Part shown: one piece after another, positions 1 through 64,000 of the stretch
Layout: every line of letters begins with the position of its first letter
Numbering within the stretch: the stretch's first letter is position 1
From: Burkholderia plantarii
GTDB lineage: Bacteria; Pseudomonadota; Gammaproteobacteria; Burkholderiales; Burkholderiaceae
Assembly (NCBI RefSeq): GCF_001411805.1
Contig: NZ_CP007212.1
Location: 2,914,001-2,978,000, forward strand
Direction of reading: 5' to 3'
DNA length: 64,000 bases
Notes under the pieces: generated by a model
Databases searched by the model: none
What the model was told of the DNA's origin: nothing
What the model saw: only the letters and a program-made list of their open reading frames with translations
Position numbers and translations under genes: made by a program

Positions 1-481
1 CGAAGATCGCGATGGACGCGAGCGTGAGCAGCGGCGCGGCCTTCGCGTCGGCCGGGCTGCCGAACACGATCGAGCCGAGCGAGAGCAGCACGTAGGCGCC
101 GGTGGTGGTGTTGACGGTCTCCCAACCGAGCCGCGAGAGCAGCGAGACGATGGTCGGGCCGATGTTGCCGCGCATGCCGAACACGGCGCGCGAGAGCGTC
201 AGGCTCGGCGCATGGCCGCGCCGCCCCGCGATCGAGATCACGCCGACCAGCGCGAACGAGCCCGCCGCGCCGAGCACCGCCACCAGCGCCGCCTGCCAGA
301 TCGCGAGATGCTGGAACGCCACCAGCGTCGCGCCGAGCGGCAGCCCCAGGATGCTGATGTTCGCGGCGAACCAGACCCAGAACAGTTGCAGCGGATGGCC
401 GCGGCATTCGTCGTCGGGCACGGGTTCGATGCCGCGCGCCTCGATCTTGCCGGCGTGGGCGGGTGGGCGGGTCGATGCCAT
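1..481 (-). CDS. NCS1-family cytosine/purine permease, N-terminal part (runs off the window)
   Basis: About 160 N-terminal residues are visible; the gene continues past the left edge. The protein opens with a cytosolic segment (EARGIEPVPDDE), then PLQLFWVWFAANISILGLPL and further hydrophobic helices, the usual N-terminus of purine/cytosine permeases of the NCS1 (CodB-like) family. These inner-membrane carriers import nucleobases or related compounds. The ATG at 479-481 has AGGAG about 8 nt upstream. It is the third gene of a leftward operon, 32 nt after the ADP-ribosylglycohydrolase stop, so its substrate is probably linked to that enzyme and the GntR regulator. Substrate not determinable. 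Confidence 0.85.
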   Translation of the reverse strand, partial: MASTRPPAHAGKIEARGIEPVPDDECRGHPLQLFWVWFAANISILGLPLGATLVAFQHLAIWQAALVAVLGAAGSFALVGVISIAGRRGHAPSLTLSRAVFGMRGNIGPTIVSLLSRLGWETVNTTTGAYVLLSLGSIVFGSPADAKAAPLLTLASIAIF

Positions 482-513
482 CTACAGTCTCCTGGGGCGG
501 GTTGGGCGGTCGC

Positions 514-1566
514 CTAGCCGCGCGCGGTGCGCAACGCGAGCAACTGCCGGGTCAGGGCATCGAGATCGAGCGCGCTGACGCGGCGCACGGTCTCGACGGG
601 TTCGCGCGGCAGCGCGTGGTAGCCGGCGCAGGCGCCGAGCATCGCGCCGAGCATCGCGGCAATGGTGTCGGTGTCGCCGCCGAGGCTCGCGGCGGTGGCG
701 AGCGAGTCGGCGACGTCGGTGGCGCGGCGCGCGGCGTCGTGCGCGAGCGCGAAGGCCGCCACCACCGACTCCTGCGAGGCGACCGAGGTGCCGACCACGT
801 CGACGAGCCGGTCCGCGAGCGCCTCGCCCGTGTGTCGCGCGGCCAGTTCGGCGGCCCAGCGGATCCGCGCGCCGATCCGCGCGCCGGCCACCCAGTAGCC
901 GCGCCGCTCGCCGAGTTCGGCGAACACGGCGCCGGCCTCGAGCGCCTCGGCGAGCGGCGCGCCGTCGATGCCGGCCGACACCGCGGCCGCCACCGCCGCC
1001 GCGCTGGCGATGCCGAGCGTGGTGTTGTGCGTGACGAGGCACGAGCCGACCACCGCGTCGACGAACGCCTCGGGCGCGTCGAGCGGCGTGGCGATGCCCA
1101 CCGGCGTCACGCGCATCGCCGCGCCGTTGGTGGTGCCGAAGCGGCCCGCGCGCGTCACGTCCTCGCCGTCGACGATCGCTTGGGTGGCGCGCCGCGTGGA
1201 CGGCCCGAGCAGGTCGAGCGAGCCGCGCGCCTTCATGTCCGCTTCCCAGGCGATCAGCCGGCGCGCGAATTCGAGCGGCGCGATCGTGCCGTGGCCGTCC
1301 ACCAGCAACTGCGCGACCAGCACGGCCTGCTCGGTGTCGTCGGTGATCGAGCCGGCGCGCAGGTTCGGCGCGATCGGCTGGTCCGGGCCGGCATCGACCA
1401 GCCGCGTGATGCGGCCGAACCGCGCGCGGATCGCCTCGCGGCTCAGCGACTGGGTGGGCATGCCGAACGCGTCGCCGAGCGCGAGGCCGTAGAACGCGCC
1501 GCGCGCGCGGTCGAAGCGGGCGGCGTCGGCGGTCGTGGAAGGAGAATCGGTGCGGGGGTTCGACAT
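514..1566 (-). CDS. ADP-ribosylglycohydrolase family protein
   Basis: A 350-residue DraG/ARH-type hydrolase, cytosolic, expected to cleave an N- or O-glycosidic bond to ADP-ribose or a related ribosyl substrate. Family motifs are visible: LGDAFGMPTQ near residue 29, SITDDTEQAVLVAQLL with the TDDTE metal-binding acidic cluster, and GGDTDTIAAMLGAMLGA near the C-terminus, which supplies the second set of Mg-binding Asp residues. The ATG overlaps the stop of the upstream GntR gene by one base (TGATG) and lacks a clear ribosome binding site, so translational coupling is likely. The position between a regulator and a nucleobase permease suggests a catabolic nucleoside hydrolase role rather than DraG-type protein regulation (inference). 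Confidence 0.9.
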   Translation of the reverse strand: MSNPRTDSPSTTADAARFDRARGAFYGLALGDAFGMPTQSLSREAIRARFGRITRLVDAGPDQPIAPNLRAGSITDDTEQAVLVAQLLVDGHGTIAPLEFARRLIAWEADMKARGSLDLLGPSTRRATQAIVDGEDVTRAGRFGTTNGAAMRVTPVGIATPLDAPEAFVDAVVGSCLVTHNTTLGIASAAAVAAAVSAGIDGAPLAEALEAGAVFAELGERRGYWVAGARIGARIRWAAELAARHTGEALADRLVDVVGTSVASQESVVAAFALAHDAARRATDVADSLATAASLGGDTDTIAAMLGAMLGACAGYHALPREPVETVRRVSALDLDALTRQLLALRTARG

Positions 1567-2291
1567 CAGAATTCCAGGTGCAGGGCAAAGTGAGCGGGAT
1601 CGAGCAGGCTCACGACGTACTCCATGATCCGGTCGTCGCGATCGCGCGTGAGGCGCCGCGAGCGCAGGAACGGCGTGCCGGCGCGGCGCTTGAGCCGCTT
1701 CGCGTCGTCGGCCTCGAGCGCCACCACCTCGGCCCACTGCTCGCCGTGGTCGGCGACGATGCCGTGCTGCGCGAGCGTCCGGTACAGCGAGCCGCCCACC
1801 AGCCCTTCGAGCGGCAGCGCGGCGAGTTCGTCCGAGAACGGCAGGCGGCTGCGTTCGAGCGAGATCGCGGCGCCCTCGCCCATCAGCCGCATCCGGTCGA
1901 TCGCGACGAAGCGCGGCGAGGCAAGGCCGAGTTCGTGCGCGAGCGCCTCGTCGTCGACGATCGCGAGCTGCAGCAGTCTGGTTTGCGTGCTGCCGCCCGC
2001 GCGTTCGAGCGCCGTGCTCCAGCCGAGCGAACCGTCGATGGTCTGCCCGTGGAACGTGACGAACGAGCCGATGCCGCCGCGCCGCGTGATGAGGCCGCTC
2101 GTCGTCAGCAGATCGAGGCCCTTGCGGACCGTGTTGCGGCTCACCGCGAAGCGCTCCACCAGCTCGCTCTCGCTTTCCAGCTGGCCGCCGTGCGGCAGCC
2201 GTCCGCTCAGGATGTCGCGCTCGAGCGCCGCCGCGACCATGTGTGCCTTCGAACGCCCGACGTCGGACGCCCTGGCCGGTTTGCGAACCAT
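1566..2291 (-). CDS. GntR/HutC-family transcriptional regulator
   Basis: 241 residues. The N-terminal GntR winged helix is visible (ALERDILSGRLPHGGQLESE, then FAVSRNTVRKGLDLL), followed by a C-terminal UTRA effector domain ending DRIMEYVVSLLDPAHFALHLEF. I chose the ATG at 2289-2291 because AGGAG lies 7 nt upstream; longer in-frame starts at 2312 and 2426 have no such site and add an Arg-rich tail. It is first in the GntR / ADP-ribosylglycohydrolase / permease operon and probably represses it, with a nucleoside- or sugar-type ligand (family knowledge plus inference). A motif 75 bp upstream recurs before the neighbouring porin. Confidence 0.9.
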   Translation of the reverse strand: MVRKPARASDVGRSKAHMVAAALERDILSGRLPHGGQLESESELVERFAVSRNTVRKGLDLLTTSGLITRRGGIGSFVTFHGQTIDGSLGWSTALERAGGSTQTRLLQLAIVDDEALAHELGLASPRFVAIDRMRLMGEGAAISLERSRLPFSDELAALPLEGLVGGSLYRTLAQHGIVADHGEQWAEVVALEADDAKRLKRRAGTPFLRSRRLTRDRDDRIMEYVVSLLDPAHFALHLEF

Positions 2292-2365
2292 CTTCTGTCT
2301 CCTGTCAGCCATCGCTGCGCGGCCGCGCCGGCCCGTACCGGCACGCGCGCCGCGCGTCGCAAAAG

Positions 2366-2382
2366 GTACAAGTATGCACAGG
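2366..2382. promoter_or_regulatory. Candidate GntR operator upstream of the GntR operon
   Basis: GTACAAGTATGCACAGG lies 75 bp upstream of the GntR start. 14 of its 17 positions match GTACATGTAGGAACAGG at 3584-3600 in the promoter of the porin gene. GCAAA at 2359-2363 and TTTGC at 2383-2387 flank it as short inverted arms. Autoregulation plus control of the porin would explain the shared site. Assignment is by similarity and position only. Confidence 0.4.
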
Positions 2383-2496
2383 TTTGCCGACAGGTGGCGT
2401 CCGGGCGTGGATCGGATGAGGGACATCAGGTTCGGGCGATGGGCTGGCGCGTGGCGCGACGGGTTCGGGTCCTGCCCCGGGTGCGGGCGCCGCGCA

Positions 2497-3522
2497 TCAG
2501 AAGCGATGCACGATGCCGAGCTGGAAGCCGCGCGCGTCCGAGCCCGGATAGGCGAGCGGCAGGCCCGCGTTGGCCGAGCCGGCGAGCCGGTACGAGGCGG
2601 TGCCGCGGTTCTGCAGGAACGACACGGTGCCGTACACCGAGGTGCGCTTCGACAGCGTGCAGGTGTAGAGCGCGGCGAGCTGCTTCGCGTTGGCGCCCTG
2701 CCCGGTCTCGTCGTGCAGGTAGGTGCCGCCGAACGACAGCGCCTGCGCGAGCGTGAGCTGGTAGAGCGCCGACACGCCGTAGATGTTCACGTCGAGGCCG
2801 AGGTCGGCCCACTTCGCGCCGCTCCAGCCGAGATAGACGGTGGTCTTGCCGATCTGGTAGCCGGCGCCCACCTCGGCGGTGCGGTCGAGCGTGCCGCTGT
2901 CGGCGCTGCGCACCGCCTGCGCGGCGGCCACCGCCGAGAACGGGCCGTGCGCGTAGGTCACGTCGGCCTGGTAGCTCGAGCCGCCCGAGCGCAGCCCGCC
3001 CGCGTCGCCGAAGCCGACGTAGGCGCTGAACTGCAGGCCGGCCAGCGTCGGCGAGGTGTACGACAGCGTGTTGCTGGTGCGCACCACGAACGTCATCATG
3101 TTGCTGAAGCCCGAGGCCTGGGTGGACGCGCCGAACGCGTCGAGCCCGCCCTGGTCGTTGAACAGCGGCGAGTTCTGACGGCCGATGCGCGCCTCGCCCC
3201 AGTTGCCGCCGATGCCGACCCAGGCCTGCCGGTTGAACATCGAGCCCGGCGTGGCGAAGCTGCCGTCGTTCGGATTGAAGCCGTTCTGCAGGTCGAAGCC
3301 GACGTAATTGCCGGCGCCCAGATCCTCGTGGCCGCGCAGGCCGATGCGGCTCGCCCACTGGCCCGACGAGCCGATGCCGGCCGTGTAGCCGCTGCCGGTG
3401 TTCACGTACTGGAAGAACTCGTCGACGATGCCGTACAACGTGACGCTCGAATCGGCGTGGGCGACGAGCGGCAACGCACCGAAGGCGAGCGCTAACGTGA
3501 CACGCGGCAGACGCAGGGACAT
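2497..3522 (-). CDS. Gram-negative porin (Burkholderia OmpC-like family)
   Basis: 341 residues. A Sec signal peptide ending VAHA precedes DSSVTLYGIVDEFFQYVN, the standard first beta-strand of trimeric neisserial/burkholderial porins, and the chain ends in HRF with a terminal Phe as required for BAM-dependent assembly. Internal markers include SRIGLRGHEDLGAGNYVGF and QAWVGIGGNWGEARIGRQ. It forms an outer-membrane diffusion channel. The ATG has GAGGAT about 6 nt upstream. It is transcribed leftward toward the end of the GntR gene region and shares a promoter motif with the GntR operon, so the two may be co-regulated. Solute specificity cannot be read from the sequence. Confidence 0.93.
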   Translation of the reverse strand: MSLRLPRVTLALAFGALPLVAHADSSVTLYGIVDEFFQYVNTGSGYTAGIGSSGQWASRIGLRGHEDLGAGNYVGFDLQNGFNPNDGSFATPGSMFNRQAWVGIGGNWGEARIGRQNSPLFNDQGGLDAFGASTQASGFSNMMTFVVRTSNTLSYTSPTLAGLQFSAYVGFGDAGGLRSGGSSYQADVTYAHGPFSAVAAAQAVRSADSGTLDRTAEVGAGYQIGKTTVYLGWSGAKWADLGLDVNIYGVSALYQLTLAQALSFGGTYLHDETGQGANAKQLAALYTCTLSKRTSVYGTVSFLQNRGTASYRLAGSANAGLPLAYPGSDARGFQLGIVHRF

Positions 3523-3567
3523 CGTGAATCCTCGTGGCCGATTGGATGGAGGCCGCCTGGCGACCCA

Positions 3568-3600
3568 CCTGTTCCCTTAAAAAGTACATGTAGGAACAGG
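3568..3600. promoter_or_regulatory. Inverted repeat in the porin promoter region
   Basis: CCTGTTCC (3568-3575) and GGAACAGG (3593-3600) are perfect 8-bp arms around a 17-bp A-rich spacer containing GTACATGTA. The element sits 46 bp upstream of the porin ATG, where an operator or a 5' UTR hairpin would act, and its right part matches the motif in front of the GntR gene. Confidence 0.4.
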
Positions 3601-3813
3601 CGCAAAATTAAGGTTCCAATTTGCACAAGTCAAGGCCGATGCGCCTAGGGAAAACCTTAGGACGAGACGTGGCGCGACGGCTGGAGATCGGCTTCGGCGG
3701 GGAGGAACGGGACGGGGGAATACAGACGCAGCGGGGCTGTCGGCGCGGGTATCGCGGGTACGGCGGCGGGGTTTTACGCCTGCCCGAGGCGGGGCAGGCA
3801 GACGGATGAAGCG
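3601..3813. other. Intergenic stretch without a recognisable gene
   Basis: Between the porin promoter and the 3' end of the next leftward gene I see no credible coding sequence. The open frames here lack ribosome binding sites and resemble nothing known. Confidence 0.5.
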
Positions 3814-3840
3814 GCGGCCGGCCGGAAGATCGCCGGCCGC
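3814..3840 (-). terminator. GC-rich hairpin after the small conserved gene
   Basis: GCGGCCGGC (3814-3822) pairs with GCCGGCCGC (3832-3840) around a 9-nt loop, 30 bp beyond the stop of the leftward gene. There is no clear U-tract, so it may be a weak terminator or an mRNA-stabilising stem. Confidence 0.35.
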
Positions 3841-3870
3841 GTGACGGGCGCGAGGCGCCCGTTCAGATCG

Positions 3871-4272
3871 TCAGACCGTCTCGGTCATGCGCCGCAGCGC
3901 CACCTGCCGCGCCTCGTCGGGCGAGGCGACCACGTCGACGGGTACGCCGAACGCCTTCTCGATGCCGGGCGCGGTGGCCTGCGCGGCCGCGCGCTCGCTC
4001 GCGTCGGGCTCGATCGTGATCAGCGCGCGACACACCGCGGCCAGCGCATCGCGGTTCTCCTTGAGCCAGAGGCCGCGCTGCTTGCGGTCCTCGTGCGTTT
4101 CCTCGGGGCGCCCCACCGGGAAGATCATCACGAACGGCGTGCCGATGCGCAGCAGCATCTGCATGTTGTCGATCCAGCGCGGCGCGTAGCCGCTGACGAT
4201 CGCCTCGTTGCGCACGACGACGAACGGAAATTCGGTCACGTCGAACACGGACGGCGTGGGTTGGCTCAGCAT
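3871..4272 (-). CDS. Conserved hypothetical protein, 133 residues
   Basis: A small soluble protein with no signal peptide or membrane segment. It starts MLSQPTPSVFDVTEFPFVVV and carries an even alpha/beta pattern (PFVMIFPVGRPEE, then LKENRDALAAVCRALITIEP) reminiscent of STAS-like or SpoIIAA-like single-domain folds, but I do not recognise the family with certainty. The ATG at 4270-4272 has AAGGAG 8 nt upstream, which decides against the longer frame starting at 4326. It is transcribed divergently from the AraC regulator across about 100 bp and is likely its target. Function unknown. Confidence 0.8.
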   Translation of the reverse strand: MLSQPTPSVFDVTEFPFVVVRNEAIVSGYAPRWIDNMQMLLRIGTPFVMIFPVGRPEETHEDRKQRGLWLKENRDALAAVCRALITIEPDASERAAAQATAPGIEKAFGVPVDVVASPDEARQVALRRMTETV

Positions 4273-4374
4273 CGCGAAACTCCTTCGGATCGGGGCGGGG
4301 TACGCTCGATATTGTTGGCCGGGCACGACGCAAGCTGATAATGTTGTTTGGTCAAAAAATAATGAATTCCGGCC

Positions 4375-5283
4375 ATGACGTCATCCCGCTCCGCGCTCGC
4401 CTCGCTCACCTCGCCCGCCCGTTCCCGATCCCGCCCGCGCGCGGCCGCGGGGGCTGCCGCTGCTTTCGCGGGCCGCCCCGCGCCGCTCGCCACGCTGCCC
4501 GAGCCGAGCGAGCGCGAGGACGGTCCCGCGCTGATCGCGCTGCGCGGCGGGGAACGGCACGGCGACGCTTACCGGCTCGGCACGCACGAGATCGACTGGC
4601 ACGAGCATCGGCGCGGCCAGGTGTTCTGCATCGAGAGCGGCTGCGCGCATGTCCGCACGCCGCACGGCTCGTGGCTGCTGCCGCCCAATCGCGCGGGCTG
4701 GATTCCGCCCGGCGTGCCGCACAAGGTGGCGATCAGCGGCGTGCTGAGCGGCTGGAGCGTGGTGATCTCGCCGGCCGCGAGCCGCGCGCTGCCGCAGCGG
4801 CCCTGCGTGATCGCGATCACCGAGCTGATGGGCGCGCTGGTGCGGCGCGCCGTGACCTGGAGCGAACGCGACGCGCTGACGGCCGAGGAGACGCGCATCG
4901 GCCGCGTGCTGCTCGACGAGATGCGGCGCGCGCCGCACGAGCCGCTGCATCTGCCGATGCCGGCCGACCGGCGCCTCGTGAGGATCACGAAGCGCATCCT
5001 CGCCCAGCCGCACGACAGCCGCACGCTGGAGCAGTGGGCCGACTGGGGCGGGCTGTCGGCGCGCACGCTGAGCCGGCTGTTCCTCGCCGAGACCGGCACC
5101 AGCTTCGCGCAATGGCGGCAGCAGGCGCGCCTGACGCTCGCGCTCGAACGCCTCGCGAACGGCGAGAGCGTGGCGAACGTGTCCGACGCGCTCGGCTACG
5201 CCACGCCGAGCAACTTCATCGCGATGTTCCGGCGCGCGTTCGGCGATTCGCCGGCGCATTACTTCGCGCGGCGCGAGCGCTGA
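4375..5283 (+). CDS. AraC-family transcriptional regulator (cupin sensor plus AraC HTH)
   Basis: 302 residues. After a low-complexity N-terminus, residues about 60-130 form a cupin-like sensor (IDWHEHRRGQVFCIESG, WLLPPNRAGWIPPGVPHKV). The C-terminal 100 residues carry the two AraC helix-turn-helix motifs: TLEQWADWGGLSARTLSRLF and VANVSDALGYATPSNFIAMF, ending FGDSPAHYFARRER. The arrangement matches the NimR/YdgG-type one-component regulators that commonly control an adjacent gene. Candidate targets are the divergent 133-residue protein and the downstream acetyltransferase. The N-terminal 40 residues are Ala/Arg/Ser-rich, so a later start is possible. Confidence 0.88.
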   Translation: MTSSRSALASLTSPARSRSRPRAAAGAAAAFAGRPAPLATLPEPSEREDGPALIALRGGERHGDAYRLGTHEIDWHEHRRGQVFCIESGCAHVRTPHGSWLLPPNRAGWIPPGVPHKVAISGVLSGWSVVISPAASRALPQRPCVIAITELMGALVRRAVTWSERDALTAEETRIGRVLLDEMRRAPHEPLHLPMPADRRLVRITKRILAQPHDSRTLEQWADWGGLSARTLSRLFLAETGTSFAQWRQQARLTLALERLANGESVANVSDALGYATPSNFIAMFRRAFGDSPAHYFARRER

Positions 5284-5385
5284 GCCGGCGGCGGTGGCCG
5301 GACCACGCGCGGCGCGTCGAAAACGGAAAGCAAACCGATATTTTTCGAGCGGTATCGAATGCGATGCTGGCGCGGGGCCGGGCCT

Positions 5386-5418
5386 GCTTCATGCACGCTT
5401 CATGCACGCCTCATGCAT
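5386..5418 (+). repeat. Three tandem 11-bp repeats
   Basis: GCTTCATGCAC at 5386-5396 and 5397-5407 is followed by the variant GCCTCATGCAT at 5408-5418. The array lies 35 bp upstream of the acetyltransferase start, so its copy number could affect the 5' leader. Read directly. Confidence 0.8.
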
Positions 5419-5453
5419 GCCTCGCCCATCCCTCCACTCGACGGAATCCCTTC

Positions 5454-5918
5454 ATGATCATCAAACCGGGCGACTTCGACCATCCGCAGGTGACGGCCCT
5501 GCTGCGCCTGCACCTGCAGGGCATGCAGGCGGACTCGCCGCCGGGCAGCGTGTTCGCGCTCGACCTGTCCGGCCTGCAGCGGCCCGACATCGCATTCTTC
5601 ACGGCATGGGACGGCGAGGCGCTGCTCGGCTGCGGCGCGCTGCGCGAACTCTCGCCGACGCACGGCGAGATCAAGTCGATGCGCACCGCAGCCGAGCATC
5701 TGCGGCGCGGCGCGGGCTCGCGGCTGCTCGGGCATCTGCTCGCGCTCGCCCGCGAGCGCGGTTACTCACGCGTGAGCCTCGAAACCGGCTCGGGCGAGGC
5801 GTTCGACCCGGCCGTGGCGATGTACCGGCGCCATGGCTTCGTCAGCGGCGAATGCTTCGGCGGCTACACGGCGAGCGACTTCAACCAGTTCCTCCATCTC
5901 GATCTGGCCGCACGCTGA
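5454..5918 (+). CDS. GNAT-family N-acetyltransferase
   Basis: 154 residues, cytosolic. The acetyl-CoA-binding motif A is clear: EIKSMRTAAEHLRRGAGSRL with the R/Q-x-x-G-x-G/A type loop, followed by LLGHLLALARERGYSRVSLE and the C-terminal AVAMYRRHGF element. The N-terminal sequence (MIIKPGDFDHPQVTALLRLH) resembles the PhnO/YsnE-like small-molecule acetyltransferase group. It acetylates an amine from acetyl-CoA; the substrate is unknown. The ATG at 5454 begins right where homology starts, although the reading frame stays open far upstream. Three short tandem repeats precede it. Confidence 0.9.
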   Translation: MIIKPGDFDHPQVTALLRLHLQGMQADSPPGSVFALDLSGLQRPDIAFFTAWDGEALLGCGALRELSPTHGEIKSMRTAAEHLRRGAGSRLLGHLLALARERGYSRVSLETGSGEAFDPAVAMYRRHGFVSGECFGGYTASDFNQFLHLDLAAR

Positions 5919-5968
5919 GCCGGTGCGCGGGTCGGGGCGAGGTCATGCGCCGCCGTCCCGCCCTCGCC

Positions 5969-6907
5969 TCAAATCGCCTCGCCATACAACGGCAGGATGC
6001 GCGCCTCGAGCATCGCGATCGCCTGCACCGCCAGTTGCGACAGCGTGTGCTTCGTGCTCGTGGCGATCGCGAGGCGCGTGAACAGCGACGGCTCGGTGAT
6101 GCGCTGCGAGCGGAAGCGGCGGCGCAGCGGGTCGCTCGCGAGCGCGCGGCGCGGCAGCACCGCGTAGCCGATCCCCTCGTCGACCAGATCGAGGATCGAG
6201 GCGACCGCGTCCACCTCCAGCTCGATGCGCAGGCGCACGCCCTGCTCGGCCGCCGCCGCCTCGACCATGCGCCGGATCGCATGCATGCGCCCCGGAATCA
6301 CGAGCGGGTAGCGCGTGATCTCGCGCAGCGGCACGGCCGCCGGCGTCGCGCCGCCCGAGCCTCCCGCCACGCCCGCTCCGGCCTCCCCGTCGCCGCCCGG
6401 GCCGATCAGGAACAGTTCCTCCGTGAACACCGTGCGCTTCTCGACGAGCGGCGTGTCGAACGTGTCGTAGAGCACGGCGACGTCGATGCGCCCCATCATC
6501 AGCCATTCGATCAGGTGCGTGGACAGGCCCTGCGCCACCGAGATCGTGGCGCCCGGAAACGCCGCGCGAAAGCCGTGTACCAGCCCGTGCGTGGCGACCT
6601 TCGCGAAGCTCGGCGTGATGCCGATCGCGAACTGCCCGCCCGACTCGCCGCGCAGCGCGTCGAGATCCTGCCGCGCGCGCTGCACCTGCTGCAGGATGCC
6701 CTTGGCGTGTTCGAGCATGCGCTGCCCGGCCGGCGTCGGCGTCACGCCGCGGCCGTTGCGTTCAAGCAGCGTATGGCGCAGTTCCACCTCGAGCTGGCGC
6801 ACCAGCCGGCTCAGCGCGGGCTGGTTGGTGTCGAGCGTGATCGCCGCGCGCGTGAAGCTGCCGAGTTCGGCGACGTGGACGAAGGCCTCGAACTGCTTGA
6901 GATCCAT
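5969..6907 (-). CDS. LysR-family transcriptional regulator, divergent from the LigI-like/DctA unit
   Basis: 312 residues. N-terminal winged HTH: MDLKQFEAFVHVAELGSFTR, then NQPALSRLVRQLEVEL and TPAGQRMLEHAKGILQQV. The C-terminal substrate-binding domain (GITPSFAKVATHGLV, VLYDTFDTPLVEKR, GIGYAVLPRRAL) is of the CbbR/CynR-like group. An insert rich in Gly/Ala (about residues 175-192) lies in the effector domain. It is transcribed away from the hydrolase/dctA/porin genes, so it probably controls them in response to an aromatic or carboxylate metabolite. A perfect palindrome 11 bp upstream of its start is a likely autoregulatory site. Confidence 0.92.
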   Translation of the reverse strand: MDLKQFEAFVHVAELGSFTRAAITLDTNQPALSRLVRQLEVELRHTLLERNGRGVTPTPAGQRMLEHAKGILQQVQRARQDLDALRGESGGQFAIGITPSFAKVATHGLVHGFRAAFPGATISVAQGLSTHLIEWLMMGRIDVAVLYDTFDTPLVEKRTVFTEELFLIGPGGDGEAGAGVAGGSGGATPAAVPLREITRYPLVIPGRMHAIRRMVEAAAAEQGVRLRIELEVDAVASILDLVDEGIGYAVLPRRALASDPLRRRFRSQRITEPSLFTRLAIATSTKHTLSQLAVQAIAMLEARILPLYGEAI

Positions 6908-6918
6908 GGCGGCCTTGG

Positions 6919-6935
6919 TATGTGAAATTCACATA
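6919..6935. promoter_or_regulatory. LysR-type palindromic operator
   Basis: TATGTGAA-A-TTCACATA is a perfect 8-bp-arm palindrome in the LysR/hydrolase divergent promoter. It contains the T-N11-A core typical of LysR-family recognition sites and abuts the LysR start, consistent with autorepression and divergent activation. Confidence 0.6.
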
Positions 6936-7069
6936 GCAGATAGTTGGGTATGGCGATTGTAGCCAGGTACCCGCGCCATCACAATTTGACTGCCGGATTC
7001 GTCCGCCATGATCGGCCCCGCGCCACGCGCGGGCCGGCTCACCATACCGAAGCCACGAGACGCCGTCTG

Positions 7070-7933
7070 ATGAAATCCTGCCTGCCCCCCGATCCCCATC
7101 CCGTCAAGCCGGCCCACGCGCTGCCCGCCGGCGCCTGCGACGCGCACTGCCACGTGTTCGGCCCGGCCGTCACCTTCCCGTATGCCGACGACCGCAGCTA
7201 CACGCCGCCCGACGCGCCGTTCGACCAGCTGGTGGCGCTGCACGACCATCTCGGCCTCGAACGCGGCGTGATCGTGCAGGCGAGCTGCCACGGCACCGAC
7301 AACCGCGCGATGCTCGACGCGATCGCGCGCGGCCAGGGCCGTTATCGCGGCGTGGCGATCGTGGACGGCGACGTGACCGACGCGCAGCTGGCCGAGCTCG
7401 ACGCCAACGGCGTGCGCGGCGTGCGCTTCAACTTCGTCGCGCATCTGGGCGGCGCACCCGACCTCGACGTGTTCGACCGCGTGCTCGGCCGCATCCAGCA
7501 GCTCGGCTGGCACGTGGTGCTGCACCTCGACGCGCAGGACATCGTGCAGTATGCCGAGCGCATCGCGCGCATCGAGGTGCCGTTCGTGATCGACCACATG
7601 GGCCGCGTGCGCGCCGAGGCCGGCCTCGACCAGGCACCGTTCCGGCAGTTGCTCGAGCTGATGCGCAACCCGCTCGCCTGGGTCAAGGTGTGCGGCTCGG
7701 AACGCGTCTCGGCCGGCAAGCGTCCGTTCGACGACGCCGCGCCGTTCGCGAGCGCGCTGATCGAGGCCGCGCCGGATCGCGTGCTGTGGGGCACCGACTG
7801 GCCGCATCCGAACATCGGCAAGGACATGCCGAACGACGGCGAACTCGTCGACCTGCTGTTCCGCTTCTGCCCCGACGCCGGCCTGCGCGAGCAACTGCTG
7901 GTGACGAACCCGGCGCGCCTCTACGGTTTCTGA
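7070..7933 (+). CDS. Amidohydrolase family protein, 2-pyrone-4,6-dicarboxylate lactonase (LigI)-like
   Basis: 287 residues, cytosolic TIM-barrel hydrolase. The metal/active-site signatures of the amidohydrolase-2/LigI group are present: GACDAHCHVFGP near the N-terminus, VIVQASCHGTDNRAMLDAI, VIDHMGRV, and GTDWPHPN near residue 243. LigI hydrolyses 2-pyrone-4,6-dicarboxylate in protocatechuate 4,5-cleavage; close paralogues act on other lactones of dicarboxylic acids. I start at the ATG at 7070 because homology begins there; the upstream site is weak. Followed by a DctA transporter and a porin, it probably handles a dicarboxylate imported by them. Confidence 0.85.
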   Translation: MKSCLPPDPHPVKPAHALPAGACDAHCHVFGPAVTFPYADDRSYTPPDAPFDQLVALHDHLGLERGVIVQASCHGTDNRAMLDAIARGQGRYRGVAIVDGDVTDAQLAELDANGVRGVRFNFVAHLGGAPDLDVFDRVLGRIQQLGWHVVLHLDAQDIVQYAERIARIEVPFVIDHMGRVRAEAGLDQAPFRQLLELMRNPLAWVKVCGSERVSAGKRPFDDAAPFASALIEAAPDRVLWGTDWPHPNIGKDMPNDGELVDLLFRFCPDAGLREQLLVTNPARLYGF

Positions 7934-7948
7934 ACCGCGAGCGGCAGG

Positions 7949-7982
7949 CCCGGCATGGCGGCTCCCAAGCCGCCATGCCGGG
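7949..7982 (+). other. Perfect 15-bp hairpin between the hydrolase and dctA
   Basis: CCCGGCATGGCGGCT (7949-7963) and AGCCGCCATGCCGGG (7968-7982) are fully complementary across a 4-nt loop, 15 bp after the hydrolase stop. There is no U-tract, so it is more likely an intercistronic stability element than a terminator. Confidence 0.7.
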
Positions 7983-8041
7983 GCGCCCTCCGACGAATTG
8001 CGACAATCCACACGAGCCGCCGGACCAGGCGGCCGCCTCGC

Positions 8042-8069
8042 CGGCCGGCGGCGCGCAAGCCGCCGGCCG
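8042..8069 (+). other. Second GC hairpin upstream of dctA
   Basis: CGGCCGGCGGC (8042-8052) pairs perfectly with GCCGCCGGCCG (8059-8069) around GCGCAA. With the hairpin at 7949-7982 it makes a two-stem leader in front of the short ORF and dctA. Confidence 0.6.
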
Positions 8070-8096
8070 CGCGATCCACCCGATCAGGAGACGACG

Positions 8097-8141
8097 ATGC
8101 ACCCCAACGCCCCCCTCATCCTCGCGCGAGCGGCGTCATGA
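8097..8141 (+). CDS. 14-residue leader peptide overlapping the dctA start
   Basis: ATG at 8097 has a strong AGGAG 6 nt upstream and encodes [14 protein letters not shown], then TGA at 8139-8141. That stop overlaps the dctA ATG (8138-8140) in an ATGA junction, and dctA has no clear ribosome binding site of its own. This is the usual geometry of translational coupling: ribosomes loaded on the leader restart on dctA. The alternative is that the peptide is incidental and dctA is initiated weakly. No similarity to a known leader is claimed. Confidence 0.5.
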
Positions 8142-9439
8142 GCGACAGCACAGTCATCACCCCACCGCGGCCACAGGCGAAGACGCCGTTCCACCGCAAG
8201 CTCTACGTCCACGTGCTGGTGGCGATCGTGCTCGGCGTGCTGCTCGGCCATCTGGCGCCGTCGCTGGCCGTCAAGATGAAGCCGCTCGGCGACGCGTTCA
8301 TCAAGCTGATCAAGATGGTGATCGGCCCGATCATCTTCTGCACCGTGGTGGCCGGCATCGCCGGCATGGGCGACATGAAGAAGGTCGGGCGCGTGGGCGG
8401 CAAGGCGCTGCTCTACTTCGAGGTGGTCTCCACCATCTCGCTCGTGATTGGCCTCGTGGCCGGCCACCTGTTCCACCCGGGGCGCGGCTTCAACCTCGAT
8501 CCGGCGACGCTCGACACCAAGGCGCTGGCCGGCTACGCCACCGCCGCGCACGCGCAGGACACGGTCGAGTTCCTGATGCACATCATCCCCGAAACGATGA
8601 CGAGTGCGTTCACCACCGGCAACGTGCTGCAGATCCTGCTGATCTCGGTGCTGTTCGGCGCGGCGCTGGCCGCCGCGGGTGAGCGCGGCCGGCCGCTCGT
8701 GACGATGATCGACCAGTTCGCGCAGACCTGCTTCGGCATCGTCCACATCATCATGAAGGTGGCGGCGATCGGCGCGTTCGGCTCGATCGCGTTCACCATC
8801 GGCACCTACGGGATCGGCGCGGTGGTGCCGCTGCTCAAGCTGATCGGCGCGTTCTACGCCACGCTGGTGATCTTCGTGGTGGTGGTGCTCGGCGCGATCG
8901 CGCGGCTGCTCGGCTTCAGCATCCTGCGCTTCATGAGCTACATCCGCGAGGAGATCCTGATCGTGCTCGGCACCAGCTCGTCGGAGGCGGCGCTGCCGCA
9001 GATGCTCGAGAAGCTCGAACGGCTCGGCTGCTCGAAATCGGTGGTGGGCCTCGTGATCCCGGCCGGCTATTCGTTCAACCTCGACGGCACCAACATCTAC
9101 CTGACGATGGCCGTGCTGTTCATCGCCCAGGCCTTCAACGTCGATCTCACGCTGTCCCAGCAGCTCACGCTGGTGGGCGTCGCGATGCTGACCTCGAAGG
9201 GCGCGAGCGGCGTGGCCGGCGCGGCCTTCGTGATGCTGACCTCCACGCTGCTGGTGTTCCCGATCATTCCGGTCTCGGGGATGGTGCTGATCCTCGGCAT
9301 CCATCGCTTCATGGGCACCGGCCTCGCGATCGCCAACACCATCGGCAACGGCGTGGCCACGCTGGTCGTCTCGGCCTGGGAGCACGAACTCGACCGCGGC
9401 CGGCTGAACGAGGAAATGTCGCGCCGCCGCGGCGGCTGA
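8138..9439 (+). CDS. dctA: C4-dicarboxylate:cation symporter DctA
   Basis: 433 residues, inner membrane, DAACS/SLC1-type fold. It imports succinate, fumarate, malate and similar acids with H+ or Na+. Family hallmarks: [20 protein letters not shown] in the second to third helices, the serine-rich hairpin [17 protein letters not shown], and the conserved [11 protein letters not shown] motif. Length matches E. coli DctA (428). Its ATG is embedded in the stop of a short leader ORF. It lies between a LigI-like hydrolase and a porin, so the three may form an uptake and utilisation unit under the divergent LysR regulator. Confidence 0.93.
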
Positions 9440-9618
9440 GCCCGGCCCGCCCGACACCCGCCCTCCCTTTCCCTCGCCCCCGGCGCCCCGCTCACGGCGG
9501 GCGCCTTCCTGCCCGCGCATGCCACGGCACGCGCGGCGGGAACGCCTGCGTCCGTCGCCAGCACGGCGACGACGCGGCGCGATCACCGCAGTTCCATAAC
9601 AACGGTCTGGAGACAGTC

Positions 9619-10719
9619 ATGCAACGCACCCCCTCGCCCCGCGCGCGCCGCGCCCGGCGCTTCACGCCTGCCCGCGCCGCCTGCGCCGCCACCGTCGTCT
9701 GGCTCGCGGGCAGCGCCGGCGCGGTCCACGCCGATCCCTCGCAGATCAACGCCGGGGCCGCGCAGCTGAGCACCTCGACCGTGCAGATGTACGGCCTGAT
9801 CGGCATCTACGTCGACAGCGCGAAGCTGAGCACCGCGCGCGCCAGCACCGTGCAGGAGGGCGGCGGCGGCCTGACCACCTCGTTCTGGGGCATCCGCGGC
9901 CGCGAGGATCTGGGCGGCGGCTACGCGGCCGTCTTCAGCCTCGAGAGCTTCTTCCGGCCGAACACCGGCCAGATGGGCCGCAACACCACCGACGGCCTGT
10001 TCTCGCGCAACGCCTACGTCGGCCTGACGGGCGGCTTCGGCACGCTGAAGCTCGGCGAGCAGACCAATCCCACCTACCTGAACCAGCAGCTCGTCAACCC
10101 GTTCGGCTCGTCGGTGGTGTTCTCGCCGCTGATCGTGCAGTCCTACACGGCGAGCTACAACAACACGCAGATCGGCGACACGGTCTGGCAGAACGCCGTC
10201 GAATACGTCACGCCGAGCTACGGCGGCCTGACCGGCACCGCGATCTACAGCGTGAGCAGCACCACGGGACACCAGGGCAAGGACGACGTCGGCCTGCACC
10301 TGACCTACGTGCGCGGGCCGTGGACGGCGGTGTTCTCGGCGCAGCGCGACCGCACCGCGGCGGTCGCGCCGATGACGGGGCAGACGCTCTATCTCGCCGG
10401 CGCGGCCTACGACGCGAAATTCGTGAAGCTCTACGGCGCCGCGCAGATCACCAGCAACGCCGGCGTCGAAACCGGCTCGCACACCTACGAACTCGGCCTC
10501 ACCGTGCCACTGTCGCCCGCCGCGCGGATCCTCGCCGAGTGGGCGCGCACGCGCCACGGCGCGCCGCGCTCGGCCAGCGACACGCGCAACACCGCCAGCG
10601 TCGCCTACGACTACACGCTGTCGAAGCGCTCGCAGGTCTACGTCGTCTACTCGTATGACCGGCTCTCGGGCAACCCGTCGGGCAGCACCTGCGGCGTGGG
10701 CATGCAGCACACGTTCTAG
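9619..10719 (+). CDS. Gram-negative porin
   Basis: 366 residues. A long, Arg-rich signal region is followed by a hydrophobic core and AVHADPS, then a porin barrel: VQMYGLIGIYVDSAKLS, FWGIRGREDLGGGYAAVFSL, TLKLGEQTNPTYL, and a C-terminal QHTF. The outer-membrane channel probably admits the substrate of DctA/LigI-like proteins encoded just upstream (180-bp gap). Compared with the porin at 2.5-3.5 kb the mature N-terminus carries an extra 20-residue insert before the first strand. It converges with the LysR gene on its right. Confidence 0.9.
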   Translation: MQRTPSPRARRARRFTPARAACAATVVWLAGSAGAVHADPSQINAGAAQLSTSTVQMYGLIGIYVDSAKLSTARASTVQEGGGGLTTSFWGIRGREDLGGGYAAVFSLESFFRPNTGQMGRNTTDGLFSRNAYVGLTGGFGTLKLGEQTNPTYLNQQLVNPFGSSVVFSPLIVQSYTASYNNTQIGDTVWQNAVEYVTPSYGGLTGTAIYSVSSTTGHQGKDDVGLHLTYVRGPWTAVFSAQRDRTAAVAPMTGQTLYLAGAAYDAKFVKLYGAAQITSNAGVETGSHTYELGLTVPLSPAARILAEWARTRHGAPRSASDTRNTASVAYDYTLSKRSQVYVVYSYDRLSGNPSGSTCGVGMQHTF

Positions 10720-10755
10720 CCGCGGGTTCCAGACGCAGGTTCCGGCGGTGGCGGC

Positions 10756-11628
10756 TCAGTCGCGATCCTCGGCGCAGATCGCGATGAACCACTTGCAGAA
10801 CGCCTGCGTGGCGTGGCTGCTTTCCCGATCGTAGACGAGGTAGTAGCCGTGATCGTCGAGCGTGGACACCTCCGAGAGCAACACCAGCTCGCCGCGCGCG
10901 AGCTCGCGGCGGAACACCTCGACGGGGCACAGCGCCACGCCGTGCCCGGCGATCACGGCCGTCGCGAGCAGGTTGAAGTCCTGGTACACGGGGCCGTGGA
11001 CCAGCCCCTCGGGATGCAGGCCGGCTTCCTCGAACCAGGCCTCCCAGGCCGAGACGAACTCGTCGTGCAGCAGCGTGGCGTGGTTCAACTGCGCGTCGCA
11101 GCGCTTTTGCGCCAGATACTGCGGGCTCGCCACCGGCTTGTTGGTGCGCGAGAACAGCATCGCGTGGGCGATGTTCTTCGACGGGATGTGCTGGTGCGTG
11201 ATCAGCACGTCGTGCCGCTCGGGATCGAACAGCTCGTGCGCGCGCGAATACGACACCTCGATCGCGATGTCGGGATAGAGCGCGGTGAAACGCGGCAGCG
11301 CCGGAATCAGCCAGCGCGCGGCGACCGACGGAATGCAGGCCACCGAGATGCCCTTGCGGTGGCGGTTGATGCTCAGCGACTGCGACACCGCCGAGATCGC
11401 CGTCAGCGCCGGCTGGATCGTATGGAAATACTGCTCGCCGGCCGAGGTCAGCACGGCGCCGCGCCCGGTGCGCTCGAACAGGCGCCGGCCGAGCCAGGTC
11501 TCGAGCTTCTTGATCTGGCCGCTCACGGCGGCGTGCGTCACGTGCAGTTCCTCGCCCGCGCGCGACAGGCTCTTCAGGCGCGCGGTGGCCTCGAAGGCAC
11601 GCAGGGCGTTCAGCGGCGGCAGGATCAT
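10756..11628 (-). CDS. LysR-family regulator, GcvA-like
   Basis: 290 residues. The N-terminus MILPPLNALRAFEATARLKS and HVTHAAVSGQIKKLETWL is the GcvA-subgroup HTH; the effector domain follows (GISVACIPSVAARWLIPALP, HDVLITHQHIPSKNI, VIAGHGVALCPVEVF). The ATG at 11626-11628 was chosen because homology starts there; the frame is open further upstream but encodes low-complexity sequence. It is the last leftward gene after the M20 hydrolase (97-bp gap), so it may be cotranscribed with, and regulate, the ABC transporter/racemase/M20 operon. Confidence 0.9.
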   Translation of the reverse strand: MILPPLNALRAFEATARLKSLSRAGEELHVTHAAVSGQIKKLETWLGRRLFERTGRGAVLTSAGEQYFHTIQPALTAISAVSQSLSINRHRKGISVACIPSVAARWLIPALPRFTALYPDIAIEVSYSRAHELFDPERHDVLITHQHIPSKNIAHAMLFSRTNKPVASPQYLAQKRCDAQLNHATLLHDEFVSAWEAWFEEAGLHPEGLVHGPVYQDFNLLATAVIAGHGVALCPVEVFRRELARGELVLLSEVSTLDDHGYYLVYDRESSHATQAFCKWFIAICAEDRD

Positions 11629-11725
11629 GGCCGGGCGGCTCCATTCGGCAACGGTCGAAACGATCGGGATAATCGGCACGCCCGGCGCCGGGCCGGCGCG
11701 CCGGGCGCGGCTGCGAGCCGCGCGC

Positions 11726-12865
11726 TCATTCCAGGTGCGCGCGGGCCACGCGCTCGAAGATGCGCACCGACGCTTCCAGCTTGTCGAGCTCGACATATTC
11801 GTCGATCGCGCCGCTCATGCCCACCTCGCCCGGGCCGATGATCACCATCGGCAGCCCCAGCGCGGGCGCGATCACGGCGCCGTCGGAATAGTAGGCGACG
11901 CCGGCCGGCCCCGGCTCGGCCACGCCCTGCGCCCGGCAGGCCGCGACGCACTGCGCCACGAACGGATGATCGTCGGGCGTGTCCACCGGCGGCTTGAAAT
12001 CGAGCAGCTCGATCGCGACGTGCGGCCCGGCGATCGCGCGAAACGCCGCCATCACCGATTCGGGCGACTGGCCCGGCACCAGCCGCACGTCGATGTCGGC
12101 CGACGCCTCGGGGGGGACCAGCGGCGTCGCCAGCCCGCCGCGGATCGTGCCGACGTTGATGGTGGGCGCGCCGACGTGGCGATGCGCGGGCGCCGCGAGC
12201 TGCAGGTCGTGCGCGCGGTCGAGATAGCGCGCGAGCCGCACGATCGCGTTGCCGCGGTCGCCCGTGCGGTCCTCCGAGAACGCGTTGTGTCCGTAGTCGC
12301 CGCGCGCGCTCGCGCGCAGCCACAGCGCGCCCTTCTCCGTGACGAACGCGCGATTGCCGGTGGGCTCCGAGATCAGCAGCGCGCCGACGCCATGAAAGTG
12401 GCCGCCGTCGAGCAGGCGGCGCGCGCCGAGGCAGTTCGAGTTCTCGGCCGCCGAGAACGTCAGCAGCAGGTCGCCCTGCGGCCGCCAGCCGGCCCGGCAC
12501 AGGTTCAGCGCGGCCACCGTCATCGCCGCCATCCCGCCCTTCATGTCGGCGGCGCCGCGGCCGTACAGGCGTCCGTCGCGAATCTCGCCGGCGAACGGAT
12601 CGACGCGCCACTGCTCGCGCGCCACGCCGATCGTGTCGAAATGCGCCGAGAACGCCAGCGCGGCACGCTGGCCGGCGCCGCGGATCCGCGCGACCAGGTT
12701 GGTGCGGCCCGGCGCGATCTCCTCGATCAGCGGCTCGATGCCGGCCGCGCGCAGCGCCTCGGCGACCACGCGCGCCGCGCGATGCTCGTTGCCGGGCGGA
12801 TCGATGGTGTCCTGCGCGATCAGCGCGCGGGTCAGTTCGACGGTCTCGCTCATGGTTGCGCTCAT
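11726..12865 (-). CDS. M20-family metallohydrolase (ArgE/DapE-like)
   Basis: 379 residues, cytosolic zinc amidohydrolase. Visible sites: AFSAHFDTIG (His75, Asp77), YGRGAADMKGGMAAM (Asp107) and TFSAAENSNCLGA, where the usual DEE reads AEN: Glu141 fills the catalytic base position but the next metal-ligand Glu is Asn142. The dimerisation domain follows (NVGTIRGGLATPLVPPEASA). The ATG at 12865 has AGGTGA just upstream; a second ATG at 12853 has none. It lies 5 bp after the racemase-like gene, so the two are coexpressed. Likely substrate: an N-acyl or N-carbamoyl amino acid (inference). Confidence 0.88.
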   Translation of the reverse strand: MSATMSETVELTRALIAQDTIDPPGNEHRAARVVAEALRAAGIEPLIEEIAPGRTNLVARIRGAGQRAALAFSAHFDTIGVAREQWRVDPFAGEIRDGRLYGRGAADMKGGMAAMTVAALNLCRAGWRPQGDLLLTFSAAENSNCLGARRLLDGGHFHGVGALLISEPTGNRAFVTEKGALWLRASARGDYGHNAFSEDRTGDRGNAIVRLARYLDRAHDLQLAAPAHRHVGAPTINVGTIRGGLATPLVPPEASADIDVRLVPGQSPESVMAAFRAIAGPHVAIELLDFKPPVDTPDDHPFVAQCVAACRAQGVAEPGPAGVAYYSDGAVIAPALGLPMVIIGPGEVGMSGAIDEYVELDKLEASVRIFERVARAHLE

Positions 12866-12870
12866 GATTG

Positions 12871-13641
12871 TCACCTGGGTTCGCTGAGCAGACGGCCGTG
12901 GCCCGTAAGCGGGGCGCGCCAGCCGGCGAGGCGCAGGGCGTGCCAGAAAGCCGCCTGGTTGCTGACCACCACCGGCAGCCCGGTGCGCGCCTCGATCTCG
13001 TCGATCACGTTCAGCGCCCGGGTGCCGGTGCAGGAAATGAAGATCGCGTCGGCGCCGTCGAGCCGCGACGCGAGCGCGGCCTCGACGAAGAACGCCTCCG
13101 GCAGCGAGCCGATCGCGTGATCGGTATCGTAGCCGGCGACGCGCACCGAGGTCGGCTCGATGCCGCCGTCGGCGAGAAAGCGCATCACGTTGCGCGTCAT
13201 CGCCGCCGTGTAGGGCGTGACGAGCGCGACGCGCCGCGCGTTCAGCGCCGCCAGCGCCGCCAGCGCGGCCGTGGCCGGGTTGGTGACGGGTATGCCCGGC
13301 CGGCCGCGCTGCACCCGTTCCGCCACGCGCTGCGGCCCGATCAGCGTGGAGGCCGAGGTGCAGCCGAACACCACCACGTCGAGCCGGGAATCGGGGATCA
13401 GCAGCCGCGCCGCGCCCTCCAGCTCGTCGGCCAGCGCGAGGAACGTGTGGTCGCTGTTCGGGGTCTCCAGCGGGATGCGCGTCGAGAACACGCCCACCCG
13501 GTCGTCCGGCACGAGGCGATGGAAGTCGCGCTCGATGACGGGGTCGGTCGACAGCACGATCAGGCCGATGCGGGCCACGGCGCCATACGGTTCGCCGAGC
13601 CTGACGTCGGGGTCGTGGATCACGGGCTCGATTGCTTCCAT
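12871..13641 (-). CDS. Asp/Glu racemase superfamily enzyme (maleate isomerase/arylmalonate decarboxylase-like)
   Basis: 256 residues. Two catalytic-type cysteines are placed as in this superfamily: VVFGCTSAST (Cys94) and FISCTGTRAL (Cys204), with the N-terminal ARIGLIVLSTDPVIERDF and TNPATAALAALAAL segments typical of maleate cis-trans isomerase, EutA and arylmalonate decarboxylase relatives. These cofactor-free enzymes isomerise or decarboxylate small diacids. The ATG has an AAGGAAGG purine tract upstream. It lies in an operon with an amino-acid ABC importer and an M20 hydrolase, suggesting the pathway converts an imported N-substituted or D-amino acid. The exact reaction is not determinable. 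Confidence 0.85.
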   Translation of the reverse strand: MEAIEPVIHDPDVRLGEPYGAVARIGLIVLSTDPVIERDFHRLVPDDRVGVFSTRIPLETPNSDHTFLALADELEGAARLLIPDSRLDVVVFGCTSASTLIGPQRVAERVQRGRPGIPVTNPATAALAALAALNARRVALVTPYTAAMTRNVMRFLADGGIEPTSVRVAGYDTDHAIGSLPEAFFVEAALASRLDGADAIFISCTGTRALNVIDEIEARTGLPVVVSNQAAFWHALRLAGWRAPLTGHGRLLSEPR

Positions 13642-13716
13642 CCTGCACCTTCCTTTTCCAATTCCGACGAGCGCCGCGGCCGGCGCCGCGAAGTGCTCCG
13701 ATTACGGCTCCGACGA

Positions 13717-15252
13717 CTACTGCGCGGACTCCCGCAGGAACGCCGCCACGCGTGCATGGCCACCGCCGAACAGCGTCGCCGGCGCCTCGTCGGCCACCAC
13801 CCGGCCGTCCTCCATGAACACGATGCGATCCGAGATGCGCCGTGCGAAGCGCATTTCGTGCGTGACGATCACCATCGTCATGCCGCTCTCGGCGAGCGCC
13901 TCGATGGTGCGCAGCACCTCGTTGACGAGTTCCGGATCGAGCGCCGAGGTCGGCTCGTCGAACAGCATCACGCGCGGCGCCATCGCCAGCGCGCGCGCGA
14001 TCGCCACGCGCTGCTGCTGGCCTCCCGACAACTGGTGCGGATACTTGTGCGCTTGCGCCTGCATCTCGACGCGCGCGAGTGCCGCCATGCCCAGCTCGCG
14101 CGCCGCGGCGCCGCGCGCGCGGCCGTGATGGCGCACCGCCAGCGTCACGTTCTGCAGCACGCTCAGATGCGGGAACAGGTTGAAGCTCTGGAACAGCATG
14201 CCGATCCCGGTGATGCGGCGGCGGAAATCCGGCGCGATGCGATTGCGGCCCGGGCCGGGGCCCGCCTCGCCAGGCCCCGTCGCGTCGATCCACGGCCGGC
14301 CGTCGAACGAGATGCGACCCGCGTCGATGTCCTGCAGGCCGTTGAAGGTGCGAAACAGCGTGGTCTTGCCCGAGCCCGACGGCCCGATGATCGACACCAC
14401 CTCGCCCTGCCGGACCCGCAGCGACACGTCGTCGAGCACGCGGCGCGCGCCGAGCCGCTTCGAGACGCCTTCCAGCTCGATCAGCACCGGGCTGTCGGGC
14501 GCGAGCGCGCGGCGCGGCGGCGCATCGGGCCGCGTCGCGCGCGGCGCGTCCGGCGGCGGCTCGGCCCGGTCGCGCGCGCGCGTGACGTCGAGCCGGCGCT
14601 CCAGCGCGCCGACCAGCGCGTTGAATACCGTCACGATTCCCACGTAGAACGCCGCCACCACGACCAGCGTGTCGAGCACCTTGAAATTCTGCGTATAGAG
14701 GCGCTGCCCGACGAGCAGAATCTCGGCCAGCGAGATGACCGAGACCAGCGAGGTCAGCTTGACGATCGTGATGAACTCGTTGGCGAGGCTCGGCAGCGCG
14801 AGGCGAAAGGCCTGCGGCACCACGATCAGCCGCAGCCGCCCGACGAAGCCGATGCCGAGCGCGCGGCCGGCCTCGTGCTGCCCGGCCGGCACGCCGAGCA
14901 GGCCGCCGCGCAGGATTTCCGCGAGATAGGCCGATTCGCTCGCGACCAGCGCGACGAGGCCGGCGCGGAACGGATCGGACAGCACGCCCGAGGCCGCCGG
15001 CACCAGTTGCGGCAGGTTGTAGACGAAGATCAGCAGCACCAGCAGCGGCAGGCTGCGGAAGAACCAGACGTAGGCGCGCGCGCCGAGCCGCAGCGGCGCG
15101 AAACGCGCGGCCTTGCCGAGCGCGAGGCCGAGCCCGAAGCCGATCCCGAGGCACCAGGTCAATACCGACAGCACCACCACCGTGCCGGCGGCACGCCAGA
15201 AATCGCCGTCCGCGAACAGGCCCAGCACGTAGCGCCAGTCGATCTCGGTCAC
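13717..15252 (-). CDS. Polar amino-acid-type ABC transporter, permease fused to ATPase
   Basis: 511 residues in one chain. Residues 1-225 are a HisM-type permease with about five membrane helices and the EAA loop (EAGRALGIGFVGRLRLIVVP). A Pro/Arg/Ala linker (about 225-255) leads to a complete ATPase: Walker A IIGPSGSGKTTL, Q-loop FQSFN, signature LSGGQQQRVAIARAL, Walker B VMLFDEPTSALD and the switch His in VTHEMRF. The start is GTG at 15250-15252. The binding protein is encoded 111 bp upstream. Two copies could form a homodimer and so a full importer. Fused forms are known in this family but are uncommon. Confidence 0.92.
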   Translation of the reverse strand: MTEIDWRYVLGLFADGDFWRAAGTVVVLSVLTWCLGIGFGLGLALGKAARFAPLRLGARAYVWFFRSLPLLVLLIFVYNLPQLVPAASGVLSDPFRAGLVALVASESAYLAEILRGGLLGVPAGQHEAGRALGIGFVGRLRLIVVPQAFRLALPSLANEFITIVKLTSLVSVISLAEILLVGQRLYTQNFKVLDTLVVVAAFYVGIVTVFNALVGALERRLDVTRARDRAEPPPDAPRATRPDAPPRRALAPDSPVLIELEGVSKRLGARRVLDDVSLRVRQGEVVSIIGPSGSGKTTLFRTFNGLQDIDAGRISFDGRPWIDATGPGEAGPGPGRNRIAPDFRRRITGIGMLFQSFNLFPHLSVLQNVTLAVRHHGRARGAAARELGMAALARVEMQAQAHKYPHQLSGGQQQRVAIARALAMAPRVMLFDEPTSALDPELVNEVLRTIEALAESGMTMVIVTHEMRFARRISDRIVFMEDGRVVADEAPATLFGGGHARVAAFLRESAQ

Positions 15253-15363
15253 GCCCGCCCTCCCCGCGCCCTGCCACGGACGATCCTGAGGACCACGGCG
15301 CAGCGCCGGCGCGCCGCCGTCGGGCCGACTGTCCTCGCGGCGCGCACCTCCCGCGACATCGCG

Positions 15364-16161
15364 TTACTGCGCGCCGATGGCGGCCTGGTATTGCGCCTCG
15401 GTCGGCACGCCCATGCTGTAGCGCCGCACCAGCTTGTCGTAGACGCCGTTGGCGCGGATCTTCGCGAGCGCGGCCTCGAGCGCCGCCTTGATCTCGGGAT
15501 GCTGCTTCGACACGCCGAGGCCGAGCACCACCGGATAGAGGATTTCCGGCGTGCTGATCTTCAGGCGGCCGCCGGTCTTGCCGACCGCGACCTTCAGCAC
15601 CGCGACGTCGTCGGCCTGGGCGTCGACGTTGCCCGACATCACGGCCTGGGTGCCTTCCGCCGAGGTCGGGAATTCGTGGATGTCGACGCTCTTGCCGTCG
15701 GCCGCGCAGGCCTTGCGGATCGTGTCGATGTAGGCCGCGCCCTTGATGATGCCGACCCGCTTGCCGCACAGCGCCGTCGCCGTCGCGGGGCTGAACGTGC
15801 CATGGGCCGGCACGATGAAGCCGAGCCCCGCGGTGGCGTAGGGAATGAAGTCGATCTGTTTGGCGCGTGCCGGATTGACGAACATCGACGAGGCGATCAC
15901 GTCGAACTTGTCCGCCTCGATGCCGAGAATCAGGCTTTCGAAACGCGTATCGAGAAACTGCAGCTTGAAACCACCGGCCATGGCCAATGCGTTCATCAGG
16001 TCCGCATCGAAACCGGCCGGCTGTTTCGCGTCATTGAAATAGATATACGGCGGAGACGTGATATCGCTGCCGACCCGCAAGGTCTTGCCGGCCAGGCTCT
16101 GCGCATGCGCCACGGTAATCGTCAAAAGCAGAATGCATACAGCTTTGAAAACAGCCTTCAC
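15364..16161 (-). CDS. ABC transporter periplasmic substrate-binding protein, amino-acid type
   Basis: 265 residues starting with GTG (16159-16161) behind GAGGAG; this yields KAVFKAVCILLLTITVAHAQ, a standard signal peptide, whereas the longer frame adds unrelated residues. The mature protein is a family 3 binding protein: GKTLRVGSDITSPPYIYFND, GFDADLMNALAMAGG, and VDAQADDVAVLKVAV. It captures a polar amino acid or derivative in the periplasm for the fused permease-ATPase encoded next. The gene leads the operon, preceded by about 1.3 kb of AT-richer intergenic DNA that must hold its promoter. Confidence 0.92.
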   Translation of the reverse strand: MKAVFKAVCILLLTITVAHAQSLAGKTLRVGSDITSPPYIYFNDAKQPAGFDADLMNALAMAGGFKLQFLDTRFESLILGIEADKFDVIASSMFVNPARAKQIDFIPYATAGLGFIVPAHGTFSPATATALCGKRVGIIKGAAYIDTIRKACAADGKSVDIHEFPTSAEGTQAVMSGNVDAQADDVAVLKVAVGKTGGRLKISTPEILYPVVLGLGVSKQHPEIKAALEAALAKIRANGVYDKLVRRYSMGVPTEAQYQAAIGAQ

Positions 16162-16396
16162 TTGGACTCCTCGTTCTTCATCAGAATCTTTGCGGGGAAG
16201 CGGCGCCCCGGTCCGCGGCACGATTGCGCCCACCCCGGCCCGCCATTGCCGGGCCATTCAGCCGGATCGGCATGATTGACGATAGAAAGTTGCGACACAA
16301 GCGAGGAAAACTATCCGACCATTAGAAAAACTTAATGCGCCACCATCATTCTTTATTGAAATTCATATCAAAATAAAAAAGAGACGAACGGTATCA

Positions 16397-16419
16397 CGAT
16401 GTCAGAAATAGTGACATCG
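16397..16419. repeat. Short inverted repeat upstream of the ABC operon
   Basis: CGATGTCA (16397-16404) and TGACATCG (16412-16419) flank GAAATAG. The site is 236 bp upstream of the binding-protein start in AT-rich sequence; it could be an operator or a small hairpin. Confidence 0.5.
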
Positions 16420-17044
16420 CAGTAAGAAAATCCAGCTTTTATTTTCCTGGCAGTCGCCCGTACCATCTAGGAATGCGGCCCGAGGTCGGGCATCGATCAC
16501 GAAATCGGCAAGACGTCGAATCCTTACAGGTCCCGAGACGGGTCGGGACCCTGGTGCAACGGGAATCGACGCACGACCCGGCACGAGCACCAATAACTCG
16601 CGCCGGCGCCACGAGCGGCCCGCAAGCTGTCACGATCCGGCAATAAAACCGCGGGTAGCGGTAGATTAATTGAAGCAATGAATACCGGTGCAATATGCAC
16701 GGCATCCATTCGAATAGAAATAAATCGATTCGAAAAAGCCCCGTGATCGGGAACATGAATATTGCTGCACTGATTATGGCGAGACCGCGCATCACGAAAT
16801 GCGCGAGCGGTTCGCCCGATGTGTCGTGATTCGTTTTTGCTTTCTCGGCGGCATATATGCATTACCGGCGGCATAGCGATTCCTGCATGCCGCCGCGCCC
16901 ATGGCCATCGGCATGGCGCGAGGCGACCACCTGTTTTTTACTGACGGCTTTTCGCGCGTATGCGCGTGCTCTCTCGGCGCGAGCCTCTCTCTCGCGTCCC
17001 GCCTGGACCCTATATGCTCTCGATGCTCGGAAGCAGGCGGTCTC

Positions 17045-17080
17045 GTAGCGTGCAACTTCGACCACGCACGCTACTTTTTT
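17045..17080 (+). terminator. Orphan intrinsic-terminator-like hairpin
   Basis: GTAGCGTGC (17045-17053) pairs with GCACGCTAC (17066-17074), followed immediately by six T residues and A. No rightward protein gene precedes it, so it may end a small RNA transcribed through about 16,850-17,075. Confidence 0.55.
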
Positions 17081-17089
17081 ATTCCTGCC

Positions 17090-17114
17090 GCCGCCGGTGA
17101 TCCTCACCGGCGGC
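17090..17114 (+). other. Strong 11-bp hairpin
   Basis: GCCGCCGGTGA (17090-17100) and TCACCGGCGGC (17104-17114) form a perfect stem with a 3-nt loop, 10 bp after the T-tract of the orphan terminator. Confidence 0.6.
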
Positions 17115-17461
17115 GACTCACTCCTCCTCGCGCATCGCTTCCTTGCGCCTCGGCGCAACCGGATGCCACCGTCAATGGCTGTGCGGAAATCGCAAGTTCA
17201 TCGAAATGTTCCGATTGCCAGCGCGCGATCGGAATCGGCATCCTCACACGCGATGACGGCTTCCCGTTTCGGTATCGGGGGCCCGGTGACGACGGCACGC
17301 CGTCCCGACGCCGCGAAGGCCGGTGCCTCACGTCTCACCGAGCCCGTCTCCCGCTGCCGCGCGTTCGGCCCGACGAATGACTGGCCGAATCGCGCTGCGG
17401 CACGCCTCGGTGCCGACGCTTTCCACCGACGCTCCCGTTACGCGGCGACCGCGAGGAATCC

Positions 17462-18496
17462 ATGTCCAGCATTGCATTTATCGAGGTGGAAGGCCGGTTC
17501 ACGATGCCGCCGTCGCGCTCGTCCGCGCCATCCTCCTACGGTCACGAATGGGCGCTGCTGCCGCCCGAGGCGGAGTCGCGCACGGGCATCCGTTCGCTCT
17601 ACGCGGCGATCGTGCGCACCGCCTGCCTCGACGTCGACGCGTTCCTCGCCTTGTACCGTTGGGATAGCGAACAAGACGGCCCTTTTGTTTCAGCCACGAT
17701 TGCCGCGGCAGCTCATGCGATCCCGGCCGCGCAGGCACCGGACGAAATCAAGCCCCGGGAGGCCGCGCGCGTGGCGACGGAACCCTTCCCTCGAACGGCT
17801 CGCCCATTTGGCCTATTCAAGGCACCGCGGTATCGCGCCGCGCGATGCCACTCACGTTCGTTCCGACGAATCGCGGGCAGGATCGGCATCGTGGGAGCGG
17901 CCATGCTGCTCGGCTGGATCGTGATCGATTATGTGCCGTCGCATCCGGAAGGCACGACGGTGATCCACGCCTCGCGGGATGCCGCCGACGGCTCGGGTTC
18001 TCGTAGCCCGGCATCGAATACGCCGCCGCAGGTCGATACCCACGTCGCACCTCGGCGTGATCTTGCCGACGCTACGGCGAATCCGCGCCGCACGCCGATC
18101 GCCAAGCATGCCGACACGGGCGCACGCTTGCACGACGATTCGTTGCGCGATCAAGCACGAGCCGGCACCGAGCCGGCTCGCGCCGATTCCCGCCGCCACG
18201 CGTCTTCACACGCTGTCGATCTCGCTCGTGAATCCGCTCGAGCAGGCGCGACCATCGACAGCGGCAAGCCGGCTCGCCGCCCCTCCCGCTCCACGATCAG
18301 CCATGGCGTCAAAGCCCGCCCCACCGCGATCGCCTCGGATGATTTCGATATCAACGCCTACGCCGATCTCGCCGACGAATTGCGGCAGCGCGACTCGATG
18401 TCCGCGCGAGACGACAAGCTGCCTGCCAGCACCGAATGGACCGAGCAGATCTCGCAGCGTCGCCTTACCGACATCCCGGAGCAGTTCGCGAAATGA
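17462..18496 (+). CDS. Unrecognised protein with one membrane segment
   Basis: 344 residues. GAGGAA lies 5 nt before the ATG. The N-terminal 115 residues are mixed and possibly folded (HEWALLPPEAESRTGIRSLY). One hydrophobic helix (IGIVGAAMLLGWIVIDYV, about residues 140-157) follows a basic stretch (RSFRRIAGR), predicting the N-terminus inside. The rest is polar, Ala/Arg/Ser/Asp-rich and probably disordered, ending in a more ordered tail (DINAYADLADELRQRD). Codon use is less GC-biased than in neighbours. I recognise no family. Anti-sigma-factor or cell-envelope regulators share this single-helix layout, but no defining domain is seen. Confidence 0.6.
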   Translation: MSSIAFIEVEGRFTMPPSRSSAPSSYGHEWALLPPEAESRTGIRSLYAAIVRTACLDVDAFLALYRWDSEQDGPFVSATIAAAAHAIPAAQAPDEIKPREAARVATEPFPRTARPFGLFKAPRYRAARCHSRSFRRIAGRIGIVGAAMLLGWIVIDYVPSHPEGTTVIHASRDAADGSGSRSPASNTPPQVDTHVAPRRDLADATANPRRTPIAKHADTGARLHDDSLRDQARAGTEPARADSRRHASSHAVDLARESARAGATIDSGKPARRPSRSTISHGVKARPTAIASDDFDINAYADLADELRQRDSMSARDDKLPASTEWTEQISQRRLTDIPEQFAK

Positions 18497-18648
18497 GCGA
18501 TGCGAGGCGACGGATGGCCCGCTCGCAGTCGGGACGTTGCCACGCATGAAGCGCATCGGCCGCGCCGACACATCGACGCCAGCTAATCCACCTGAAGCCG
18601 CAGATATCCGAGTCCAGCCAGCAACGCCGAAAAAGAACCGCAAAAGAA

Positions 18649-18682
18649 AAAGCCCCGCAAGTCCGAGAACTTGCGGGGCTTT
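18649..18682 (-). terminator. Terminator downstream of tRNA-Ser
   Basis: A 14-bp perfect stem, AAAGCCCCGCAAGT (18649-18662) with ACTTGCGGGGCTTT (18669-18682), and a 6-nt loop. Read leftward it ends in TTTTTCTTTT, a good U-tract for stopping tRNA transcription; it may also serve the rightward gene that ends at 18496. Confidence 0.9.
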
Positions 18683-18693
18683 GTCACCGCTTT

Positions 18694-18787
18694 TGGCGGA
18701 GACGGAGGGATTCGAACCCTCGATCCAGGTTTTGGCCCAGATGCTCCCTTAGCAGGGGAGTGCCTTCGACCTCTCGGCCACGTCTCC
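18694..18787 (-). tRNA. serX: tRNA-Ser (anticodon GCU)
   Basis: Read on the minus strand it begins GGAGACGTGGCCGAGAGG and ends CGTCTCC-G-CCA, with acceptor stem GGAGACG/CGTCTCC, an encoded CCA tail (complement at 18694-18696), the T-arm GGTTCGAATCC, and a long variable arm as expected for a class II serine tRNA. The anticodon GCT is at 18751-18753 in CTGCTAA, reading AGC/AGU codons. The gene symbol follows common usage for this isoacceptor. Confidence 0.96.
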
Positions 18788-18960
18788 CAAACTTTCGCTC
18801 GCGCCAGGGAGGCAGCGCGACGAGAACAAGATTCTATATGGCCACGGCACGAAGGTCAAATGTTTCGGCACGCTTTTTTCGTGCCACCACGGCCCGAATC
18901 CGGCGGTGATTCACGGCGCCGTCATCGAACGACGGATGTCGGCGCCGCGCGTTCGCCCGC

Positions 18961-20211
18961 TTACGCCTGATCGAGTTCGAACGCCTTGTGCAGCGCGCGC
19001 ACGGCGAGCTCCATGTACTTCTCGTCGATCAGGATCGAGATCTTGATTTCGGAGGTCGAGATCATCTGGATGTTGATGCCCTCTTCCGACAGCGTGCGGA
19101 ACGCCGTGCTCGCCACGCCGACGTGCGAGCGCATGCCGACGCCGACCACCGACACCTTCGACACCTTCGGATCGCCAAGCACCTGCTCGGCGTTGACGTG
19201 GCCCTTGACCTGGCTGGTCAGGATCTCCATCGCGCGCTGGTAGTCGCCACGGCCGACCGTGAAAGTGAAGTCGGTCTTGCCGGCCACGCTCTGGTTCTGG
19301 ATGATCATGTCGACGTCGATGTTCGCGTCGGCCACCGGGCCGAGGATCTGGTAGGCGATACCGGGCTTGTCGGGCACGCCCATCACCACGATGCGCGCTT
19401 CGTCGCGCTGAAATGCGATGCCGGAAATGACTGCCTTTTCCATGGTCTCGTCTTCTTCAAAAGTAATCAGGGTGCCCGACTTCATTTCTTCGTCGAGGGC
19501 GATGAGAGGATCGGTCAGGCTCGACAGCACGCGCGTCTTCACGCGGTACTTGCCGGCGAATTCGACCGAGCGGATCTGCAGCACCTTCGAGCCGAGGCTG
19601 GCCATTTCCAGCATCTCCTCGAAGGTCACGCGGTCGAGGCGGCGCGCGCCGTCCACCACGCGCGGGTCGGTCGTGTAGACGCCGTCGACGTCGGTATAGA
19701 TCAGGCATTCCTCGGCCTGAAGCGCCGCGGCCACCGCCACCGCCGAGGTGTCCGAGCCGCCGCGGCCGAGCGTCGTGATGTTGCCGGCCGGATCCACGCC
19801 CTGGAAGCCGGTGATCATCACGACCTTGCCCGCCGCGAGGTCGCGCTTCACGCGCTCGTCGTCGATCGACTGGATGCGCGCCTTCGTATACGCATTGTCG
19901 GTCTTGATCGGCACCTGCCAACCCGCGTAGCTGACGGCCGGGATGCCGATCTCCTGCAACGCGATCGACAGCAGACCGACACTGACCTGCTCGCCCGTCG
20001 ACGCGATCATGTCGAGTTCGCGCGGATCGGGCCGGCTCGAGATTTCTTTCGCGAGACCGAGCAGGCGGTTCGTTTCGCCGGACATCGCCGACGGCACGAC
20101 CACCATCTGGTGGCCGGCCTGATGCCATTTCGCGACGCGTTTCGCGACGTTCTTGATGCGCTCGACCGAGCCCATCGAAGTGCCGCCGTATTTATGTACG
20201 ATGAGTGCCAT
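18961..20211 (-). CDS. lysC: Aspartate kinase
   Basis: 416 residues. It phosphorylates aspartate with ATP, the first step to lysine, threonine, methionine and diaminopimelate. The N-terminus MALIVHKYGGTSMGSVERI is the KYGGTS nucleotide/aspartate-binding motif; GFQGVDPAGNITTLGRGGSD and ECLIYTDVDGVYTTDPR follow. Two C-terminal ACT domains (VMGVPDKPGIAYQILGPVAD; VSVVGVGMRSHVGVASTAFR) mediate lysine/threonine feedback, as in the single-chain proteobacterial LysC. The ATG at 20209-20211 matches the family start although its ribosome site is weak. No lysine riboswitch was found upstream. Confidence 0.97.
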   Translation of the reverse strand: MALIVHKYGGTSMGSVERIKNVAKRVAKWHQAGHQMVVVPSAMSGETNRLLGLAKEISSRPDPRELDMIASTGEQVSVGLLSIALQEIGIPAVSYAGWQVPIKTDNAYTKARIQSIDDERVKRDLAAGKVVMITGFQGVDPAGNITTLGRGGSDTSAVAVAAALQAEECLIYTDVDGVYTTDPRVVDGARRLDRVTFEEMLEMASLGSKVLQIRSVEFAGKYRVKTRVLSSLTDPLIALDEEMKSGTLITFEEDETMEKAVISGIAFQRDEARIVVMGVPDKPGIAYQILGPVADANIDVDMIIQNQSVAGKTDFTFTVGRGDYQRAMEILTSQVKGHVNAEQVLGDPKVSKVSVVGVGMRSHVGVASTAFRTLSEEGINIQMISTSEIKISILIDEKYMELAVRALHKAFELDQA

Positions 20212-20562
20212 TGTCGTTCTGAACTGGAAATTGACCGCGCGGGTACACTGCGCCGGAAGCCGCGCCACCGTTCGGTCTCGCGGCTTGTGGCAGGGGACGA
20301 CGGGAAAGGCGACGGGGAAAACAGTGTGCTGGCGTGGCGGATTTGCCCGGTAGGCGGATCAGGCCGCGCAAACCGGGTACGTCACGCGGAAAACCTGCAC
20401 AAAACGCTCAAAAAATCGAGCCGAGCAAACGTCCGAGCGTACTCTATCGAGGTTCGCTTGACAAGTTGCCGGGATTGGTCTGGTACTTTTTGTTATTCAA
20501 ATCGGCGATTTCTCGTGATTTCGTCGATCAACCCGGCCCTTTTTCTGATCACCGATCGGCAG
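20212..20562. other. Intergenic region between tilS and lysC
   Basis: About 350 bp without a gene, expected to hold the lysC promoter. On the plus strand TTGACA at 20458-20463 is followed 17 bp later by a weak -10 (TGGTAC, 20481-20486), facing into the 3' end of tilS. Confidence 0.4.
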
Positions 20563-22008
20563 TCAGGCGATCAGCAGGTCGGGCCGCCATTCGATGCGGC
20601 GGTACGGGCCGGCACCGCCCGCCGCCGCCCCGCCCGCCTCGGGCGCGCGATTGACGCCGAGCCGCGGCACGAACAGCAGCGTCTCGCCGGCATGCAGCAG
20701 CGGCACGTCGCGCTGCCATGCCGGCACGCCACGCTCCTGGAACAGGTTCTTGAGCGTGCGCGACGGCCCGCCCGACGCCATCCGCATCCGTTCGCCACCG
20801 GCCCGCGCGCGCACCACGAGCGGTGCGCCGGCCAGCACGGCCTCGGCGATCCGATCCTCGGCGCCGGAGCCGGCCGCCGCTTCGTCTGCGTCATCGACCG
20901 GCCAGAACACGAAGCTGCCGCGCCACGCCGGCAGATGCCAGATCTCCTGCCCCGCCCACTCGAGCCGCGCGATCGGACGCGCGCGCGCGCTGCCGTCGTC
21001 GGCCGGATCGGCGCTGTCGCCGGCTTCCCAATACACGTCGTCGCGGTAGAGTCGCAGGCACTGCCCGGCGTGATCGATGCGCAAGGCATGCGAGACCTGC
21101 GTGGCGCGCAACTGCTTGATCATCTCGGCGAGCCGCGCGGCCGAGGCGCCGGGCAGGCCGAGCGTGCGCATCCAGTGGCGCAGCAGGTTCGCGCCGCGTT
21201 CGTCGTCGAAGCCGAGCAGGCGCTCGCGTGACAGCACGCGGCCGTCGTCGCGCGCCACGCCGGCGAGATCGTCGGCCGCGAGCCCGTCGAGCAGCCGCTG
21301 CGCGGCCGCCGCGTGCTGGGCGGTGCGCGCCAGCGCGTCGCGGAATCCGGGGAAATGGACGGCGAGTTCGGGAAGCACCTGCGCGCGCAGCGCATTGCGC
21401 GCATAGCGCGTGTCGGCGTTCGATTCGTCGTCGATCCAGCGCAGCGCGCGCGCCTCGGCATAGCGTTCCAGTTGCGCGCGCAACAGCGACAGCAGCGGGC
21501 GCATGCGCACGATCGTCGCCCCGTCGGGCAGATAGCGCGGCGCCATCGCGGCGATGCCGGCCAGCCCCGCGCCGCGCAGCAGTTGCAGCAGCACCGTTTC
21601 GGCCTGATCGTCGGCGTGCTGCGCGATCCACAGCGCCTGCGCGCCGTGGCGCTCGCCCAGCGCGTCGAGCGCGCGGTAGCGGACCTCGCGCGCGCTCGCC
21701 TCGACGCCGAGCCCGCTCTCGCGCGGCACCTCGACGCGCTGCGCGTCGAACGACACGCCGAGCGCGGCGGCACTTGCCTCGGCATGCGCGAGCCAGGCGT
21801 CGGCGTTCGGGCTCAACCCGTGGTGGACGTGCAGCGCGACGCAGCGCGCGGCGCCGGCCACGCGCACCGTCGCGTCGAGCAGCACCGACGAGTCGAGCCC
21901 GCCGCTGTACGCGATCGCGATCGTGGCGGCCTCGGGCAGCGCGCCCAAAGCGACGCGAACCGCGTCGAGTACGACGCGGTTCGCGGCATTGTCATTCGAG
22001 GGAATCAT
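20563..22008 (-). CDS. tilS: tRNA(Ile)-lysidine synthase
   Basis: 481 residues. It converts C34 of the AUA-reading tRNA-Ile to lysidine using ATP and lysine, an essential decoding step. The N-type PP-loop is IAIAYSGGLDSSVLL (Ser35-Ser40), and further hallmarks are VALHVHHGLSPNADAW, ALWIAQHADDQAETVLLQLL and RPLLSLLRAQLE. A C-terminal tRNA-binding domain includes GGERMRMASGGPSRTLKNLF. The ATG at 22006-22008 was chosen since the upstream open frame is Arg/Ser-rich and belongs to the accA 3' end. It follows accA by 43 bp in the same direction. Confidence 0.96.
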   Translation of the reverse strand: MIPSNDNAANRVVLDAVRVALGALPEAATIAIAYSGGLDSSVLLDATVRVAGAARCVALHVHHGLSPNADAWLAHAEASAAALGVSFDAQRVEVPRESGLGVEASAREVRYRALDALGERHGAQALWIAQHADDQAETVLLQLLRGAGLAGIAAMAPRYLPDGATIVRMRPLLSLLRAQLERYAEARALRWIDDESNADTRYARNALRAQVLPELAVHFPGFRDALARTAQHAAAAQRLLDGLAADDLAGVARDDGRVLSRERLLGFDDERGANLLRHWMRTLGLPGASAARLAEMIKQLRATQVSHALRIDHAGQCLRLYRDDVYWEAGDSADPADDGSARARPIARLEWAGQEIWHLPAWRGSFVFWPVDDADEAAAGSGAEDRIAEAVLAGAPLVVRARAGGERMRMASGGPSRTLKNLFQERGVPAWQRDVPLLHAGETLLFVPRLGVNRAPEAGGAAAGGAGPYRRIEWRPDLLIA

Positions 22009-22051
22009 CGGCGGCACGCTTGCGCGCGGCTTGCGCAAACGACGGCGGCGC

Positions 22052-23023
<972 letters not shown>

Positions 23024-23127
23024 GTATGAGAGTCCTAGGTCGTGCGGCAGCGCGTATTCTAACCGCGCTCACCCACGTCAAAACCGGGCCAAAACTATCG
23101 ACTCAAAAAAACAATAGTCAAAGCGAA

Positions 23128-24039
23128 TTACGCATCGGCGGATTCGGGGTCGAGGCTGCGCCACATGTACCAGGTCGCGACGGTTCGCCACGGCTCCCAG
23201 TTCGCCGCGACCTCGCGCGCCTCGCTGCGCGTGACGGGCTCGCCGCTGAAGTAGTTGACGCTGATCGCGCGGATCAGGCCGAGATCGTCGAGCGGCAGCA
23301 CGTCCGGGCGCGACAGGTTGAAGATCAGGAACATCTCGGCGGTCCAGCGGCCAATGCCGCGGATCTGCGTGAGTTCGGCGATCACCGCCTCGTCGTCCAT
23401 CGAGGTCCATTTGTCGACGTGCAGCGCGCCCGACACGAAATGCTGGGCGAGATCGAGGATGTAGTCGGACTTGCGCTTCGACAGGCCGCAGGCGGCGAGC
23501 TTCTCCTGGCCGAGCCGGATCACCTGCTGCGGCGCGAGCTTCGGGCAGACGGCTTCGATCGCGGCCCACACGGCCTGCGCCGAGGCAACCGAGATCTGCT
23601 GGCCGACCACCGAGCGCGCGAGCGTGACGAACGGATCGCCGCGCTTGACGAGATGCGCGGGGCCGAACTTCGGAATCAGCTTCTTGAGGATCCGGTCGCG
23701 CTTGACGAGGTCGGCGCACGCCTTGTCCCAATATGGCGGACGGACCACCACGTCCACGTCGGCAAGCTGCACCGGCACGGCCGCTTCGGCGGCGCGCGCA
23801 CGCCGCGCGCCGCTGTCGGCGGCGTCGACCGCGAGCTCGCGACGCTCGGCCGCGTCGGCGCGCACGGGCTTCGCCGCGCCGCGTGCGATCAGCTTGTGCG
23901 CAACGCCGTTGGCGCCTGCGGCGGGACCGGCCCCGCGCTTCGCGGCGACCTTCCCGGCCGGCGCGCGCTTCGCGGCCGCCGACGAACCCGTCGTCGTGCG
24001 CGCCGCCCGCTTTGCCGGCACTTTCCTGCCCGTTGCCAT
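23128..24039 (-). CDS. DNA-3-methyladenine glycosylase II-like (HhH-GPD)
   Basis: 303 residues. A basic Ala/Lys/Arg tail (about residues 1-80) precedes the HhH-GPD domain: LARSVVGQQISVASAQAVWA, the helix-hairpin-helix LTQIRGIGRWTAEMFLIF, and the catalytic Asp in LPLDDLGLIRAISVNYF. AlkA-family enzymes excise alkylated purines and act in base-excision repair. The Lys/Ala-rich N-terminal extension resembles histone H1-like tails of Burkholderia proteins and may add non-specific DNA binding. It sits 104 bp upstream of accA in the same direction, with its own stretch of AT-rich spacer. Confidence 0.92.
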   Translation of the reverse strand: MATGRKVPAKRAARTTTGSSAAAKRAPAGKVAAKRGAGPAAGANGVAHKLIARGAAKPVRADAAERRELAVDAADSGARRARAAEAAVPVQLADVDVVVRPPYWDKACADLVKRDRILKKLIPKFGPAHLVKRGDPFVTLARSVVGQQISVASAQAVWAAIEAVCPKLAPQQVIRLGQEKLAACGLSKRKSDYILDLAQHFVSGALHVDKWTSMDDEAVIAELTQIRGIGRWTAEMFLIFNLSRPDVLPLDDLGLIRAISVNYFSGEPVTRSEAREVAANWEPWRTVATWYMWRSLDPESADA

Positions 24040-24086
24040 CCTGCCTCCTGCCTGACGAGTCGATCAGCGGAACGGACGACGTGCGA

Positions 24087-25481
24087 TCAAACGCGACGCC
24101 ATTCGGTCAACCCGCCCGGTTTGTCTTCAAGCGCGACGCCGGCTTCGAGCAGCGCTGCCCGGATCCGGTCCGCTTCGGCATAATTCCTCGCCTGCTTGGC
24201 GGCCACGCGCGCGGCGATCTGCGTCTCGATCGCGTCGGCGTCGAGCGCGCCCGAAGCGGCGCCCGCGGCCTGTTGCAGATAGGCGCGCGGCTCGCGGCCG
24301 AGCAGGCCGAGCAGCGCGCCGAGTTGCTTCAGCTGGCGCGCGAGCGCCGGCTCGCGCGCGCGGTTCACCTCACCCGCGAGTTCGAACAAGACCGACACGG
24401 CCAGCGCCGTGTTGAAGTCGTCGTTCATCGCCGCCGCGAAACGCTGCGCGTAGGGCTCGTCGCGATCGAGCGGAGCGGCATCGGGCGTCACGTCCTTGAG
24501 CGCCGTGTAGAGCCGCGTGAGCGAGGCGCGCGCATCATCGAGATGCACCTCGCTGTAATTGAGCGGCGAGCGGTAGTGGGTGCGCACGATGAAGAAGCGC
24601 ATCACCTCGGCGTCGTAGCGCTCCAGCACCTCGCGGATCGTGAAGAAATTGCCGAGCGATTTCGACATCTTCTCGCTGTCCACCTGCACGAAGCCGTTGT
24701 GCATCCAGTAATTGACAAACGTTTCGCCGGTTGCGCCTTCGCTTTGCGCGATCTCGTTCTCGTGATGCGGGAATTGCAGATCCTGGCCGCCGCCGTGGAT
24801 GTCGAAGTGATGACCGAGCAGCGTGCAGCCCATCGCCGAGCACTCGATGTGCCAGCCGGGGCGGCCGCGCCCGTACTTCGAATCCCAACTCGTGTCGGCC
24901 GGCTCGTCGGGCTTCGCGCTTTTCCACAGCACGAAATCGAGCGGGTCCTGCTTCGCATCGTTGGCGGCCACGCGCTCGCCCGCGCGCAGATCGTCGAGCG
25001 ACTTGCCCGACAGGCGCCCGTAGTTCGCGAACTTGCGCACGGCGTAGTTGACGTCGCCGTCGCTCGCCTGGTACGCGTAACCGTTTGCCTCGAGCGTCTC
25101 GATCATGCCGAGCATCTGCGGGATGAAATCGGTCGCGCGCGGCTCGTGCTCGGGCCGCTCGACGCCGAGCGCATCGAGATCCTCGTGCATCGCCGCGATG
25201 AAGCGCGAGGTCAGCGAGGCGATCGTCTCGCCGTTCTCGACCGCGCGGCGGATGATCTTGTCATCGATGTCGGTGATGTTGCGCACATACGTGACGCGAT
25301 AGCCGAGCGTGCGCAGCCAGCGCTGCACGACGTCGAACACAACCATCATTCGCGCATGCCCGATGTGACAGTAGTCGTATACGGTGATGCCGCAGACGTA
25401 CATCCGGACTTCGCCGGGATGCCGTGGCACGAAGACTTGCTTGTCACGCGCGAGCGTGTTGTAGATGCGCAGTGATTCCAT
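24087..25481 (-). CDS. cysS: Cysteinyl-tRNA synthetase
   Basis: 464 residues, matching E. coli CysRS (461). It charges tRNA-Cys. The start [19 protein letters not shown] leads to [19 protein letters not shown], containing the zinc ligand Cys30 and the HIGH motif (residues 39-42); the KMSKS element is in [21 protein letters not shown] supplies another zinc Cys. I use the ATG at 25479-25481, where homology begins, although a longer frame exists. It diverges from the TPR-protein gene across about 230 bp. Confidence 0.98.
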
Positions 25482-25672
25482 AGAGATGAAACGAGAGCCG
25501 AAGGATGCCGCCCTGGCGACGGGCGCCTGCATGAGAACCCGCTCGGTGCGTCCGCCGCGATCGGAAGCGCCGCCGTCGGTAAACGAGGCGTCGGTCGAAC
25601 GACGGGCGAAGCGGTAACGGCGCGAGAGGCAAAAGACAGTCCGCAGCTCGCCGGAATGCGCGGACGATTTGC

Positions 25673-25678
25673 TAGAAT
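25673..25678 (+). promoter_or_regulatory. Candidate -10 element for the TPR/cyclophilin genes
   Basis: TAGAAT in the context GCTAGAATGG, 32 bp before the TPR-protein start, resembles the sigma-70 -10 sequences common in Burkholderia. The -35 region 17 bp upstream is poor. Confidence 0.4.
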
Positions 25679-25709
25679 GGCTCGGAGTATAACATTGCGA
25701 TTTGAGCCT

Positions 25710-26426
25710 ATGAAATCTTCCCGCGGCCGCGCGCCGAGCGCTGCGACCCTCGTTGCGACCGCCGTCCTCGGTCTCGCGTTGGCGCTTCCGGCCTTTGCAC
25801 AGAAGGCACCCGCCACCGCCGACGGCACGCCGGAGATCGACGCGTCGATCACCAGCCGCAACTGGTCGGCGGCGCTGTCGCAGCTCGACTCACGCATCGC
25901 GGCAAACCCGCACGACGTGCAGGCGCAGTTCAAGCGCGGCACCGTGCTGGCCCGGCTGAACCGCGACGACGACGCGATCGAGCAGTTCGTCGCGATCACG
26001 CAGGCCTATCCCGAGTTGCCCGAGCCGTACAACAATCTCGCCGCGCTGTACGCGAAACACGGCCGCTATGACGAGGCGCGCGCCGCGCTCGTCACGGCAA
26101 CCAAGGCGAACCCTGACTACGGCCTCGCCTACGAGAATCTCGGCGACCTGTACCTGCGGCTCGCGGCGGAATCGTACAAGCGCGCGCAGTCGCTCGGCCA
26201 CGCGAGCGGCGCGACCGCGCAGCGGCTCGCCGACCTGCAGCGCATCGTCTCGCCGCCGGCCGGCAAGCGTGCCGCGGCCGCCGCGCCGGCGAGCCGGACC
26301 CGCGCGCTGACCGACCAGGCCGCCTCGAACGTGTCCACCACCACGCTGCCGCTGTCGCCGTCGTTCCAGTTCGGCGTCTCGGGCGGCTCGCTCGCGGCGC
26401 CGCCCTACGTGGCGCCGTCGAACTGA
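25710..26426 (+). CDS. Exported TPR-repeat protein
   Basis: 238 residues. A signal peptide ([19 protein letters not shown]) is followed by about three tetratricopeptide repeats: [40 protein letters not shown] and [20 protein letters not shown]. The last repeat runs into a low-complexity tail rich in Ala, Ser and Pro. TPR proteins of this size scaffold periplasmic or envelope complexes. It precedes two cyclophilin genes in the same direction (62 bp to the first), suggesting a shared role in periplasmic protein quality (inference). Start ATG at 25710 fits the signal peptide. Confidence 0.87.
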
Positions 26427-26488
26427 CGCGGGTACCCAGCGCGCCGCGCCGCGTCGTCCCAACCCATTCACTCACCCAGAGGATCGTC

Positions 26489-27064
26489 ATGAAACGTCTG
26501 TTGTTGGCGCTCGGCAGCGCCGCCTTCGTCGCGACCGCGCCCGCCTACGCGCAAACGGCCGCCGCGCATCCGGTCGTGCAGCTGAAGACCACGCAGGGCG
26601 ACATCCGCATCGAGCTGTATCCCGAGAAGGCGCCGAAGACGGTGGCGAACTTCCTTGACTACGTGAAGGCCGGCCAGTACAGCGGCACGATCTTCCACCG
26701 CGTGATCCCGGGCTTCATGATCCAGGGCGGCGGCTACAAGGAGAATTTCGACGAGAAGCCGACGCGCGCGCCGATCCCGCTCGAAAGCCGCAACGGCCTG
26801 AAGAACCTGACGGGCACCATTGCCATGGCGCGCACCAGTGATCCGAACTCCGCAACGGCGCAGTTCTTCATCAACACGGTCGATAACGCCGGCCTCGACT
26901 ATCCGAACCCGGACGGCAACGGCTACGCGGTGTTCGGCAAGGTCGTCTCGGGCATGGACGTCGTGAAGAAGATCGAGGCGACGCCCACCACGGTGCGCGG
27001 CCCGATGCGCGACGTCCCGCAGAAGCCGGTCGTGATCGAATCGGCGAGCATCGTCAGCAAGTAA
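26489..27064 (+). CDS. ppiA: Periplasmic peptidyl-prolyl cis-trans isomerase (cyclophilin)
   Basis: 191 residues. Signal peptide [20 protein letters not shown] with AYAQ cleavage, then a cyclophilin domain: [40 protein letters not shown] with the catalytic Arg, [17 protein letters not shown] and the [15 protein letters not shown] end. It accelerates proline isomerisation in exported proteins. It is 86 bp upstream of a cytoplasmic paralogue, an arrangement typical of Burkholderia. A good purine tract (AGAGGAT) precedes the ATG. Confidence 0.96.
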
Positions 27065-27150
27065 GCCCGGGCGCGCTGCGCCCTTTCACGCGGCCGCGTC
27101 GTCCCGACCGGCCGCGTGCCGTTTCACCCACCTCTAAAGAAGGAACCATC

Positions 27151-27642
27151 ATGGTTGAACTGCATACGAACCACGGCGTGATCAAGCTCGAACTCGACGA
27201 CGCCAAGGCACCGAAGACGGTGGAGAACTTCCTCAATTACGTGAAGGCCGGCCACTACGACGGCACGGTGTTCCATCGCGTCATCAACGGCTTCATGATC
27301 CAGGGCGGCGGTTTCGAGCCGGGCATGAAGCAGAAGCCCACCGAAGCGCCGATCGACAACGAGGCGAACAACGGCCTGAAGAACGACAACTACACGGTCG
27401 CGATGGCGCGCACCAACGATCCGCACTCGGCGACCGCGCAATTCTTCATCAACGTCAACGACAACGACTTCCTGAACCACTCGTCGCCGACGCCGCAAGG
27501 CTGGGGCTACGCCGTGTTCGGCAAGGTCGTCGAAGGCCAGGACGTGGTGGACAAGATCAAGGGCGTCAAGACGGGCAGCAAGGGCTTCCATCAGGACGTG
27601 CCGAACGACGACGTCGTGATCGAAAAGGCCGTGGTGGTCTGA
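27151..27642 (+). CDS. ppiB: Cytoplasmic peptidyl-prolyl cis-trans isomerase B
   Basis: 163 residues, length of E. coli PpiB (164), no signal peptide. Cyclophilin core: [40 protein letters not shown] (FHRVI with catalytic Arg), [18 protein letters not shown] and [20 protein letters not shown]. It follows the exported paralogue, and the two share long identical stretches at the DNA level, consistent with local duplication. AAGGAACC precedes the ATG. lpxH starts 22 bp downstream. Confidence 0.97.
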
Positions 27643-27664
27643 CGCGTTACGGGGACGCATTCCG

Positions 27665-28468
27665 ATGCTGCAGGAAGCACCGCCGCGAAGCGTCTCCGGG
27701 GGCGTGCCGGGCGAGCATGGGCTCGCGCACGCGGCACGCCCGTTTCTGTTCATCTCCGATCTGCACCTGAGCGAGGCGATCCCCCGCACGGTCGCCGCGT
27801 TCGAGCACTTCGTGCGCGTCACGGCCGACAGCGCCGACTCGGTGTTCATCCTCGGCGACCTGTTCGAATACTGGATCGGCGACGACATCCTCGCGGTCGA
27901 TCCGTTCGCGCAGCGCATCGCCGCACTGCTGCACACCTTTTCGGAGCGCGGCATCGCGCTCTACGTGATGCACGGCAATCGCGACTTCCTGCTCGGCCGG
28001 CGCTTCATGAAGGCCGCGGGCGCGATGCTGGTGCCGGACCCGTCGGTGGTGCTCGCGTTCGGCAGGCGCATCGTGCTCGCGCACGGCGACGCGCAATGCA
28101 CGGCCGATCGCGGTTATCAATGGTTTCGCGGCTTCGCGCGCAATCGCGCCGCGCAGTGGCTGTTCCTCGCGCGCCCGCTCGGCTGGCGTCGCGCGCTCGC
28201 CGAGCGCATGCGCGCGAAGAGCGAGGCCGGCCGCGAGCGGCCGATGCTGCCGCGCTACGACGTCACACGGCGCGGCATCGCCGAGCTGTTCGAGCGCAGC
28301 GGCGCCGACACGATGATCCACGGCCACACGCATCGCCCGGCGCGGCATGTCGAACCCGAGGGCGCGCGCTGGGTGCTGCCCGACTGGGATCTCGATCACG
28401 GCACGCCGCGCGGCGGCTATCTGAGGATCGACGCGGACGGCATGCAGGCGCTGCCGCTCGGCTACTGA
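27665..28468 (+). CDS. lpxH: UDP-2,3-diacylglucosamine diphosphatase
   Basis: 267 residues. It cleaves the pyrophosphate of UDP-2,3-diacyl-GlcN to lipid X in lipid A synthesis at the inner-membrane surface. The calcineurin-type metal ligands are in place: FLFISDLHLSE (Asp32, His34), FILGDLFEYWIGDD, VMHGNRDFLLG, ILAHGDAQCTAD and MIHGHTHRPARH. A 25-residue N-terminal extension precedes the domain compared with E. coli LpxH (240). It is 22 bp downstream of ppiB and converges with cysE. Confidence 0.96.
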   Translation: MLQEAPPRSVSGGVPGEHGLAHAARPFLFISDLHLSEAIPRTVAAFEHFVRVTADSADSVFILGDLFEYWIGDDILAVDPFAQRIAALLHTFSERGIALYVMHGNRDFLLGRRFMKAAGAMLVPDPSVVLAFGRRIVLAHGDAQCTADRGYQWFRGFARNRAAQWLFLARPLGWRRALAERMRAKSEAGRERPMLPRYDVTRRGIAELFERSGADTMIHGHTHRPARHVEPEGARWVLPDWDLDHGTPRGGYLRIDADGMQALPLGY

Positions 28469-28659
28469 GCCGGGCTCACTCGCGGGCGCTCGTGCGGGCG
28501 CGAACGCGCGAGGCCGGCCGGAGCACCGGTCTCTTTTCTCATCGTCCAAATCGTGAACAGGGTTGCCGCGGCGCGGCGGCTGATCGGCCGTTCAACCGTC
28601 AGCGCCGGTCGGCAGGGGCAGCGGCGATCACTGGCGCTGACCGACCGGCCCGGCGCCGC

Positions 28660-29424
28660 TCAGCGCGGCTCGCCGACGCGGCCGTCGAGCACGGCGGACA
28701 GTCGTCGCAGATCGAGCCGGCCGTCGGCCTGCAGGGCCTCGAACCGCTCGCCGAGCCGCTCCAGCGCCGCGACGATCTCGTCGACGCGCTGCGCTTCCCT
28801 GGCCGCGTGATCGACGAGGCCATGGATCGCCAGCGACATCGGATCGTCGGCGTTCGGGGTGATGCCGTAGGCGCTGAACGTGGTCCGAGCCGGCGCGGGC
28901 TTCGCCTCGGCCGGCAGCACCACGCGCGCGGGATTGCCGACCGCCGTGCCGCCCGCCGGCACCGGCTTGACGACCACCGCGTTCGAACCGATCTTGGCTC
29001 CCTCGCCCACCGTGAAGCCGCCGAGCACCTTCGCGCCCGCACCGACGATCACGCCGCGCTCGAGCGTGGGATGGCGCTTCGCGCCGCGCGTGAGCGAGGT
29101 GCCGCCGAGCGTCACGCCCTGGTAGATCGTGCAGTCGTCGCCGACGATCGCGGTCTCGCCGATCACCACGCCCATGCCGTGATCGATGAACACGCGCCGC
29201 CCGAGCGTGGCGCCGGGATGGATCTCGATGCCGGTCATGAAGCGCCCGACCTGCGAGATGAAGCGCCCGAGCCAGCGCCGCTCGCGCCGCCAGCAGGCGT
29301 GCGCGACGCGGTGGAAGATCAACGCGTGGATGCCCGGGTAACAGGTCAGCACCTCCCAGGCGCTGCGAGCAGCGGGATCGCGCTCGCGAATCGTCGCGAT
29401 GTCTTCTCGAAGTCTCGTGAACAT
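28660..29424 (-). CDS. cysE: Serine O-acetyltransferase
   Basis: 254 residues. It makes O-acetylserine from serine and acetyl-CoA for cysteine synthesis. Start [20 protein letters not shown]; the left-handed beta-helix of hexapeptide repeats is evident in [40 protein letters not shown] and [20 protein letters not shown]. This is the shorter CysE type lacking part of the N-terminal helical domain of E. coli (273). The C-terminal tail has no obvious cysteine-synthase-binding Ile terminus. Converges with lpxH. Confidence 0.96.
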
Positions 29425-29617
29425 GGCGTGTCTCGACCGGGAGGGAAATCGTCGCCGCGCGCCGCGCGGCCCTTATACGCAATCGCTATTTGCTTATCAC
29501 GTGCAGCGATTGTAGGGGGACTCGCGCGGGCGTGCTGGACACGCCGCGTTGTCCCCAACGGCGCCGGGGGTATTCGTGCGGCGCGGGAGGCCCGTCGGCC
29601 CGCTCGCGGGCTTCGGC

Positions 29618-30430
29618 TCAGCGCTCGTCGCCGCCCGTCTTCAGCACGATGTGCTTGGCGATGCCGCGCAGGATGTTGACCTCCTCGCGCTCGAGCCCCG
29701 CGCGCGAGAACAGCCGCCGCAGCCGCGGCATCAGCTTCTTCGGGTTGCGCGGATCGAGGAAATCGAGCGCGACGAGCGCCTGCTCCAGATGCGCGAACAT
29801 CCCCTCGATCTCGTCGGCCCGCGCGAGCGTGCCGGCCGCGCCGTCGTGCATCTCGCCGGGCTGGCCCGCCAGCAGCGCGACGCGCAGCTCGTAGGCCAGC
29901 ACCTGGATCGCCTGCGACAGGTTCAGCGAGCTGTATTCGGGGTTCGCCGGGATATGTGCGATCGCGCTGCAGCGATCGACGTGTTCGTTCGACAGCCCGA
30001 CGCGCTCGTTGCCGAACACGAACGCGATCTCGCCGCTGGCGAGCTGCGCGCGCGCCGTCTCGGCGGCCGCGCGCGGCGCGAGGCGCGGCGGCCCGTACTC
30101 GCGGCTGCGCGCGGTCAGCGCGACCGACCACTGCACGCCCGCCAGCGCGTCGGCCAGCGTCGGCACGATCTGCGTGGCGGCGAGCACGTCGTCGGCGCCG
30201 CTCGCCATCGCGATCGCCTCGGGATCGGCCAGCACGCCGGCCACGCGCGGCGCGACCAGCACGAGCCGCGAGAAGCCCATCGTCTTCAGCGCGCGCGCCG
30301 CCGCGCCGACGTTGCCGGGATGGCTCGGCTCGACCAGCACGAAGCGCGCCGACGCGAAGCCGCCCGCGGCAGGAAACGTTGCGGACGAGGGGCCGGCGGG
30401 CGCCGCCGGCGGGGTGTGCGAGTTTTCCAA
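29618..30430 (-). CDS. trmJ: tRNA/rRNA methyltransferase of the TrmJ/SpoU family
   Basis: About 270 residues. TrmJ 2'-O-methylates residue 32 of tRNAs using SAM. SPOUT motifs are clear: ARFVLVEPSHPGNVGAAARA, EIAFVFGNERVGLSNEHVD and IPANPEYSSLNLSQAIQVLA, which form the trefoil-knot SAM site and dimer interface, followed by a C-terminal helical extension typical of TrmJ. The start is uncertain: no ATG lies upstream of the domain in frame. I use TTG at 30428-30430 (giving ENSHTPP); GTG at 30518-30520 is the alternative and adds 30 residues. Divergent from suhB. Confidence 0.92.
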   Translation of the reverse strand: MENSHTPPAAPAGPSSATFPAAGGFASARFVLVEPSHPGNVGAAARALKTMGFSRLVLVAPRVAGVLADPEAIAMASGADDVLAATQIVPTLADALAGVQWSVALTARSREYGPPRLAPRAAAETARAQLASGEIAFVFGNERVGLSNEHVDRCSAIAHIPANPEYSSLNLSQAIQVLAYELRVALLAGQPGEMHDGAAGTLARADEIEGMFAHLEQALVALDFLDPRNPKKLMPRLRRLFSRAGLEREEVNILRGIAKHIVLKTGGDER

Positions 30431-30837
30431 CGTGATTCGGTCCGACTGAAAGAATTGCCGGTATGGTATCGCCAACGCCGCGCCAATCCCACCCGGCCGA
30501 ACGGCCAGCCCCCCGATCACACCCGATCACACCCGATCGCCGTCGATCCCATGCCGGCGAACCGCGCCGTGCCCGCGCGTATCGGCCCGCGGCCGCGCGA
30601 TTTCGGAAAAAGGTCCGACTCGGGTAAAATGCCGGTTTCGCGCTCGCCGGCTTTCGGATAGGCCCATCCGCTCCCGATTGGCCGGCCGATACATCGGCCG
30701 CCCGTGCGGCCAGCGCCCCGCTCTTTGCCAATTCGCGTCTTCCGTCGACGAAACGTCCGCCCCGCCTTGCCGGGCGCCGCTTCGCCGGTTCGATCCACCT
30801 CGTGGCGGCCCGTGCCGCCGGCTTCAGGATTCAGCTC
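30431..30837. promoter_or_regulatory. trmJ/suhB divergent promoter region
   Basis: About 400 bp without a gene if the TTG start of trmJ is right. On the plus strand TAAAAT at 30625-30630 makes a fair -10 for suhB, with a weak -35-like TTTCGG 18 bp upstream. No other element stands out. Confidence 0.4.
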
Positions 30838-31659
30838 ATGCATCCCATGCTCAACATCGCTGTCAAGGCTGCGCGCCGCGCCGGACAGATCATCAACCGC
30901 GCGTCGCTCGACCTCGACATGATCGAGATCCGCAAGAAACAGCAGAACGATTTCGTGACGGAAGTCGACAAGGCCTCCGAAGAGGCGATCATCGAGACGC
31001 TGAAGACGGCCTATCCCGACCACGCGATCCTCGCCGAGGAATCGGGCAAGTCGGACAACGAATCCGAATACGTCTGGATCATCGATCCGCTCGACGGCAC
31101 CACCAACTTCATCCACGGCTTCCCGTACTACTGCGTGTCGATCGCGCTCGCGCATCGCGGCGTGGTGCAGCAGGCCGTCGTCTACGATCCGAACAACAAC
31201 GACCTGTTCACGGCCACGCGCGGCCGCGGCGCGTTCCTGAACGACCGCCGCATCCGCGTCGGCCGCCGCGACCGCCTGTCGGACGCGCTGGTCGGCACCG
31301 GTTTCCCGTTCCGCGAGAAGGACGGCCTCGATAACTACATGAAGCTGTTCGTGGAGATGACGCAATCGTGTACCGGGCTGCGCCGCCCGGGCGCGGCGGC
31401 GCTGGACCTCGCGAACGTCGCGGCGGGCCGGCTCGACGCGTTCTTCGAGCAGGGCATCCACGCCTGGGACATGGCCGCGGGCAGCCTGCTGATCACCGAG
31501 GCGGGCGGCCTCGTCGGCAACTATCACGGCGACGCCGACTTCCTGCACCGCCACGAGATCGTCGCGGCGAACCCGAAGATCTACGCGCAGATGATCCCGA
31601 TCCTGAACCGCTATTCGCGCATCGGCGGCGACGCCGCGCAGGCCGCGCAGCAGCAGTAA
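30838..31659 (+). CDS. suhB: Inositol-1-monophosphatase family protein SuhB
   Basis: 273 residues. Mg-dependent phosphatase; in enterobacteria SuhB also joins the rRNA antitermination complex. The start [20 protein letters not shown] is characteristic, and the metal-binding motifs are [32 protein letters not shown] with [15 protein letters not shown], and [19 protein letters not shown]. The ATG at 30838 has AGGA 8 nt upstream, preferred over an in-frame ATG at 30802. Followed by a stem-loop shared with the convergent HAD gene. Confidence 0.96.
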
Positions 31660-31710
31660 CGGCCCGCGTGCCGCGCCCGCACGAGGCGCGGCATGGCACC
31701 AGATGGACCA

Positions 31711-31740
31711 ACGGCCCGCTTCGGCAACGAGGCGGGCCGT
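31711..31740. terminator. Hairpin between suhB and the convergent HAD gene
   Basis: ACGGCCCGC (31711-31719) pairs with GCGGGCCGT (31732-31740) across a 12-nt loop, followed by TTTG. The short T-run makes it a moderate terminator, placed where both converging genes need one. Confidence 0.55.
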
Positions 31741-31787
31741 TTGCGTCGACGGGCAAGCGCGTCGAGCGCGAGCCGTGATCGCGCCGT

Positions 31788-32408
31788 TCAGACGTCGATC
31801 GCCGCCATCGGCCCCTTGCCGCGAATCCAGGCCCGATCGGCGCGCTCGGCCATCTCCTTGTCACCGCGGCTGTCGCCGTAGGCATAGAGCGTCGCGGGCG
31901 GCTGCAAGCCCCACCAAGCGTTCAGCCGCGCGACCTTCTGCGGCCCCCAGCAGTTCTCGCCGTCGAACCGGCCGGTGAACACGCCGTGCTCGAACCGCAG
32001 CCGCGTCGCCAGCACCGCCTCGAAGCCGAGCGGCGCCGCCCATTTCTCCAGATAGATCGACGGCGACGCGCTGACCAGCACCACCACATGCCCCCGCGCC
32101 TGATGCTCGCGCACGCGCGCCAGCATCTCGGGGCGCACCAGGCTCGGCAGTTCGGTGGCCACGAAGCGCGTCGCGAGCGCGTCGAGTTCGCGCTCCCCGA
32201 TCGGCCCGAACGCGAACCAGGCGAACCTCGCCTTCGCAGCGCCGCGCGAGATCCAGCCCGCCTTCATCGCGACGATCCACGGCAACGCGCGCAGCCCCGC
32301 CCAGGCGAAACGGCGCATGCCCACGGCCTGCTGCACGAAATGGCGGAAGCTGTCGGAGGTGGTGATGGTGCCGTCGAAATCGAAAGCGGCGACGATGCGG
32401 TCGGTCAT
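31788..32408 (-). CDS. HAD-superfamily IB phosphatase
   Basis: 206 residues. Motif I DFDGTITTSD with the nucleophile Asp in AAFDFDGT, motif II VVLVSASPSIYLE and motif III YGDSRGDKEMAE are intact, marking the SerB/PGP-like HAD-IB group of YfhB/CicA-type phosphatases. These act on phospholipid headgroups or small phosphoesters; the substrate cannot be told. The ATG at 32406-32408 was chosen because homology starts at MTDRIVAAF; the frame extends upstream with unrelated residues. Converges with suhB. Confidence 0.92.
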   Translation of the reverse strand: MTDRIVAAFDFDGTITTSDSFRHFVQQAVGMRRFAWAGLRALPWIVAMKAGWISRGAAKARFAWFAFGPIGERELDALATRFVATELPSLVRPEMLARVREHQARGHVVVLVSASPSIYLEKWAAPLGFEAVLATRLRFEHGVFTGRFDGENCWGPQKVARLNAWWGLQPPATLYAYGDSRGDKEMAERADRAWIRGKGPMAAIDV

Positions 32409-32684
32409 GGCGGGTTCTGCCGGGAAGGAAACGGGCGAGCCCGGAAGATAGCAAATTTGCGCGGCCTCGCGCGAATCACGCATCGATGGCGCCCGAATTC
32501 CGGCGCAAGACCGGTGCATGTCGGCGGCCATCACGCGCCGGCCACGATACCTCGGCCGCGAACGGCCTCATCGAATGAACGGCCACGACCGCCGCCGCGC
32601 ATCGCCACCGCGCTTGCACGTCTCGCTTCGAAACAGTCGCGCGAAATCGTGCCGACTCCCCTCGCCTACGACACTCCATCGCCT
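32409..32684. other. Intergenic region without a gene
   Basis: About 280 bp between the HAD phosphatase start and the kdgT terminator. No credible coding sequence was found; it presumably contains the HAD gene promoter. Confidence 0.5.
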
Positions 32685-32724
32685 GAAAAAAGAAAGCGGC
32701 GACCGCTGCAACGCGGCGCCGCTT
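32685..32724 (-). terminator. Intrinsic terminator of kdgT
   Basis: On the minus strand AAGCGGCG (complement of 32717-32724) pairs with CGCCGCTT (complement of 32694-32701), followed by TCTTTTTT. It lies about 55 bp beyond the kdgT stop. Confidence 0.75.
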
Positions 32725-32778
32725 CCCGTTGCCGACGCGCCGATCCCCTCGGCGCGCGGCGCGAGTCGCATCAACGAA

Positions 32779-33807
32779 TCAGATATGCCCCTGATGCCCG
32801 TGAACCCTCACCTCCGGCAGCCCCGCCGCCGGGTTCGTGTCGCCGGCGACCGCCGCGCCCGCCTTCGCGAAGCGGCGCGACCACATCGCCGTGATGATCG
32901 GCACGAGGATCGCCGTGATCAGGCAGGCCGTCGCGACGGTGGCCGTCGCGGCCGGCACGAGCGGCTTCAGCTTCGGCACCATCTCGCCGATGATGGCCGG
33001 GTTCGCGACCGCGGCGCCCGCCGTGGAGGAGGCCGCCAGCCCGGCCGTGCCGTTGCCGCCGCCGATCAGGCGGTCGGCGAGGATCAGCGGCACGCCCGTC
33101 ACGACGATCACGGCAAGGCCGAGCAGCAGGCCCGGAATCCCGCTGCGGGCGATCACGTGCAGGTCGATGCCGTTGCCAAGCGCGAAGCCGAAGAACGGGA
33201 TCAGCGGATGGACGCAGCGGCCGAACAGGTCGCGCAGTTCGCGGTCCAGGTTGCCGAGCGCGAAGCCGATCAGGAACGGCAGCACGGCGCCCACGAACAG
33301 CCTCGGCTCGAACACCGCCACCCCGGTGGCGCCGAGGATCGTCATGCTGACGAGCGGCCCCGATTCGAGCGACATCAGCACGAACGCGCCGGCTTCCTCG
33401 CGCGTGCCGTACTGCTGCATCACGGCCGCGTAGAGCCCGCCGTTGGTCATGTCCATCGAGGCCACGATCGCGAGCAGCGACAGCCCGGCCAGCACCCCGC
33501 TCTTGATCCCGTCGTCGGGAATGAACTGCGCGCAGATCAGCGTCACGAGCCACGCCACCAGCGTCTTGGTGATCACCAGCGTGCCCGACTTGCGCAGCAC
33601 CACGCCGGTGGCGCGCAGGTCGATGGTCGCGCCCATGCAGAAGAACCAGACCGCGAGGATCGGCACCGTGCCCGAGATCAGCCCGTTCGTAAACGAGCCG
33701 AAATACTTGCCCGCGTCGGGCGCGAAGGTATGCACGCAGGCGCCCAGCACCATCGGCACCAGCATCAACCCGCCCGGCACGCGGTCGATCACTCTTTTGA
33801 TATTCAC
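32779..33807 (-). CDS. kdgT: 2-keto-3-deoxygluconate permease
   Basis: 342 residues, inner membrane, about ten helices. KdgT imports 2-keto-3-deoxygluconate by H+ symport. The start is GTG at 33805-33807 with GGAG 6 nt upstream; it aligns [18 protein letters not shown] with the N-terminus of E. coli KdgT, whereas the ATG at 33819 would add four residues. The glycine-rich [20 protein letters not shown] and [19 protein letters not shown] are family segments. Divergent from kduI/kduD and preceded by a KdgR-type operator. Its terminator is at 32685-32724. Confidence 0.95.
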
Positions 33808-33869
33808 AGGCTTCTCCATGCGTGGACGCGCGCGTCCGTTATCGTTCCCGCCGTCTCCTCGGCGATTTC

Positions 33870-33882
33870 GGAACGTTATTCC
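33870..33882. promoter_or_regulatory. kdgR box: KdgR/IclR-type operator at kdgT
   Basis: GGAACG-TTA-TTCC in the kdgT 5' region has the same GGAACG-N3-TTCC core and spacing as the perfect palindrome in front of kduI. It lies 63 bp upstream of the kdgT GTG. Confidence 0.6.
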
Positions 33883-33970
33883 ATTCTCATAACACCTTAC
33901 ATCGCGGTTAACCCTGTAATTTCCGTCGGCACGACGACGCGGCCGTGGACGGCTCTGGCTGGAGCGAAAA

Positions 33971-33997
33971 AATAATCGGAACGACGTTCCGATTATT
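33971..33997. promoter_or_regulatory. kdgR box: KdgR/IclR-type operator at kduI, 12-bp perfect arms
   Basis: AATAATCGGAAC-GAC-GTTCCGATTATT is a perfect 27-bp palindrome with a 3-bp centre. It overlaps the -35 of a promoter (TTCCGA 33987-33992, 17-bp spacer, TCTAAT 34010-34015), so a bound IclR-family protein would block kduI transcription. Confidence 0.75.
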
Positions 33998-34015
33998 TTC
34001 ATCCTGTGATCTAAT
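33987..34015 (+). promoter_or_regulatory. Probable kduI promoter
   Basis: TTCCGA (33987-33992) and TCTAAT (34010-34015) are separated by 17 bp, 67 bp upstream of the kduI start; the -35 lies inside the palindromic operator. Confidence 0.5.
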
Positions 34016-34081
34016 GCGGAACATCAACGCATCGAGCGGGCGCGCCATGCCCCGCCGCACCGATCCCCACGGAGACAGCAG

Positions 34082-34918
34082 ATGGAAGTCAGGCAGGCCA
34101 TTCACAGCGAGCACGCGAAAACCCTCGACACCGCCGGGCTGCGGCGCCATTTCCTGATCGAGCAGGTGTTCGAGCCGGACGCCCTGAAGCTGACCTACAG
34201 CCATATCGACCGGATCATCGTGGGCGGCGTCTGGCCGGCCACGCACGCGGTCGAGGTGCCGGCCTCGCTCGGCAGCGCGATCGGCGTCGGCTACCTGCTC
34301 GAACGCCGCGAACTCGGCGCGATCAACATCGGCGGCGACGGCTGGGTGGAGGTGGACGGCCAGCGCCACGCGGTGCGCTTCGAGGAGGCGATCTACGTCG
34401 GCCAGGGCGCGCGGTCGGTCACGTTCGGCAGCGACGACGCCGCGCAGCCGGCCCGGTTCTACTTGAACTGCGCGCCGGCCCACACGGCCTACCCGACGCG
34501 CGTGATCACGCTCGGGCAGGCCTCGCCCGAGACGCTCGGCGATCCATCCACCAGCAACCGCCGCACCATCTACAAGTTCATCGTCCCGGAGGTCGTGCAG
34601 ACCTGCCAGCTGTCGATGGGCATGACCAAGCTCGAACCCGGCAACCTCTGGAACACCATGCCGTGCCACACGCACGAGCGGCGCATGGAGGTGTACTTCT
34701 ACTTCGGCATGCAGGACGACGCGGCGGTGTTCCACATGCTCGGCGAGCCGCAGGAGACGCGCCACATCCTCGTGCACAACGAGCAGGCCGTGATCTCGCC
34801 GAGCTGGTCGATCCATTCGGGCGTGGGCACGCGGGCCTACACGTTCATCTGGGGCATGGTCGGCGAGAACCAGGTGTTCAAGGACATGGACCACGTCGCC
34901 GTCGCCGATCTGCGCTGA
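34082..34918 (+). CDS. kduI: 5-dehydro-4-deoxy-D-glucuronate isomerase
   Basis: 278 residues, identical in length to E. coli KduI. It isomerises 4-deoxy-L-threo-5-hexosulose uronate to 3-deoxy-D-glycero-2,5-hexodiulosonate in pectin and glycosaminoglycan breakdown. The cupin-fold zinc ligands are in [16 protein letters not shown] (His, His, Glu) and the later His in SWSIHSGVG. Start [20 protein letters not shown] is the family start; GGAGACAG precedes it. First gene of kduI-kduD-kdgR, 37 bp before kduD. Confidence 0.97.
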
Positions 34919-34955
34919 GCCGCGTCCCCATCCCTGGTTATCGAGAGGAATCTGC

Positions 34956-35717
34956 ATGTCCGCTCCACTTTTCGACCTGACCGGCAAGGTCGCGATCGTC
35001 ACCGGCTGCAACACGGGGCTCGGCGCCGGGATGGCGTTCGCGCTCGCGGCGGCCGGCTGCGACATCGTCGGCGTCAATCGCGGCGCGCCGGCCGAAACCC
35101 AGGCGCGCGTCGAGGCGCTCGGCCGCCGCTTCCTCGACCTGCGCGCGGACCTGTCGACCACGCGGCCGATCGACGACATCGTCAACGCGGCCTGCGAGGC
35201 CCACGGGCGCATCGACATCCTCGTCAACAACGCCGGCATCATCCGCCGCAACGACGCGCTCGCGTTCACCGAGGACGACTGGGATGCCGTGATCGACACC
35301 AATCTGAAGACCGTGTTCTTCCTCGCGCAGGCGGCGGCGAAGCAGTTCGTCAGGCAGGACAGCCCGGGCAAGATCATCAACGTGGCCTCGATGCTGTCGT
35401 TCCAGGGCGGCATCCGCGTGCCGTCCTACACGGCCTCGAAGAGCGGCGTGCTGGGCCTCACGCGGCTGCTCGCCAACGAATGGGCCGCGCGGCGCATCAA
35501 CGTCAACGCGATCGCGCCCGGCTACATGGCGACCAACAACACCACGCAGCTGCGTCACGACGCGCAGCGCAGCGAGGAAATCGTCGGACGGATCCCGGCC
35601 GCGCGCTGGGGCGAGCCCGAGGATCTGGCCGGGCCGGTGGTGTTCCTCGCCTCGTCGGCCTCCGACTACGTCCACGGGCACACGCTCGCCGTCGACGGCG
35701 GCTGGCTCGCCCGCTGA
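34956..35717 (+). CDS. kduD: 2-dehydro-3-deoxy-D-gluconate 5-dehydrogenase
   Basis: 253 residues, exactly the E. coli KduD length. SDR oxidoreductase reducing 3-deoxy-D-glycero-2,5-hexodiulosonate to 2-keto-3-deoxygluconate. Rossmann motif VTGCNTGLGAGMAFALAAAG, the NNAG segment ILVNNAGIIRRND, and the catalytic Tyr-Lys in YTASKSGVLGLTRLL. GAGAGGAA lies upstream of the ATG. Product of KduI is its substrate, and the 2-keto-3-deoxygluconate formed is also what KdgT imports. Confidence 0.96.
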   Translation: MSAPLFDLTGKVAIVTGCNTGLGAGMAFALAAAGCDIVGVNRGAPAETQARVEALGRRFLDLRADLSTTRPIDDIVNAACEAHGRIDILVNNAGIIRRNDALAFTEDDWDAVIDTNLKTVFFLAQAAAKQFVRQDSPGKIINVASMLSFQGGIRVPSYTASKSGVLGLTRLLANEWAARRINVNAIAPGYMATNNTTQLRHDAQRSEEIVGRIPAARWGEPEDLAGPVVFLASSASDYVHGHTLAVDGGWLAR

Positions 35718-35726
35718 TTCAACTCC

Positions 35727-36614
35727 ATGCCGGGACGCGCTATGCTCACGCCTGAATCCACATCGACGGACGTTTTGCACATGGAAGCGATGCTCAGGCG
35801 GCGCAAGGAAGACGCGCCGCAGGCGCAGGCCGAAGGCGGCGCCGAGAAAGCGGAATCGGCCTCGGCCGCGGGCAAGGTGTTCGCCGTGCTCGAAGCGCTC
35901 GGCGCGCACGGGCCGATCGGCATCAGCGAGCTGTCGCACCGGCTCGGCATGTCGAAGACCACCGTCCACCGGTTCCTGCAGACGCTGAAGACGCTCGGCT
36001 TCGTCGCGCAGGAGGACGAGACCGAGCGCTATCGCCTGACGATCCGGCTGTTCGAACTCGGCTCGCAGGCGCTCGAGAACGTGGACCTGGTGCGCGAGGC
36101 CGACGTCGAGATGCGCCGCATCGGCCGGCTCACGCGCGAGGCGCTGCACCTCGGCGCGTTCGACGAAGACCATATCATCTACATCCACAAGATCGACGCC
36201 GACTACGGGCTGCGCATGCACTCGCGGATCGGCCGCACCAACCCGCTCTACAGCACCGCGATCGGCAAGGTGCTGCTGGCCTGGATGGCGCCCGAGGAGG
36301 CGCGCGAGGCGCTCTCGCGGATCGAGTTCAGGAAATCGACGCAGAAGACGCTGGCCTCGGCCGAGGCGGTATGGAGCATTCTTCCGCACGTGCGCGAGCA
36401 GGGCTACGGCGAGGACAACGAGGAGCAGGAAGACGGGCTCGTGTGCCTCGCGGTGCCGGTGTTCGACCGCTTCGGCCGCGTGATCGCGGGGCTGTCGATC
36501 TCGTTTCCGACCATGCGCTGCGGCGCCGACACGAAGGCGCATTACGTTGCGCTGTTGAAGCAGGCCGGGCGGGCCGTCTCGGCCCGGCTCGGCTATCGCG
36601 GCACCGGGGCCTGA
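35727..36614 (+). CDS. kdgR: IclR-family regulator, KdgR
   Basis: 295 residues. The IclR winged HTH is visible (GPIGISELSHRLGMSKTTVH, RFLQTLKTLGFV), followed by the effector domain (IHKIDADYGLRMHSRIGRTN, YSTAIGKVLLAWM, PVFDRFGRVIAGLSISFPTM). KdgR represses pectin/KDG catabolic genes and is released by 2-keto-3-deoxygluconate. It follows kduD by 9 bp, so it is probably autoregulated through the kduI operator. The first ATG at 35727 and the one at 35742 are both possible starts; the N-terminal 40 residues are low complexity. Confidence 0.92.
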   Translation: MPGRAMLTPESTSTDVLHMEAMLRRRKEDAPQAQAEGGAEKAESASAAGKVFAVLEALGAHGPIGISELSHRLGMSKTTVHRFLQTLKTLGFVAQEDETERYRLTIRLFELGSQALENVDLVREADVEMRRIGRLTREALHLGAFDEDHIIYIHKIDADYGLRMHSRIGRTNPLYSTAIGKVLLAWMAPEEAREALSRIEFRKSTQKTLASAEAVWSILPHVREQGYGEDNEEQEDGLVCLAVPVFDRFGRVIAGLSISFPTMRCGADTKAHYVALLKQAGRAVSARLGYRGTGA

Positions 36615-36944
36615 AGCGCGAACGGCGCCGGCCCCGCGCGAAACCGGGCGGCGCCGCGCGATCGCGCCCGGCGCCGGAGCGATCACGCCGGGCCGCGAAG
36701 CGGCAAGGCAAGCCACGATGGCGTGCCTTCGGCAACGCAACACCTCGACGCGTCGCCATCACGGCCGTCATCGTCGCGCTCGCGCGGTTCGCGATCCGCA
36801 CGGCGCGGCGGCCGCGCAACAGGCCGCGCAACAGCCGGCGCGCGCCCCATCCGCACGGCGAGCCACGGCAGATGGGCGATGCCGGCGAACTTCAGCGCCG
36901 GGAACGCCAGCGCGAAAGTCCGCGCCAGCACCGCCCGCCCGGCT
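36615..36944. other. Intergenic region between kdgR and amiE
   Basis: 330 bp between two convergent genes. No gene or good terminator was found. A 12-bp tandem duplication, GGCCGCGCAACA, occupies 36810-36833. Confidence 0.5.
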
Positions 36945-37991
36945 TCAGCCCGCGCGCTGCGCTTCGCCCGGCGTGTGCGGAATTCCCTCGACCGGGCATT
37001 CCGGCGTGCCCGGCATCGGCCGCGTGAGCGCCTCGACGGCCGCGCGCGTCTTCTGCGGATCGGCCACCCAGTCGCGATAGAACGCGAACGGACACTCGGC
37101 CACGCCATGCACGCCGTCGCCCGAATGGATCGTGCCGGTGTAGCCGCGATGCAGCAGCTTGTAGAGGTGGTTCTGCGACTGCATGTTGCGCCGCGCGTCG
37201 CGGATCAGCGGCAGCGACAGCTCGGCGTACTGGATGCCCATCTCCTCCTCGCCGCATTCGCCGAGCGTGCGGCCGTCGAAGCCGATGATCGCGGAATGGC
37301 CGAAGTAGGAATAGACGCCGTCGAAGCCGGCCGCGTTGGCCACCGCCACGTAGGTATTGTTCATCCACGCCATCGCCTTCGACACCAGCACCTGCTGCTC
37401 CTTGGCCGGGTACATGTAGCCCTGGCAGCGCACGATCAGCTCGGCGCCGCGCATCGCGCAGTCGCGCCAGATCTCGGGGTAGTTGCCGTCGTCGCAGATG
37501 ATCAGGCTGATCTTCATGCCCTTCGGGCCGTCGGTCACGTAGGTGCGGTCGCCCGGATACCAGCCTTCCACCGGCGTCCACGGCATGATCTTGCGGTACT
37601 TCTGGACGATCTCGCCGTGGTTGTCGATCAGGATCAGCGTGTTGTACGGCGCCTTGGCCGGGTGCTGCTCGTGGCGCTCGCCGGTGATCGAGAACACGCC
37701 CCAGACGTTGGCCTGCCGGCAGGCCGCCGAGAACACCTCGGTCTCGGCGCCGGGAACGGTCGAGGCGGTCTCGAGCATCTCGGCTTCGTCGTACATGATG
37801 CCGTGCGTCGAATACTCGGGGAAGATCACGAGATCCATCCCGGGCAGCCCGCGTTTCATGCCGATCAGCATCTCGCCGATCGCGCGCGCGTTGTCGAGGA
37901 CCTCGGCGCGCGTGTGCAGACGCGGCATCCGGTAGTTGACCACCGCCACGCCCACGCTGTCGCGGCTGCTCGAAATATCTCCATGTCGCAT
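36945..37991 (-). CDS. amiE: Aliphatic amidase
   Basis: 348 residues, close to Pseudomonas AmiE (346). It hydrolyses short aliphatic amides such as acetamide and propionamide to the acid and ammonia in the cytosol. The nitrilase-fold catalytic triad falls at the canonical numbers: Glu59 (VIFPEYST), Lys134 (QKYRKIMP) and Cys166 ([12 protein letters not shown]). The start [20 protein letters not shown] matches the family exactly. It is the last gene of the leftward amide operon, 100 bp after fmdB. Confidence 0.98.
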
Positions 37992-38092
37992 GCTGTGCTC
38001 CGTTGCTCGGTTCGCTTCGCGCGACGCCGATGGCTGGCGCCGCGCCTTCGGCCGGCCGCGTCCGGCATGCGCCGGCGCGGCCGGGTTTCGCT

Positions 38093-38467
38093 TCAGTGGC
38101 TGATCATCCAGGGGCGCCCGGCAGGCCGCTTCAGGCCGCCGCCCGCCGCGCCGCCCGGGCCACCGCTCGGCCCGCTGCCCCCGCTCGCGCCGGCCAGCGA
38201 CACGCGCCGGCCCGAACAGCAGCCGCAGCCGGCGCCATGCCGCGCCGCGCCTGGCTGGCCCGACTGGCGCGGCGCATGCGCGGCACGCTCGTTGGTGGCA
38301 TGCGCGATGCGCCGCTCGCCCGACATCAGCGCGAGCGACGGCGCGCTCACCAACCGCGCGGCGGCCGTGCCGCAGGCGGGGCACAGCGCGGGCCGGTCGC
38401 GCTCGGCGATCGGGCGCAGGGCCGCGAACGGCCCGCAGGTGTCGCAATGGAAGTCGTAGATCGGCAT
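38093..38467 (-). CDS. fmdB: FmdB-family zinc-ribbon protein
   Basis: 124 residues. The first half is a CxxC...CxxC zinc ribbon: [20 protein letters not shown] and [20 protein letters not shown], as in FmdB regulatory proteins. The second half is Ala/Gly/Ser-rich with a further CGCC pair and looks unstructured. FmdB homologues are encoded next to formamidase genes and were proposed as regulators; the molecular role is not settled. Here it follows fmdA by 47 bp and precedes amiE. Confidence 0.88.
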
Positions 38468-38514
38468 GCTGGCTCCTTCGGCTTGGCCGGTGCGGATGGA
38501 CCGCGCTCGCGCGC

Positions 38515-39753
38515 TCAGGCTTTCGCGAGGTCGTGGGAGATCGGCAGGTCGACCTCGCCCGTCACGTGGCGGATCGGCCCCTCGGCGTTCGGACGGATGT
38601 CGAAGTCGAAGATGCCGGTGGGCAGCCACAGCGTGGCGCAGGCGTTCGGGATGTCGACCACGCCGCTGATGTGCCCCTGCACCGGCGCGCAGCCGAGCAG
38701 CGAGTAGGCCTGCGCGCCCGAGTAGCCGAACTTCTTCAGATACTCGATCGCGTTCAGGCAGGCCTGCCGGTAGGCCACGGTGACGTCGAGGTAATGCTGG
38801 CCGCCCGACTCGTCCACCGAGATGCCCTCGAAGATCAGGTAGTCGTTGTAGGCCGGCGTGATCGGGCTCGGCTGAAACACCGGGTTGCGGATCCCGTACT
38901 TCGCCATGCCGCCCTTGATCAGGTTCACGCGCATGTGGACCCAGCCCGCCATCTCGATCGCGCCGCAGAACGTGATCTCGCCGTCGCCCTGGCTGAAGTG
39001 CAGGTCGCCCACCGACAGCCCCGCGCCGTCCACGTAGACCGGGAAGAACACCTTCGAGCCGCGCGACAGATCCTTGATGTCGCAATTGCCGCCGTGCTCG
39101 CGCGGCGGCACGGTGCGCGCGCCCTCGGCCGCGGCCTTTGCCTTCGCGTCGCCGGCGAGGCTGCCCAGGTGCGCGGTGGCCGCGAACGGCGGGTTCGCGA
39201 GCGGCGGCACGCGTGCCGGGTCGGTCGCGATCAACCCGGTCTCGCGCGCGTTCCAGGTCTCGAGCAGCTTCGGATCGGGCAGGCAGCCGATCAGCCCGGG
39301 ATGGATCAGCCCGGCGAAGTTCACGCCCGGGATGTGGCGCGAACTCGTGTAGAGGCCGTGGAAATCCCAGATCGATTTCTGCGCGGACGGGAAATGGTCG
39401 GTCAGGAAGCCGCCGCCGTTGGTCTTCGAGAAGAAGCCGTTGAAGCCCCACTGGCTGTCGGCCTTCGCGCCGATGTCGAGCAGGTCCACCACCAGCAGGT
39501 CGCCGGGCTCGGCGCCCTTCACGCCCACCGGGCCGGACAGGAAATGGACGATCGACAGGTCGATGTCGCGCACGTCGTCGGCGCTGTCGTCGTTCTTGAT
39601 GAAGCCGCCGGTCCAGTCGTAGGTCTCGAGCACGAAGTCGTCGCCGGGGTTCACCCAGCACGCCATCGGAATGTCGGGGTGCCAGCGGTTGTGGACTTGC
39701 GCGTTCTCGTAGGCGGACTGGTTCAGGTCGACCTGGATCAGGGTGTCGGGCAT
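38515..39753 (-). CDS. fmdA: Formamidase
   Basis: 412 residues, similar to Methylophilus FmdA (407). It hydrolyses formamide (and more slowly other short amides) to formate and ammonia. The acetamidase/formamidase fold is recognised by [60 protein letters not shown], and [20 protein letters not shown]. The ATG at 39751-39753 has GAGGAG 8 nt upstream. It lies between the transporter genes and fmdB, so uptake and hydrolysis are coupled in one operon. Confidence 0.97.
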
Positions 39754-39871
39754 CTCGCACGCTCCTCGGTTGTCGGGTGCAGTCAAGCGGTTGGAAATCG
39801 GTTGGAAAGCGGGTGCAAAGCCGCCGGAGTCCGGCGCGCGGCATCAAGCGCTCCGCGCCGGCCGCGCGGCC

Positions 39872-40561
39872 TCAGACGGACAGGTACTCGCGAATCCGCC
39901 CCGTGTCGCCGGCCTCGCGCGTACTCTGGTGGACGAAGCGGCCGCCCTCGATCACGAACAGGCGGTCGGCCACCTCCAGCGCGAAGCTCAGCACCTGCTC
40001 GGACACCACGATCGCGATGTCGCGCGTGGCGCGGATCTGGTTCAGCGCCTTCGCGATGTCCTTGATCACCGAGGGCTGGATGCCCTCGGTGGGTTCGTCG
40101 AGCAGCAGCACCTTCGGATCGGTGGCGAGCGCGCGCGCGATCGCGAGCTGCTGCTGCTGGCCGCCGGACAGGTTGCCGCCGCGCCGCCGGCGCATGTCGA
40201 ACAGCACCGGGAACAGCGCGTAGAGATCGTCGGGCACGTGCTGCGATTTCGCGTTCTCGAGGCCGGTGCGGATGTTCTCCTCCACCGTCAGCGAGGCGAA
40301 GATCTGCCGGCCCTGTGGCACGTAGCCGATGCCCTTGGCGACGCGCCGGTAGCTCTCGTCCCTCGAGACGTCGGCGCCGCCGACCTTCACGGTGCCGCGG
40401 CTGGCCGGCAGCATGCCGATCAGCGCCTTGAACAGCGTGGTCTTGCCCATGCCGTTGCGCCCCATCACCGCGACGCTTTCACGGTTCGCGACCGAGAAGC
40501 CGATGCCGTGCAGCACCTCGCTCTGGCCATAACTGACGACGAGATCGTCGACTTCGAGCAT
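39872..40561 (-). CDS. urtE: Urea/short-chain amide ABC transporter ATPase, UrtE-like
   Basis: 229 residues. A LivF-type ATPase: Walker A MGRNGMGKTTLFKAL, Q-loop VPQGRQIFASLTVEENI, signature LSGGQQQQLAIARALA, Walker B VLLLDEPTEGIQ and VVSEQVL in place of the switch-His region, as usual for UrtE. GGAGGA lies before the ATG. It is one of the two ATPases of the importer, acting with UrtD and the permeases UrtBC at the inner membrane. The name follows the urea system; the neighbours fmdA and amiE argue for short amides as substrates (FmdDEF-type). Confidence 0.93.
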   Translation of the reverse strand: MLEVDDLVVSYGQSEVLHGIGFSVANRESVAVMGRNGMGKTTLFKALIGMLPASRGTVKVGGADVSRDESYRRVAKGIGYVPQGRQIFASLTVEENIRTGLENAKSQHVPDDLYALFPVLFDMRRRRGGNLSGGQQQQLAIARALATDPKVLLLDEPTEGIQPSVIKDIAKALNQIRATRDIAIVVSEQVLSFALEVADRLFVIEGGRFVHQSTREAGDTGRIREYLSV

Positions 40562-40599
40562 GTTGGTTTCCTCCAGCGTGGCCGAACCGGCGTGCCGGT

Positions 40600-41343
40600 T
40601 CAATGGCCGAGATAGACGTCGATCACGCGCGGGTCGGCCTGCACCTTCGCCATCGGCCCCTCGGCGAGAATCCTTCCCTGGTGCATCACCGTGACCTTGT
40701 GCGCGATGCGCTCGACGAACGCCATGTCGTGCTCGATCACGATCATCGAGCGCTGCCGGCAGATGCGCGCCAGCAGCTCGGCGGTGATCTCGCGCTCCTT
40801 CACGCTCATGCCGGCGATCGGCTCGTCGAGCATCAGCAGCTCCGGGTCCTGCATCAGCAGCATGCCGATCTCGAGCCACTGCTTCTGGCCGTGCGAGAGC
40901 AGCCCCGCCTCGAGATCGAGCGCGGCGCCGAGCCCGATCTCGTCGGCCACCGCCCGCACGCGGTCGATCACCTCGCTGTCGAGCCGGAACGCCAGCGCGC
41001 CGAACACGCCGCGCCCGCGCGGGAACGACACTTCCAGGTTCTGCGCGACCGAGAGGTTCTCGTAGATCGACGGCGTCTGGAACTTGCGGCCGATGCCCTT
41101 GCGCACGCGCCGGAATTCGGCGAGGCGCGTGATCTCCTCGTTGCGGAACTTGATGCTGCCGGCGGTTTCGCGGGTGCGGCCGCAGATCAGGTCGAGCAGC
41201 GTGGTCTTGCCGGCGCCGTTCGGGCCGATCACCACGCGCAGCTCGCCGCGCTCGAGGTAGAGGTTCAGCGCGTCGATCGCCTTGAAGCCGTCGAACGAGA
41301 CGGTCAGGTCCTCGACCGCGAGCAGGAAGTCGGTATTGCTCAT
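40600..41343 (-). CDS. urtD: Urea/short-chain amide ABC transporter ATPase, UrtD-like
   Basis: 247 residues. LivG-type ATPase: Walker A IGPNGAGKTTLLDLICG, FQTPSIYENLSVAQNLEVSF, signature LSHGQKQWLEIGMLL (the altered SHGQ form characteristic of UrtD), Walker B LLMLDEPIAGMS and the switch His in VIEHDMAFVE. I start at the ATG at 41341-41343, which has GGAGG 7 nt upstream; the preceding ATG at 41347-41349 overlaps the urtC stop (ATGA) but lies too close to the ribosome site. Confidence 0.93.
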   Translation of the reverse strand: MSNTDFLLAVEDLTVSFDGFKAIDALNLYLERGELRVVIGPNGAGKTTLLDLICGRTRETAGSIKFRNEEITRLAEFRRVRKGIGRKFQTPSIYENLSVAQNLEVSFPRGRGVFGALAFRLDSEVIDRVRAVADEIGLGAALDLEAGLLSHGQKQWLEIGMLLMQDPELLMLDEPIAGMSVKEREITAELLARICRQRSMIVIEHDMAFVERIAHKVTVMHQGRILAEGPMAKVQADPRVIDVYLGH

Positions 41344-41345
41344 CG

Positions 41346-42563
41346 TCATGCCTCCCGTTCGATCGGAGCGGTCGCGTCGGGCGCGGCCGCGCCTTTGTCC
41401 GCCGCGTTGTCCGCGCCCGCCAGCCAGCGACGCAGACGCCCGCGCAAGTGGGCCTCATAAAGCCCCGCCAGACCGTTCGGGAACGCCATCACCACGCCGA
41501 TGAACATCGCCGCCATCAGGAACAGCCAGAGGTTCGGCAGGCTCTCCGAGAACCAGGTCTTGCCGAGGTTGACGAGGATCGTGCCGAGCACCGCGCCCGC
41601 CACCGACATGCGCCCGCCCACCGCCGCGTAGATCACCATCTCGATCGACGGCACGATGCCGACGAACGACGGCGACATGAAGCCCACCTGCAGCGTGAAC
41701 ATCGCGCCGCCCACCGCCGCGAGCAGCGCCGCGACGCAGAACGCGAACACCTTGAACATCGCGACGTCGTAGCCCGAGAAGCGCACCCGGTCCTCCTTGT
41801 CGCGCATCGCCAGCAGCAGCGTGCCGAGCTTGCCGCGCTGGATCCAGCGGCAGGCCAGCATGGCCGCGATCAAGAGCGCCGCGTTGACGAAATACAGCAC
41901 GTATTTCGCCTGGTTCGACTGGATGCTCCAGCCGAGCAGCGTGCGCAGGTCGGTGATGCCGTTCACGCCGCCCGTGAAGCCCTGCTGGCCGATGATCAGC
42001 ACCGACAGGATCAGCGCCACCGCCTGCGTGATGATCGCGAAGTAGACACCGCCCACGCGCCGCTTGAACATCGCGAAGCCGATCACGAACGCGAGCGCGG
42101 TGGGCACCACCAGCACCGCCAGGATCGCGAACGGCAGCGAGTGGAACGGCTTCCACCAGAACGGCAGCGCCGTGAGCTGGTTCCAGTCCATGAAGTCGGG
42201 GATGCCGGGCGTGGTCTGGGTCTTCGTCGAGACCGGATCGGACGCCTCCAGCTTCAGGAACATCGCCATCGCGTAGCCGCCCAGGCCGAAGAACACGCCC
42301 TGCCCGAGGCTCAGCACGCCACCGTAGCCCCACGCGATCACGAGCCCGATCGCGACGAACGCATAGGTCAGGTACTTGCCCATCATGCCGAGCCGGAACG
42401 GATCGAGCGCGAGCGGAAACACCACGACGATCACGAGCGCGAGCAGCGCGATGCCGGCATAGCCGGAATGCTCGGCGCGCCGAGCCAGCGCGCGCCAGCC
42501 GCCCGGCGAACGCACGCCGGCGGGCGCGGCGCCCCCGCCCGCGGCGGATTGGATGGGTTCCAT
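41346..42563 (-). CDS. urtC: Urea/short-chain amide ABC transporter permease, UrtC-like
   Basis: 405 residues, LivM-type inner-membrane permease with about ten helices. YLTYAFVAIGLVIAWGYGGV, LSLGQGVFFGLGGYAMAMFL and TQTTPGIPDFMDWNQLTALP are UrtC-specific segments; the EAA-like loop RDKEDRVRFSGYDVAMFKVF couples to the ATPases. The C-terminal Ala/Asp-rich tail is short and disordered. Its stop overlaps the first possible urtD start. Confidence 0.94.
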   Translation of the reverse strand: MEPIQSAAGGGAAPAGVRSPGGWRALARRAEHSGYAGIALLALVIVVVFPLALDPFRLGMMGKYLTYAFVAIGLVIAWGYGGVLSLGQGVFFGLGGYAMAMFLKLEASDPVSTKTQTTPGIPDFMDWNQLTALPFWWKPFHSLPFAILAVLVVPTALAFVIGFAMFKRRVGGVYFAIITQAVALILSVLIIGQQGFTGGVNGITDLRTLLGWSIQSNQAKYVLYFVNAALLIAAMLACRWIQRGKLGTLLLAMRDKEDRVRFSGYDVAMFKVFAFCVAALLAAVGGAMFTLQVGFMSPSFVGIVPSIEMVIYAAVGGRMSVAGAVLGTILVNLGKTWFSESLPNLWLFLMAAMFIGVVMAFPNGLAGLYEAHLRGRLRRWLAGADNAADKGAAAPDATAPIEREA

Positions 42564-42609
42564 GGTCCTCTCCGTAGAAACGATTGAACGAGTGCCGGCA
42601 CGGCGCGCC

Positions 42610-43527
42610 TCAGGCGCGGCGCACCTTCGAGGCGAACAGCCCCTGCGGGCGCAGCATCAGGATGATCACGACGGTCAGCAGCGTCAGCACGCGCGCCGTC
42701 GAGCCCGACAGGAAGAACTCGCTGACCGACTGCATCTGCGCGATGCCGAACGCCGAGGCCACGGTGCCGAGCAGGCTCGCCGCGCCGCCGAACGTGACCA
42801 CCAGGAACGAGTCGACGATGTAGAGCGAGCCGCTGGTCGGCCCGGTCGAGCCGATCGCCGTGAACGCGGCACCGGCCACGCCGGCCACGCCGCAGCCGAT
42901 CGCGAACGTCATGCGGTCGGTGAGCCGCGTGTTGATGCCGGCGGCGTTCGCCATCGGCCGGTTCGCGACCGTGGCCCGCACCCGCAGCCCCCAGCGCGAG
43001 CGATACAGCGCGAGCAGCAGGCCGCCCGTCATCACCAGCGCGAGCCCCATCACGAACATGCCGCTGACGGGGATGTCGAGCCCCTGCGACGGCTCCCACG
43101 AGCCCATCAGCCAGTCCGGCAGCGCCGGGCTGACCTCCTTCGGCCCGAAGGTCGAGCGGAACACCTGCTGCATGCCGAGGCTCAGGCCCCAGGTGGCGAG
43201 CAGCGTGTCGAGCGGACGCCGGTACAGATGGCGGATCAGCGCCCATTCGGCGAGCCAGCCCGCCGCGAACGCGAGGCCGAACGCGGCCACGATCGCGACG
43301 AAGAAATAGACCGGCGTGAGCGCGTGCCAGACGTTCTGCGCGAACCACGAGAACAGGTAGACGGTATAGGCGCCGATCGTCATGAACTCGCCGTGCGCCA
43401 TGTTGATCACGCCCATCTGGCCGAAGATCACGGCCAGGCCGAGGCCCATCAGCAGCAGGACGCTGAACAGGCTCAGGCCGGCGAAGCCCTGCATCAGCGT
43501 GATATTGAAAATGTCGGTGGCGGACAT
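42610..43527 (-). CDS. urtB: Urea/short-chain amide ABC transporter permease, UrtB-like
   Basis: 305 residues, LivH-type permease. MQGFAGLSLFSVLLLMGLGL, GQMGVINMAHGEFMTIGAYT and RATVANRPMANAAGINTRLT mark the UrtB branch. GAGGAGGC lies ahead of the ATG. With UrtC it forms the membrane channel for the amide or urea delivered by the binding protein. A 305-residue form, without the long N-terminal extension of some cyanobacterial UrtB proteins. Confidence 0.94.
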   Translation of the reverse strand: MSATDIFNITLMQGFAGLSLFSVLLLMGLGLAVIFGQMGVINMAHGEFMTIGAYTVYLFSWFAQNVWHALTPVYFFVAIVAAFGLAFAAGWLAEWALIRHLYRRPLDTLLATWGLSLGMQQVFRSTFGPKEVSPALPDWLMGSWEPSQGLDIPVSGMFVMGLALVMTGGLLLALYRSRWGLRVRATVANRPMANAAGINTRLTDRMTFAIGCGVAGVAGAAFTAIGSTGPTSGSLYIVDSFLVVTFGGAASLLGTVASAFGIAQMQSVSEFFLSGSTARVLTLLTVVIILMLRPQGLFASKVRRA

Positions 43528-43609
43528 CGCTAGCCTCCTCGGGCGGATGACGGGGGGAACACGCGCGGCGGCGCATCGCTTCGCATCGCGAAGCGATGCC
43601 GGCGCGCGC

Positions 43610-44881
43610 TTACATGTAGCCCTTCGGGAACGGGTTCGGCTGGATCGGCTCGTTCGACTGCGCGACCACCTTGAACTGCCCGTCCGGCTGCCCCTCGCCG
43701 ATCAGCGAGCGGCTCCAGAGGTGATGGTTCGCGTCCACCTTCGCGTAGCCCTGCGGCGCGTTCTTCAGCTCGATGCCGGCCGAGGCGGCCACCACCTTGT
43801 CCACGTCGAAGCTGCCGGCGCGCTCGCAGGCGGCCTTCCAGATCCACGGGCCGAGATAGGCGGCCTGCGTGACGTCGCCGATCACGGCCTTCTGGCCGTA
43901 GCGCGCCTTGAACGCCTTCACGAAGCTCTGGTTGGTGTCGTTGGCGAGCGACTCGAAATACTTCATCGACGAATAGAAGCCGGCGAAATTCTCGCCGCCG
44001 ATGCCGAGCACCTCGTCCTCGGTGACCGACAGCGTCAGCAGGAACTGCTTGGCCGGCGTGATCCCGGCCGCCTTCAGCTGCTTGTAGAACGCCACGTTCG
44101 AGCCGCCCACCACGGTCGCGAAGATGCAGTCCGGGCGCGCCAGCTTGATCTTGTTCATCAGCGAGTAGAAATCGGTGGTACCGAGCGGGTAGTACTCCTC
44201 GCCCACCACCTTCGCGTGCAGGTGTTGCTCGATGTGGCGGCGCGCGATCTTGTTCGAGGTGCGCGGCCAGATGTAGTCGGAGCCGACCAGGAAGAAGGTC
44301 TTCGCCTTCTTCGTGTTCGAGGCCCAGTCGAGCGCCCAGAGGATCTGCTGAGTCGCCTCCTGGCCCGTGTAGAACACGTTCTTCGACTGCTCCAGCCCTT
44401 CGTAGAAGGTCGGGTAGTAGAGCAGCCCGTTGTCCTTCTCGAAGATCGGCAGCACCGCCTTGCGCGAGGCCGAGGTCCAGCAGCCGAACACGGCCGCCAC
44501 GTGGTCGTTCTCGAGCAGCTTGCGCGACTTCTCGGCGAAGGTCGGCCAGTCGGAGGCGCCGTCCTCCTGGATGATCTGGATCTTGCGGCCGAGCACGCCG
44601 CCCATCGCGTTGATCTGTTCGATCGCGAGGCGCTCGGCCTGGATCGAGCCCGTCTCCGAGATCGCCATGGTGCCGGTGGCCGAGTGCAACTGGCCAACCG
44701 TCACCGTGGTGTCGGTCACCGCCAGCCTGGTGGTATTGACCTTCGCCGTGGGCGGGGTCTGCGCGAACGACGCGCGCGGCAGGCCCAGCGCCATCAGCGG
44801 CGCGGCGGCGAGGCCGCCGATCAGGCGCCGGCGCAGCGACGACGGCGCGCCGTCGTCATCGAATCGATCGTCTACGGGCAT
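43610..44881 (-). CDS. urtA: Urea/short-chain amide ABC transporter substrate-binding protein, UrtA-like
   Basis: 423 residues. An SLRRRLIGGLAAAPLMALGL segment followed by RASFAQT suggests a twin-arginine-type export signal. The mature part is a family 5 (Liv/AmiC-like) binding protein: VTVGQLHSATGTMAISETGS, AAVFGCWTSASRKAVLPIFE and NGLLYYPTFYEGLEQSKNVF, the core of UrtA and FmdD. AAGGAG lies before the ATG at 44879-44881. First gene of the leftward operon; upstream lies an inverted repeat and the divergent sensor-kinase gene. Confidence 0.95.
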   Translation of the reverse strand: MPVDDRFDDDGAPSSLRRRLIGGLAAAPLMALGLPRASFAQTPPTAKVNTTRLAVTDTTVTVGQLHSATGTMAISETGSIQAERLAIEQINAMGGVLGRKIQIIQEDGASDWPTFAEKSRKLLENDHVAAVFGCWTSASRKAVLPIFEKDNGLLYYPTFYEGLEQSKNVFYTGQEATQQILWALDWASNTKKAKTFFLVGSDYIWPRTSNKIARRHIEQHLHAKVVGEEYYPLGTTDFYSLMNKIKLARPDCIFATVVGGSNVAFYKQLKAAGITPAKQFLLTLSVTEDEVLGIGGENFAGFYSSMKYFESLANDTNQSFVKAFKARYGQKAVIGDVTQAAYLGPWIWKAACERAGSFDVDKVVAASAGIELKNAPQGYAKVDANHHLWSRSLIGEGQPDGQFKVVAQSNEPIQPNPFPKGYM

Positions 44882-44963
44882 CACGTTCTCCTTGTCGTGT
44901 CGGTGGCCGGCGGACGGGGCCGGCGCGTGAGGCGAAATGTAGGAAGCCAAATAAACGACCGGA

Positions 44964-44981
44964 ATACGTCGATTGACGTAT
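44964..44981. promoter_or_regulatory. Inverted repeat in the amide-operon/sensor divergent promoter
   Basis: ATACGTC-GATT-GACGTAT has perfect 7-bp arms. It lies 83 bp upstream of the urtA start and 78 bp upstream of the hybrid-sensor start, so one bound response regulator could control both. Spacing suits a NarL/FixJ-type dimer. Confidence 0.6.
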
Positions 44982-45058
44982 GGCCCGGCGCGCGCCTGGA
45001 ATGTAATTTGCATGACGCATCCCGCCCGCCCCGCGCGCACCAATCTGGATCACCCGAG

Positions 45059-48000
45059 ATGGCACCGATGCCCCCGTCCGCCGCGTCAGACGCCGCTTCC
45101 CGAGCCGCTTCGGAAGCCCCTTCCACGCCGCACGCGCCGCACGCGCCGGATGCGCCGCCCAGCACGCAGCGCATCGTCAAGGTGCGCCGCGACTACAACG
45201 CCTGGGTCGGCGACGAGACGCTCGAGGATTACGCGCTGCGCTACACGCCGAGTTCGTTTCGCCGCTGGTCCGAGTTCCGCGTCGCCAACACCGCGATCGG
45301 CGCCGTCTCGTTCCTGGTGCTGGAGGCGATCGGCGGCAGCCTCGTGGTCGACTACGGCTTCACCAACGCGGTCTGCGCGATCGCCGCCGTCTCGCTGCTG
45401 ATCTGGCTGACGAGCCTGCCGATCAGCTATTACGCGGCGCGCCACGGCGTCGACATGGATCTGCTCACGCGCGGCGCCGGCTTCGGCTACATCGGCTCGA
45501 CCGTCACCTCGCTGCTCTACGCGAGCTTCACGTTCATCTTCTTCGCGCTCGAGGCGGCCATCATGTCGCTCGCGCTGCAACTGGTGTTTCCGATCTCGAT
45601 CGGCCTCGCCTACGTGATCAGTTCGCTGGTGGTGATCCCGATCGTGATGTTCGGCATCACGCTGATCAACCGGCTGCAGAGCTGGACCCAGCCGCTGTGG
45701 CTGGTGCTGTTCGTGCTGCCCTACGGCGCCGTGCTCTGGCATCAGCCGTCGCTGCTGCGCGAATGGACCACCTTCTCGGGCTTCGCGCGCGACGGCCACG
45801 CATTCAACGCGATCGCGTTCGGGCAGGCCGCCACCGTGGTGTTCGCGCTGATCGTGCAGGTCGGCGAGCAGGTGGACTACCTGCGTTTCCTGCCGCCGCT
45901 CACCGCGCGCAACCGGCGGCGCTGGTGGATCGCGCTGCTCGCGGCCGGGCCCGGCTGGATCGTGCCCGGCGCGCTGAAGATGCTGGGCGGCGCGTTCCTC
46001 GCGTTCGTCGCGATCCAGCACGAGATCGATCCGGCGCATGCCGCACAGCCCACCCAGATGTACCTGGTCGCCTATCACCTGCTGTTCGATCCGCTCGGGC
46101 TCGCCGCCTGGGCGCTGCCGGTGATGACGCTGTTCGTGCTGGTCTCGCAACTGAAGATCAACGTGACCAACGCCTACGCCGGCTCGCTCGCGTGGTCGAA
46201 CTTCTTCGCGCGGCTCACGCACAGCCACCCGGGCCGCGTGGTCTGGCTCGTGTTCAACGTGCTGATCGCGCTGCTGCTGGTGGAGATGGGCGTGTTCGAG
46301 GCGATCGGCAAGGTGCTGTCGATGTACGCGAACGTCGCGATCGCCTGGGTCGGCGCGCTGTTCGCCGATCTCGTCGTCAACAAGCCGCTCGGCTACAGCC
46401 CGCGCGACATCGAGTTCAAGCGCGCGCATCTGTACGACATCAATCCGGTGGGCGTCGGCGCGATGGGGATCGCCACCGTGGTGGCGATGCTCGCGCACGG
46501 CGGCGCGTTCGGCGAGCTGGCGCGCGCGCTGTCGCCGTTCATCGCGCTCGGCGTCGCGTTCGTCTGCGCGCCGGCCATCGCGATCGCCACGCGCGGGCGC
46601 TACTACCTCGCGCGCCAGGCCGAGCCCGGCGTGGCCGGTGCGCTGCGCCGCTGCGCGATCTGCGAGAACGAATTCGAGCACGACGACACCGCCTATTGCC
46701 CCGCCTACGGCGGCACCATCTGCTCGCTCTGCTGCTCGCTCGATTCGCGCTGCAACGACCGCTGCAAGCCGCACGCGCGGATCGCCGCGCAGCTCGACCG
46801 CGCGCTGCACCGGCTGTTCCCGCGCGCGCGGCTCGGCGCGACCGGCGTGCGGCTGATCCACTATGCGAGCCTCGTGCTCGCCACCATGCTGCTGCTCGCC
46901 ACCGTGCTCTACCTGATCTGGTCGCAGAGCGCCGATTCGCTCGCCGCGCCCGGCTCGCCCGCCTGGCGCGAGGTGGCCAACAGCTACGTGAAGGTGTTCG
47001 TCGCGCTCTCGCTGATCGGCGGCATCGCCGCCTGGTGGCTCGTGCTCGAACGCGAGAACCGGCGCGTCACGCAGGAGGAATCGCAGCGCCAGACCGAGCT
47101 GCTGATGCACGAGATCGAGGCGCACCGCAAGACCGATGCCGCGCTCAAGCACGCGCGCGCCGCGGCCGAGGCCGCCAACAGTGCCAAGAGCCGCTACGTG
47201 ACGGGGCTCAGCCACGAGCTGCGCACGCCGCTCAACAGCATCCTCGGCTATGCGCAACTGCTGCTGCTCGCCCAGGACGAGATCGCGCCCGCGCGCCTCA
47301 ACGCGATCCGCACCATCCACCGCAGCGGCGAGCACCTGCTCGCGCTCGTCGACGGGCTGCTCGACGTGGCGCGCATCGAGGCCGGCAAGCTGCAGTTGAA
47401 CGTCACGCGCATCGCGCTGCCCGAGTTCCTCGCGCAGATGACTTCGATGCTGCGCCCGCAGGCCGTGGAGAAGACGCTCGAGTTCGTCGTGCAGCCCTCG
47501 GGGCGGCTGCCCGCCACCGTCAAGTCGGACCAGAAATGCCTGAGCCAGATCCTCACCAACCTGATCGGCAACGCGATCCGCTTCACGCGCGCCGGCGGCG
47601 TGACGCTGCGCGTCGGCCACGCGCTCGACACGCTGACCTTCGAGGTCGTCGATACCGGCCCCGGCATCCCGGCCGACGCGATGGAGCGGCTGTTCCTGCC
47701 GTTCGAGCGCGGCGAGGCCGCGAGCCGGCACGACCATGGCGCCGGGCTCGGGCTCACCATCTGCCGGCTGCTCACGCACGCGCTTGGCGGCAGCCTCGAG
47801 GTGGAGAGCGTGGTCGGACACGGCACGCGCTTCATCGTCAAGGTCTACGCGCCCGCCGTGCATGCCGCCGCGCCCGCGCGCACCGGGCCGGCCGAGATCC
47901 GCGGCTATCGCGGGCCGCGACGCACGCTGCTGATCGTCGACGACCTGCCCGACCAGCGCGCCATCGTCGTGCAGATGCTCGCGCCGCTCGGCTTCGAGAT

Positions 48001-48751
48001 CGCCGAGGCCGACAACGGGCCGGACGCGCTGCGCTGGCTCGGCACGCGCGCCGCCGACGCGATCCTGATGGACATCTCGATGCCGGAGATGGACGGCTAC
48101 GAGACCAGCCGGCTGATCCGCGAACGCCGCATCTCGGACGCGCCGATCATGCTGCTGTCGGCGAACGCGTTCGCCGACGACCGCGAACGCGCGATCGCGA
48201 TCGGCTGCGACGACTACCTCGTGAAGCCGGTGCAGGTGCCGGTGCTGCTCGACAAGCTGGCGGCGCTGCTGCGCGTGACGTGGGTGACGGCGAGCGAGGC
48301 GTCGATGGAGACGGCGGGGCGGGTTGCGGACGCCGGCGATGCGGGCGATGCCGTCGTGCCGCTCGCCCCGCTCCCGACGGCCGCCGTGATGCCGGCGGCC
48401 TTGCCCGACGAGGCCGCGTCGAACGCATCGGACCTGCCCCGGCACGCGACGACCGCGCTCGCGGTGGCACCATCCCGCCTCGCCGCCGCCCGCCATGACG
48501 CAGCCGGGCCGCCGCCCGCGGCGCAAGGCGGATCGGCGCCAGCCGCCCTGCCGCGTTCGCTGCACGCGCAGCTGAAGACGCTGCTCGACGTCGGCTACGT
48601 GCAGGGCCTCATCGAGGCGCTCGACGCGGCCGCGCCGCATCACCCCGGGTTCGCCGCGCCGCTCGCGTCGCTGCGCGAACACGCCGAACTTTTCCAGCTG
48701 AAGGACTTCGAGCATGAGCTTGACCGCATTGCGCCCGGCGCCGGCGACTGA
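45059..48751 (+). CDS. NCS1-permease/hybrid histidine kinase (transporter-like sensor)
   Basis: 1230 residues. After a disordered N-terminus, residues about 40-520 form a full NCS1-type permease (DYNAWVGDETLEDYALRYTP; some ten to twelve helices). A Cys-rich segment (Cys532 to Cys569, CAICENEF...CSLCCSLDSRCNDRC) may bind metal. Two more helices (about 600-622, 643-663) and a coiled coil lead to the kinase: phospho-acceptor His719 (LSHELRTPLNSIL), N-box near 833, DTGPGIP near 865, GLGLTIC near 895. A receiver follows (DDLPDQR; Asp1005 in ILMDISMPEMDG; Lys1056), then an Ala/Pro linker and a tail that may be Hpt-like. Divergent from the amide operon; probably senses its substrate. Confidence 0.93.
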   Translation: MAPMPPSAASDAASRAASEAPSTPHAPHAPDAPPSTQRIVKVRRDYNAWVGDETLEDYALRYTPSSFRRWSEFRVANTAIGAVSFLVLEAIGGSLVVDYGFTNAVCAIAAVSLLIWLTSLPISYYAARHGVDMDLLTRGAGFGYIGSTVTSLLYASFTFIFFALEAAIMSLALQLVFPISIGLAYVISSLVVIPIVMFGITLINRLQSWTQPLWLVLFVLPYGAVLWHQPSLLREWTTFSGFARDGHAFNAIAFGQAATVVFALIVQVGEQVDYLRFLPPLTARNRRRWWIALLAAGPGWIVPGALKMLGGAFLAFVAIQHEIDPAHAAQPTQMYLVAYHLLFDPLGLAAWALPVMTLFVLVSQLKINVTNAYAGSLAWSNFFARLTHSHPGRVVWLVFNVLIALLLVEMGVFEAIGKVLSMYANVAIAWVGALFADLVVNKPLGYSPRDIEFKRAHLYDINPVGVGAMGIATVVAMLAHGGAFGELARALSPFIALGVAFVCAPAIAIATRGRYYLARQAEPGVAGALRRCAICENEFEHDDTAYCPAYGGTICSLCCSLDSRCNDRCKPHARIAAQLDRALHRLFPRARLGATGVRLIHYASLVLATMLLLATVLYLIWSQSADSLAAPGSPAWREVANSYVKVFVALSLIGGIAAWWLVLERENRRVTQEESQRQTELLMHEIEAHRKTDAALKHARAAAEAANSAKSRYVTGLSHELRTPLNSILGYAQLLLLAQDEIAPARLNAIRTIHRSGEHLLALVDGLLDVARIEAGKLQLNVTRIALPEFLAQMTSMLRPQAVEKTLEFVVQPSGRLPATVKSDQKCLSQILTNLIGNAIRFTRAGGVTLRVGHALDTLTFEVVDTGPGIPADAMERLFLPFERGEAASRHDHGAGLGLTICRLLTHALGGSLEVESVVGHGTRFIVKVYAPAVHAAAPARTGPAEIRGYRGPRRTLLIVDDLPDQRAIVVQMLAPLGFEIAEADNGPDALRWLGTRAADAILMDISMPEMDGYETSRLIRERRISDAPIMLLSANAFADDRERAIAIGCDDYLVKPVQVPVLLDKLAALLRVTWVTASEASMETAGRVADAGDAGDAVVPLAPLPTAAVMPAALPDEAASNASDLPRHATTALAVAPSRLAAARHDAAGPPPAAQGGSAPAALPRSLHAQLKTLLDVGYVQGLIEALDAAAPHHPGFAAPLASLREHAELFQLKDFEHELDRIAPGAGD

Positions 48752-49724
48752 GGCCGCGCTGCCCGGCGCGCTCGGCAATCGTCCCGTGGTGCTGATCGTC
48801 GACGATACGCCCGACAACCTCGCGCTGCTGTCCGACACGCTGCGCGCGGACGGCTACGCCGTGCTCGTCGCGCTGAGCGGCGACGACGCGCTGAAGTGCC
48901 TCGCGCGCGTGACGCCCGACGTCGTGCTGCTCGACGCGATGATGCCCGGGCTCGACGGCTTCGAGACCTGCCGCCGTCTGAAGCTCGAACCGCGCCACGA
49001 GCATCTGCCGGTGATCTTCATGACCGCGCTGGCCGAGAGCGAACATGTCGTGCAGGGCTTCCGGGTGGGCGGCATCGACTACGTGACCAAGCCGGTGCGG
49101 CCCGAGGAAGTGTGCGCGCGGATCGCCTCGCACGTGCAGCGCTCGCGCGCCCAGCGCTACGCCGATGCCGTGCTCGGGCTCGAGGCGCGCGCGGCCGTGA
49201 TCGTCGACGGCGGCGGCGCGATCCGCTGGCAGAGCCCGCAGGCGGCGGTGCGGCTGGCGGGCTATGGCGACGATGCGGATCGCTCCATCAGCCTGGCAAG
49301 CGATGAACCGGCGGCGACCCCGCTCGCGCGCGCCGCGCTGCCCGCCCGGCTGCGGCAGTGGTTCGTGCAATGGCGGGAGCAAGGCTGCCCCGAGGACGCC
49401 GTCCACGAGACGATCGACGGCGGCGTGCGGCGCTCGGCCCGCGTGACGGGCGCGCCGACGCAGGGCGAATGGGTGGTGGTGCTGGAGGCCTCCGACGACG
49501 GCGCGCTGGTGGTGACGCTGCTCGACCGCTTCGGGTTGACCACGCGCGAGGCCGAGGTGCTGCTGTGGGTCTCGCGCGGCAAGACCAATCGCGATATCGG
49601 CGACATCCTCGACATGGCGCCGCGCACCGTCAACAAGCATCTCGAACACCTGTTCCGCAAGCTGCACGTGGAGACGCGCTCGGCGGCCGCGGCGCTGGCG
49701 GTGAAGGCCGTGGGACGCGGATAG
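48714..49724 (+). CDS. LuxR/FixJ-type response regulator, partner of the hybrid sensor
   Basis: 336 residues. Receiver: VVLIVDDTPDNLALL, phospho-acceptor Asp74 in VVLLDAMMPGLDG, Thr/Lys at FMTALAE and YVTKPVR (Lys126). A central region (about 140-265) has a PAS-like character (AAVIVDGGGAIRWQSPQAAV). The C-terminal LuxR HTH is LTTREAEVLLWVSRGKTNRD, then MAPRTVNKHLEHLFRKLHVE. The gene overlaps the 3' end of the sensor gene by 38 nt, so the pair is cotranslated and cognate. Its probable targets are the amide operon and the sensor gene through the inverted repeat at 44964-44981. Confidence 0.93.
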   Translation: MSLTALRPAPATEAALPGALGNRPVVLIVDDTPDNLALLSDTLRADGYAVLVALSGDDALKCLARVTPDVVLLDAMMPGLDGFETCRRLKLEPRHEHLPVIFMTALAESEHVVQGFRVGGIDYVTKPVRPEEVCARIASHVQRSRAQRYADAVLGLEARAAVIVDGGGAIRWQSPQAAVRLAGYGDDADRSISLASDEPAATPLARAALPARLRQWFVQWREQGCPEDAVHETIDGGVRRSARVTGAPTQGEWVVVLEASDDGALVVTLLDRFGLTTREAEVLLWVSRGKTNRDIGDILDMAPRTVNKHLEHLFRKLHVETRSAAAALAVKAVGRG

Positions 49725-49880
49725 ACGCCGCGCGCGACGGCGCGCTCGTGCTGCATCGGCATCCATCGCCGCACCGATGCCGAATCGAGAAATCAGCCGA
49801 CAACGCGCCACGCACGGCGTCATGCAATGCAACATGATTTCCCGCGCCGGGCTTCCGTTTCCCGCGCTCCGATTCGTGTC

Positions 49881-49911
49881 TTGGCAGTGGCCGGCCGCGA
49901 GACGCTTTATG
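49881..49911 (+). promoter_or_regulatory. Weak promoter candidate before the F-box-like gene
   Basis: TTGGCA (49881-49886) and TTTATG (49906-49911) are 19 bp apart, a slightly long spacer, 84 bp upstream of the next start. No hrp_II box (TTCG-N16-TTCG) is present. Confidence 0.3.
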
Positions 49912-49994
49912 TTCGGCACGCAGATGCTGCGGGGACGGGTCCGACACGGAGCACCGATCCCGCAGCCTTCGCCCCTCTCGTCACAGCCGAGCCC

Positions 49995-51038
49995 ATGAAA
50001 CCGACTCTCCCGCGCACCGGCCGCATTGACCCGACCGGCCTCGACCGGAGCGACGCCACGCACCACCCGACCCAGGCCGAGCCGCCAGCCGCCGCGCCCG
50101 CGACCGCCGCCAGCAACGCGCTGCCGAGCGACCTGCCGCCCCGTGCCTCGCACGGCGCGGCACGCTCGACGGCAGCCGGGCAAACGCCCGAGCTCGACGG
50201 CGCCGAAGCGCATGCGATAGCGCACTTCGCGAGCCTCGCGATCACGGACGACGTCCAGCCTGCCCCGCGCGCGCTTGACGTGGCCGATACATCGAACGAC
50301 ATGTTACACAACACACGGCAAGCCGGCCCGTCGCTCGACAGCATGCCGGTCGAGCTGATCCACGACATGGATCTCGACGCGCAGCAGATGCAGTTCGTCA
50401 GCCGGCGCTACGCGCACCTCTTCCACGGCGAGGCCGTGGCCCGGTCGCTCGCGGAGGCGCCCGCGAAGGCGCGCAGCTTCGCCGCGATCGACGCGGCGGT
50501 CGCGCAGCTGGCGCGGCTCGTCCCGGCGCGCCAGCAAGGCGGCGCGCTGGCCCAGCTTGCCGCGCGGCTCGAGATGGTGCCGATGCGCGAGCGGCAGGCC
50601 AGCTTCGACACGCTGCTGGCCGCGGCGCGGCAATGCCCGGCGCATTTCGAATTGCTGACCGAGCTGTTCCGCCAGACCAACGACTGGGCCCCGGTTCAGC
50701 GCGACGCCTGCCAGGCCCGGCTCGCCGACATGGAGGGCGCCGAAGCCGCGCGCGTCGCCGCGTCCGCGAACGACGTGCTCGACGTCGACGACATCCCCGC
50801 CCTGCTCCAGCGCACCGACGGCATGCCCGAAGCGCGGCGCAGCGACGTGCTCGGCGCGCTAGCGAAACAACTGTTCGGGCTGCACTACCTCCGCACTCAC
50901 GATTTCGCGCGGATCTGCGAACGCTTCCACGCCGAACCGTGGCCGCCCGCCGCCGCGGCCGGCCTGCTGCGCCGGATCGGCTGGATCACGGACGAAGCGC
51001 GCCGTGATCTGACCGCGCGCAGCGAGGCGCAAGGTTGA
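49995..51038 (+). CDS. Unrecognised helical protein with an F-box-like stretch; candidate secreted protein
   Basis: 347 residues. The first 110 are Pro/Ala/Thr/Ser-rich and look disordered, with no Sec signal. Residues 117-143 (MPVELIHDMDLDAQQMQFVS, then RRYAHLF) resemble an F-box with the middle shortened: a P-x-E-L start and a V-S-x-R-x-x-x-L end. The rest is helical with loosely repeated units (LAQLAARLEMVPMRERQ; MPEARRSDVLGALAKQLFGL). The layout recalls type III effectors of plant-associated beta-proteobacteria, but no secretion box or family match is visible. The ATG at 49995 is one option; the frame is open from 49827. Confidence 0.6.
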   Translation: MKPTLPRTGRIDPTGLDRSDATHHPTQAEPPAAAPATAASNALPSDLPPRASHGAARSTAAGQTPELDGAEAHAIAHFASLAITDDVQPAPRALDVADTSNDMLHNTRQAGPSLDSMPVELIHDMDLDAQQMQFVSRRYAHLFHGEAVARSLAEAPAKARSFAAIDAAVAQLARLVPARQQGGALAQLAARLEMVPMRERQASFDTLLAAARQCPAHFELLTELFRQTNDWAPVQRDACQARLADMEGAEAARVAASANDVLDVDDIPALLQRTDGMPEARRSDVLGALAKQLFGLHYLRTHDFARICERFHAEPWPPAAAAGLLRRIGWITDEARRDLTARSEAQG

Positions 51039-51105
51039 GGCAGGGTTGATGCCGGGCCACCGGCGGCCGCGTCGGCGGCTGGCCGGCGTGGCGCGGGCGC
51101 ATGCC

Positions 51106-52032
51106 TCAGGCGCTCGTCCCCGCCAACTTGCCGGCCGCCTCGCCGTTCACCTCCCTGAGCACGTCGATGAACGCCCGCAGCCCTGCCGGCACGTGCCGAT
51201 GCCCCGGGTAATACAGATGCAGCCCGGGAATCAACGGGCACCAGTCATCGAGCACGGTCACGAGCCGCCCGTCGTCGAGCGCCGCGCGCGCCGACGGCTC
51301 CGGCACGTAGGCGAGCCCGAGCCCGTCGGCCGCGGCCTCCACCATCAGGCCGTTGTGGTCGAGCGTGAGCACGCCCGGCACGTCGATCGCCATCTCCTGC
51401 CCGCGCTTCTGGAACTCCCAGCGGTAGCGCTTGCCGCTCGGCAGCCGCTGGCGGATGCAGGCGTGCAGCGGCAGATCCTCGGGCGTGACGGGCGCCCCGC
51501 GCGCCGCCAGATACGACGGCGCCGCCACCACCACGAAGCGCAGATCGTCGCCGATGCGCACCGCCACCATGTCGCGCGGAATCGCCTCGCCGAGCCGCAC
51601 GCCGGCATCGAACCCCTGCTCCACGATGTCGACGAAACGCCCGTCCGCGACGAGGTCGAGCGCCATGCCGGGAAAACGCGCCAGGAAACGCGGCACCACC
51701 GCTTTCATCAGCAGCCGCGCCGCGTTTTCGTTCGCGTTGATCCGGAGCGTGCCGCTCGGCTCGCCGCGCGCCTCGGCCACCGCGTCGAGTGCCTCGTCCA
51801 GATCGCGCAGCACCGGCGTGAGCCGCGCGAGCAGGGCCTCGCCCGCCTCGGTCGGCGCGACGCTGCGGGTGGTGCGGTTCAGCAGGCGCACGCCGAGCCG
51901 CTGCTCCAGCGCCAGCACCGCGTGGCTCAGCGAGGAACGCGAGACGCCCAGCGCGTCGGCGGCACGCCGAAAGCTCCGGTGCGCCGCCACCGCGGAGAAC
52001 GCGCCGAGATCGGCGAGGGTCGGCTTGGACAT
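51106..52032 (-). CDS. LysR-family regulator, divergent from the SDR gene
   Basis: 308 residues of the AaeR/DsdC-like subgroup. HTH: MSKPTLADLGAFSAVAAHRS, ADALGVSRSSLSHAVLALEQ. The effector domain includes TLRINANENAARLLMKAVVP, FDAGVRLGEAIPRDMVAVRI and LPSGKRYRWEFQKRGQEMAI. The ATG at 52030-52032 precedes the HTH directly; an upstream ATG at 52095 would overlap promoter sequence. It shares a 111-bp promoter region with the SDR gene, the probable target. Confidence 0.93.
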   Translation of the reverse strand: MSKPTLADLGAFSAVAAHRSFRRAADALGVSRSSLSHAVLALEQRLGVRLLNRTTRSVAPTEAGEALLARLTPVLRDLDEALDAVAEARGEPSGTLRINANENAARLLMKAVVPRFLARFPGMALDLVADGRFVDIVEQGFDAGVRLGEAIPRDMVAVRIGDDLRFVVVAAPSYLAARGAPVTPEDLPLHACIRQRLPSGKRYRWEFQKRGQEMAIDVPGVLTLDHNGLMVEAAADGLGLAYVPEPSARAALDDGRLVTVLDDWCPLIPGLHLYYPGHRHVPAGLRAFIDVLREVNGEAAGKLAGTSA

Positions 52033-52143
52033 GGGGTATTGGTGGGGATTTTTCACGAGGTCATCCGCACTATAGCGGCTTCTCCGACCAATCATCGATG
52101 CCTAGACTGAAGCCGTGCCATTCATTTCAGGGAGATCCGCATC

Positions 52144-52974
52144 ATGACGAAGACCTGGTTCATCACCGGCACCTCGACGGGCCTCGGCCGGCTGCTGACC
52201 GAAAGCCTGCTGCAACGCGGCGACCGGGTCGTGGCCACGCTGCGGCGCGAGGGGCCGCTCAACGATCTGAAACGGCAGCACGGCGAGCGCCTGCAGGTGC
52301 TGACGCTCGACCTCACCGACGTCGGCGCGGTGCGGGCCGGCATCGACGCCGCATTCGACGCGAACGAGCGCATCGACGTGGTCGTGAGCAACGCCGGCTA
52401 CGGCCTGTTCGGCGCGGCCGAGGAACTGACCGACGCGCAGATCGACCGGCAGATCGCCACCAATCTGGTCGGTTCGATCCAGCTGATCCGCGCCGCGCTG
52501 CCTCACCTGCGCCGTCAGGGCGGCGGGCGGATCGTGCAGGTGTCGTCCGAAGGCGGGCAGATCGCCTACCCGAACTTCAGCCTCTATCACGCAACGAAAT
52601 GGGGCATCGAGGGTTTCGTCGAATCGGTGGCGCAGGAGGTGGCGCCGTTCGGCATCGACTTCGTGATCGTCGAGCCGGGGCCGACCAGCACGCAGTTCGG
52701 CGCCGGGCTCGATCACGCCGCGCCGATGCCTGCCTACGACGCCACGCCGGCCGGCGAAGTGCGGCGCGCGATCGCGTCCGGCACCTTCGCGATCCGCGGC
52801 GATGCCGGCCGGACCGTGGCCGCGATGATCGCGGCGGCCGACGCGCCCGAGCCGCCGCTGCGGCTCGCGCTCGGCGGCACTGCTTACCGTTCGATCAGCA
52901 ACGCGCTGGCAAAACGCCTGCATGCGCTCGAAGCGCAGAAGGCGGTGGCGTTTTCGGCCGATGCGCACGCCTGA
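52144..52974 (+). CDS. Short-chain dehydrogenase/reductase
   Basis: 276 residues, classical SDR. Cofactor motif FITGTSTGLGRLLTESLLQR, NNAG-equivalent VVSNAGYGLF, catalytic Ser in VQVSSEGGQIAYPNFSLYHA and the Tyr-x-x-x-Lys in YHATKWGIEGFVESVAQEV. The acidic residue after the second strand is absent and Arg follows (TLRREGPL), pointing to NADP. Substrate unknown. The divergent LysR regulator usually controls such genes. GGGAGAT lies before the ATG. Confidence 0.93.
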   Translation: MTKTWFITGTSTGLGRLLTESLLQRGDRVVATLRREGPLNDLKRQHGERLQVLTLDLTDVGAVRAGIDAAFDANERIDVVVSNAGYGLFGAAEELTDAQIDRQIATNLVGSIQLIRAALPHLRRQGGGRIVQVSSEGGQIAYPNFSLYHATKWGIEGFVESVAQEVAPFGIDFVIVEPGPTSTQFGAGLDHAAPMPAYDATPAGEVRRAIASGTFAIRGDAGRTVAAMIAAADAPEPPLRLALGGTAYRSISNALAKRLHALEAQKAVAFSADAHA

Positions 52975-53021
52975 TCCGGATGCCCGCGGCGTGACGTGCC
53001 ACGCGCGTCACGCGCCCGGCT

Positions 53022-53849
53022 TCATTGCCGATGCGCCATGTAGCCGAGATAGGTGATGATCAGATCGATCTCGCGATCGCTCAACTGGTCCGGCGAGAAG
53101 GCCGGCATGGCGCGGCCGGGCCAGTCGCGCAGCGAGGCGGGATTGCGGATGTAGCGATGCAGCGCGGCGCGCTGGAAGTAATCGACCGGATTGGCCGGCC
53201 TGCCGAGATCGGGGCCGATGTTCGAGCTGCCCGCGCCGTTGAAGCGATGGCAGGCCAGGCACTGCGCGATGAACAGGTGCTGCCCGGCGCGGACCGGATC
53301 GGTGGCCGGCAGCGTCGGATCGACGGCGAGCGCGGGCCAGCGCGCGGCCGGCGAACGTTCGACGGCGAACTGCGCGACCTGATACGGCCACTGCTCGCTG
53401 CGCACCGACGCCGCCTGCGCACCCACCCAGACCAGATAGAACGGCCCGGCACTCACCGGCTTGCCCGGCAGCTTCGGCCACGGCCGGGCCGGATCCTCCA
53501 CCGCGAGGTACGCCACGGCGCGCGCGGGATCGCGGTTGCGGACCAGATCCATCGGCAGCTGCGCGGCGAAACCGTCGGTGGCGCGCGTCTCGATCACGGT
53601 GTCGGGCGGCAGCGATGTGCCGTCGATCAGGTCGGCCAGCGGTACCGCGCGGTAGGTCATCGGCTTGCTGTAGGAAACGTCGCGGGCGACGTGGATGTCC
53701 GCCACGTCGCGGCGCGCCAGCAGGGCCTGGGCGGTGAACCTCAGCAGCTTGCCGCCGGTCGCGATCGTGATCGCGGGTTGAGCGGGCGCGCTGTGGGCGA
53801 GCGCGCAGAGCAGCAGCAGCCAGAGCGAAAGCAAGGCGCGTTTCAGCAC
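53022..53849 (-). CDS. Exported SUOX-like domain fused to cytochrome c
   Basis: 275 residues starting at GTG (53847-53849) behind GGAG; the signal peptide is LKRALLSLWLLLLCALAHSA. Residues about 28-170 resemble the molybdopterin/sulfite-oxidase-like small fold (YRAVPLADLIDGTSLPPDTV, ATDGFAAQLP, GPFYLVWV), without a visible catalytic Cys. The C-terminal third is a class I cytochrome c with heme motif C197-L-A-C-H201 and a distal Met (RAMPAFSPDQLSDREI). A periplasmic electron carrier or sensor is likely; the partner is not encoded nearby. Confidence 0.85.
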   Translation of the reverse strand: MLKRALLSLWLLLLCALAHSAPAQPAITIATGGKLLRFTAQALLARRDVADIHVARDVSYSKPMTYRAVPLADLIDGTSLPPDTVIETRATDGFAAQLPMDLVRNRDPARAVAYLAVEDPARPWPKLPGKPVSAGPFYLVWVGAQAASVRSEQWPYQVAQFAVERSPAARWPALAVDPTLPATDPVRAGQHLFIAQCLACHRFNGAGSSNIGPDLGRPANPVDYFQRAALHRYIRNPASLRDWPGRAMPAFSPDQLSDREIDLIITYLGYMAHRQ

Positions 53850-54019
53850 TCGAGGGTCTCCGTGGGTGGGCGCTCGCGACTTGCGAGGGCACCGGGTTGC
53901 CGGCGGCAGACCTCCTCGGGTACGCCGCTGGCCGACCATGTCAGCGCGTCGATGCGGCCGGCGCCTCGATCGCGAAGTCTGGATTATCCGATATCGCCGC
54001 GCCGAAGGCTGGCAAGGCG

Positions 54020-54395
54020 TTCCCCCCGGATCCCGTGAACCTGAACGGCCGCCGTCATGAAAAAATCCTCGATTCCGCCATCGATGCGATTGGCAACGCG
54101 CCCCTGATGCGCCTCGATCGCCTGATCTGCGCCCATCGCGCGAGCGCTACCCTGCTCGCGAAGCCCGACTACCTCAATCCCGGTTCTTCGAAAAATGACC
54201 GCGCCGCGCGCGGCATCATCGAAGCGGCGGAGCGCGATGGCTCGCAGTGCCCGGACCGGCCGTGGTCGAGCTGGCCTTCGGCAACATGCGCCCCGGGCTC
54301 GCGCTCGACTGCGCGGTGACGGGTTATCCGGTCGCTGGTGGCCGTGATGTCGACGGATGATTCCAAGGAGGGGACGGCCATGCAGCCGGTGGCAA
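54020..54395 (+). pseudogene. Remnant of a cysteine-synthase-like PLP enzyme
   Basis: The similarity is spread over three frames. First frame: HEKILDSAIDAIGNAPLMRL and LNPGSSKNDRAARGIIEAAE, the N-terminus with the PLP-Lys region. Second frame from about 54,245: PAVVELAFGNMRPGLALDCA, matching the usual VVELTSGNTGTGLA. Third frame from about 54,340: AVMSTDDSKEGTAMQPV, matching the next segment. Similarity then stops. At least two frameshifts and loss of the C-terminal two thirds make it non-functional. Other O-acetylserine sulfhydrylase family members (SbnA-like, CBS-like) are equally possible ancestors. Confidence 0.7.
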
Positions 54396-54569
54396 GCGGG
54401 CTACGATCCCTTTCGCGCGAGTCTCGCGGCCCATCCCGGGGAAGGCGCAAGCCTGGACGAATCCGTGCGCTGCCGGCGCGACCCGGCTTCGGCGGCATCG
54501 ATCCGCCTCAGGCATCGCAAGCGCCGATAACGTGCCTGGTTGTCGAAAACGAAGGCAATCGGGAGAACC

Positions 54570-55034
54570 ATGAAAAGGCCATCGTCGCGCTTTGCGCAGC
54601 ACTCTCCGCCTGCACCACGTCCTGTCAGAATCACGACCTGGCCGGCGCGGGCGCGATCCCAACTCATCTCTCCGCCAGTTCGAGCGTGTACGTCGCACTG
54701 CCTGCCGACGGCGCCTACGAGTCGAAGGTGTATTCGAGATCCGGCCGGACGACGACGCAGGCGATTGCCGCCGCGTTCGCGCGCCACGGTTCGCGCCGTG
54801 ACGATTGCCGACGCATCCGCGATCTCGCATCGGGAAGCGCGCGCCACCGAGTGGTCCGGCCGCCCGAGCCGCATGTCGATCTCGCTGGCGATGATCGACG
54901 TGCCGAGCGGCATCGTCGTAAGTAACGTCGAGTTGACCGGCCGCAGCCGGATCGTCTCCTTCACGAGCGCGTCGCCCGACAGCCTGCTGCGCGAGCCGAT
55001 CGGCAAGTACATCGACAGCCTGGACGCCCGATAG
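54570..55034 (+). pseudogene. Broken DUF4823-type lipoprotein gene
   Basis: An ATG with GGGAG 5 nt upstream starts MKRPSSRF, but the recognisable sequence is in the next frame: KAIVALCAALSACTTSCQNH (lipobox-like LSAC), then SSSVYVALPADGAYESKVYS and TTTQAIAAAFARHGS. The C-terminal part is back in the first frame: EARATEWSGRPSRMSISLAM, then [10 protein letters not shown] frameshift near the A-run in ATGAAAAGG and an internal deletion of the middle would explain this. The intact family is an outer-membrane lipoprotein of unknown function. Confidence 0.65.
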
Positions 55035-55273
55035 GCACACCGTGCCCGGTCGCCCCACCCCGGAGGGCCGACGAAGGGCGTCACCGGGGCCCGCCAAACA
55101 TCCCGGGCCACGAATCCGCGCAGTGTCCTGCGCCACCCGCCGGAACGGGTGATGCGCGAAAATGCGCGTCCGCCCCGCGACAAGCGTCCCCTCGCCCACA
55201 CGGCCAGTCGCCGCACCGCCCCGCCGCCGCACTGGTAAACTCGCCACGCAAAGCACTCTCTTTCCGGAAGCTC

Positions 55274-57964
55274 ATGACCGCCTCATCCGCCGCACCAGCC
55301 GATATCTCGACAGCGAACCACACGCCAATGATGCAGCAGTACCTGCGCATCAAAAGCGAGCACCCGGACACGCTCGTCTTTTACCGGATGGGCGACTTCT
55401 ACGAGCTGTTCTACGACGACGCAGAAAAGGCCGCGCGACTGCTCGACCTGACGCTGACGCAGCGCGGCGCCTCGGGCGGCAATCCGATCCGGATGGCGGG
55501 CGTGCCGCATCACGCGGTCGAGCAATATCTGGCGAAGCTCGTGAAGTTCGGCGAATCGGTGGCGATCTGCGAACAGATCGGCGATCCGGCCACCTCGAAA
55601 GGCCCGGTCGAGCGCAAGGTGGTGCGCGTCGTCACGCCCGGCACGCTGACCGACGCGGCGCTGCTGTCCGACAAGGCCGACGTGTTCCTGCTCGCGCTGA
55701 GCCTCGGCCACAACAAGCGCGGCGTGGTCAGCAACATCGGCCTGGCCTGGCTGAACCTCGCGAGCGGCGCGCTGCGGCTCGCCGAGATCGCGCCGGACGA
55801 ACTCGGTGCGGCGCTCGAACGGATCCGCCCGGCCGAAATCCTCGCGGCCGACGGCGCGATCGAGACGGTGCCGCCCGGCGCCGGCGCGGTCACGCGCGTG
55901 CCGGTCTGGCATTTCGACGTCGCCTCGGGCACCCAGCGGCTCTGCAGCCAGCTTGACGTGGCCAGCCTCGAAGGCTTCGGCGCGCACTCGCTGACGAGCG
56001 CCTGCGGCTCGGCCGGCGCGCTGCTGCTCTACGCGGCGTCCACCCAGGGCCAGCAACTGCGCCACGTGCGCAGCCTCAAGGTCGAGACGGAATCGGAATA
56101 CATCGGCCTCGATCCAGCCACGCGCCGCAATCTCGAACTGACCGAAACGCTGCGCGGCACCGAGTCGCCCACGCTCTACTCGCTGCTCGACACCTGCTGC
56201 TCGATGATGGGCAGCCGCCTGCTGCGCCACTGGCTGCACCATCCGCCGCGCGCCTCGGTGGCAGCGCAGGGCCGCCAGCAGGCGATCGGCGCGCTGCTCG
56301 AAGCAGCCGGCGAAGCGAGCCTCGACAACCTGCGCCGCGCGCTGCGCCAGATTGCCGACGTCGAACGCATCACGGGCCGCCTCGCGCTGCTGTCGGCGCG
56401 CCCACGCGACCTGTCGAGCCTGCGCGACACGTTCGCCGCGCTGCCGGCGCTTCGCGAGCTGGTCGCCCCGATCACGCAGCACGCCGCCACGCTCGCGCGC
56501 CTCGAAGCGGCGCTGGAGCCGCCCGCCGGCTGTGCGGACCTGCTCGCGCGCGCGATCGCGCCGGAGCCGGCCGCGATGGTGCGCGACGGCGGCGTGATCG
56601 CGCGCGGCTACGACGCCGAACTCGACGAGTTGCGCGACATCTCCGAGAACTGCGGCCAGTTCCTGATCGATCTCGAAGCGCGCGAGCGCGCGCGCACCGG
56701 CATACCGAACCTGCGCGTCGAGTTCAACCGCGTCCACGGCTTCTACATCGAGGTCACGCGCGGCCAGACCGACAAGGTGCCCGACGACTATCGCCGCCGC
56801 CAGACGCTGAAGAACGCCGAGCGCTACATCACGCCCGAGCTGAAGACCTTCGAGGACAAGGCGCTGTCGGCGCAGGAACGCGCGCTGTCGCGCGAAAAGG
56901 CGCTCTACGACGCGCTGCTGCAATCGCTGCTGCCGTTCATCGAGGACTGCCAGCGGGTGGCCGGCGCGCTGGCCGAGCTCGACGTGCTGGGCGCGTTCGC
57001 CGAACGCGCGCGCGAGCTCGACTGGGTCGCGCCGCGCTTCTCCGACGAGATCGGCATCGACATCGAGCAGGGCCGCCATCCGGTGGTCGAGGCCCAGGTC
57101 GAGCAGTTCATCGCGAACGACTGCCGGCTCGGCAACGATCGCAAGCTGCTGCTGATCACCGGCCCGAACATGGGCGGCAAGTCGACCTTCATGCGGCAGA
57201 CGGCGCTGATCGCGATGATGGCTTACGTCGGCAGCTACGTGCCGGCCAAGTCGGCCACGTTCGGCCCGATCGACCGGATCTTCACGCGCATCGGCGCGGC
57301 CGACGATCTGGCGGGCGGCCGCTCGACGTTCATGGTGGAAATGACCGAGGCCGCGGCGATCCTCAACGACGCCACGCCGCATAGCCTCGTGCTGATGGAC
57401 GAGATCGGCCGCGGCACCTCGACCTTCGACGGCCTCGCGCTGGCCTGGGCGATCGCGCGCCACCTGCTTTCGCACAACGGCTGCTACACGCTGTTCGCGA
57501 CGCACTACTTCGAACTCACGCAGCTGCCGGCCGAATTTCCGCATGCGGCCAACGTCCACCTGTCGGCGGTCGAGCACGGCCACGGCATCGTGTTCCTGCA
57601 CGCGGTCAACGAAGGGCCAGCGAACCAGAGCTACGGCCTGCAGGTGGCGCAGCTCGCGGGCGTGCCGCCCGCCGTGATCCGCGCGGCGCGCAAGCACCTC
57701 GCCCATCTCGAACAGCAGTCGGCGGGCCAGCCCACGCCGCAGCTCGACCTGTTCGCGGCGCCGCCGCCCGTCTACGACGACGAACCCGACTACGGCCGCC
57801 CCGCCGCCGAGATCCACGAGGCGCCGCCGGCCGAACCGCATCCGGCGCTGACGCGCCTGCGCGGCATCGATCCCGACGATCTGAAGCCGCGCGAGGCGCT
57901 CGACCTGCTCTATGAACTGCACGCGCTCGCCGGCAGGCGCGCCGACGATGAGACGGCGCACTGA
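55274..57964 (+). CDS. mutS: DNA mismatch repair protein MutS
   Basis: 896 residues, slightly longer than E. coli MutS (853). The mismatch-binding domain has [20 protein letters not shown] with the Phe-x-Glu wedge; the ATPase domain has Walker A GPNMGGKS (residues 630-637) followed by [40 protein letters not shown] and [11 protein letters not shown]. The C-terminal extension (about residues 800-896) contains a Pro/Glu-rich linker and the beta-clamp/tetramerisation region ([14 protein letters not shown]). It binds mispairs and recruits MutL. The stop overlaps the next gene by 17 nt. Confidence 0.98.
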
Positions 57965-59285
57965 CGCGCCTCCACGCCGCCCGCGCGCCACGCCCGCCGT
58001 GGCCGCGGTGCTGCTTGCGGCGGCGCTGGCCACGGCCGCGGTCACCGCAAGAGCGGCGCCGGCCGCGGTCGCGCGCGATCGCGTCGAGCCCGGCTATGCG
58101 TTCGCGGTGCTGTCCGGCGTGCTGGTCGGCCCGGCCGACGAACCGGGCGCGCAGCGCGTGCTCGACGCGATCTCGCGCGACCGCGGCGTGGCCTTCGTCG
58201 TCTACGACGGCAACCTGAAAGGCCCGCGCGAAGTCTGCCGCGATGCGGTCTACGACGCGCGCTTCGCGATCCTGAAGGCATCGCGCGTGCCGGTGTTCTA
58301 CGTTCCCGGGCAGGCCGACTGGGCCGCCTGCGCGGCGCGCGAGAACGGCGGCTACGACGCGGTGGAGCGGCTCGACTACCTGCGCCAGACATTCCTGCCG
58401 GATTCCGAATCGTTCGGCGTGACGCCGCAGCCGCTGACGCGCGAGAGCGAAGTCGCGCGCTTTCGCCCGTTCCGCGAGAACATCCGCTGGACGCAGGGCG
58501 ACACGGTGTTCGTCGCGATGAACGCGCCCTCGCCGAACAATCGTTACCTGACGGCGGGCGGGCGCAACGGGGAATTCGAGGATCGCGCGATCGCCAACGC
58601 GTTCTGGATCGATCATTCGGCCGAGTTCGCCAGGCGCCGCAATGCGCGCGCGCTGGTGATCCTGATCGAGGGCGATCCGCAGTTCGAACACTACGAGCGC
58701 GAGCGGTTCGCGTGGCTGCGATTCGGGCACACGCGCCGTGACGGCTTTCTGGAGTTCAAGCGCGCGCTGGTGAAGGCGGCCGCGGCGTTCCACGGCACGA
58801 TCCTGGTAATCCACGCGAACGACGAGCCGCTGCGCGGCGGCTTTCGCATCGACCAGCCCTTGCACGACGAAAAAGGAGACCGCATCAATAACCTGACGCG
58901 CATCGCGATCGCGCCGCGCGAGCGGCTCGTGCAATGGATCAGGATCACGGTGAATCCGGCGCGGCGGCCGATGTTCGGAGTGAGCGTGCAGGAGGTACCG
59001 AGCAACCTGCCGGTGCCGCCCGCGTTGCCGCTGACGCCGCACGACGACACGCCGTTGCCGCCGATGCCGGAAATCCCCGCGCTGCCCGAGATTCCGGACT
59101 CGGCCGCGAGCGGCACGTTGCCGCCGCAAACGGCCTCGAGCGGCGCCTCATCCGGTGCGTCGTCCGGCGTATCGACCGGATCGGGCAACCTCCCCGTCTC
59201 CGTGCCGGGCAGCCTGCCGGCATCGATGCCGGCCCTGCCGGAACGCGACGACTGGCGAACTTCCCGCCCGGCCGCCCCGCGTTGA
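57948..59285 (+). CDS. Exported conserved protein, phosphoesterase-like
   Basis: 445 residues. The ATG at 57948 lies inside the mutS 3' end and gives a basic N-terminus plus a hydrophobic signal ([20 protein letters not shown]). The body resembles calcineurin-type metallophosphoesterases in layout ([62 protein letters not shown]), but the canonical metal ligands GDxxD and GNH are altered (YDGN, PGQAD, IHANDE). The last 90 residues are Pro/Ser/Gly-rich. Function not known; translational coupling to mutS is probable. Confidence 0.8.
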
Positions 59286-59334
59286 ATCGTTATTGGCGCG
59301 CGCCGGTCAATCCGTGACCAGCGCGGCCCGCGAC

Positions 59335-59886
59335 TCAGTGAAGCGTGCGGCCTTGCGCCGACGCGTCGTCCTCGTCGTCATCCTCTTCATCTTCATCGAC
59401 GATCTCAAGACCTTCCGCGCCATGCGCGTGCTCGTGTTCGATCTCGTCCTCGGTGGCCGCACGCACGTCCTTGACCGACAGCGCGAAACGCAGCGCCATG
59501 CCGGCGAGCGGGTGGTTGCCGTCGAGCACGACCTTGTCCTCGGCGATGTCGGTGACGGTGTAGATCAGCGAATCGACTTCCTCGTCGCCGTCCTCAGGTG
59601 TGCCTTCAAACTGCATGCCGACTTCGAGCGGCTCGGGGAAACGGTCGCGCGACTCGATCTTCACGAGCTCCGGATCGTAATCGCCGAACGCATCCTGCGG
59701 CTCCAGCTGAACCTGCGTCTCGAAGCCCGCTTCCTGCCCGTCGAGTTGTTCCTCGATCTTGGGGAACGTGCCATCATAGCCGCCGTGCAGATAGACCATC
59801 GGCTCGTCGCTCTCTTCGATCAGGTTGCCTTGAGTGTCAGACAGCTTGTATGCAACCGACACGACGGTGTTTTTTGCGATTTTCAT
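59335..59886 (-). CDS. slyD: FKBP-type peptidyl-prolyl isomerase SlyD
   Basis: 183 residues. FKBP domain with IF insert: MKIAKNTVVSVAYKLSDTQG, YLHGGYDGTFPKIEEQLDGQ, FGDYDPELVKIESRD, VDGN-like VVLDGNHPLAGMALRF. The C-terminal tail is acidic (VDEDEEDDDEDDASA) with only a few His (EHEHAHG), unlike the His/Cys-rich metal tail of E. coli SlyD, so nickel storage is probably reduced. Acts as a cytosolic chaperone and prolyl isomerase. Divergent from the cupin gene by 32 bp. Confidence 0.95.
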   Translation of the reverse strand: MKIAKNTVVSVAYKLSDTQGNLIEESDEPMVYLHGGYDGTFPKIEEQLDGQEAGFETQVQLEPQDAFGDYDPELVKIESRDRFPEPLEVGMQFEGTPEDGDEEVDSLIYTVTDIAEDKVVLDGNHPLAGMALRFALSVKDVRAATEDEIEHEHAHGAEGLEIVDEDEEDDDEDDASAQGRTLH

Positions 59887-59918
59887 CCAAATCTCCCAAT
59901 TACCAGCCGCATTATACG

Positions 59919-61142
59919 ATGTCCCAACGGTCCGAAACCGAACCGACAGGCGCTGCCCGAGCCGCCTCCGGCGCGCCCCAGCCCGATACCGCCACGCCGC
60001 TGCTCGGCAACCTCACGCCGTCGCAATTCATGCGCCGCTACTGGCAGAAAAAACCGCTGCTGATCCGCCAGGCGATCCCGGGCGTCGTCCCGCCGCTCTC
60101 GCGCGACGCGCTGTTCGAGCTGGCCGCCGATTACGACGCCGAATCGCGACTCATCACCCATTTTCGTAACAGATGGCAACTGGCGCAGGGACCGTTCGAG
60201 CCCGATGCGCTGCCGTCCGTGAAGAAGCGCGAATGGACGCTGCTGGTGCAAGGCGCGGACCTGCACGACGATGCCGCGCGCGCGCTGCTCGAACGGTTTC
60301 GCTTCATCCCCGACGCGCGCCTCGACGACCTGATGATCTCCTACGCGACCGACGGCGGCGGCGTGGGCCCGCACTTCGATTCCTACGACGTGTTCCTGCT
60401 GCAGGTGCATGGCCGGCGACGCTGGCGCATCGGCGCGCAGGAGGACCTGACGCTGCGCGAGGATCTGCCGCTGAAGGTGCTCGAACGTTTCGAGCCGACC
60501 GACGAGTGGGTGCTCGAGCCCGGCGACATGCTGTACCTGCCGCCGCACATCGCCCATGACGGCATCGCGGAGGGCGAATGCATGACCTGCTCGATCGGCT
60601 TTCGCGCCCCGTCCGCGGGGGAATTGACGGGGCAGTTCCTCTATTACCTCGCGGAACGTGGTGCGCTGCGGCAAAGCGCGCGCGCCGGCGAACTCTATCG
60701 TGATCCCGCGCAGCCGCCCGTCACCGATCCGGCGCGACTGCCGGCCGCGCTGGTCGAGCGCGTCGAGACGATTCTGAAGGGGATCCGCTGGACCACGCGC
60801 GACGTCGAGAATTTCCTCGGCAGCTACCTCAGCGAACCGAAGTCGAACGTGGTGTTCGACGCCCCGGACAAACCGCTTGGCGAGGCCGCGTTCATCGCCG
60901 AGGCCCGCCGCCGTGGCGTGCGCCTCGACAGAAAAGCGGCATTGCTGTATAACGCGCGATCGTACTTCATCAATGGCGAAGAAAATCCGCTCGCCGGCAA
61001 CGCGAAATGGCTGCCGGAATTGGCCGATCAACGTCATCTGGGGGCGAAACGCTTTGTAACACACTCCCGCCACCCCCTCATGACAGCCTTGCTGCACGAG
61101 TGGTATTGTGCGGGCTGGATCAGGCTGGGCGACCTGTCGTAA
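59919..61142 (+). CDS. JmjC/cupin-4 ribosomal oxygenase (RoxA/YcfD-like)
   Basis: 407 residues. 2-oxoglutarate/Fe(II) oxygenase; YcfD hydroxylates an arginine of ribosomal protein L16. The cupin-4 motifs are MRRYWQKKPLLIRQAIPG, ISYATDGGGVGPHFDSYDVF with the iron ligands His and Asp, and DMLYLPPHIAHDGIAEGECM with the second His. A C-terminal dimerisation/winged-helix part follows (GIRWTTRDVENFLGSYLSEP). About 35 extra residues precede the domain. The 32-bp gap to slyD implies overlapping divergent promoters. Confidence 0.93.
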   Translation: MSQRSETEPTGAARAASGAPQPDTATPLLGNLTPSQFMRRYWQKKPLLIRQAIPGVVPPLSRDALFELAADYDAESRLITHFRNRWQLAQGPFEPDALPSVKKREWTLLVQGADLHDDAARALLERFRFIPDARLDDLMISYATDGGGVGPHFDSYDVFLLQVHGRRRWRIGAQEDLTLREDLPLKVLERFEPTDEWVLEPGDMLYLPPHIAHDGIAEGECMTCSIGFRAPSAGELTGQFLYYLAERGALRQSARAGELYRDPAQPPVTDPARLPAALVERVETILKGIRWTTRDVENFLGSYLSEPKSNVVFDAPDKPLGEAAFIAEARRRGVRLDRKAALLYNARSYFINGEENPLAGNAKWLPELADQRHLGAKRFVTHSRHPLMTALLHEWYCAGWIRLGDLS

Positions 61143-61211
61143 GGTTGCCTTCGCAGGAGCCCATACCAGTCAAACTTGTATGGGAAAGACAACGTATTGA
61201 CCCCGCATTTG

Positions 61212-61240
61212 TCGACGGTCGATACGAAAGTGCATATAAT
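61212..61240 (+). promoter_or_regulatory. Sigma-70 promoter for the small lipoprotein
   Basis: TCGACG (61212-61217), 17-bp spacer, perfect TATAAT (61235-61240). The start codon is 131 bp downstream, leaving a long 5' leader of about 125 nt. Confidence 0.7.
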
Positions 61241-61371
61241 TTCCGCCCAAGCCGTAGGGAAGATTCACGCTCTGGCAGTGCATCTCCACCAGCGGCCCAG
61301 GTCGGTGTTGGAGCACATTACCGGTATCGTTTCGCGCTGTTGCTTACCTTTAACCATAAAAGGACGTGATC

Positions 61372-61638
61372 ATGAAGAAATCCCTCCTCGTAGCTTCCCT
61401 GTTGGCCGCCGTTGCACTCGCTGCGTGCAACAAGAGCTCGGACCAAGCCGCTTCGTCGGCTGCTAGCGACGCATCGGCAGCAGCTTCGGCTGCTTCGTCG
61501 GCGGCTACGGCTGCTTCGGACGCAGCGTCGAGCACGGCCGCTGCTGCGAGCGACGCCGCTTCGGCATCCGCTGCTGCTGCTCCGGCATCGGACGCTGGCG
61601 CATCGGCTGCAGCTCCGGCTTCGGGCGCGAGCCAGTAA
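61372..61638 (+). CDS. Small Ala/Ser-rich lipoprotein
   Basis: 88 residues. Lipoprotein signal MKKSLLVASLLAAVALAACN with lipobox LAAC (Cys19). The mature part, about 70 residues, is almost only Ala and Ser with regularly spaced Asp (SDQAASSAASDASAAASAAS), suggesting an extended or helical rod anchored in the outer membrane. Resembles abundant small lipoproteins of Burkholderia; no function known. AGGA precedes the ATG. A consensus promoter and a strong terminator frame it as a single-gene transcript. Confidence 0.88.
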   Translation: MKKSLLVASLLAAVALAACNKSSDQAASSAASDASAAASAASSAATAASDAASSTAAAASDAASASAAAAPASDAGASAAAPASGASQ

Positions 61639-61665
61639 GCGCTCATCAGCTCACGCTGATACGAA

Positions 61666-61693
61666 AAACCGGCCTCCTGGGCCGGTTTTTTTT
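61666..61693 (+). terminator. Terminator of the small lipoprotein gene
   Basis: AAACCGGCC (61666-61674), loop TCCTG, GGCCGGTTT (61680-61688), running into eight consecutive T residues (61686-61693). Confidence 0.92.
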
Positions 61694-61702
61694 CATTCAG
61701 AC

Positions 61703-61726
61703 GTTTTGAAGTTTTGAAGTTTTGAA
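61703..61726 (+). repeat. Three tandem copies of GTTTTGAA
   Basis: Identical 8-bp units at 61703-61710, 61711-61718 and 61719-61726, between the lipoprotein terminator and the convergent MBL gene. Likely slippage product. Confidence 0.85.
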
Positions 61727-61758
61727 GCGGGAACGCGGCACGGCCGCAGGCGGGCCGA

Positions 61759-62532
61759 TCAGAGGCTCAGCCAGCCGAAGCCGTCGTCCTGCGAGGCCAC
61801 CGTGACGTCGCCTGGCGCGCCGCCCAGCGCCGCCGCCAGGGCCGCCTGCGCGAGCTCGGGCAGATTGTTCTGCTGGCTCAGGTGCGCGGCCACCAGGTGC
61901 CGCAGGCGAGCCCGGTCGAGCGAGGCGAGGATCGCGGCCGCGGCGTCATTGCTAAGGTGTCCGTGCGAACCGCCGATGCGCGCCTTCAGCGAGGCCGGAT
62001 AACGGCTGCCGGCCAGCATCGCGACGTCGTGATTGGCCTCCAGCACGAGCGCGTCGCAGCCGCTCAGCACGGTGCACAGATGCGGCGTGGACATGCCCGC
62101 GTCGGTCAGCACGCCGAGCCGCGCCGCGCCATCCGAGAACACGAACTGGAGCGGCTCGCGCGCGTCGTGCGGCACCGTATACGGATGAATTTCCAGATCG
62201 CCGATCGGCGTCGTTTCGTCGCCCCACATCACGTGCAGGTCGACGTCGGCCGCATCAGCGCCCACCGCACGCGCGGTGCCCCAGCTCATGAACAACGGGA
62301 GTCCGAAACGTCGGGCCAGCGTCAGCGCGCTGCCGATGTGATCGCTGTGCTCATGCGTGATCAGGATCGCGTCGAGTTCGTCGGAGGCGAGCCCGACGCG
62401 CGTCAGGCGCCGGTCGATTTCCTTGGCGGAGAAACCGCAGTCGAGCAGCACGCGCGTGGTCGTGGTGCCCGACGTGGCCTCGACGACGAGCGCGTTGCCC
62501 TCGCTGCCGCTGCCGAGGCTCGTGAATCTCAC
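61759..62532 (-). CDS. MBL-fold metallohydrolase (WalJ/YycJ-like)
   Basis: 257 residues starting at GTG (62530-62532). Metal-binding motif ILITHEHSDHIGSALTLARR is intact; other family points are MRFTSLGSGSEGNALVVEA, DAGMSTPHL, ALVLEANHDVAML and HLVAAHLSQQNN. Homologues of the WalJ/YycJ group are putative 5'-exonucleases or ribonuclease-like hydrolases; the E. coli-type substrate is not defined here. It starts 4 bp beyond the bamC stop, in the dapA-bamC order common to beta-proteobacteria, so it is probably in the same transcript. Confidence 0.93.
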   Translation of the reverse strand: MRFTSLGSGSEGNALVVEATSGTTTTRVLLDCGFSAKEIDRRLTRVGLASDELDAILITHEHSDHIGSALTLARRFGLPLFMSWGTARAVGADAADVDLHVMWGDETTPIGDLEIHPYTVPHDAREPLQFVFSDGAARLGVLTDAGMSTPHLCTVLSGCDALVLEANHDVAMLAGSRYPASLKARIGGSHGHLSNDAAAAILASLDRARLRHLVAAHLSQQNNLPELAQAALAAALGGAPGDVTVASQDDGFGWLSL

Positions 62533-62536
62533 GCGC

Positions 62537-63682
62537 TCAGTTCAGTTGCGCGTGCAGCAGCTTGATGATGCGCTGCGCATCGGCCGAATTGTCGACCTGG
62601 CCGTTCTCGTCCACCACGGCGACCTGCGTTTGCGCGTCGCCGTTGGCGCGCACGCTGACGAAGAACTCCTTGCCCGGCTTGGCCGCGCTCGGGCCGCCGA
62701 AGAACAGCTTGCCGAACACGCCTTCGCGCTTCAGTTCCTCGGCCGAATTCGCGTAGCGGACCATGTAGACGCCCTTGGCGCGGTCGCGGTTGTCGACGGC
62801 GAAGTTGGTGCGGTCGAGCGCGAGGCCCACGCGCAGCCAGGCCCGCTCGAACGATTCGGCCAGATCGAGCGTGGTCGCGCCGGAGCTCGTATCGACCACC
62901 TTCGCCGGCGCCGTGGCCGGGCGCGCGTCGGTCAGCAGTTGCTTGGCCTGCGCGTCGGTCAGCCCGAACTTCTCCATCAGCTTGGCGAGGAACACGGCCT
63001 CGAGCACCGGATTGCGCGGCCGCTCGACCCAGCGCGAGGCATCACCGCCCTGCGGCCCGGTCAGCACTTCCTCCATCGCGCTGTGCGTGATCGAGATGTC
63101 GGTCGAGCCGTCCGATGCGCGCGTGACGAGCGTGCGGAAGCTGTCGCGCGTGCCCGACGAATACGCGAAATCGATCACGCGGCCGATCGTGCGGCGGAAC
63201 CAGTCGTCGGGGATGTTCGCGCGGTTCTCGGCCCAGTCGGTCGCCATGATGCCCGTCTGCGGCGCGTCGGTCTTCAGTGCGAAGCCGTTGTCGGCCCAGA
63301 AGTCCTTCAGCTGCGGCCAGAGCTGCTCCGGCGTGCGGCCGTCGACGACGAGCCAGCGGCGGTCGCCGTCACGCTCGACGTGCATGCCGAACGGATCCTG
63401 CGCACTCGGCTGCCCTTCCGTCGCGTTGCCGGCCGCGGTGACCGCGCGCTGCGGCAGCGAGCCGAGACCGGCGTTGGTCGGCGGCGCGATGTAGGACGGG
63501 TTGACCGGCACCGAGGTCAGATCCTTCGGCACCTCCAGCGGCGGCGCCGAGCCGGTCGCCTTGTAGTTGACCCGGTCCGGCGCGAGGTAGTCGTTCAGCG
63601 TATCGCAGCCGGCCAGCGCGCCGAGCGCGAGCACCATCACGGACGCCTGGAGGGCGCGAGAGGAAAAGGCGAAATGTTTCAT
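62537..63682 (-). CDS. bamC: Outer-membrane assembly lipoprotein BamC
   Basis: 381 residues. Lipoprotein signal ending in LGALAGCD (lipid-anchored Cys). The unstructured N-terminal segment (DTLNDYLAPDRVNYKATGSA) and two helix-grip domains (RRWLVVDGRTPEQLWPQLKD; LAESFERAWLRVGLALDRTN) match BamC/NlpB. It is part of the BAM complex that inserts barrels such as the porins in this window. It lies 102 bp after dapA, a conserved neighbour. Confidence 0.95.
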   Translation of the reverse strand: MKHFAFSSRALQASVMVLALGALAGCDTLNDYLAPDRVNYKATGSAPPLEVPKDLTSVPVNPSYIAPPTNAGLGSLPQRAVTAAGNATEGQPSAQDPFGMHVERDGDRRWLVVDGRTPEQLWPQLKDFWADNGFALKTDAPQTGIMATDWAENRANIPDDWFRRTIGRVIDFAYSSGTRDSFRTLVTRASDGSTDISITHSAMEEVLTGPQGGDASRWVERPRNPVLEAVFLAKLMEKFGLTDAQAKQLLTDARPATAPAKVVDTSSGATTLDLAESFERAWLRVGLALDRTNFAVDNRDRAKGVYMVRYANSAEELKREGVFGKLFFGGPSAAKPGKEFFVSVRANGDAQTQVAVVDENGQVDNSADAQRIIKLLHAQLN

Positions 63683-63784
63683 GAAATCCTTCGTCTTGCT
63701 AAAGGCATGTGACGCGCGATGCCGGCGGGCCGGACAGGAGTCGGAGTGGATCGAAAGTCCGGGCGGCGCGGCCGCCCGGATCGG

Positions 63785-64000
63785 TTAAACGATGCCGGCT
63801 TCGCGCAGCGCACCGCGCACGACATCGTGATAGCGCTCGTCGAGCGGCGTCAGCGGCAGGCGGATGCCGCCGCGGATCTTGCCCATTTCCTGCAGCGCCC
63901 ACTTCACCGGAATCGGGTTCGCCTCGGCGAACAGGTGCCTGTGCAGCGACAGCAGCTTCAGATGGATCTCGCGGGCCGTTTTCGCGTCGGCGGCGATCGC
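63785..64000 (-). CDS. dapA: 4-hydroxy-tetrahydrodipicolinate synthase, C-terminal part
   Basis: The last 71 residues are in the window; the gene begins beyond the right edge. The visible sequence (REIHLKLLSLHRHLFAEANP, IPVKWALQEMGKIRGGIRLP, LTPLDERY) is the C-terminal helical region of DapA and ends REAGIV. DapA condenses aspartate semialdehyde with pyruvate toward lysine and diaminopimelate; lysC for the first step of the same pathway is at 18.9-20.2 kb. Confidence 0.93.
   Translation of the reverse strand, partial: AIAADAKTAREIHLKLLSLHRHLFAEANPIPVKWALQEMGKIRGGIRLPLTPLDERYHDVVRGALREAGIV

Follow-up and report, generated by a model that had tools for sequence, protein, structure and literature searches.

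A hybrid histidine kinase with an NCS1-like permease domain and its LuxR-type partner: a candidate two-component system for urea and short-chain amides

To our knowledge, little has been described of how most Proteobacteria sense urea and small amides. In the 64,000-nucleotide stretch of Burkholderia plantarii DNA analysed here (the window; the source genome has 8.08 Mb in 3 contigs), a permease-like domain and a hybrid histidine kinase share one reading frame, a LuxR-type regulator gene follows it, and genes for the import and hydrolysis of amides or urea face the pair on the opposite strand (Table 1). What does such a kinase perceive, and which genes does it control? A first-pass annotation of the window had suggested that the permease part senses an amide, urea or a purine-derived nitrogen source and drives the divergent operon. 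From the computational analysis described below, we consider it probable that sensor and regulator form a two-component system of transceptor type that responds to urea and short-chain amides and would activate urtA through a candidate operator.

Table 1. Features of the sensor locus and of the facing operon, in window coordinates
Feature	Position	Strand	Basis
amiE, aliphatic amidase	36945..37991	-	NF009802, 688.3 bits (cut-off 427)
fmdB-type zinc-ribbon protein	38093..38467	-	TIGR02605, scanned piece exactly at cut-off 31.3
fmdA, formamidase	38515..39786	-	NF045496, 767 bits (cut-off 500); the genome's only PF03069 match
urtE-type ATPase	39872..40561	-	TIGR03410, 329 bits (cut-off 285.8)
urtD-type ATPase	40600..41349	-	TIGR03411, 361.6 bits (cut-off 304.1)
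urtC-type permease	41346..42563	-	TIGR03408, 438.6 bits (cut-off 296.2)
urtB-type permease	42610..43527	-	TIGR03409, 384.5 bits (cut-off 250.3)
urtA-type binding protein	43610..44881	-	TIGR03407, 524.9 bits (cut-off 492.75)
Candidate operator TACGTC-GATT-GACGTA, between urtA and sensor gene	44965..44980	.	Conserved; single exact copy in the genome
Hybrid histidine kinase (sensor), 1230 aa, N-terminal domain permease-like	45059..48751	+	ORF (ATG at 45059, stop codon ending at 48751); Pfam; same fusion in relatives
Permease domain of NCS1 type (LeuT fold), residues about 36-510	45164..46588	+	Profile comparison; predicted fold
Cys8 module, residues about 528-572, likely zinc-binding	46640..46774	+	Cysteine pattern in 56/56 sequences
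Second membrane part: TM hairpin into long helix ahead of HisKA	46838..47050	+	Hydropathy; AF2 helices
HisKA with phospho-acceptor His719, residues 709-776	47183..47386	+	Pfam; His719 in 56/56 sequences
HATPase_c, residues 824-929	47528..47845	+	Pfam
Receiver (Response_reg) with Asp1005, residues 958-1067	47930..48259	+	Pfam; Asp in 54/56 sequences, the remaining 2 without the domain
REC-LuxR response regulator, overlapping the end of the kinase gene	48714..49724	+	Pfam Response_reg 26-137, GerE 275-329

Architecture of the sensor and its partner

The sensor is encoded in a single frame, as first annotated, and the same fused frame recurs across the 55 related loci that were fetched (mostly 20 kb each), so the union of carrier and kinase is not a chance fusion. 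Carrier, kinase and receiver are joined in 53 of these relatives and carrier and kinase only in the other two, L083 and L089, whose kinases have 879-885 residues and no receiver. A domain search with Pfam recovered the HisKA, HATPase_c and Response_reg domains of a hybrid kinase and the REC and GerE domains of its partner, all above the cut-offs, and agreed with the first reading on the phospho-acceptor His719 (within HELRTP) and the receiver residue Asp1005 (within LMDISMP). Since two relatives do without it, the receiver with Asp1005 probably serves as a modulator or a phosphate store. Named relatives include Bradyrhizobium, Roseibium, Pseudomonas and Burkholderia, and the closest proteins among the matches listed (120 of 8000 scored) are from Burkholderia, with 82-84% identity. 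Automatic JGI names for relatives, 'purine-cytosine permease-like' kinases, already mention both halves in one source.

The overlap of the kinase and regulator genes in the window is borne out by their coordinates and by the Pfam domains of the regulator, and their pairing is strongly supported elsewhere: the regulator gene directly follows on the same strand in 53 of the 55 fetched loci and in 75 of 80 named loci. The two genes overlap in 45 loci, with start codons chosen by script, and are otherwise 7-358 nt apart. The two fetched loci in which no regulator follows are L083 and L089, the same two with receiver-less kinases.

Whether the N-terminal half is a complete NCS1 permease, as had been stated, depends on the yardstick. 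On residues 1-614, Pfam gave a single unrelated match (EACC1, E 0.2, far under the cut-off); PF02133, searched at E up to 1, matched none of 48 sequences (47 relatives plus our sensor), and among the 25 of 157 NCBIfam matches listed none falls in the permease domain. Profile comparison with six PF02133 proteins of the same genome, on the other hand, gave clear homology (hhalign prob 96, E 3.9e-9), and in structure prediction (AF2) the permease half adopts a fold nearest to the solved NCS1 structures, at 15-18% identity to CodB and Mhp1. The motifs FG-x2-G and D-x2-R-[YF], which we take to be hallmarks of the NCS1 family, align with invariant F142/G143/G146 and D273/R276/F277 in the sensors; in the six NCS1 proteins of the same genome, F, G, G and D, R, Y are invariant at these positions. 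Profile and fold thus uphold the NCS1 assignment, but Pfam membership does not follow, and because PF02133 matches 0/48 sensor sequences we file the domain as an NCS1-like branch rather than as a Pfam-recognised member. It is not the SLC5 carrier domain that defines the CbrA/CrbS class. Judged by conservation and by the AF2 model, the fold of the carrier has stayed intact and is strongly conserved, and the domain appears to be the most conserved part of the sensor, with many polar invariant residues. A stand-alone homologue (L039), a permease that is 31% identical, scores 36.4 bits with PF02133 (cut-off 23.5); its gene neighbours code for a UrtA-like binding protein and a C-N hydrolase.

Carrier and kinase are connected by the Cys8 module, followed by the TM hairpin, the long helix and HisKA. 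The Cys-rich segment of the first reading proved to be a constant feature: eight cysteines (532, 535, 547, 555, 558, 559, 565 and 569 in our sensor) are kept in 56/56 sequences, spaced C-x2-C-x11-13-C-x7-C-x2-CC-x5-C-x3-C. This linker, predicted to have short strands, likely binds zinc, judging by the cysteine pattern; a fold search made with a second model covered mainly helices.

The facing operon, too, is what it had been taken for, a set of genes for amide/urea import and hydrolysis: its products pass the NCBIfam cut-offs, the scanned FmdB piece just reaching its own. In the stretch between urtA and the sensor gene, a search for sigma-70-like promoters found none.

Gene neighbourhoods across the phylum

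Of 398 genomes sampled from the phylum, 53 have the sensor domain, about one in eight, a count that includes our own genome, one partial sequence limited by its contig (G224) and one short fragment (G236), neither of the latter two being among the fetched loci. Linkage to urea or amide genes could have been absent from these neighbourhoods, and was found in nearly all of them: 54 of the 55 fetched loci lie near urtA, fmdA or urease genes, and the contig of the last one ends inside urtA (L071, labelled amide by hand). An amide-type urtA together with fmdA occurs in 35 loci, 18 of which also have amiE; 10 have a urea-type urtA, seven have ureC with no urtA in view, and two have fmdA alone. The urease alpha subunit was confirmed with Pfam in six urea-type loci. 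Among the 80 named loci, 73 are near urtA, fmdA or urease genes and seven have no urea or amide gene nearby, all seven belonging to one urea-type group.

At the level of whole genomes, fmdA was found in 40 of 398, and 39 of these 40 own the sensor; 39 of the 42 fmdA genes in sensor genomes are at most 15 kb from a sensor. As for urtA, 52 of 53 sensor genomes have it, as do 120 genomes without the sensor. Fisher values for co-occurrence with the sensor are 5e-41 (fmdA) and 2e-20 (urtA), kinship being ignored in both. The list of possible ligands can be narrowed accordingly in one respect: genes for urea and short amides recur beside the sensor, but no purine, allantoin, hydantoin or nucleobase gene was found among about 30 further neighbours that were annotated.

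In a tree of 133 sensor domains and the stand-alone homologue, built with a quick method whose program noted long branches, the urea context changes nine times, at least seven of these changes being forced by starred branches. The tree thus requires several switches between amide and urea contexts, while the invariant residues of the domain stayed, and gene order is partly inherited within clades. Five urea-linked clades have almost no parallel substitutions in common relative to the amide type, a scarcity that would fit, weakly, a single ligand class.

A candidate operator shared with urtA

Motif discovery was carried out on 73 of the 75 intergenic regions between sensor and urtA. The word TACGTCA occurs in 51 of the 73, against an expectation of 0.6; 29 contain the palindrome TACGTC-N4-GACGTA. 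In the window, this palindrome lies about 80 nt from the start codons of both urtA and the sensor gene. A variant with unchanged spacing occurs in other loci, many of which are alphaproteobacterial, and after inspection of the loci without the first form the pattern was widened to TACGY-N6-RCGTA. In this form it was found close to the start of the sensor gene in 63 of 76 amide-type loci versus 1 of 51 urea-type loci; the same half-sites with spacers of 4, 5, 7 or 8 occurred in no locus, and four other palindromes in 0 or 1. There is no genome-wide enrichment, our own genome holding seven copies versus 29 of the backward control.

Counted as exact matches, the candidate operator stands upstream of 63/75 amide-type urtA genes, of 17/29 urea-type urtA genes in the fetched loci (one more being too near a contig end) and of 16/69 fmdA genes; it is absent from the remaining 12/75, 12/29 and 53/69, and was found upstream of 0/36 amiE and 0/33 ureC genes. 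A further 38 sites were found in the 2.6 Mb of loci: 16 precede fmdA, 16 a urea-type urtA, one an amide-type urtA and one a urtC match, while two lie within urtA and two are unassigned. The sites at urea-type urtA and at fmdA within the fetched loci were noticed first and counted afterwards.

Three sets of promoters were examined after the pattern had been fixed. Upstream of urtA in 40 sensor-less genomes, hand-picked from the 120 such genomes, the operator was found in 0/40. Among 20 urtA genes, also hand-picked, that lie outside the fetched locus in 19 sensor-owning genomes, five have it; these are all five of the genes from genomes with a urea-type sensor, between about 10 kb (G142) and 245 kb (G379) away from it, and none of the 15 from genomes with amide-type sensors only. 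The third set came from six of the seven named genomes in which no urea or amide gene is near the sensor (L168 was left out). One of these six has no urtA; in each of the other five, the operator is located 176-205 nt upstream of the urtA match, although each of these genomes holds only 3-7 copies of the pattern and the backward control is commoner (13-35). In the counts by promoter and in the first two of these sets, two other spacings and two other palindromes gave 0. Site, sensor and urtA therefore travel together even when the genes are apart, and a conserved candidate operator links the system with urtA and, for certain lineages, also with fmdA.

Proposed function and relation to known systems

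Because of the genomic linkage and the distribution of the candidate operator, it is very likely that urea/amide uptake is under the control of the regulator; the signal perceived by the permease domain is most likely urea or a short amide. We propose that the NCS1-fold domain binds its ligand in the manner of a carrier, and that the resulting conformational change is relayed through the cytoplasmic Cys8 module and the TM hairpin to the kinase. His719 would then be phosphorylated and the phosphate passed to the Asp of the LuxR-type regulator, which would bind TACGY-N6-RCGTA and activate urtA, here as part of urtABCDE-fmdA-fmdB-amiE, the activating sign being assumed; the regulator may also activate the sensor and regulator genes themselves.

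Since the operator points to the target genes rather than to the ligand, the kinase might instead respond to nitrogen status or to some other compound. Control of uptake would then be correctly assigned, with the permease domain sensing ammonium, nitrogen status or a nucleobase-type compound: neighbourhood and operator reveal the output only, and cytosine and hydantoins are the substrates of CodB and Mhp1, the classical NCS1 relatives. We judge this unlikely, since a shared carboxamide ligand would suit the association with both amide-only and urease-only loci, the closest stand-alone permease adjoins amide-type genes, and the annotated neighbours are free of nucleobase and hydantoin genes. 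Urease requires nickel, and ureJ/hupE-type genes adjoin several sensor copies, which together with the invariance of the eight cysteines would suit a Cys8 module that is itself the main sensor, of a metal or of redox state, the permease domain being a membrane anchor or modulator. The strong conservation of the permease domain with its polar invariant residues speaks against it, as does the lack of a urease gene in view in most amide-type loci (L159 is an exception), and we regard this reading as quite improbable. Least of all do we expect that linkage and operator reflect inherited operon structure, or that the operator belongs to another regulator while this one acts elsewhere. Gene order is indeed partly a matter of descent, and binding of the operator by this regulator is itself inferred; even so, the operator recurs at urtA outside the sensor locus in all five genes from urea-type-sensor genomes and in all five isolated-sensor genomes that have urtA, precedes none of the 15 such genes from amide-type-only genomes and none of the 40 urtA genes from sensor-less genomes, and the context changes several times on the tree.

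A variant compatible with the urea/amide proposal is that the domain is a working importer and that the kinase reads its transport cycle rather than its occupancy. The intact carrier fold would allow this, and CbrA is reported to have both transport and kinase activities (excerpt of PMC7096432), but the operon already has an ABC importer of its own and the fused Amt kinase Ks-Amt5 binds ammonium but does not move it efficiently (excerpt of PMC5764959). We think this version less likely than not. The wider generalisation is held tentatively, at rather less than even confidence: a Proteobacteria-wide class of NCS1-type transceptor kinases may exist, being receptors for urea and short amides that have lost transport, signal through a metal-bound Cys8 module, keep nearly the same pocket in urease-linked and amidase-linked versions and share one operator across the phylum.

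Fusions of transporters and kinases are already known; of the NCS1 type, none was found described among the matches listed in open-licence PMC. The SLC5-STAC kinases CbrA, CrbS and RpuS likewise join a LeuT-fold carrier domain to a kinase, and CbrA provides the LeuT-fold precedent (excerpt of PMC13022988). The comparison with CbrA made in the first-pass annotation therefore holds for the principle of fusion, while the linker appears to differ: in those proteins an SLC5 carrier is followed by the four-helix STAC domain, whose place in CbrA is taken here by the Cys8 module, and their signals are histidine, acetate and pyruvate, whereas urea and amides are proposed here (same excerpt). CrbS also resembles our system in having a LuxR-type partner regulator that needs an inverted repeat (excerpt of PMC5715377). 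Ks-Amt5 of Kuenenia, again an uptake carrier used as sensory module of a histidine kinase for a nitrogen compound, is a precedent for a carrier turned receptor, but it has the Amt fold, is reported from one anammox bacterium, and the excerpt of PMC5764959 does not mention a Cys8 module. In 5TMR sensor kinases a transporter fold, that of S components, also serves as kinase input (excerpt of PMC11109136); the fold is different, and the term NCS1 is absent from the text of that paper. CodB and Mhp1, in turn, are stand-alone NCS1 carriers, and PF02133 misses the sensor domain. We know of no NCS1 carrier that moves urea or formamide.

Control of an amidase operon is also the task of AmiC-AmiR, in which AmiC is a soluble binding protein and not a membrane kinase. 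In M. methylotrophus, the fmdCABDEF genes likewise combine a formamidase with short-amide/urea uptake and are induced by formamide and urea (excerpt of PMC10781810), which gives a precedent for the inducers proposed here; the terms histidine kinase and two-component are absent from the text of that review. Next to urtABCDE, a LuxR gene and a hybrid kinase have been listed, with no mention of a carrier domain in the excerpt of PMC13296017. A urt-like cluster beside PF03069 and amiE has already been proposed to move amides (excerpt of PMC3098086), and formamide was suggested for such a cluster in P. veronii (excerpt of PMC13209695).

The largest domain of this sensor escapes Pfam, the system is present in 53 of the 398 sampled genomes, and the candidate operator offers a direct experimental handle on it. 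If the proposal is right, the NCS1 fold would join the carriers known as kinase inputs, with urea and short amides as a substrate class that is, as far as we know, new to NCS1 carriers; the system would also offer an amide/urea biosensor and another LeuT-fold example for studying how the cycle of a carrier can drive a kinase.

Sensor and operator arrangements in related loci

In Pseudomonas-type loci (e.g., L040, L061, L139 and L143), the sensor gene is preceded by two copies of the candidate operator palindrome, 22 nt apart, and an additional candidate operator was found upstream of the formamidase gene, fmdA. The sensors of two other related loci, L083 and L089, are 879-885 aa long and lack a receiver domain; no overlapping regulator gene was found at either of them, and fmdA lies about 4.9 kb from the sensor in both.

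NCS1 permeases and a downstream frame

Table. Coordinates of additional features
Feature	Location	Strand
Ordinary NCS1 permease, partial gene at left edge	window 1-424	-
403-aa frame, 3' of regulator gene	window 49827-51038	+
Stand-alone NCS1 permease with its hydrolase and binding-protein neighbours	L039:9949-14370	

The 403-aa frame matched no Pfam family at E 0.001, and the permease at the window edge scored 173.6 bits against PF02133 for the whole match. The L039 permease shares 31% identity with the sensor domain; one of its neighbours is a C-N hydrolase, another a UrtA-like binding protein. This permease is possibly an amide importer and could reveal the substrate of this carrier branch.
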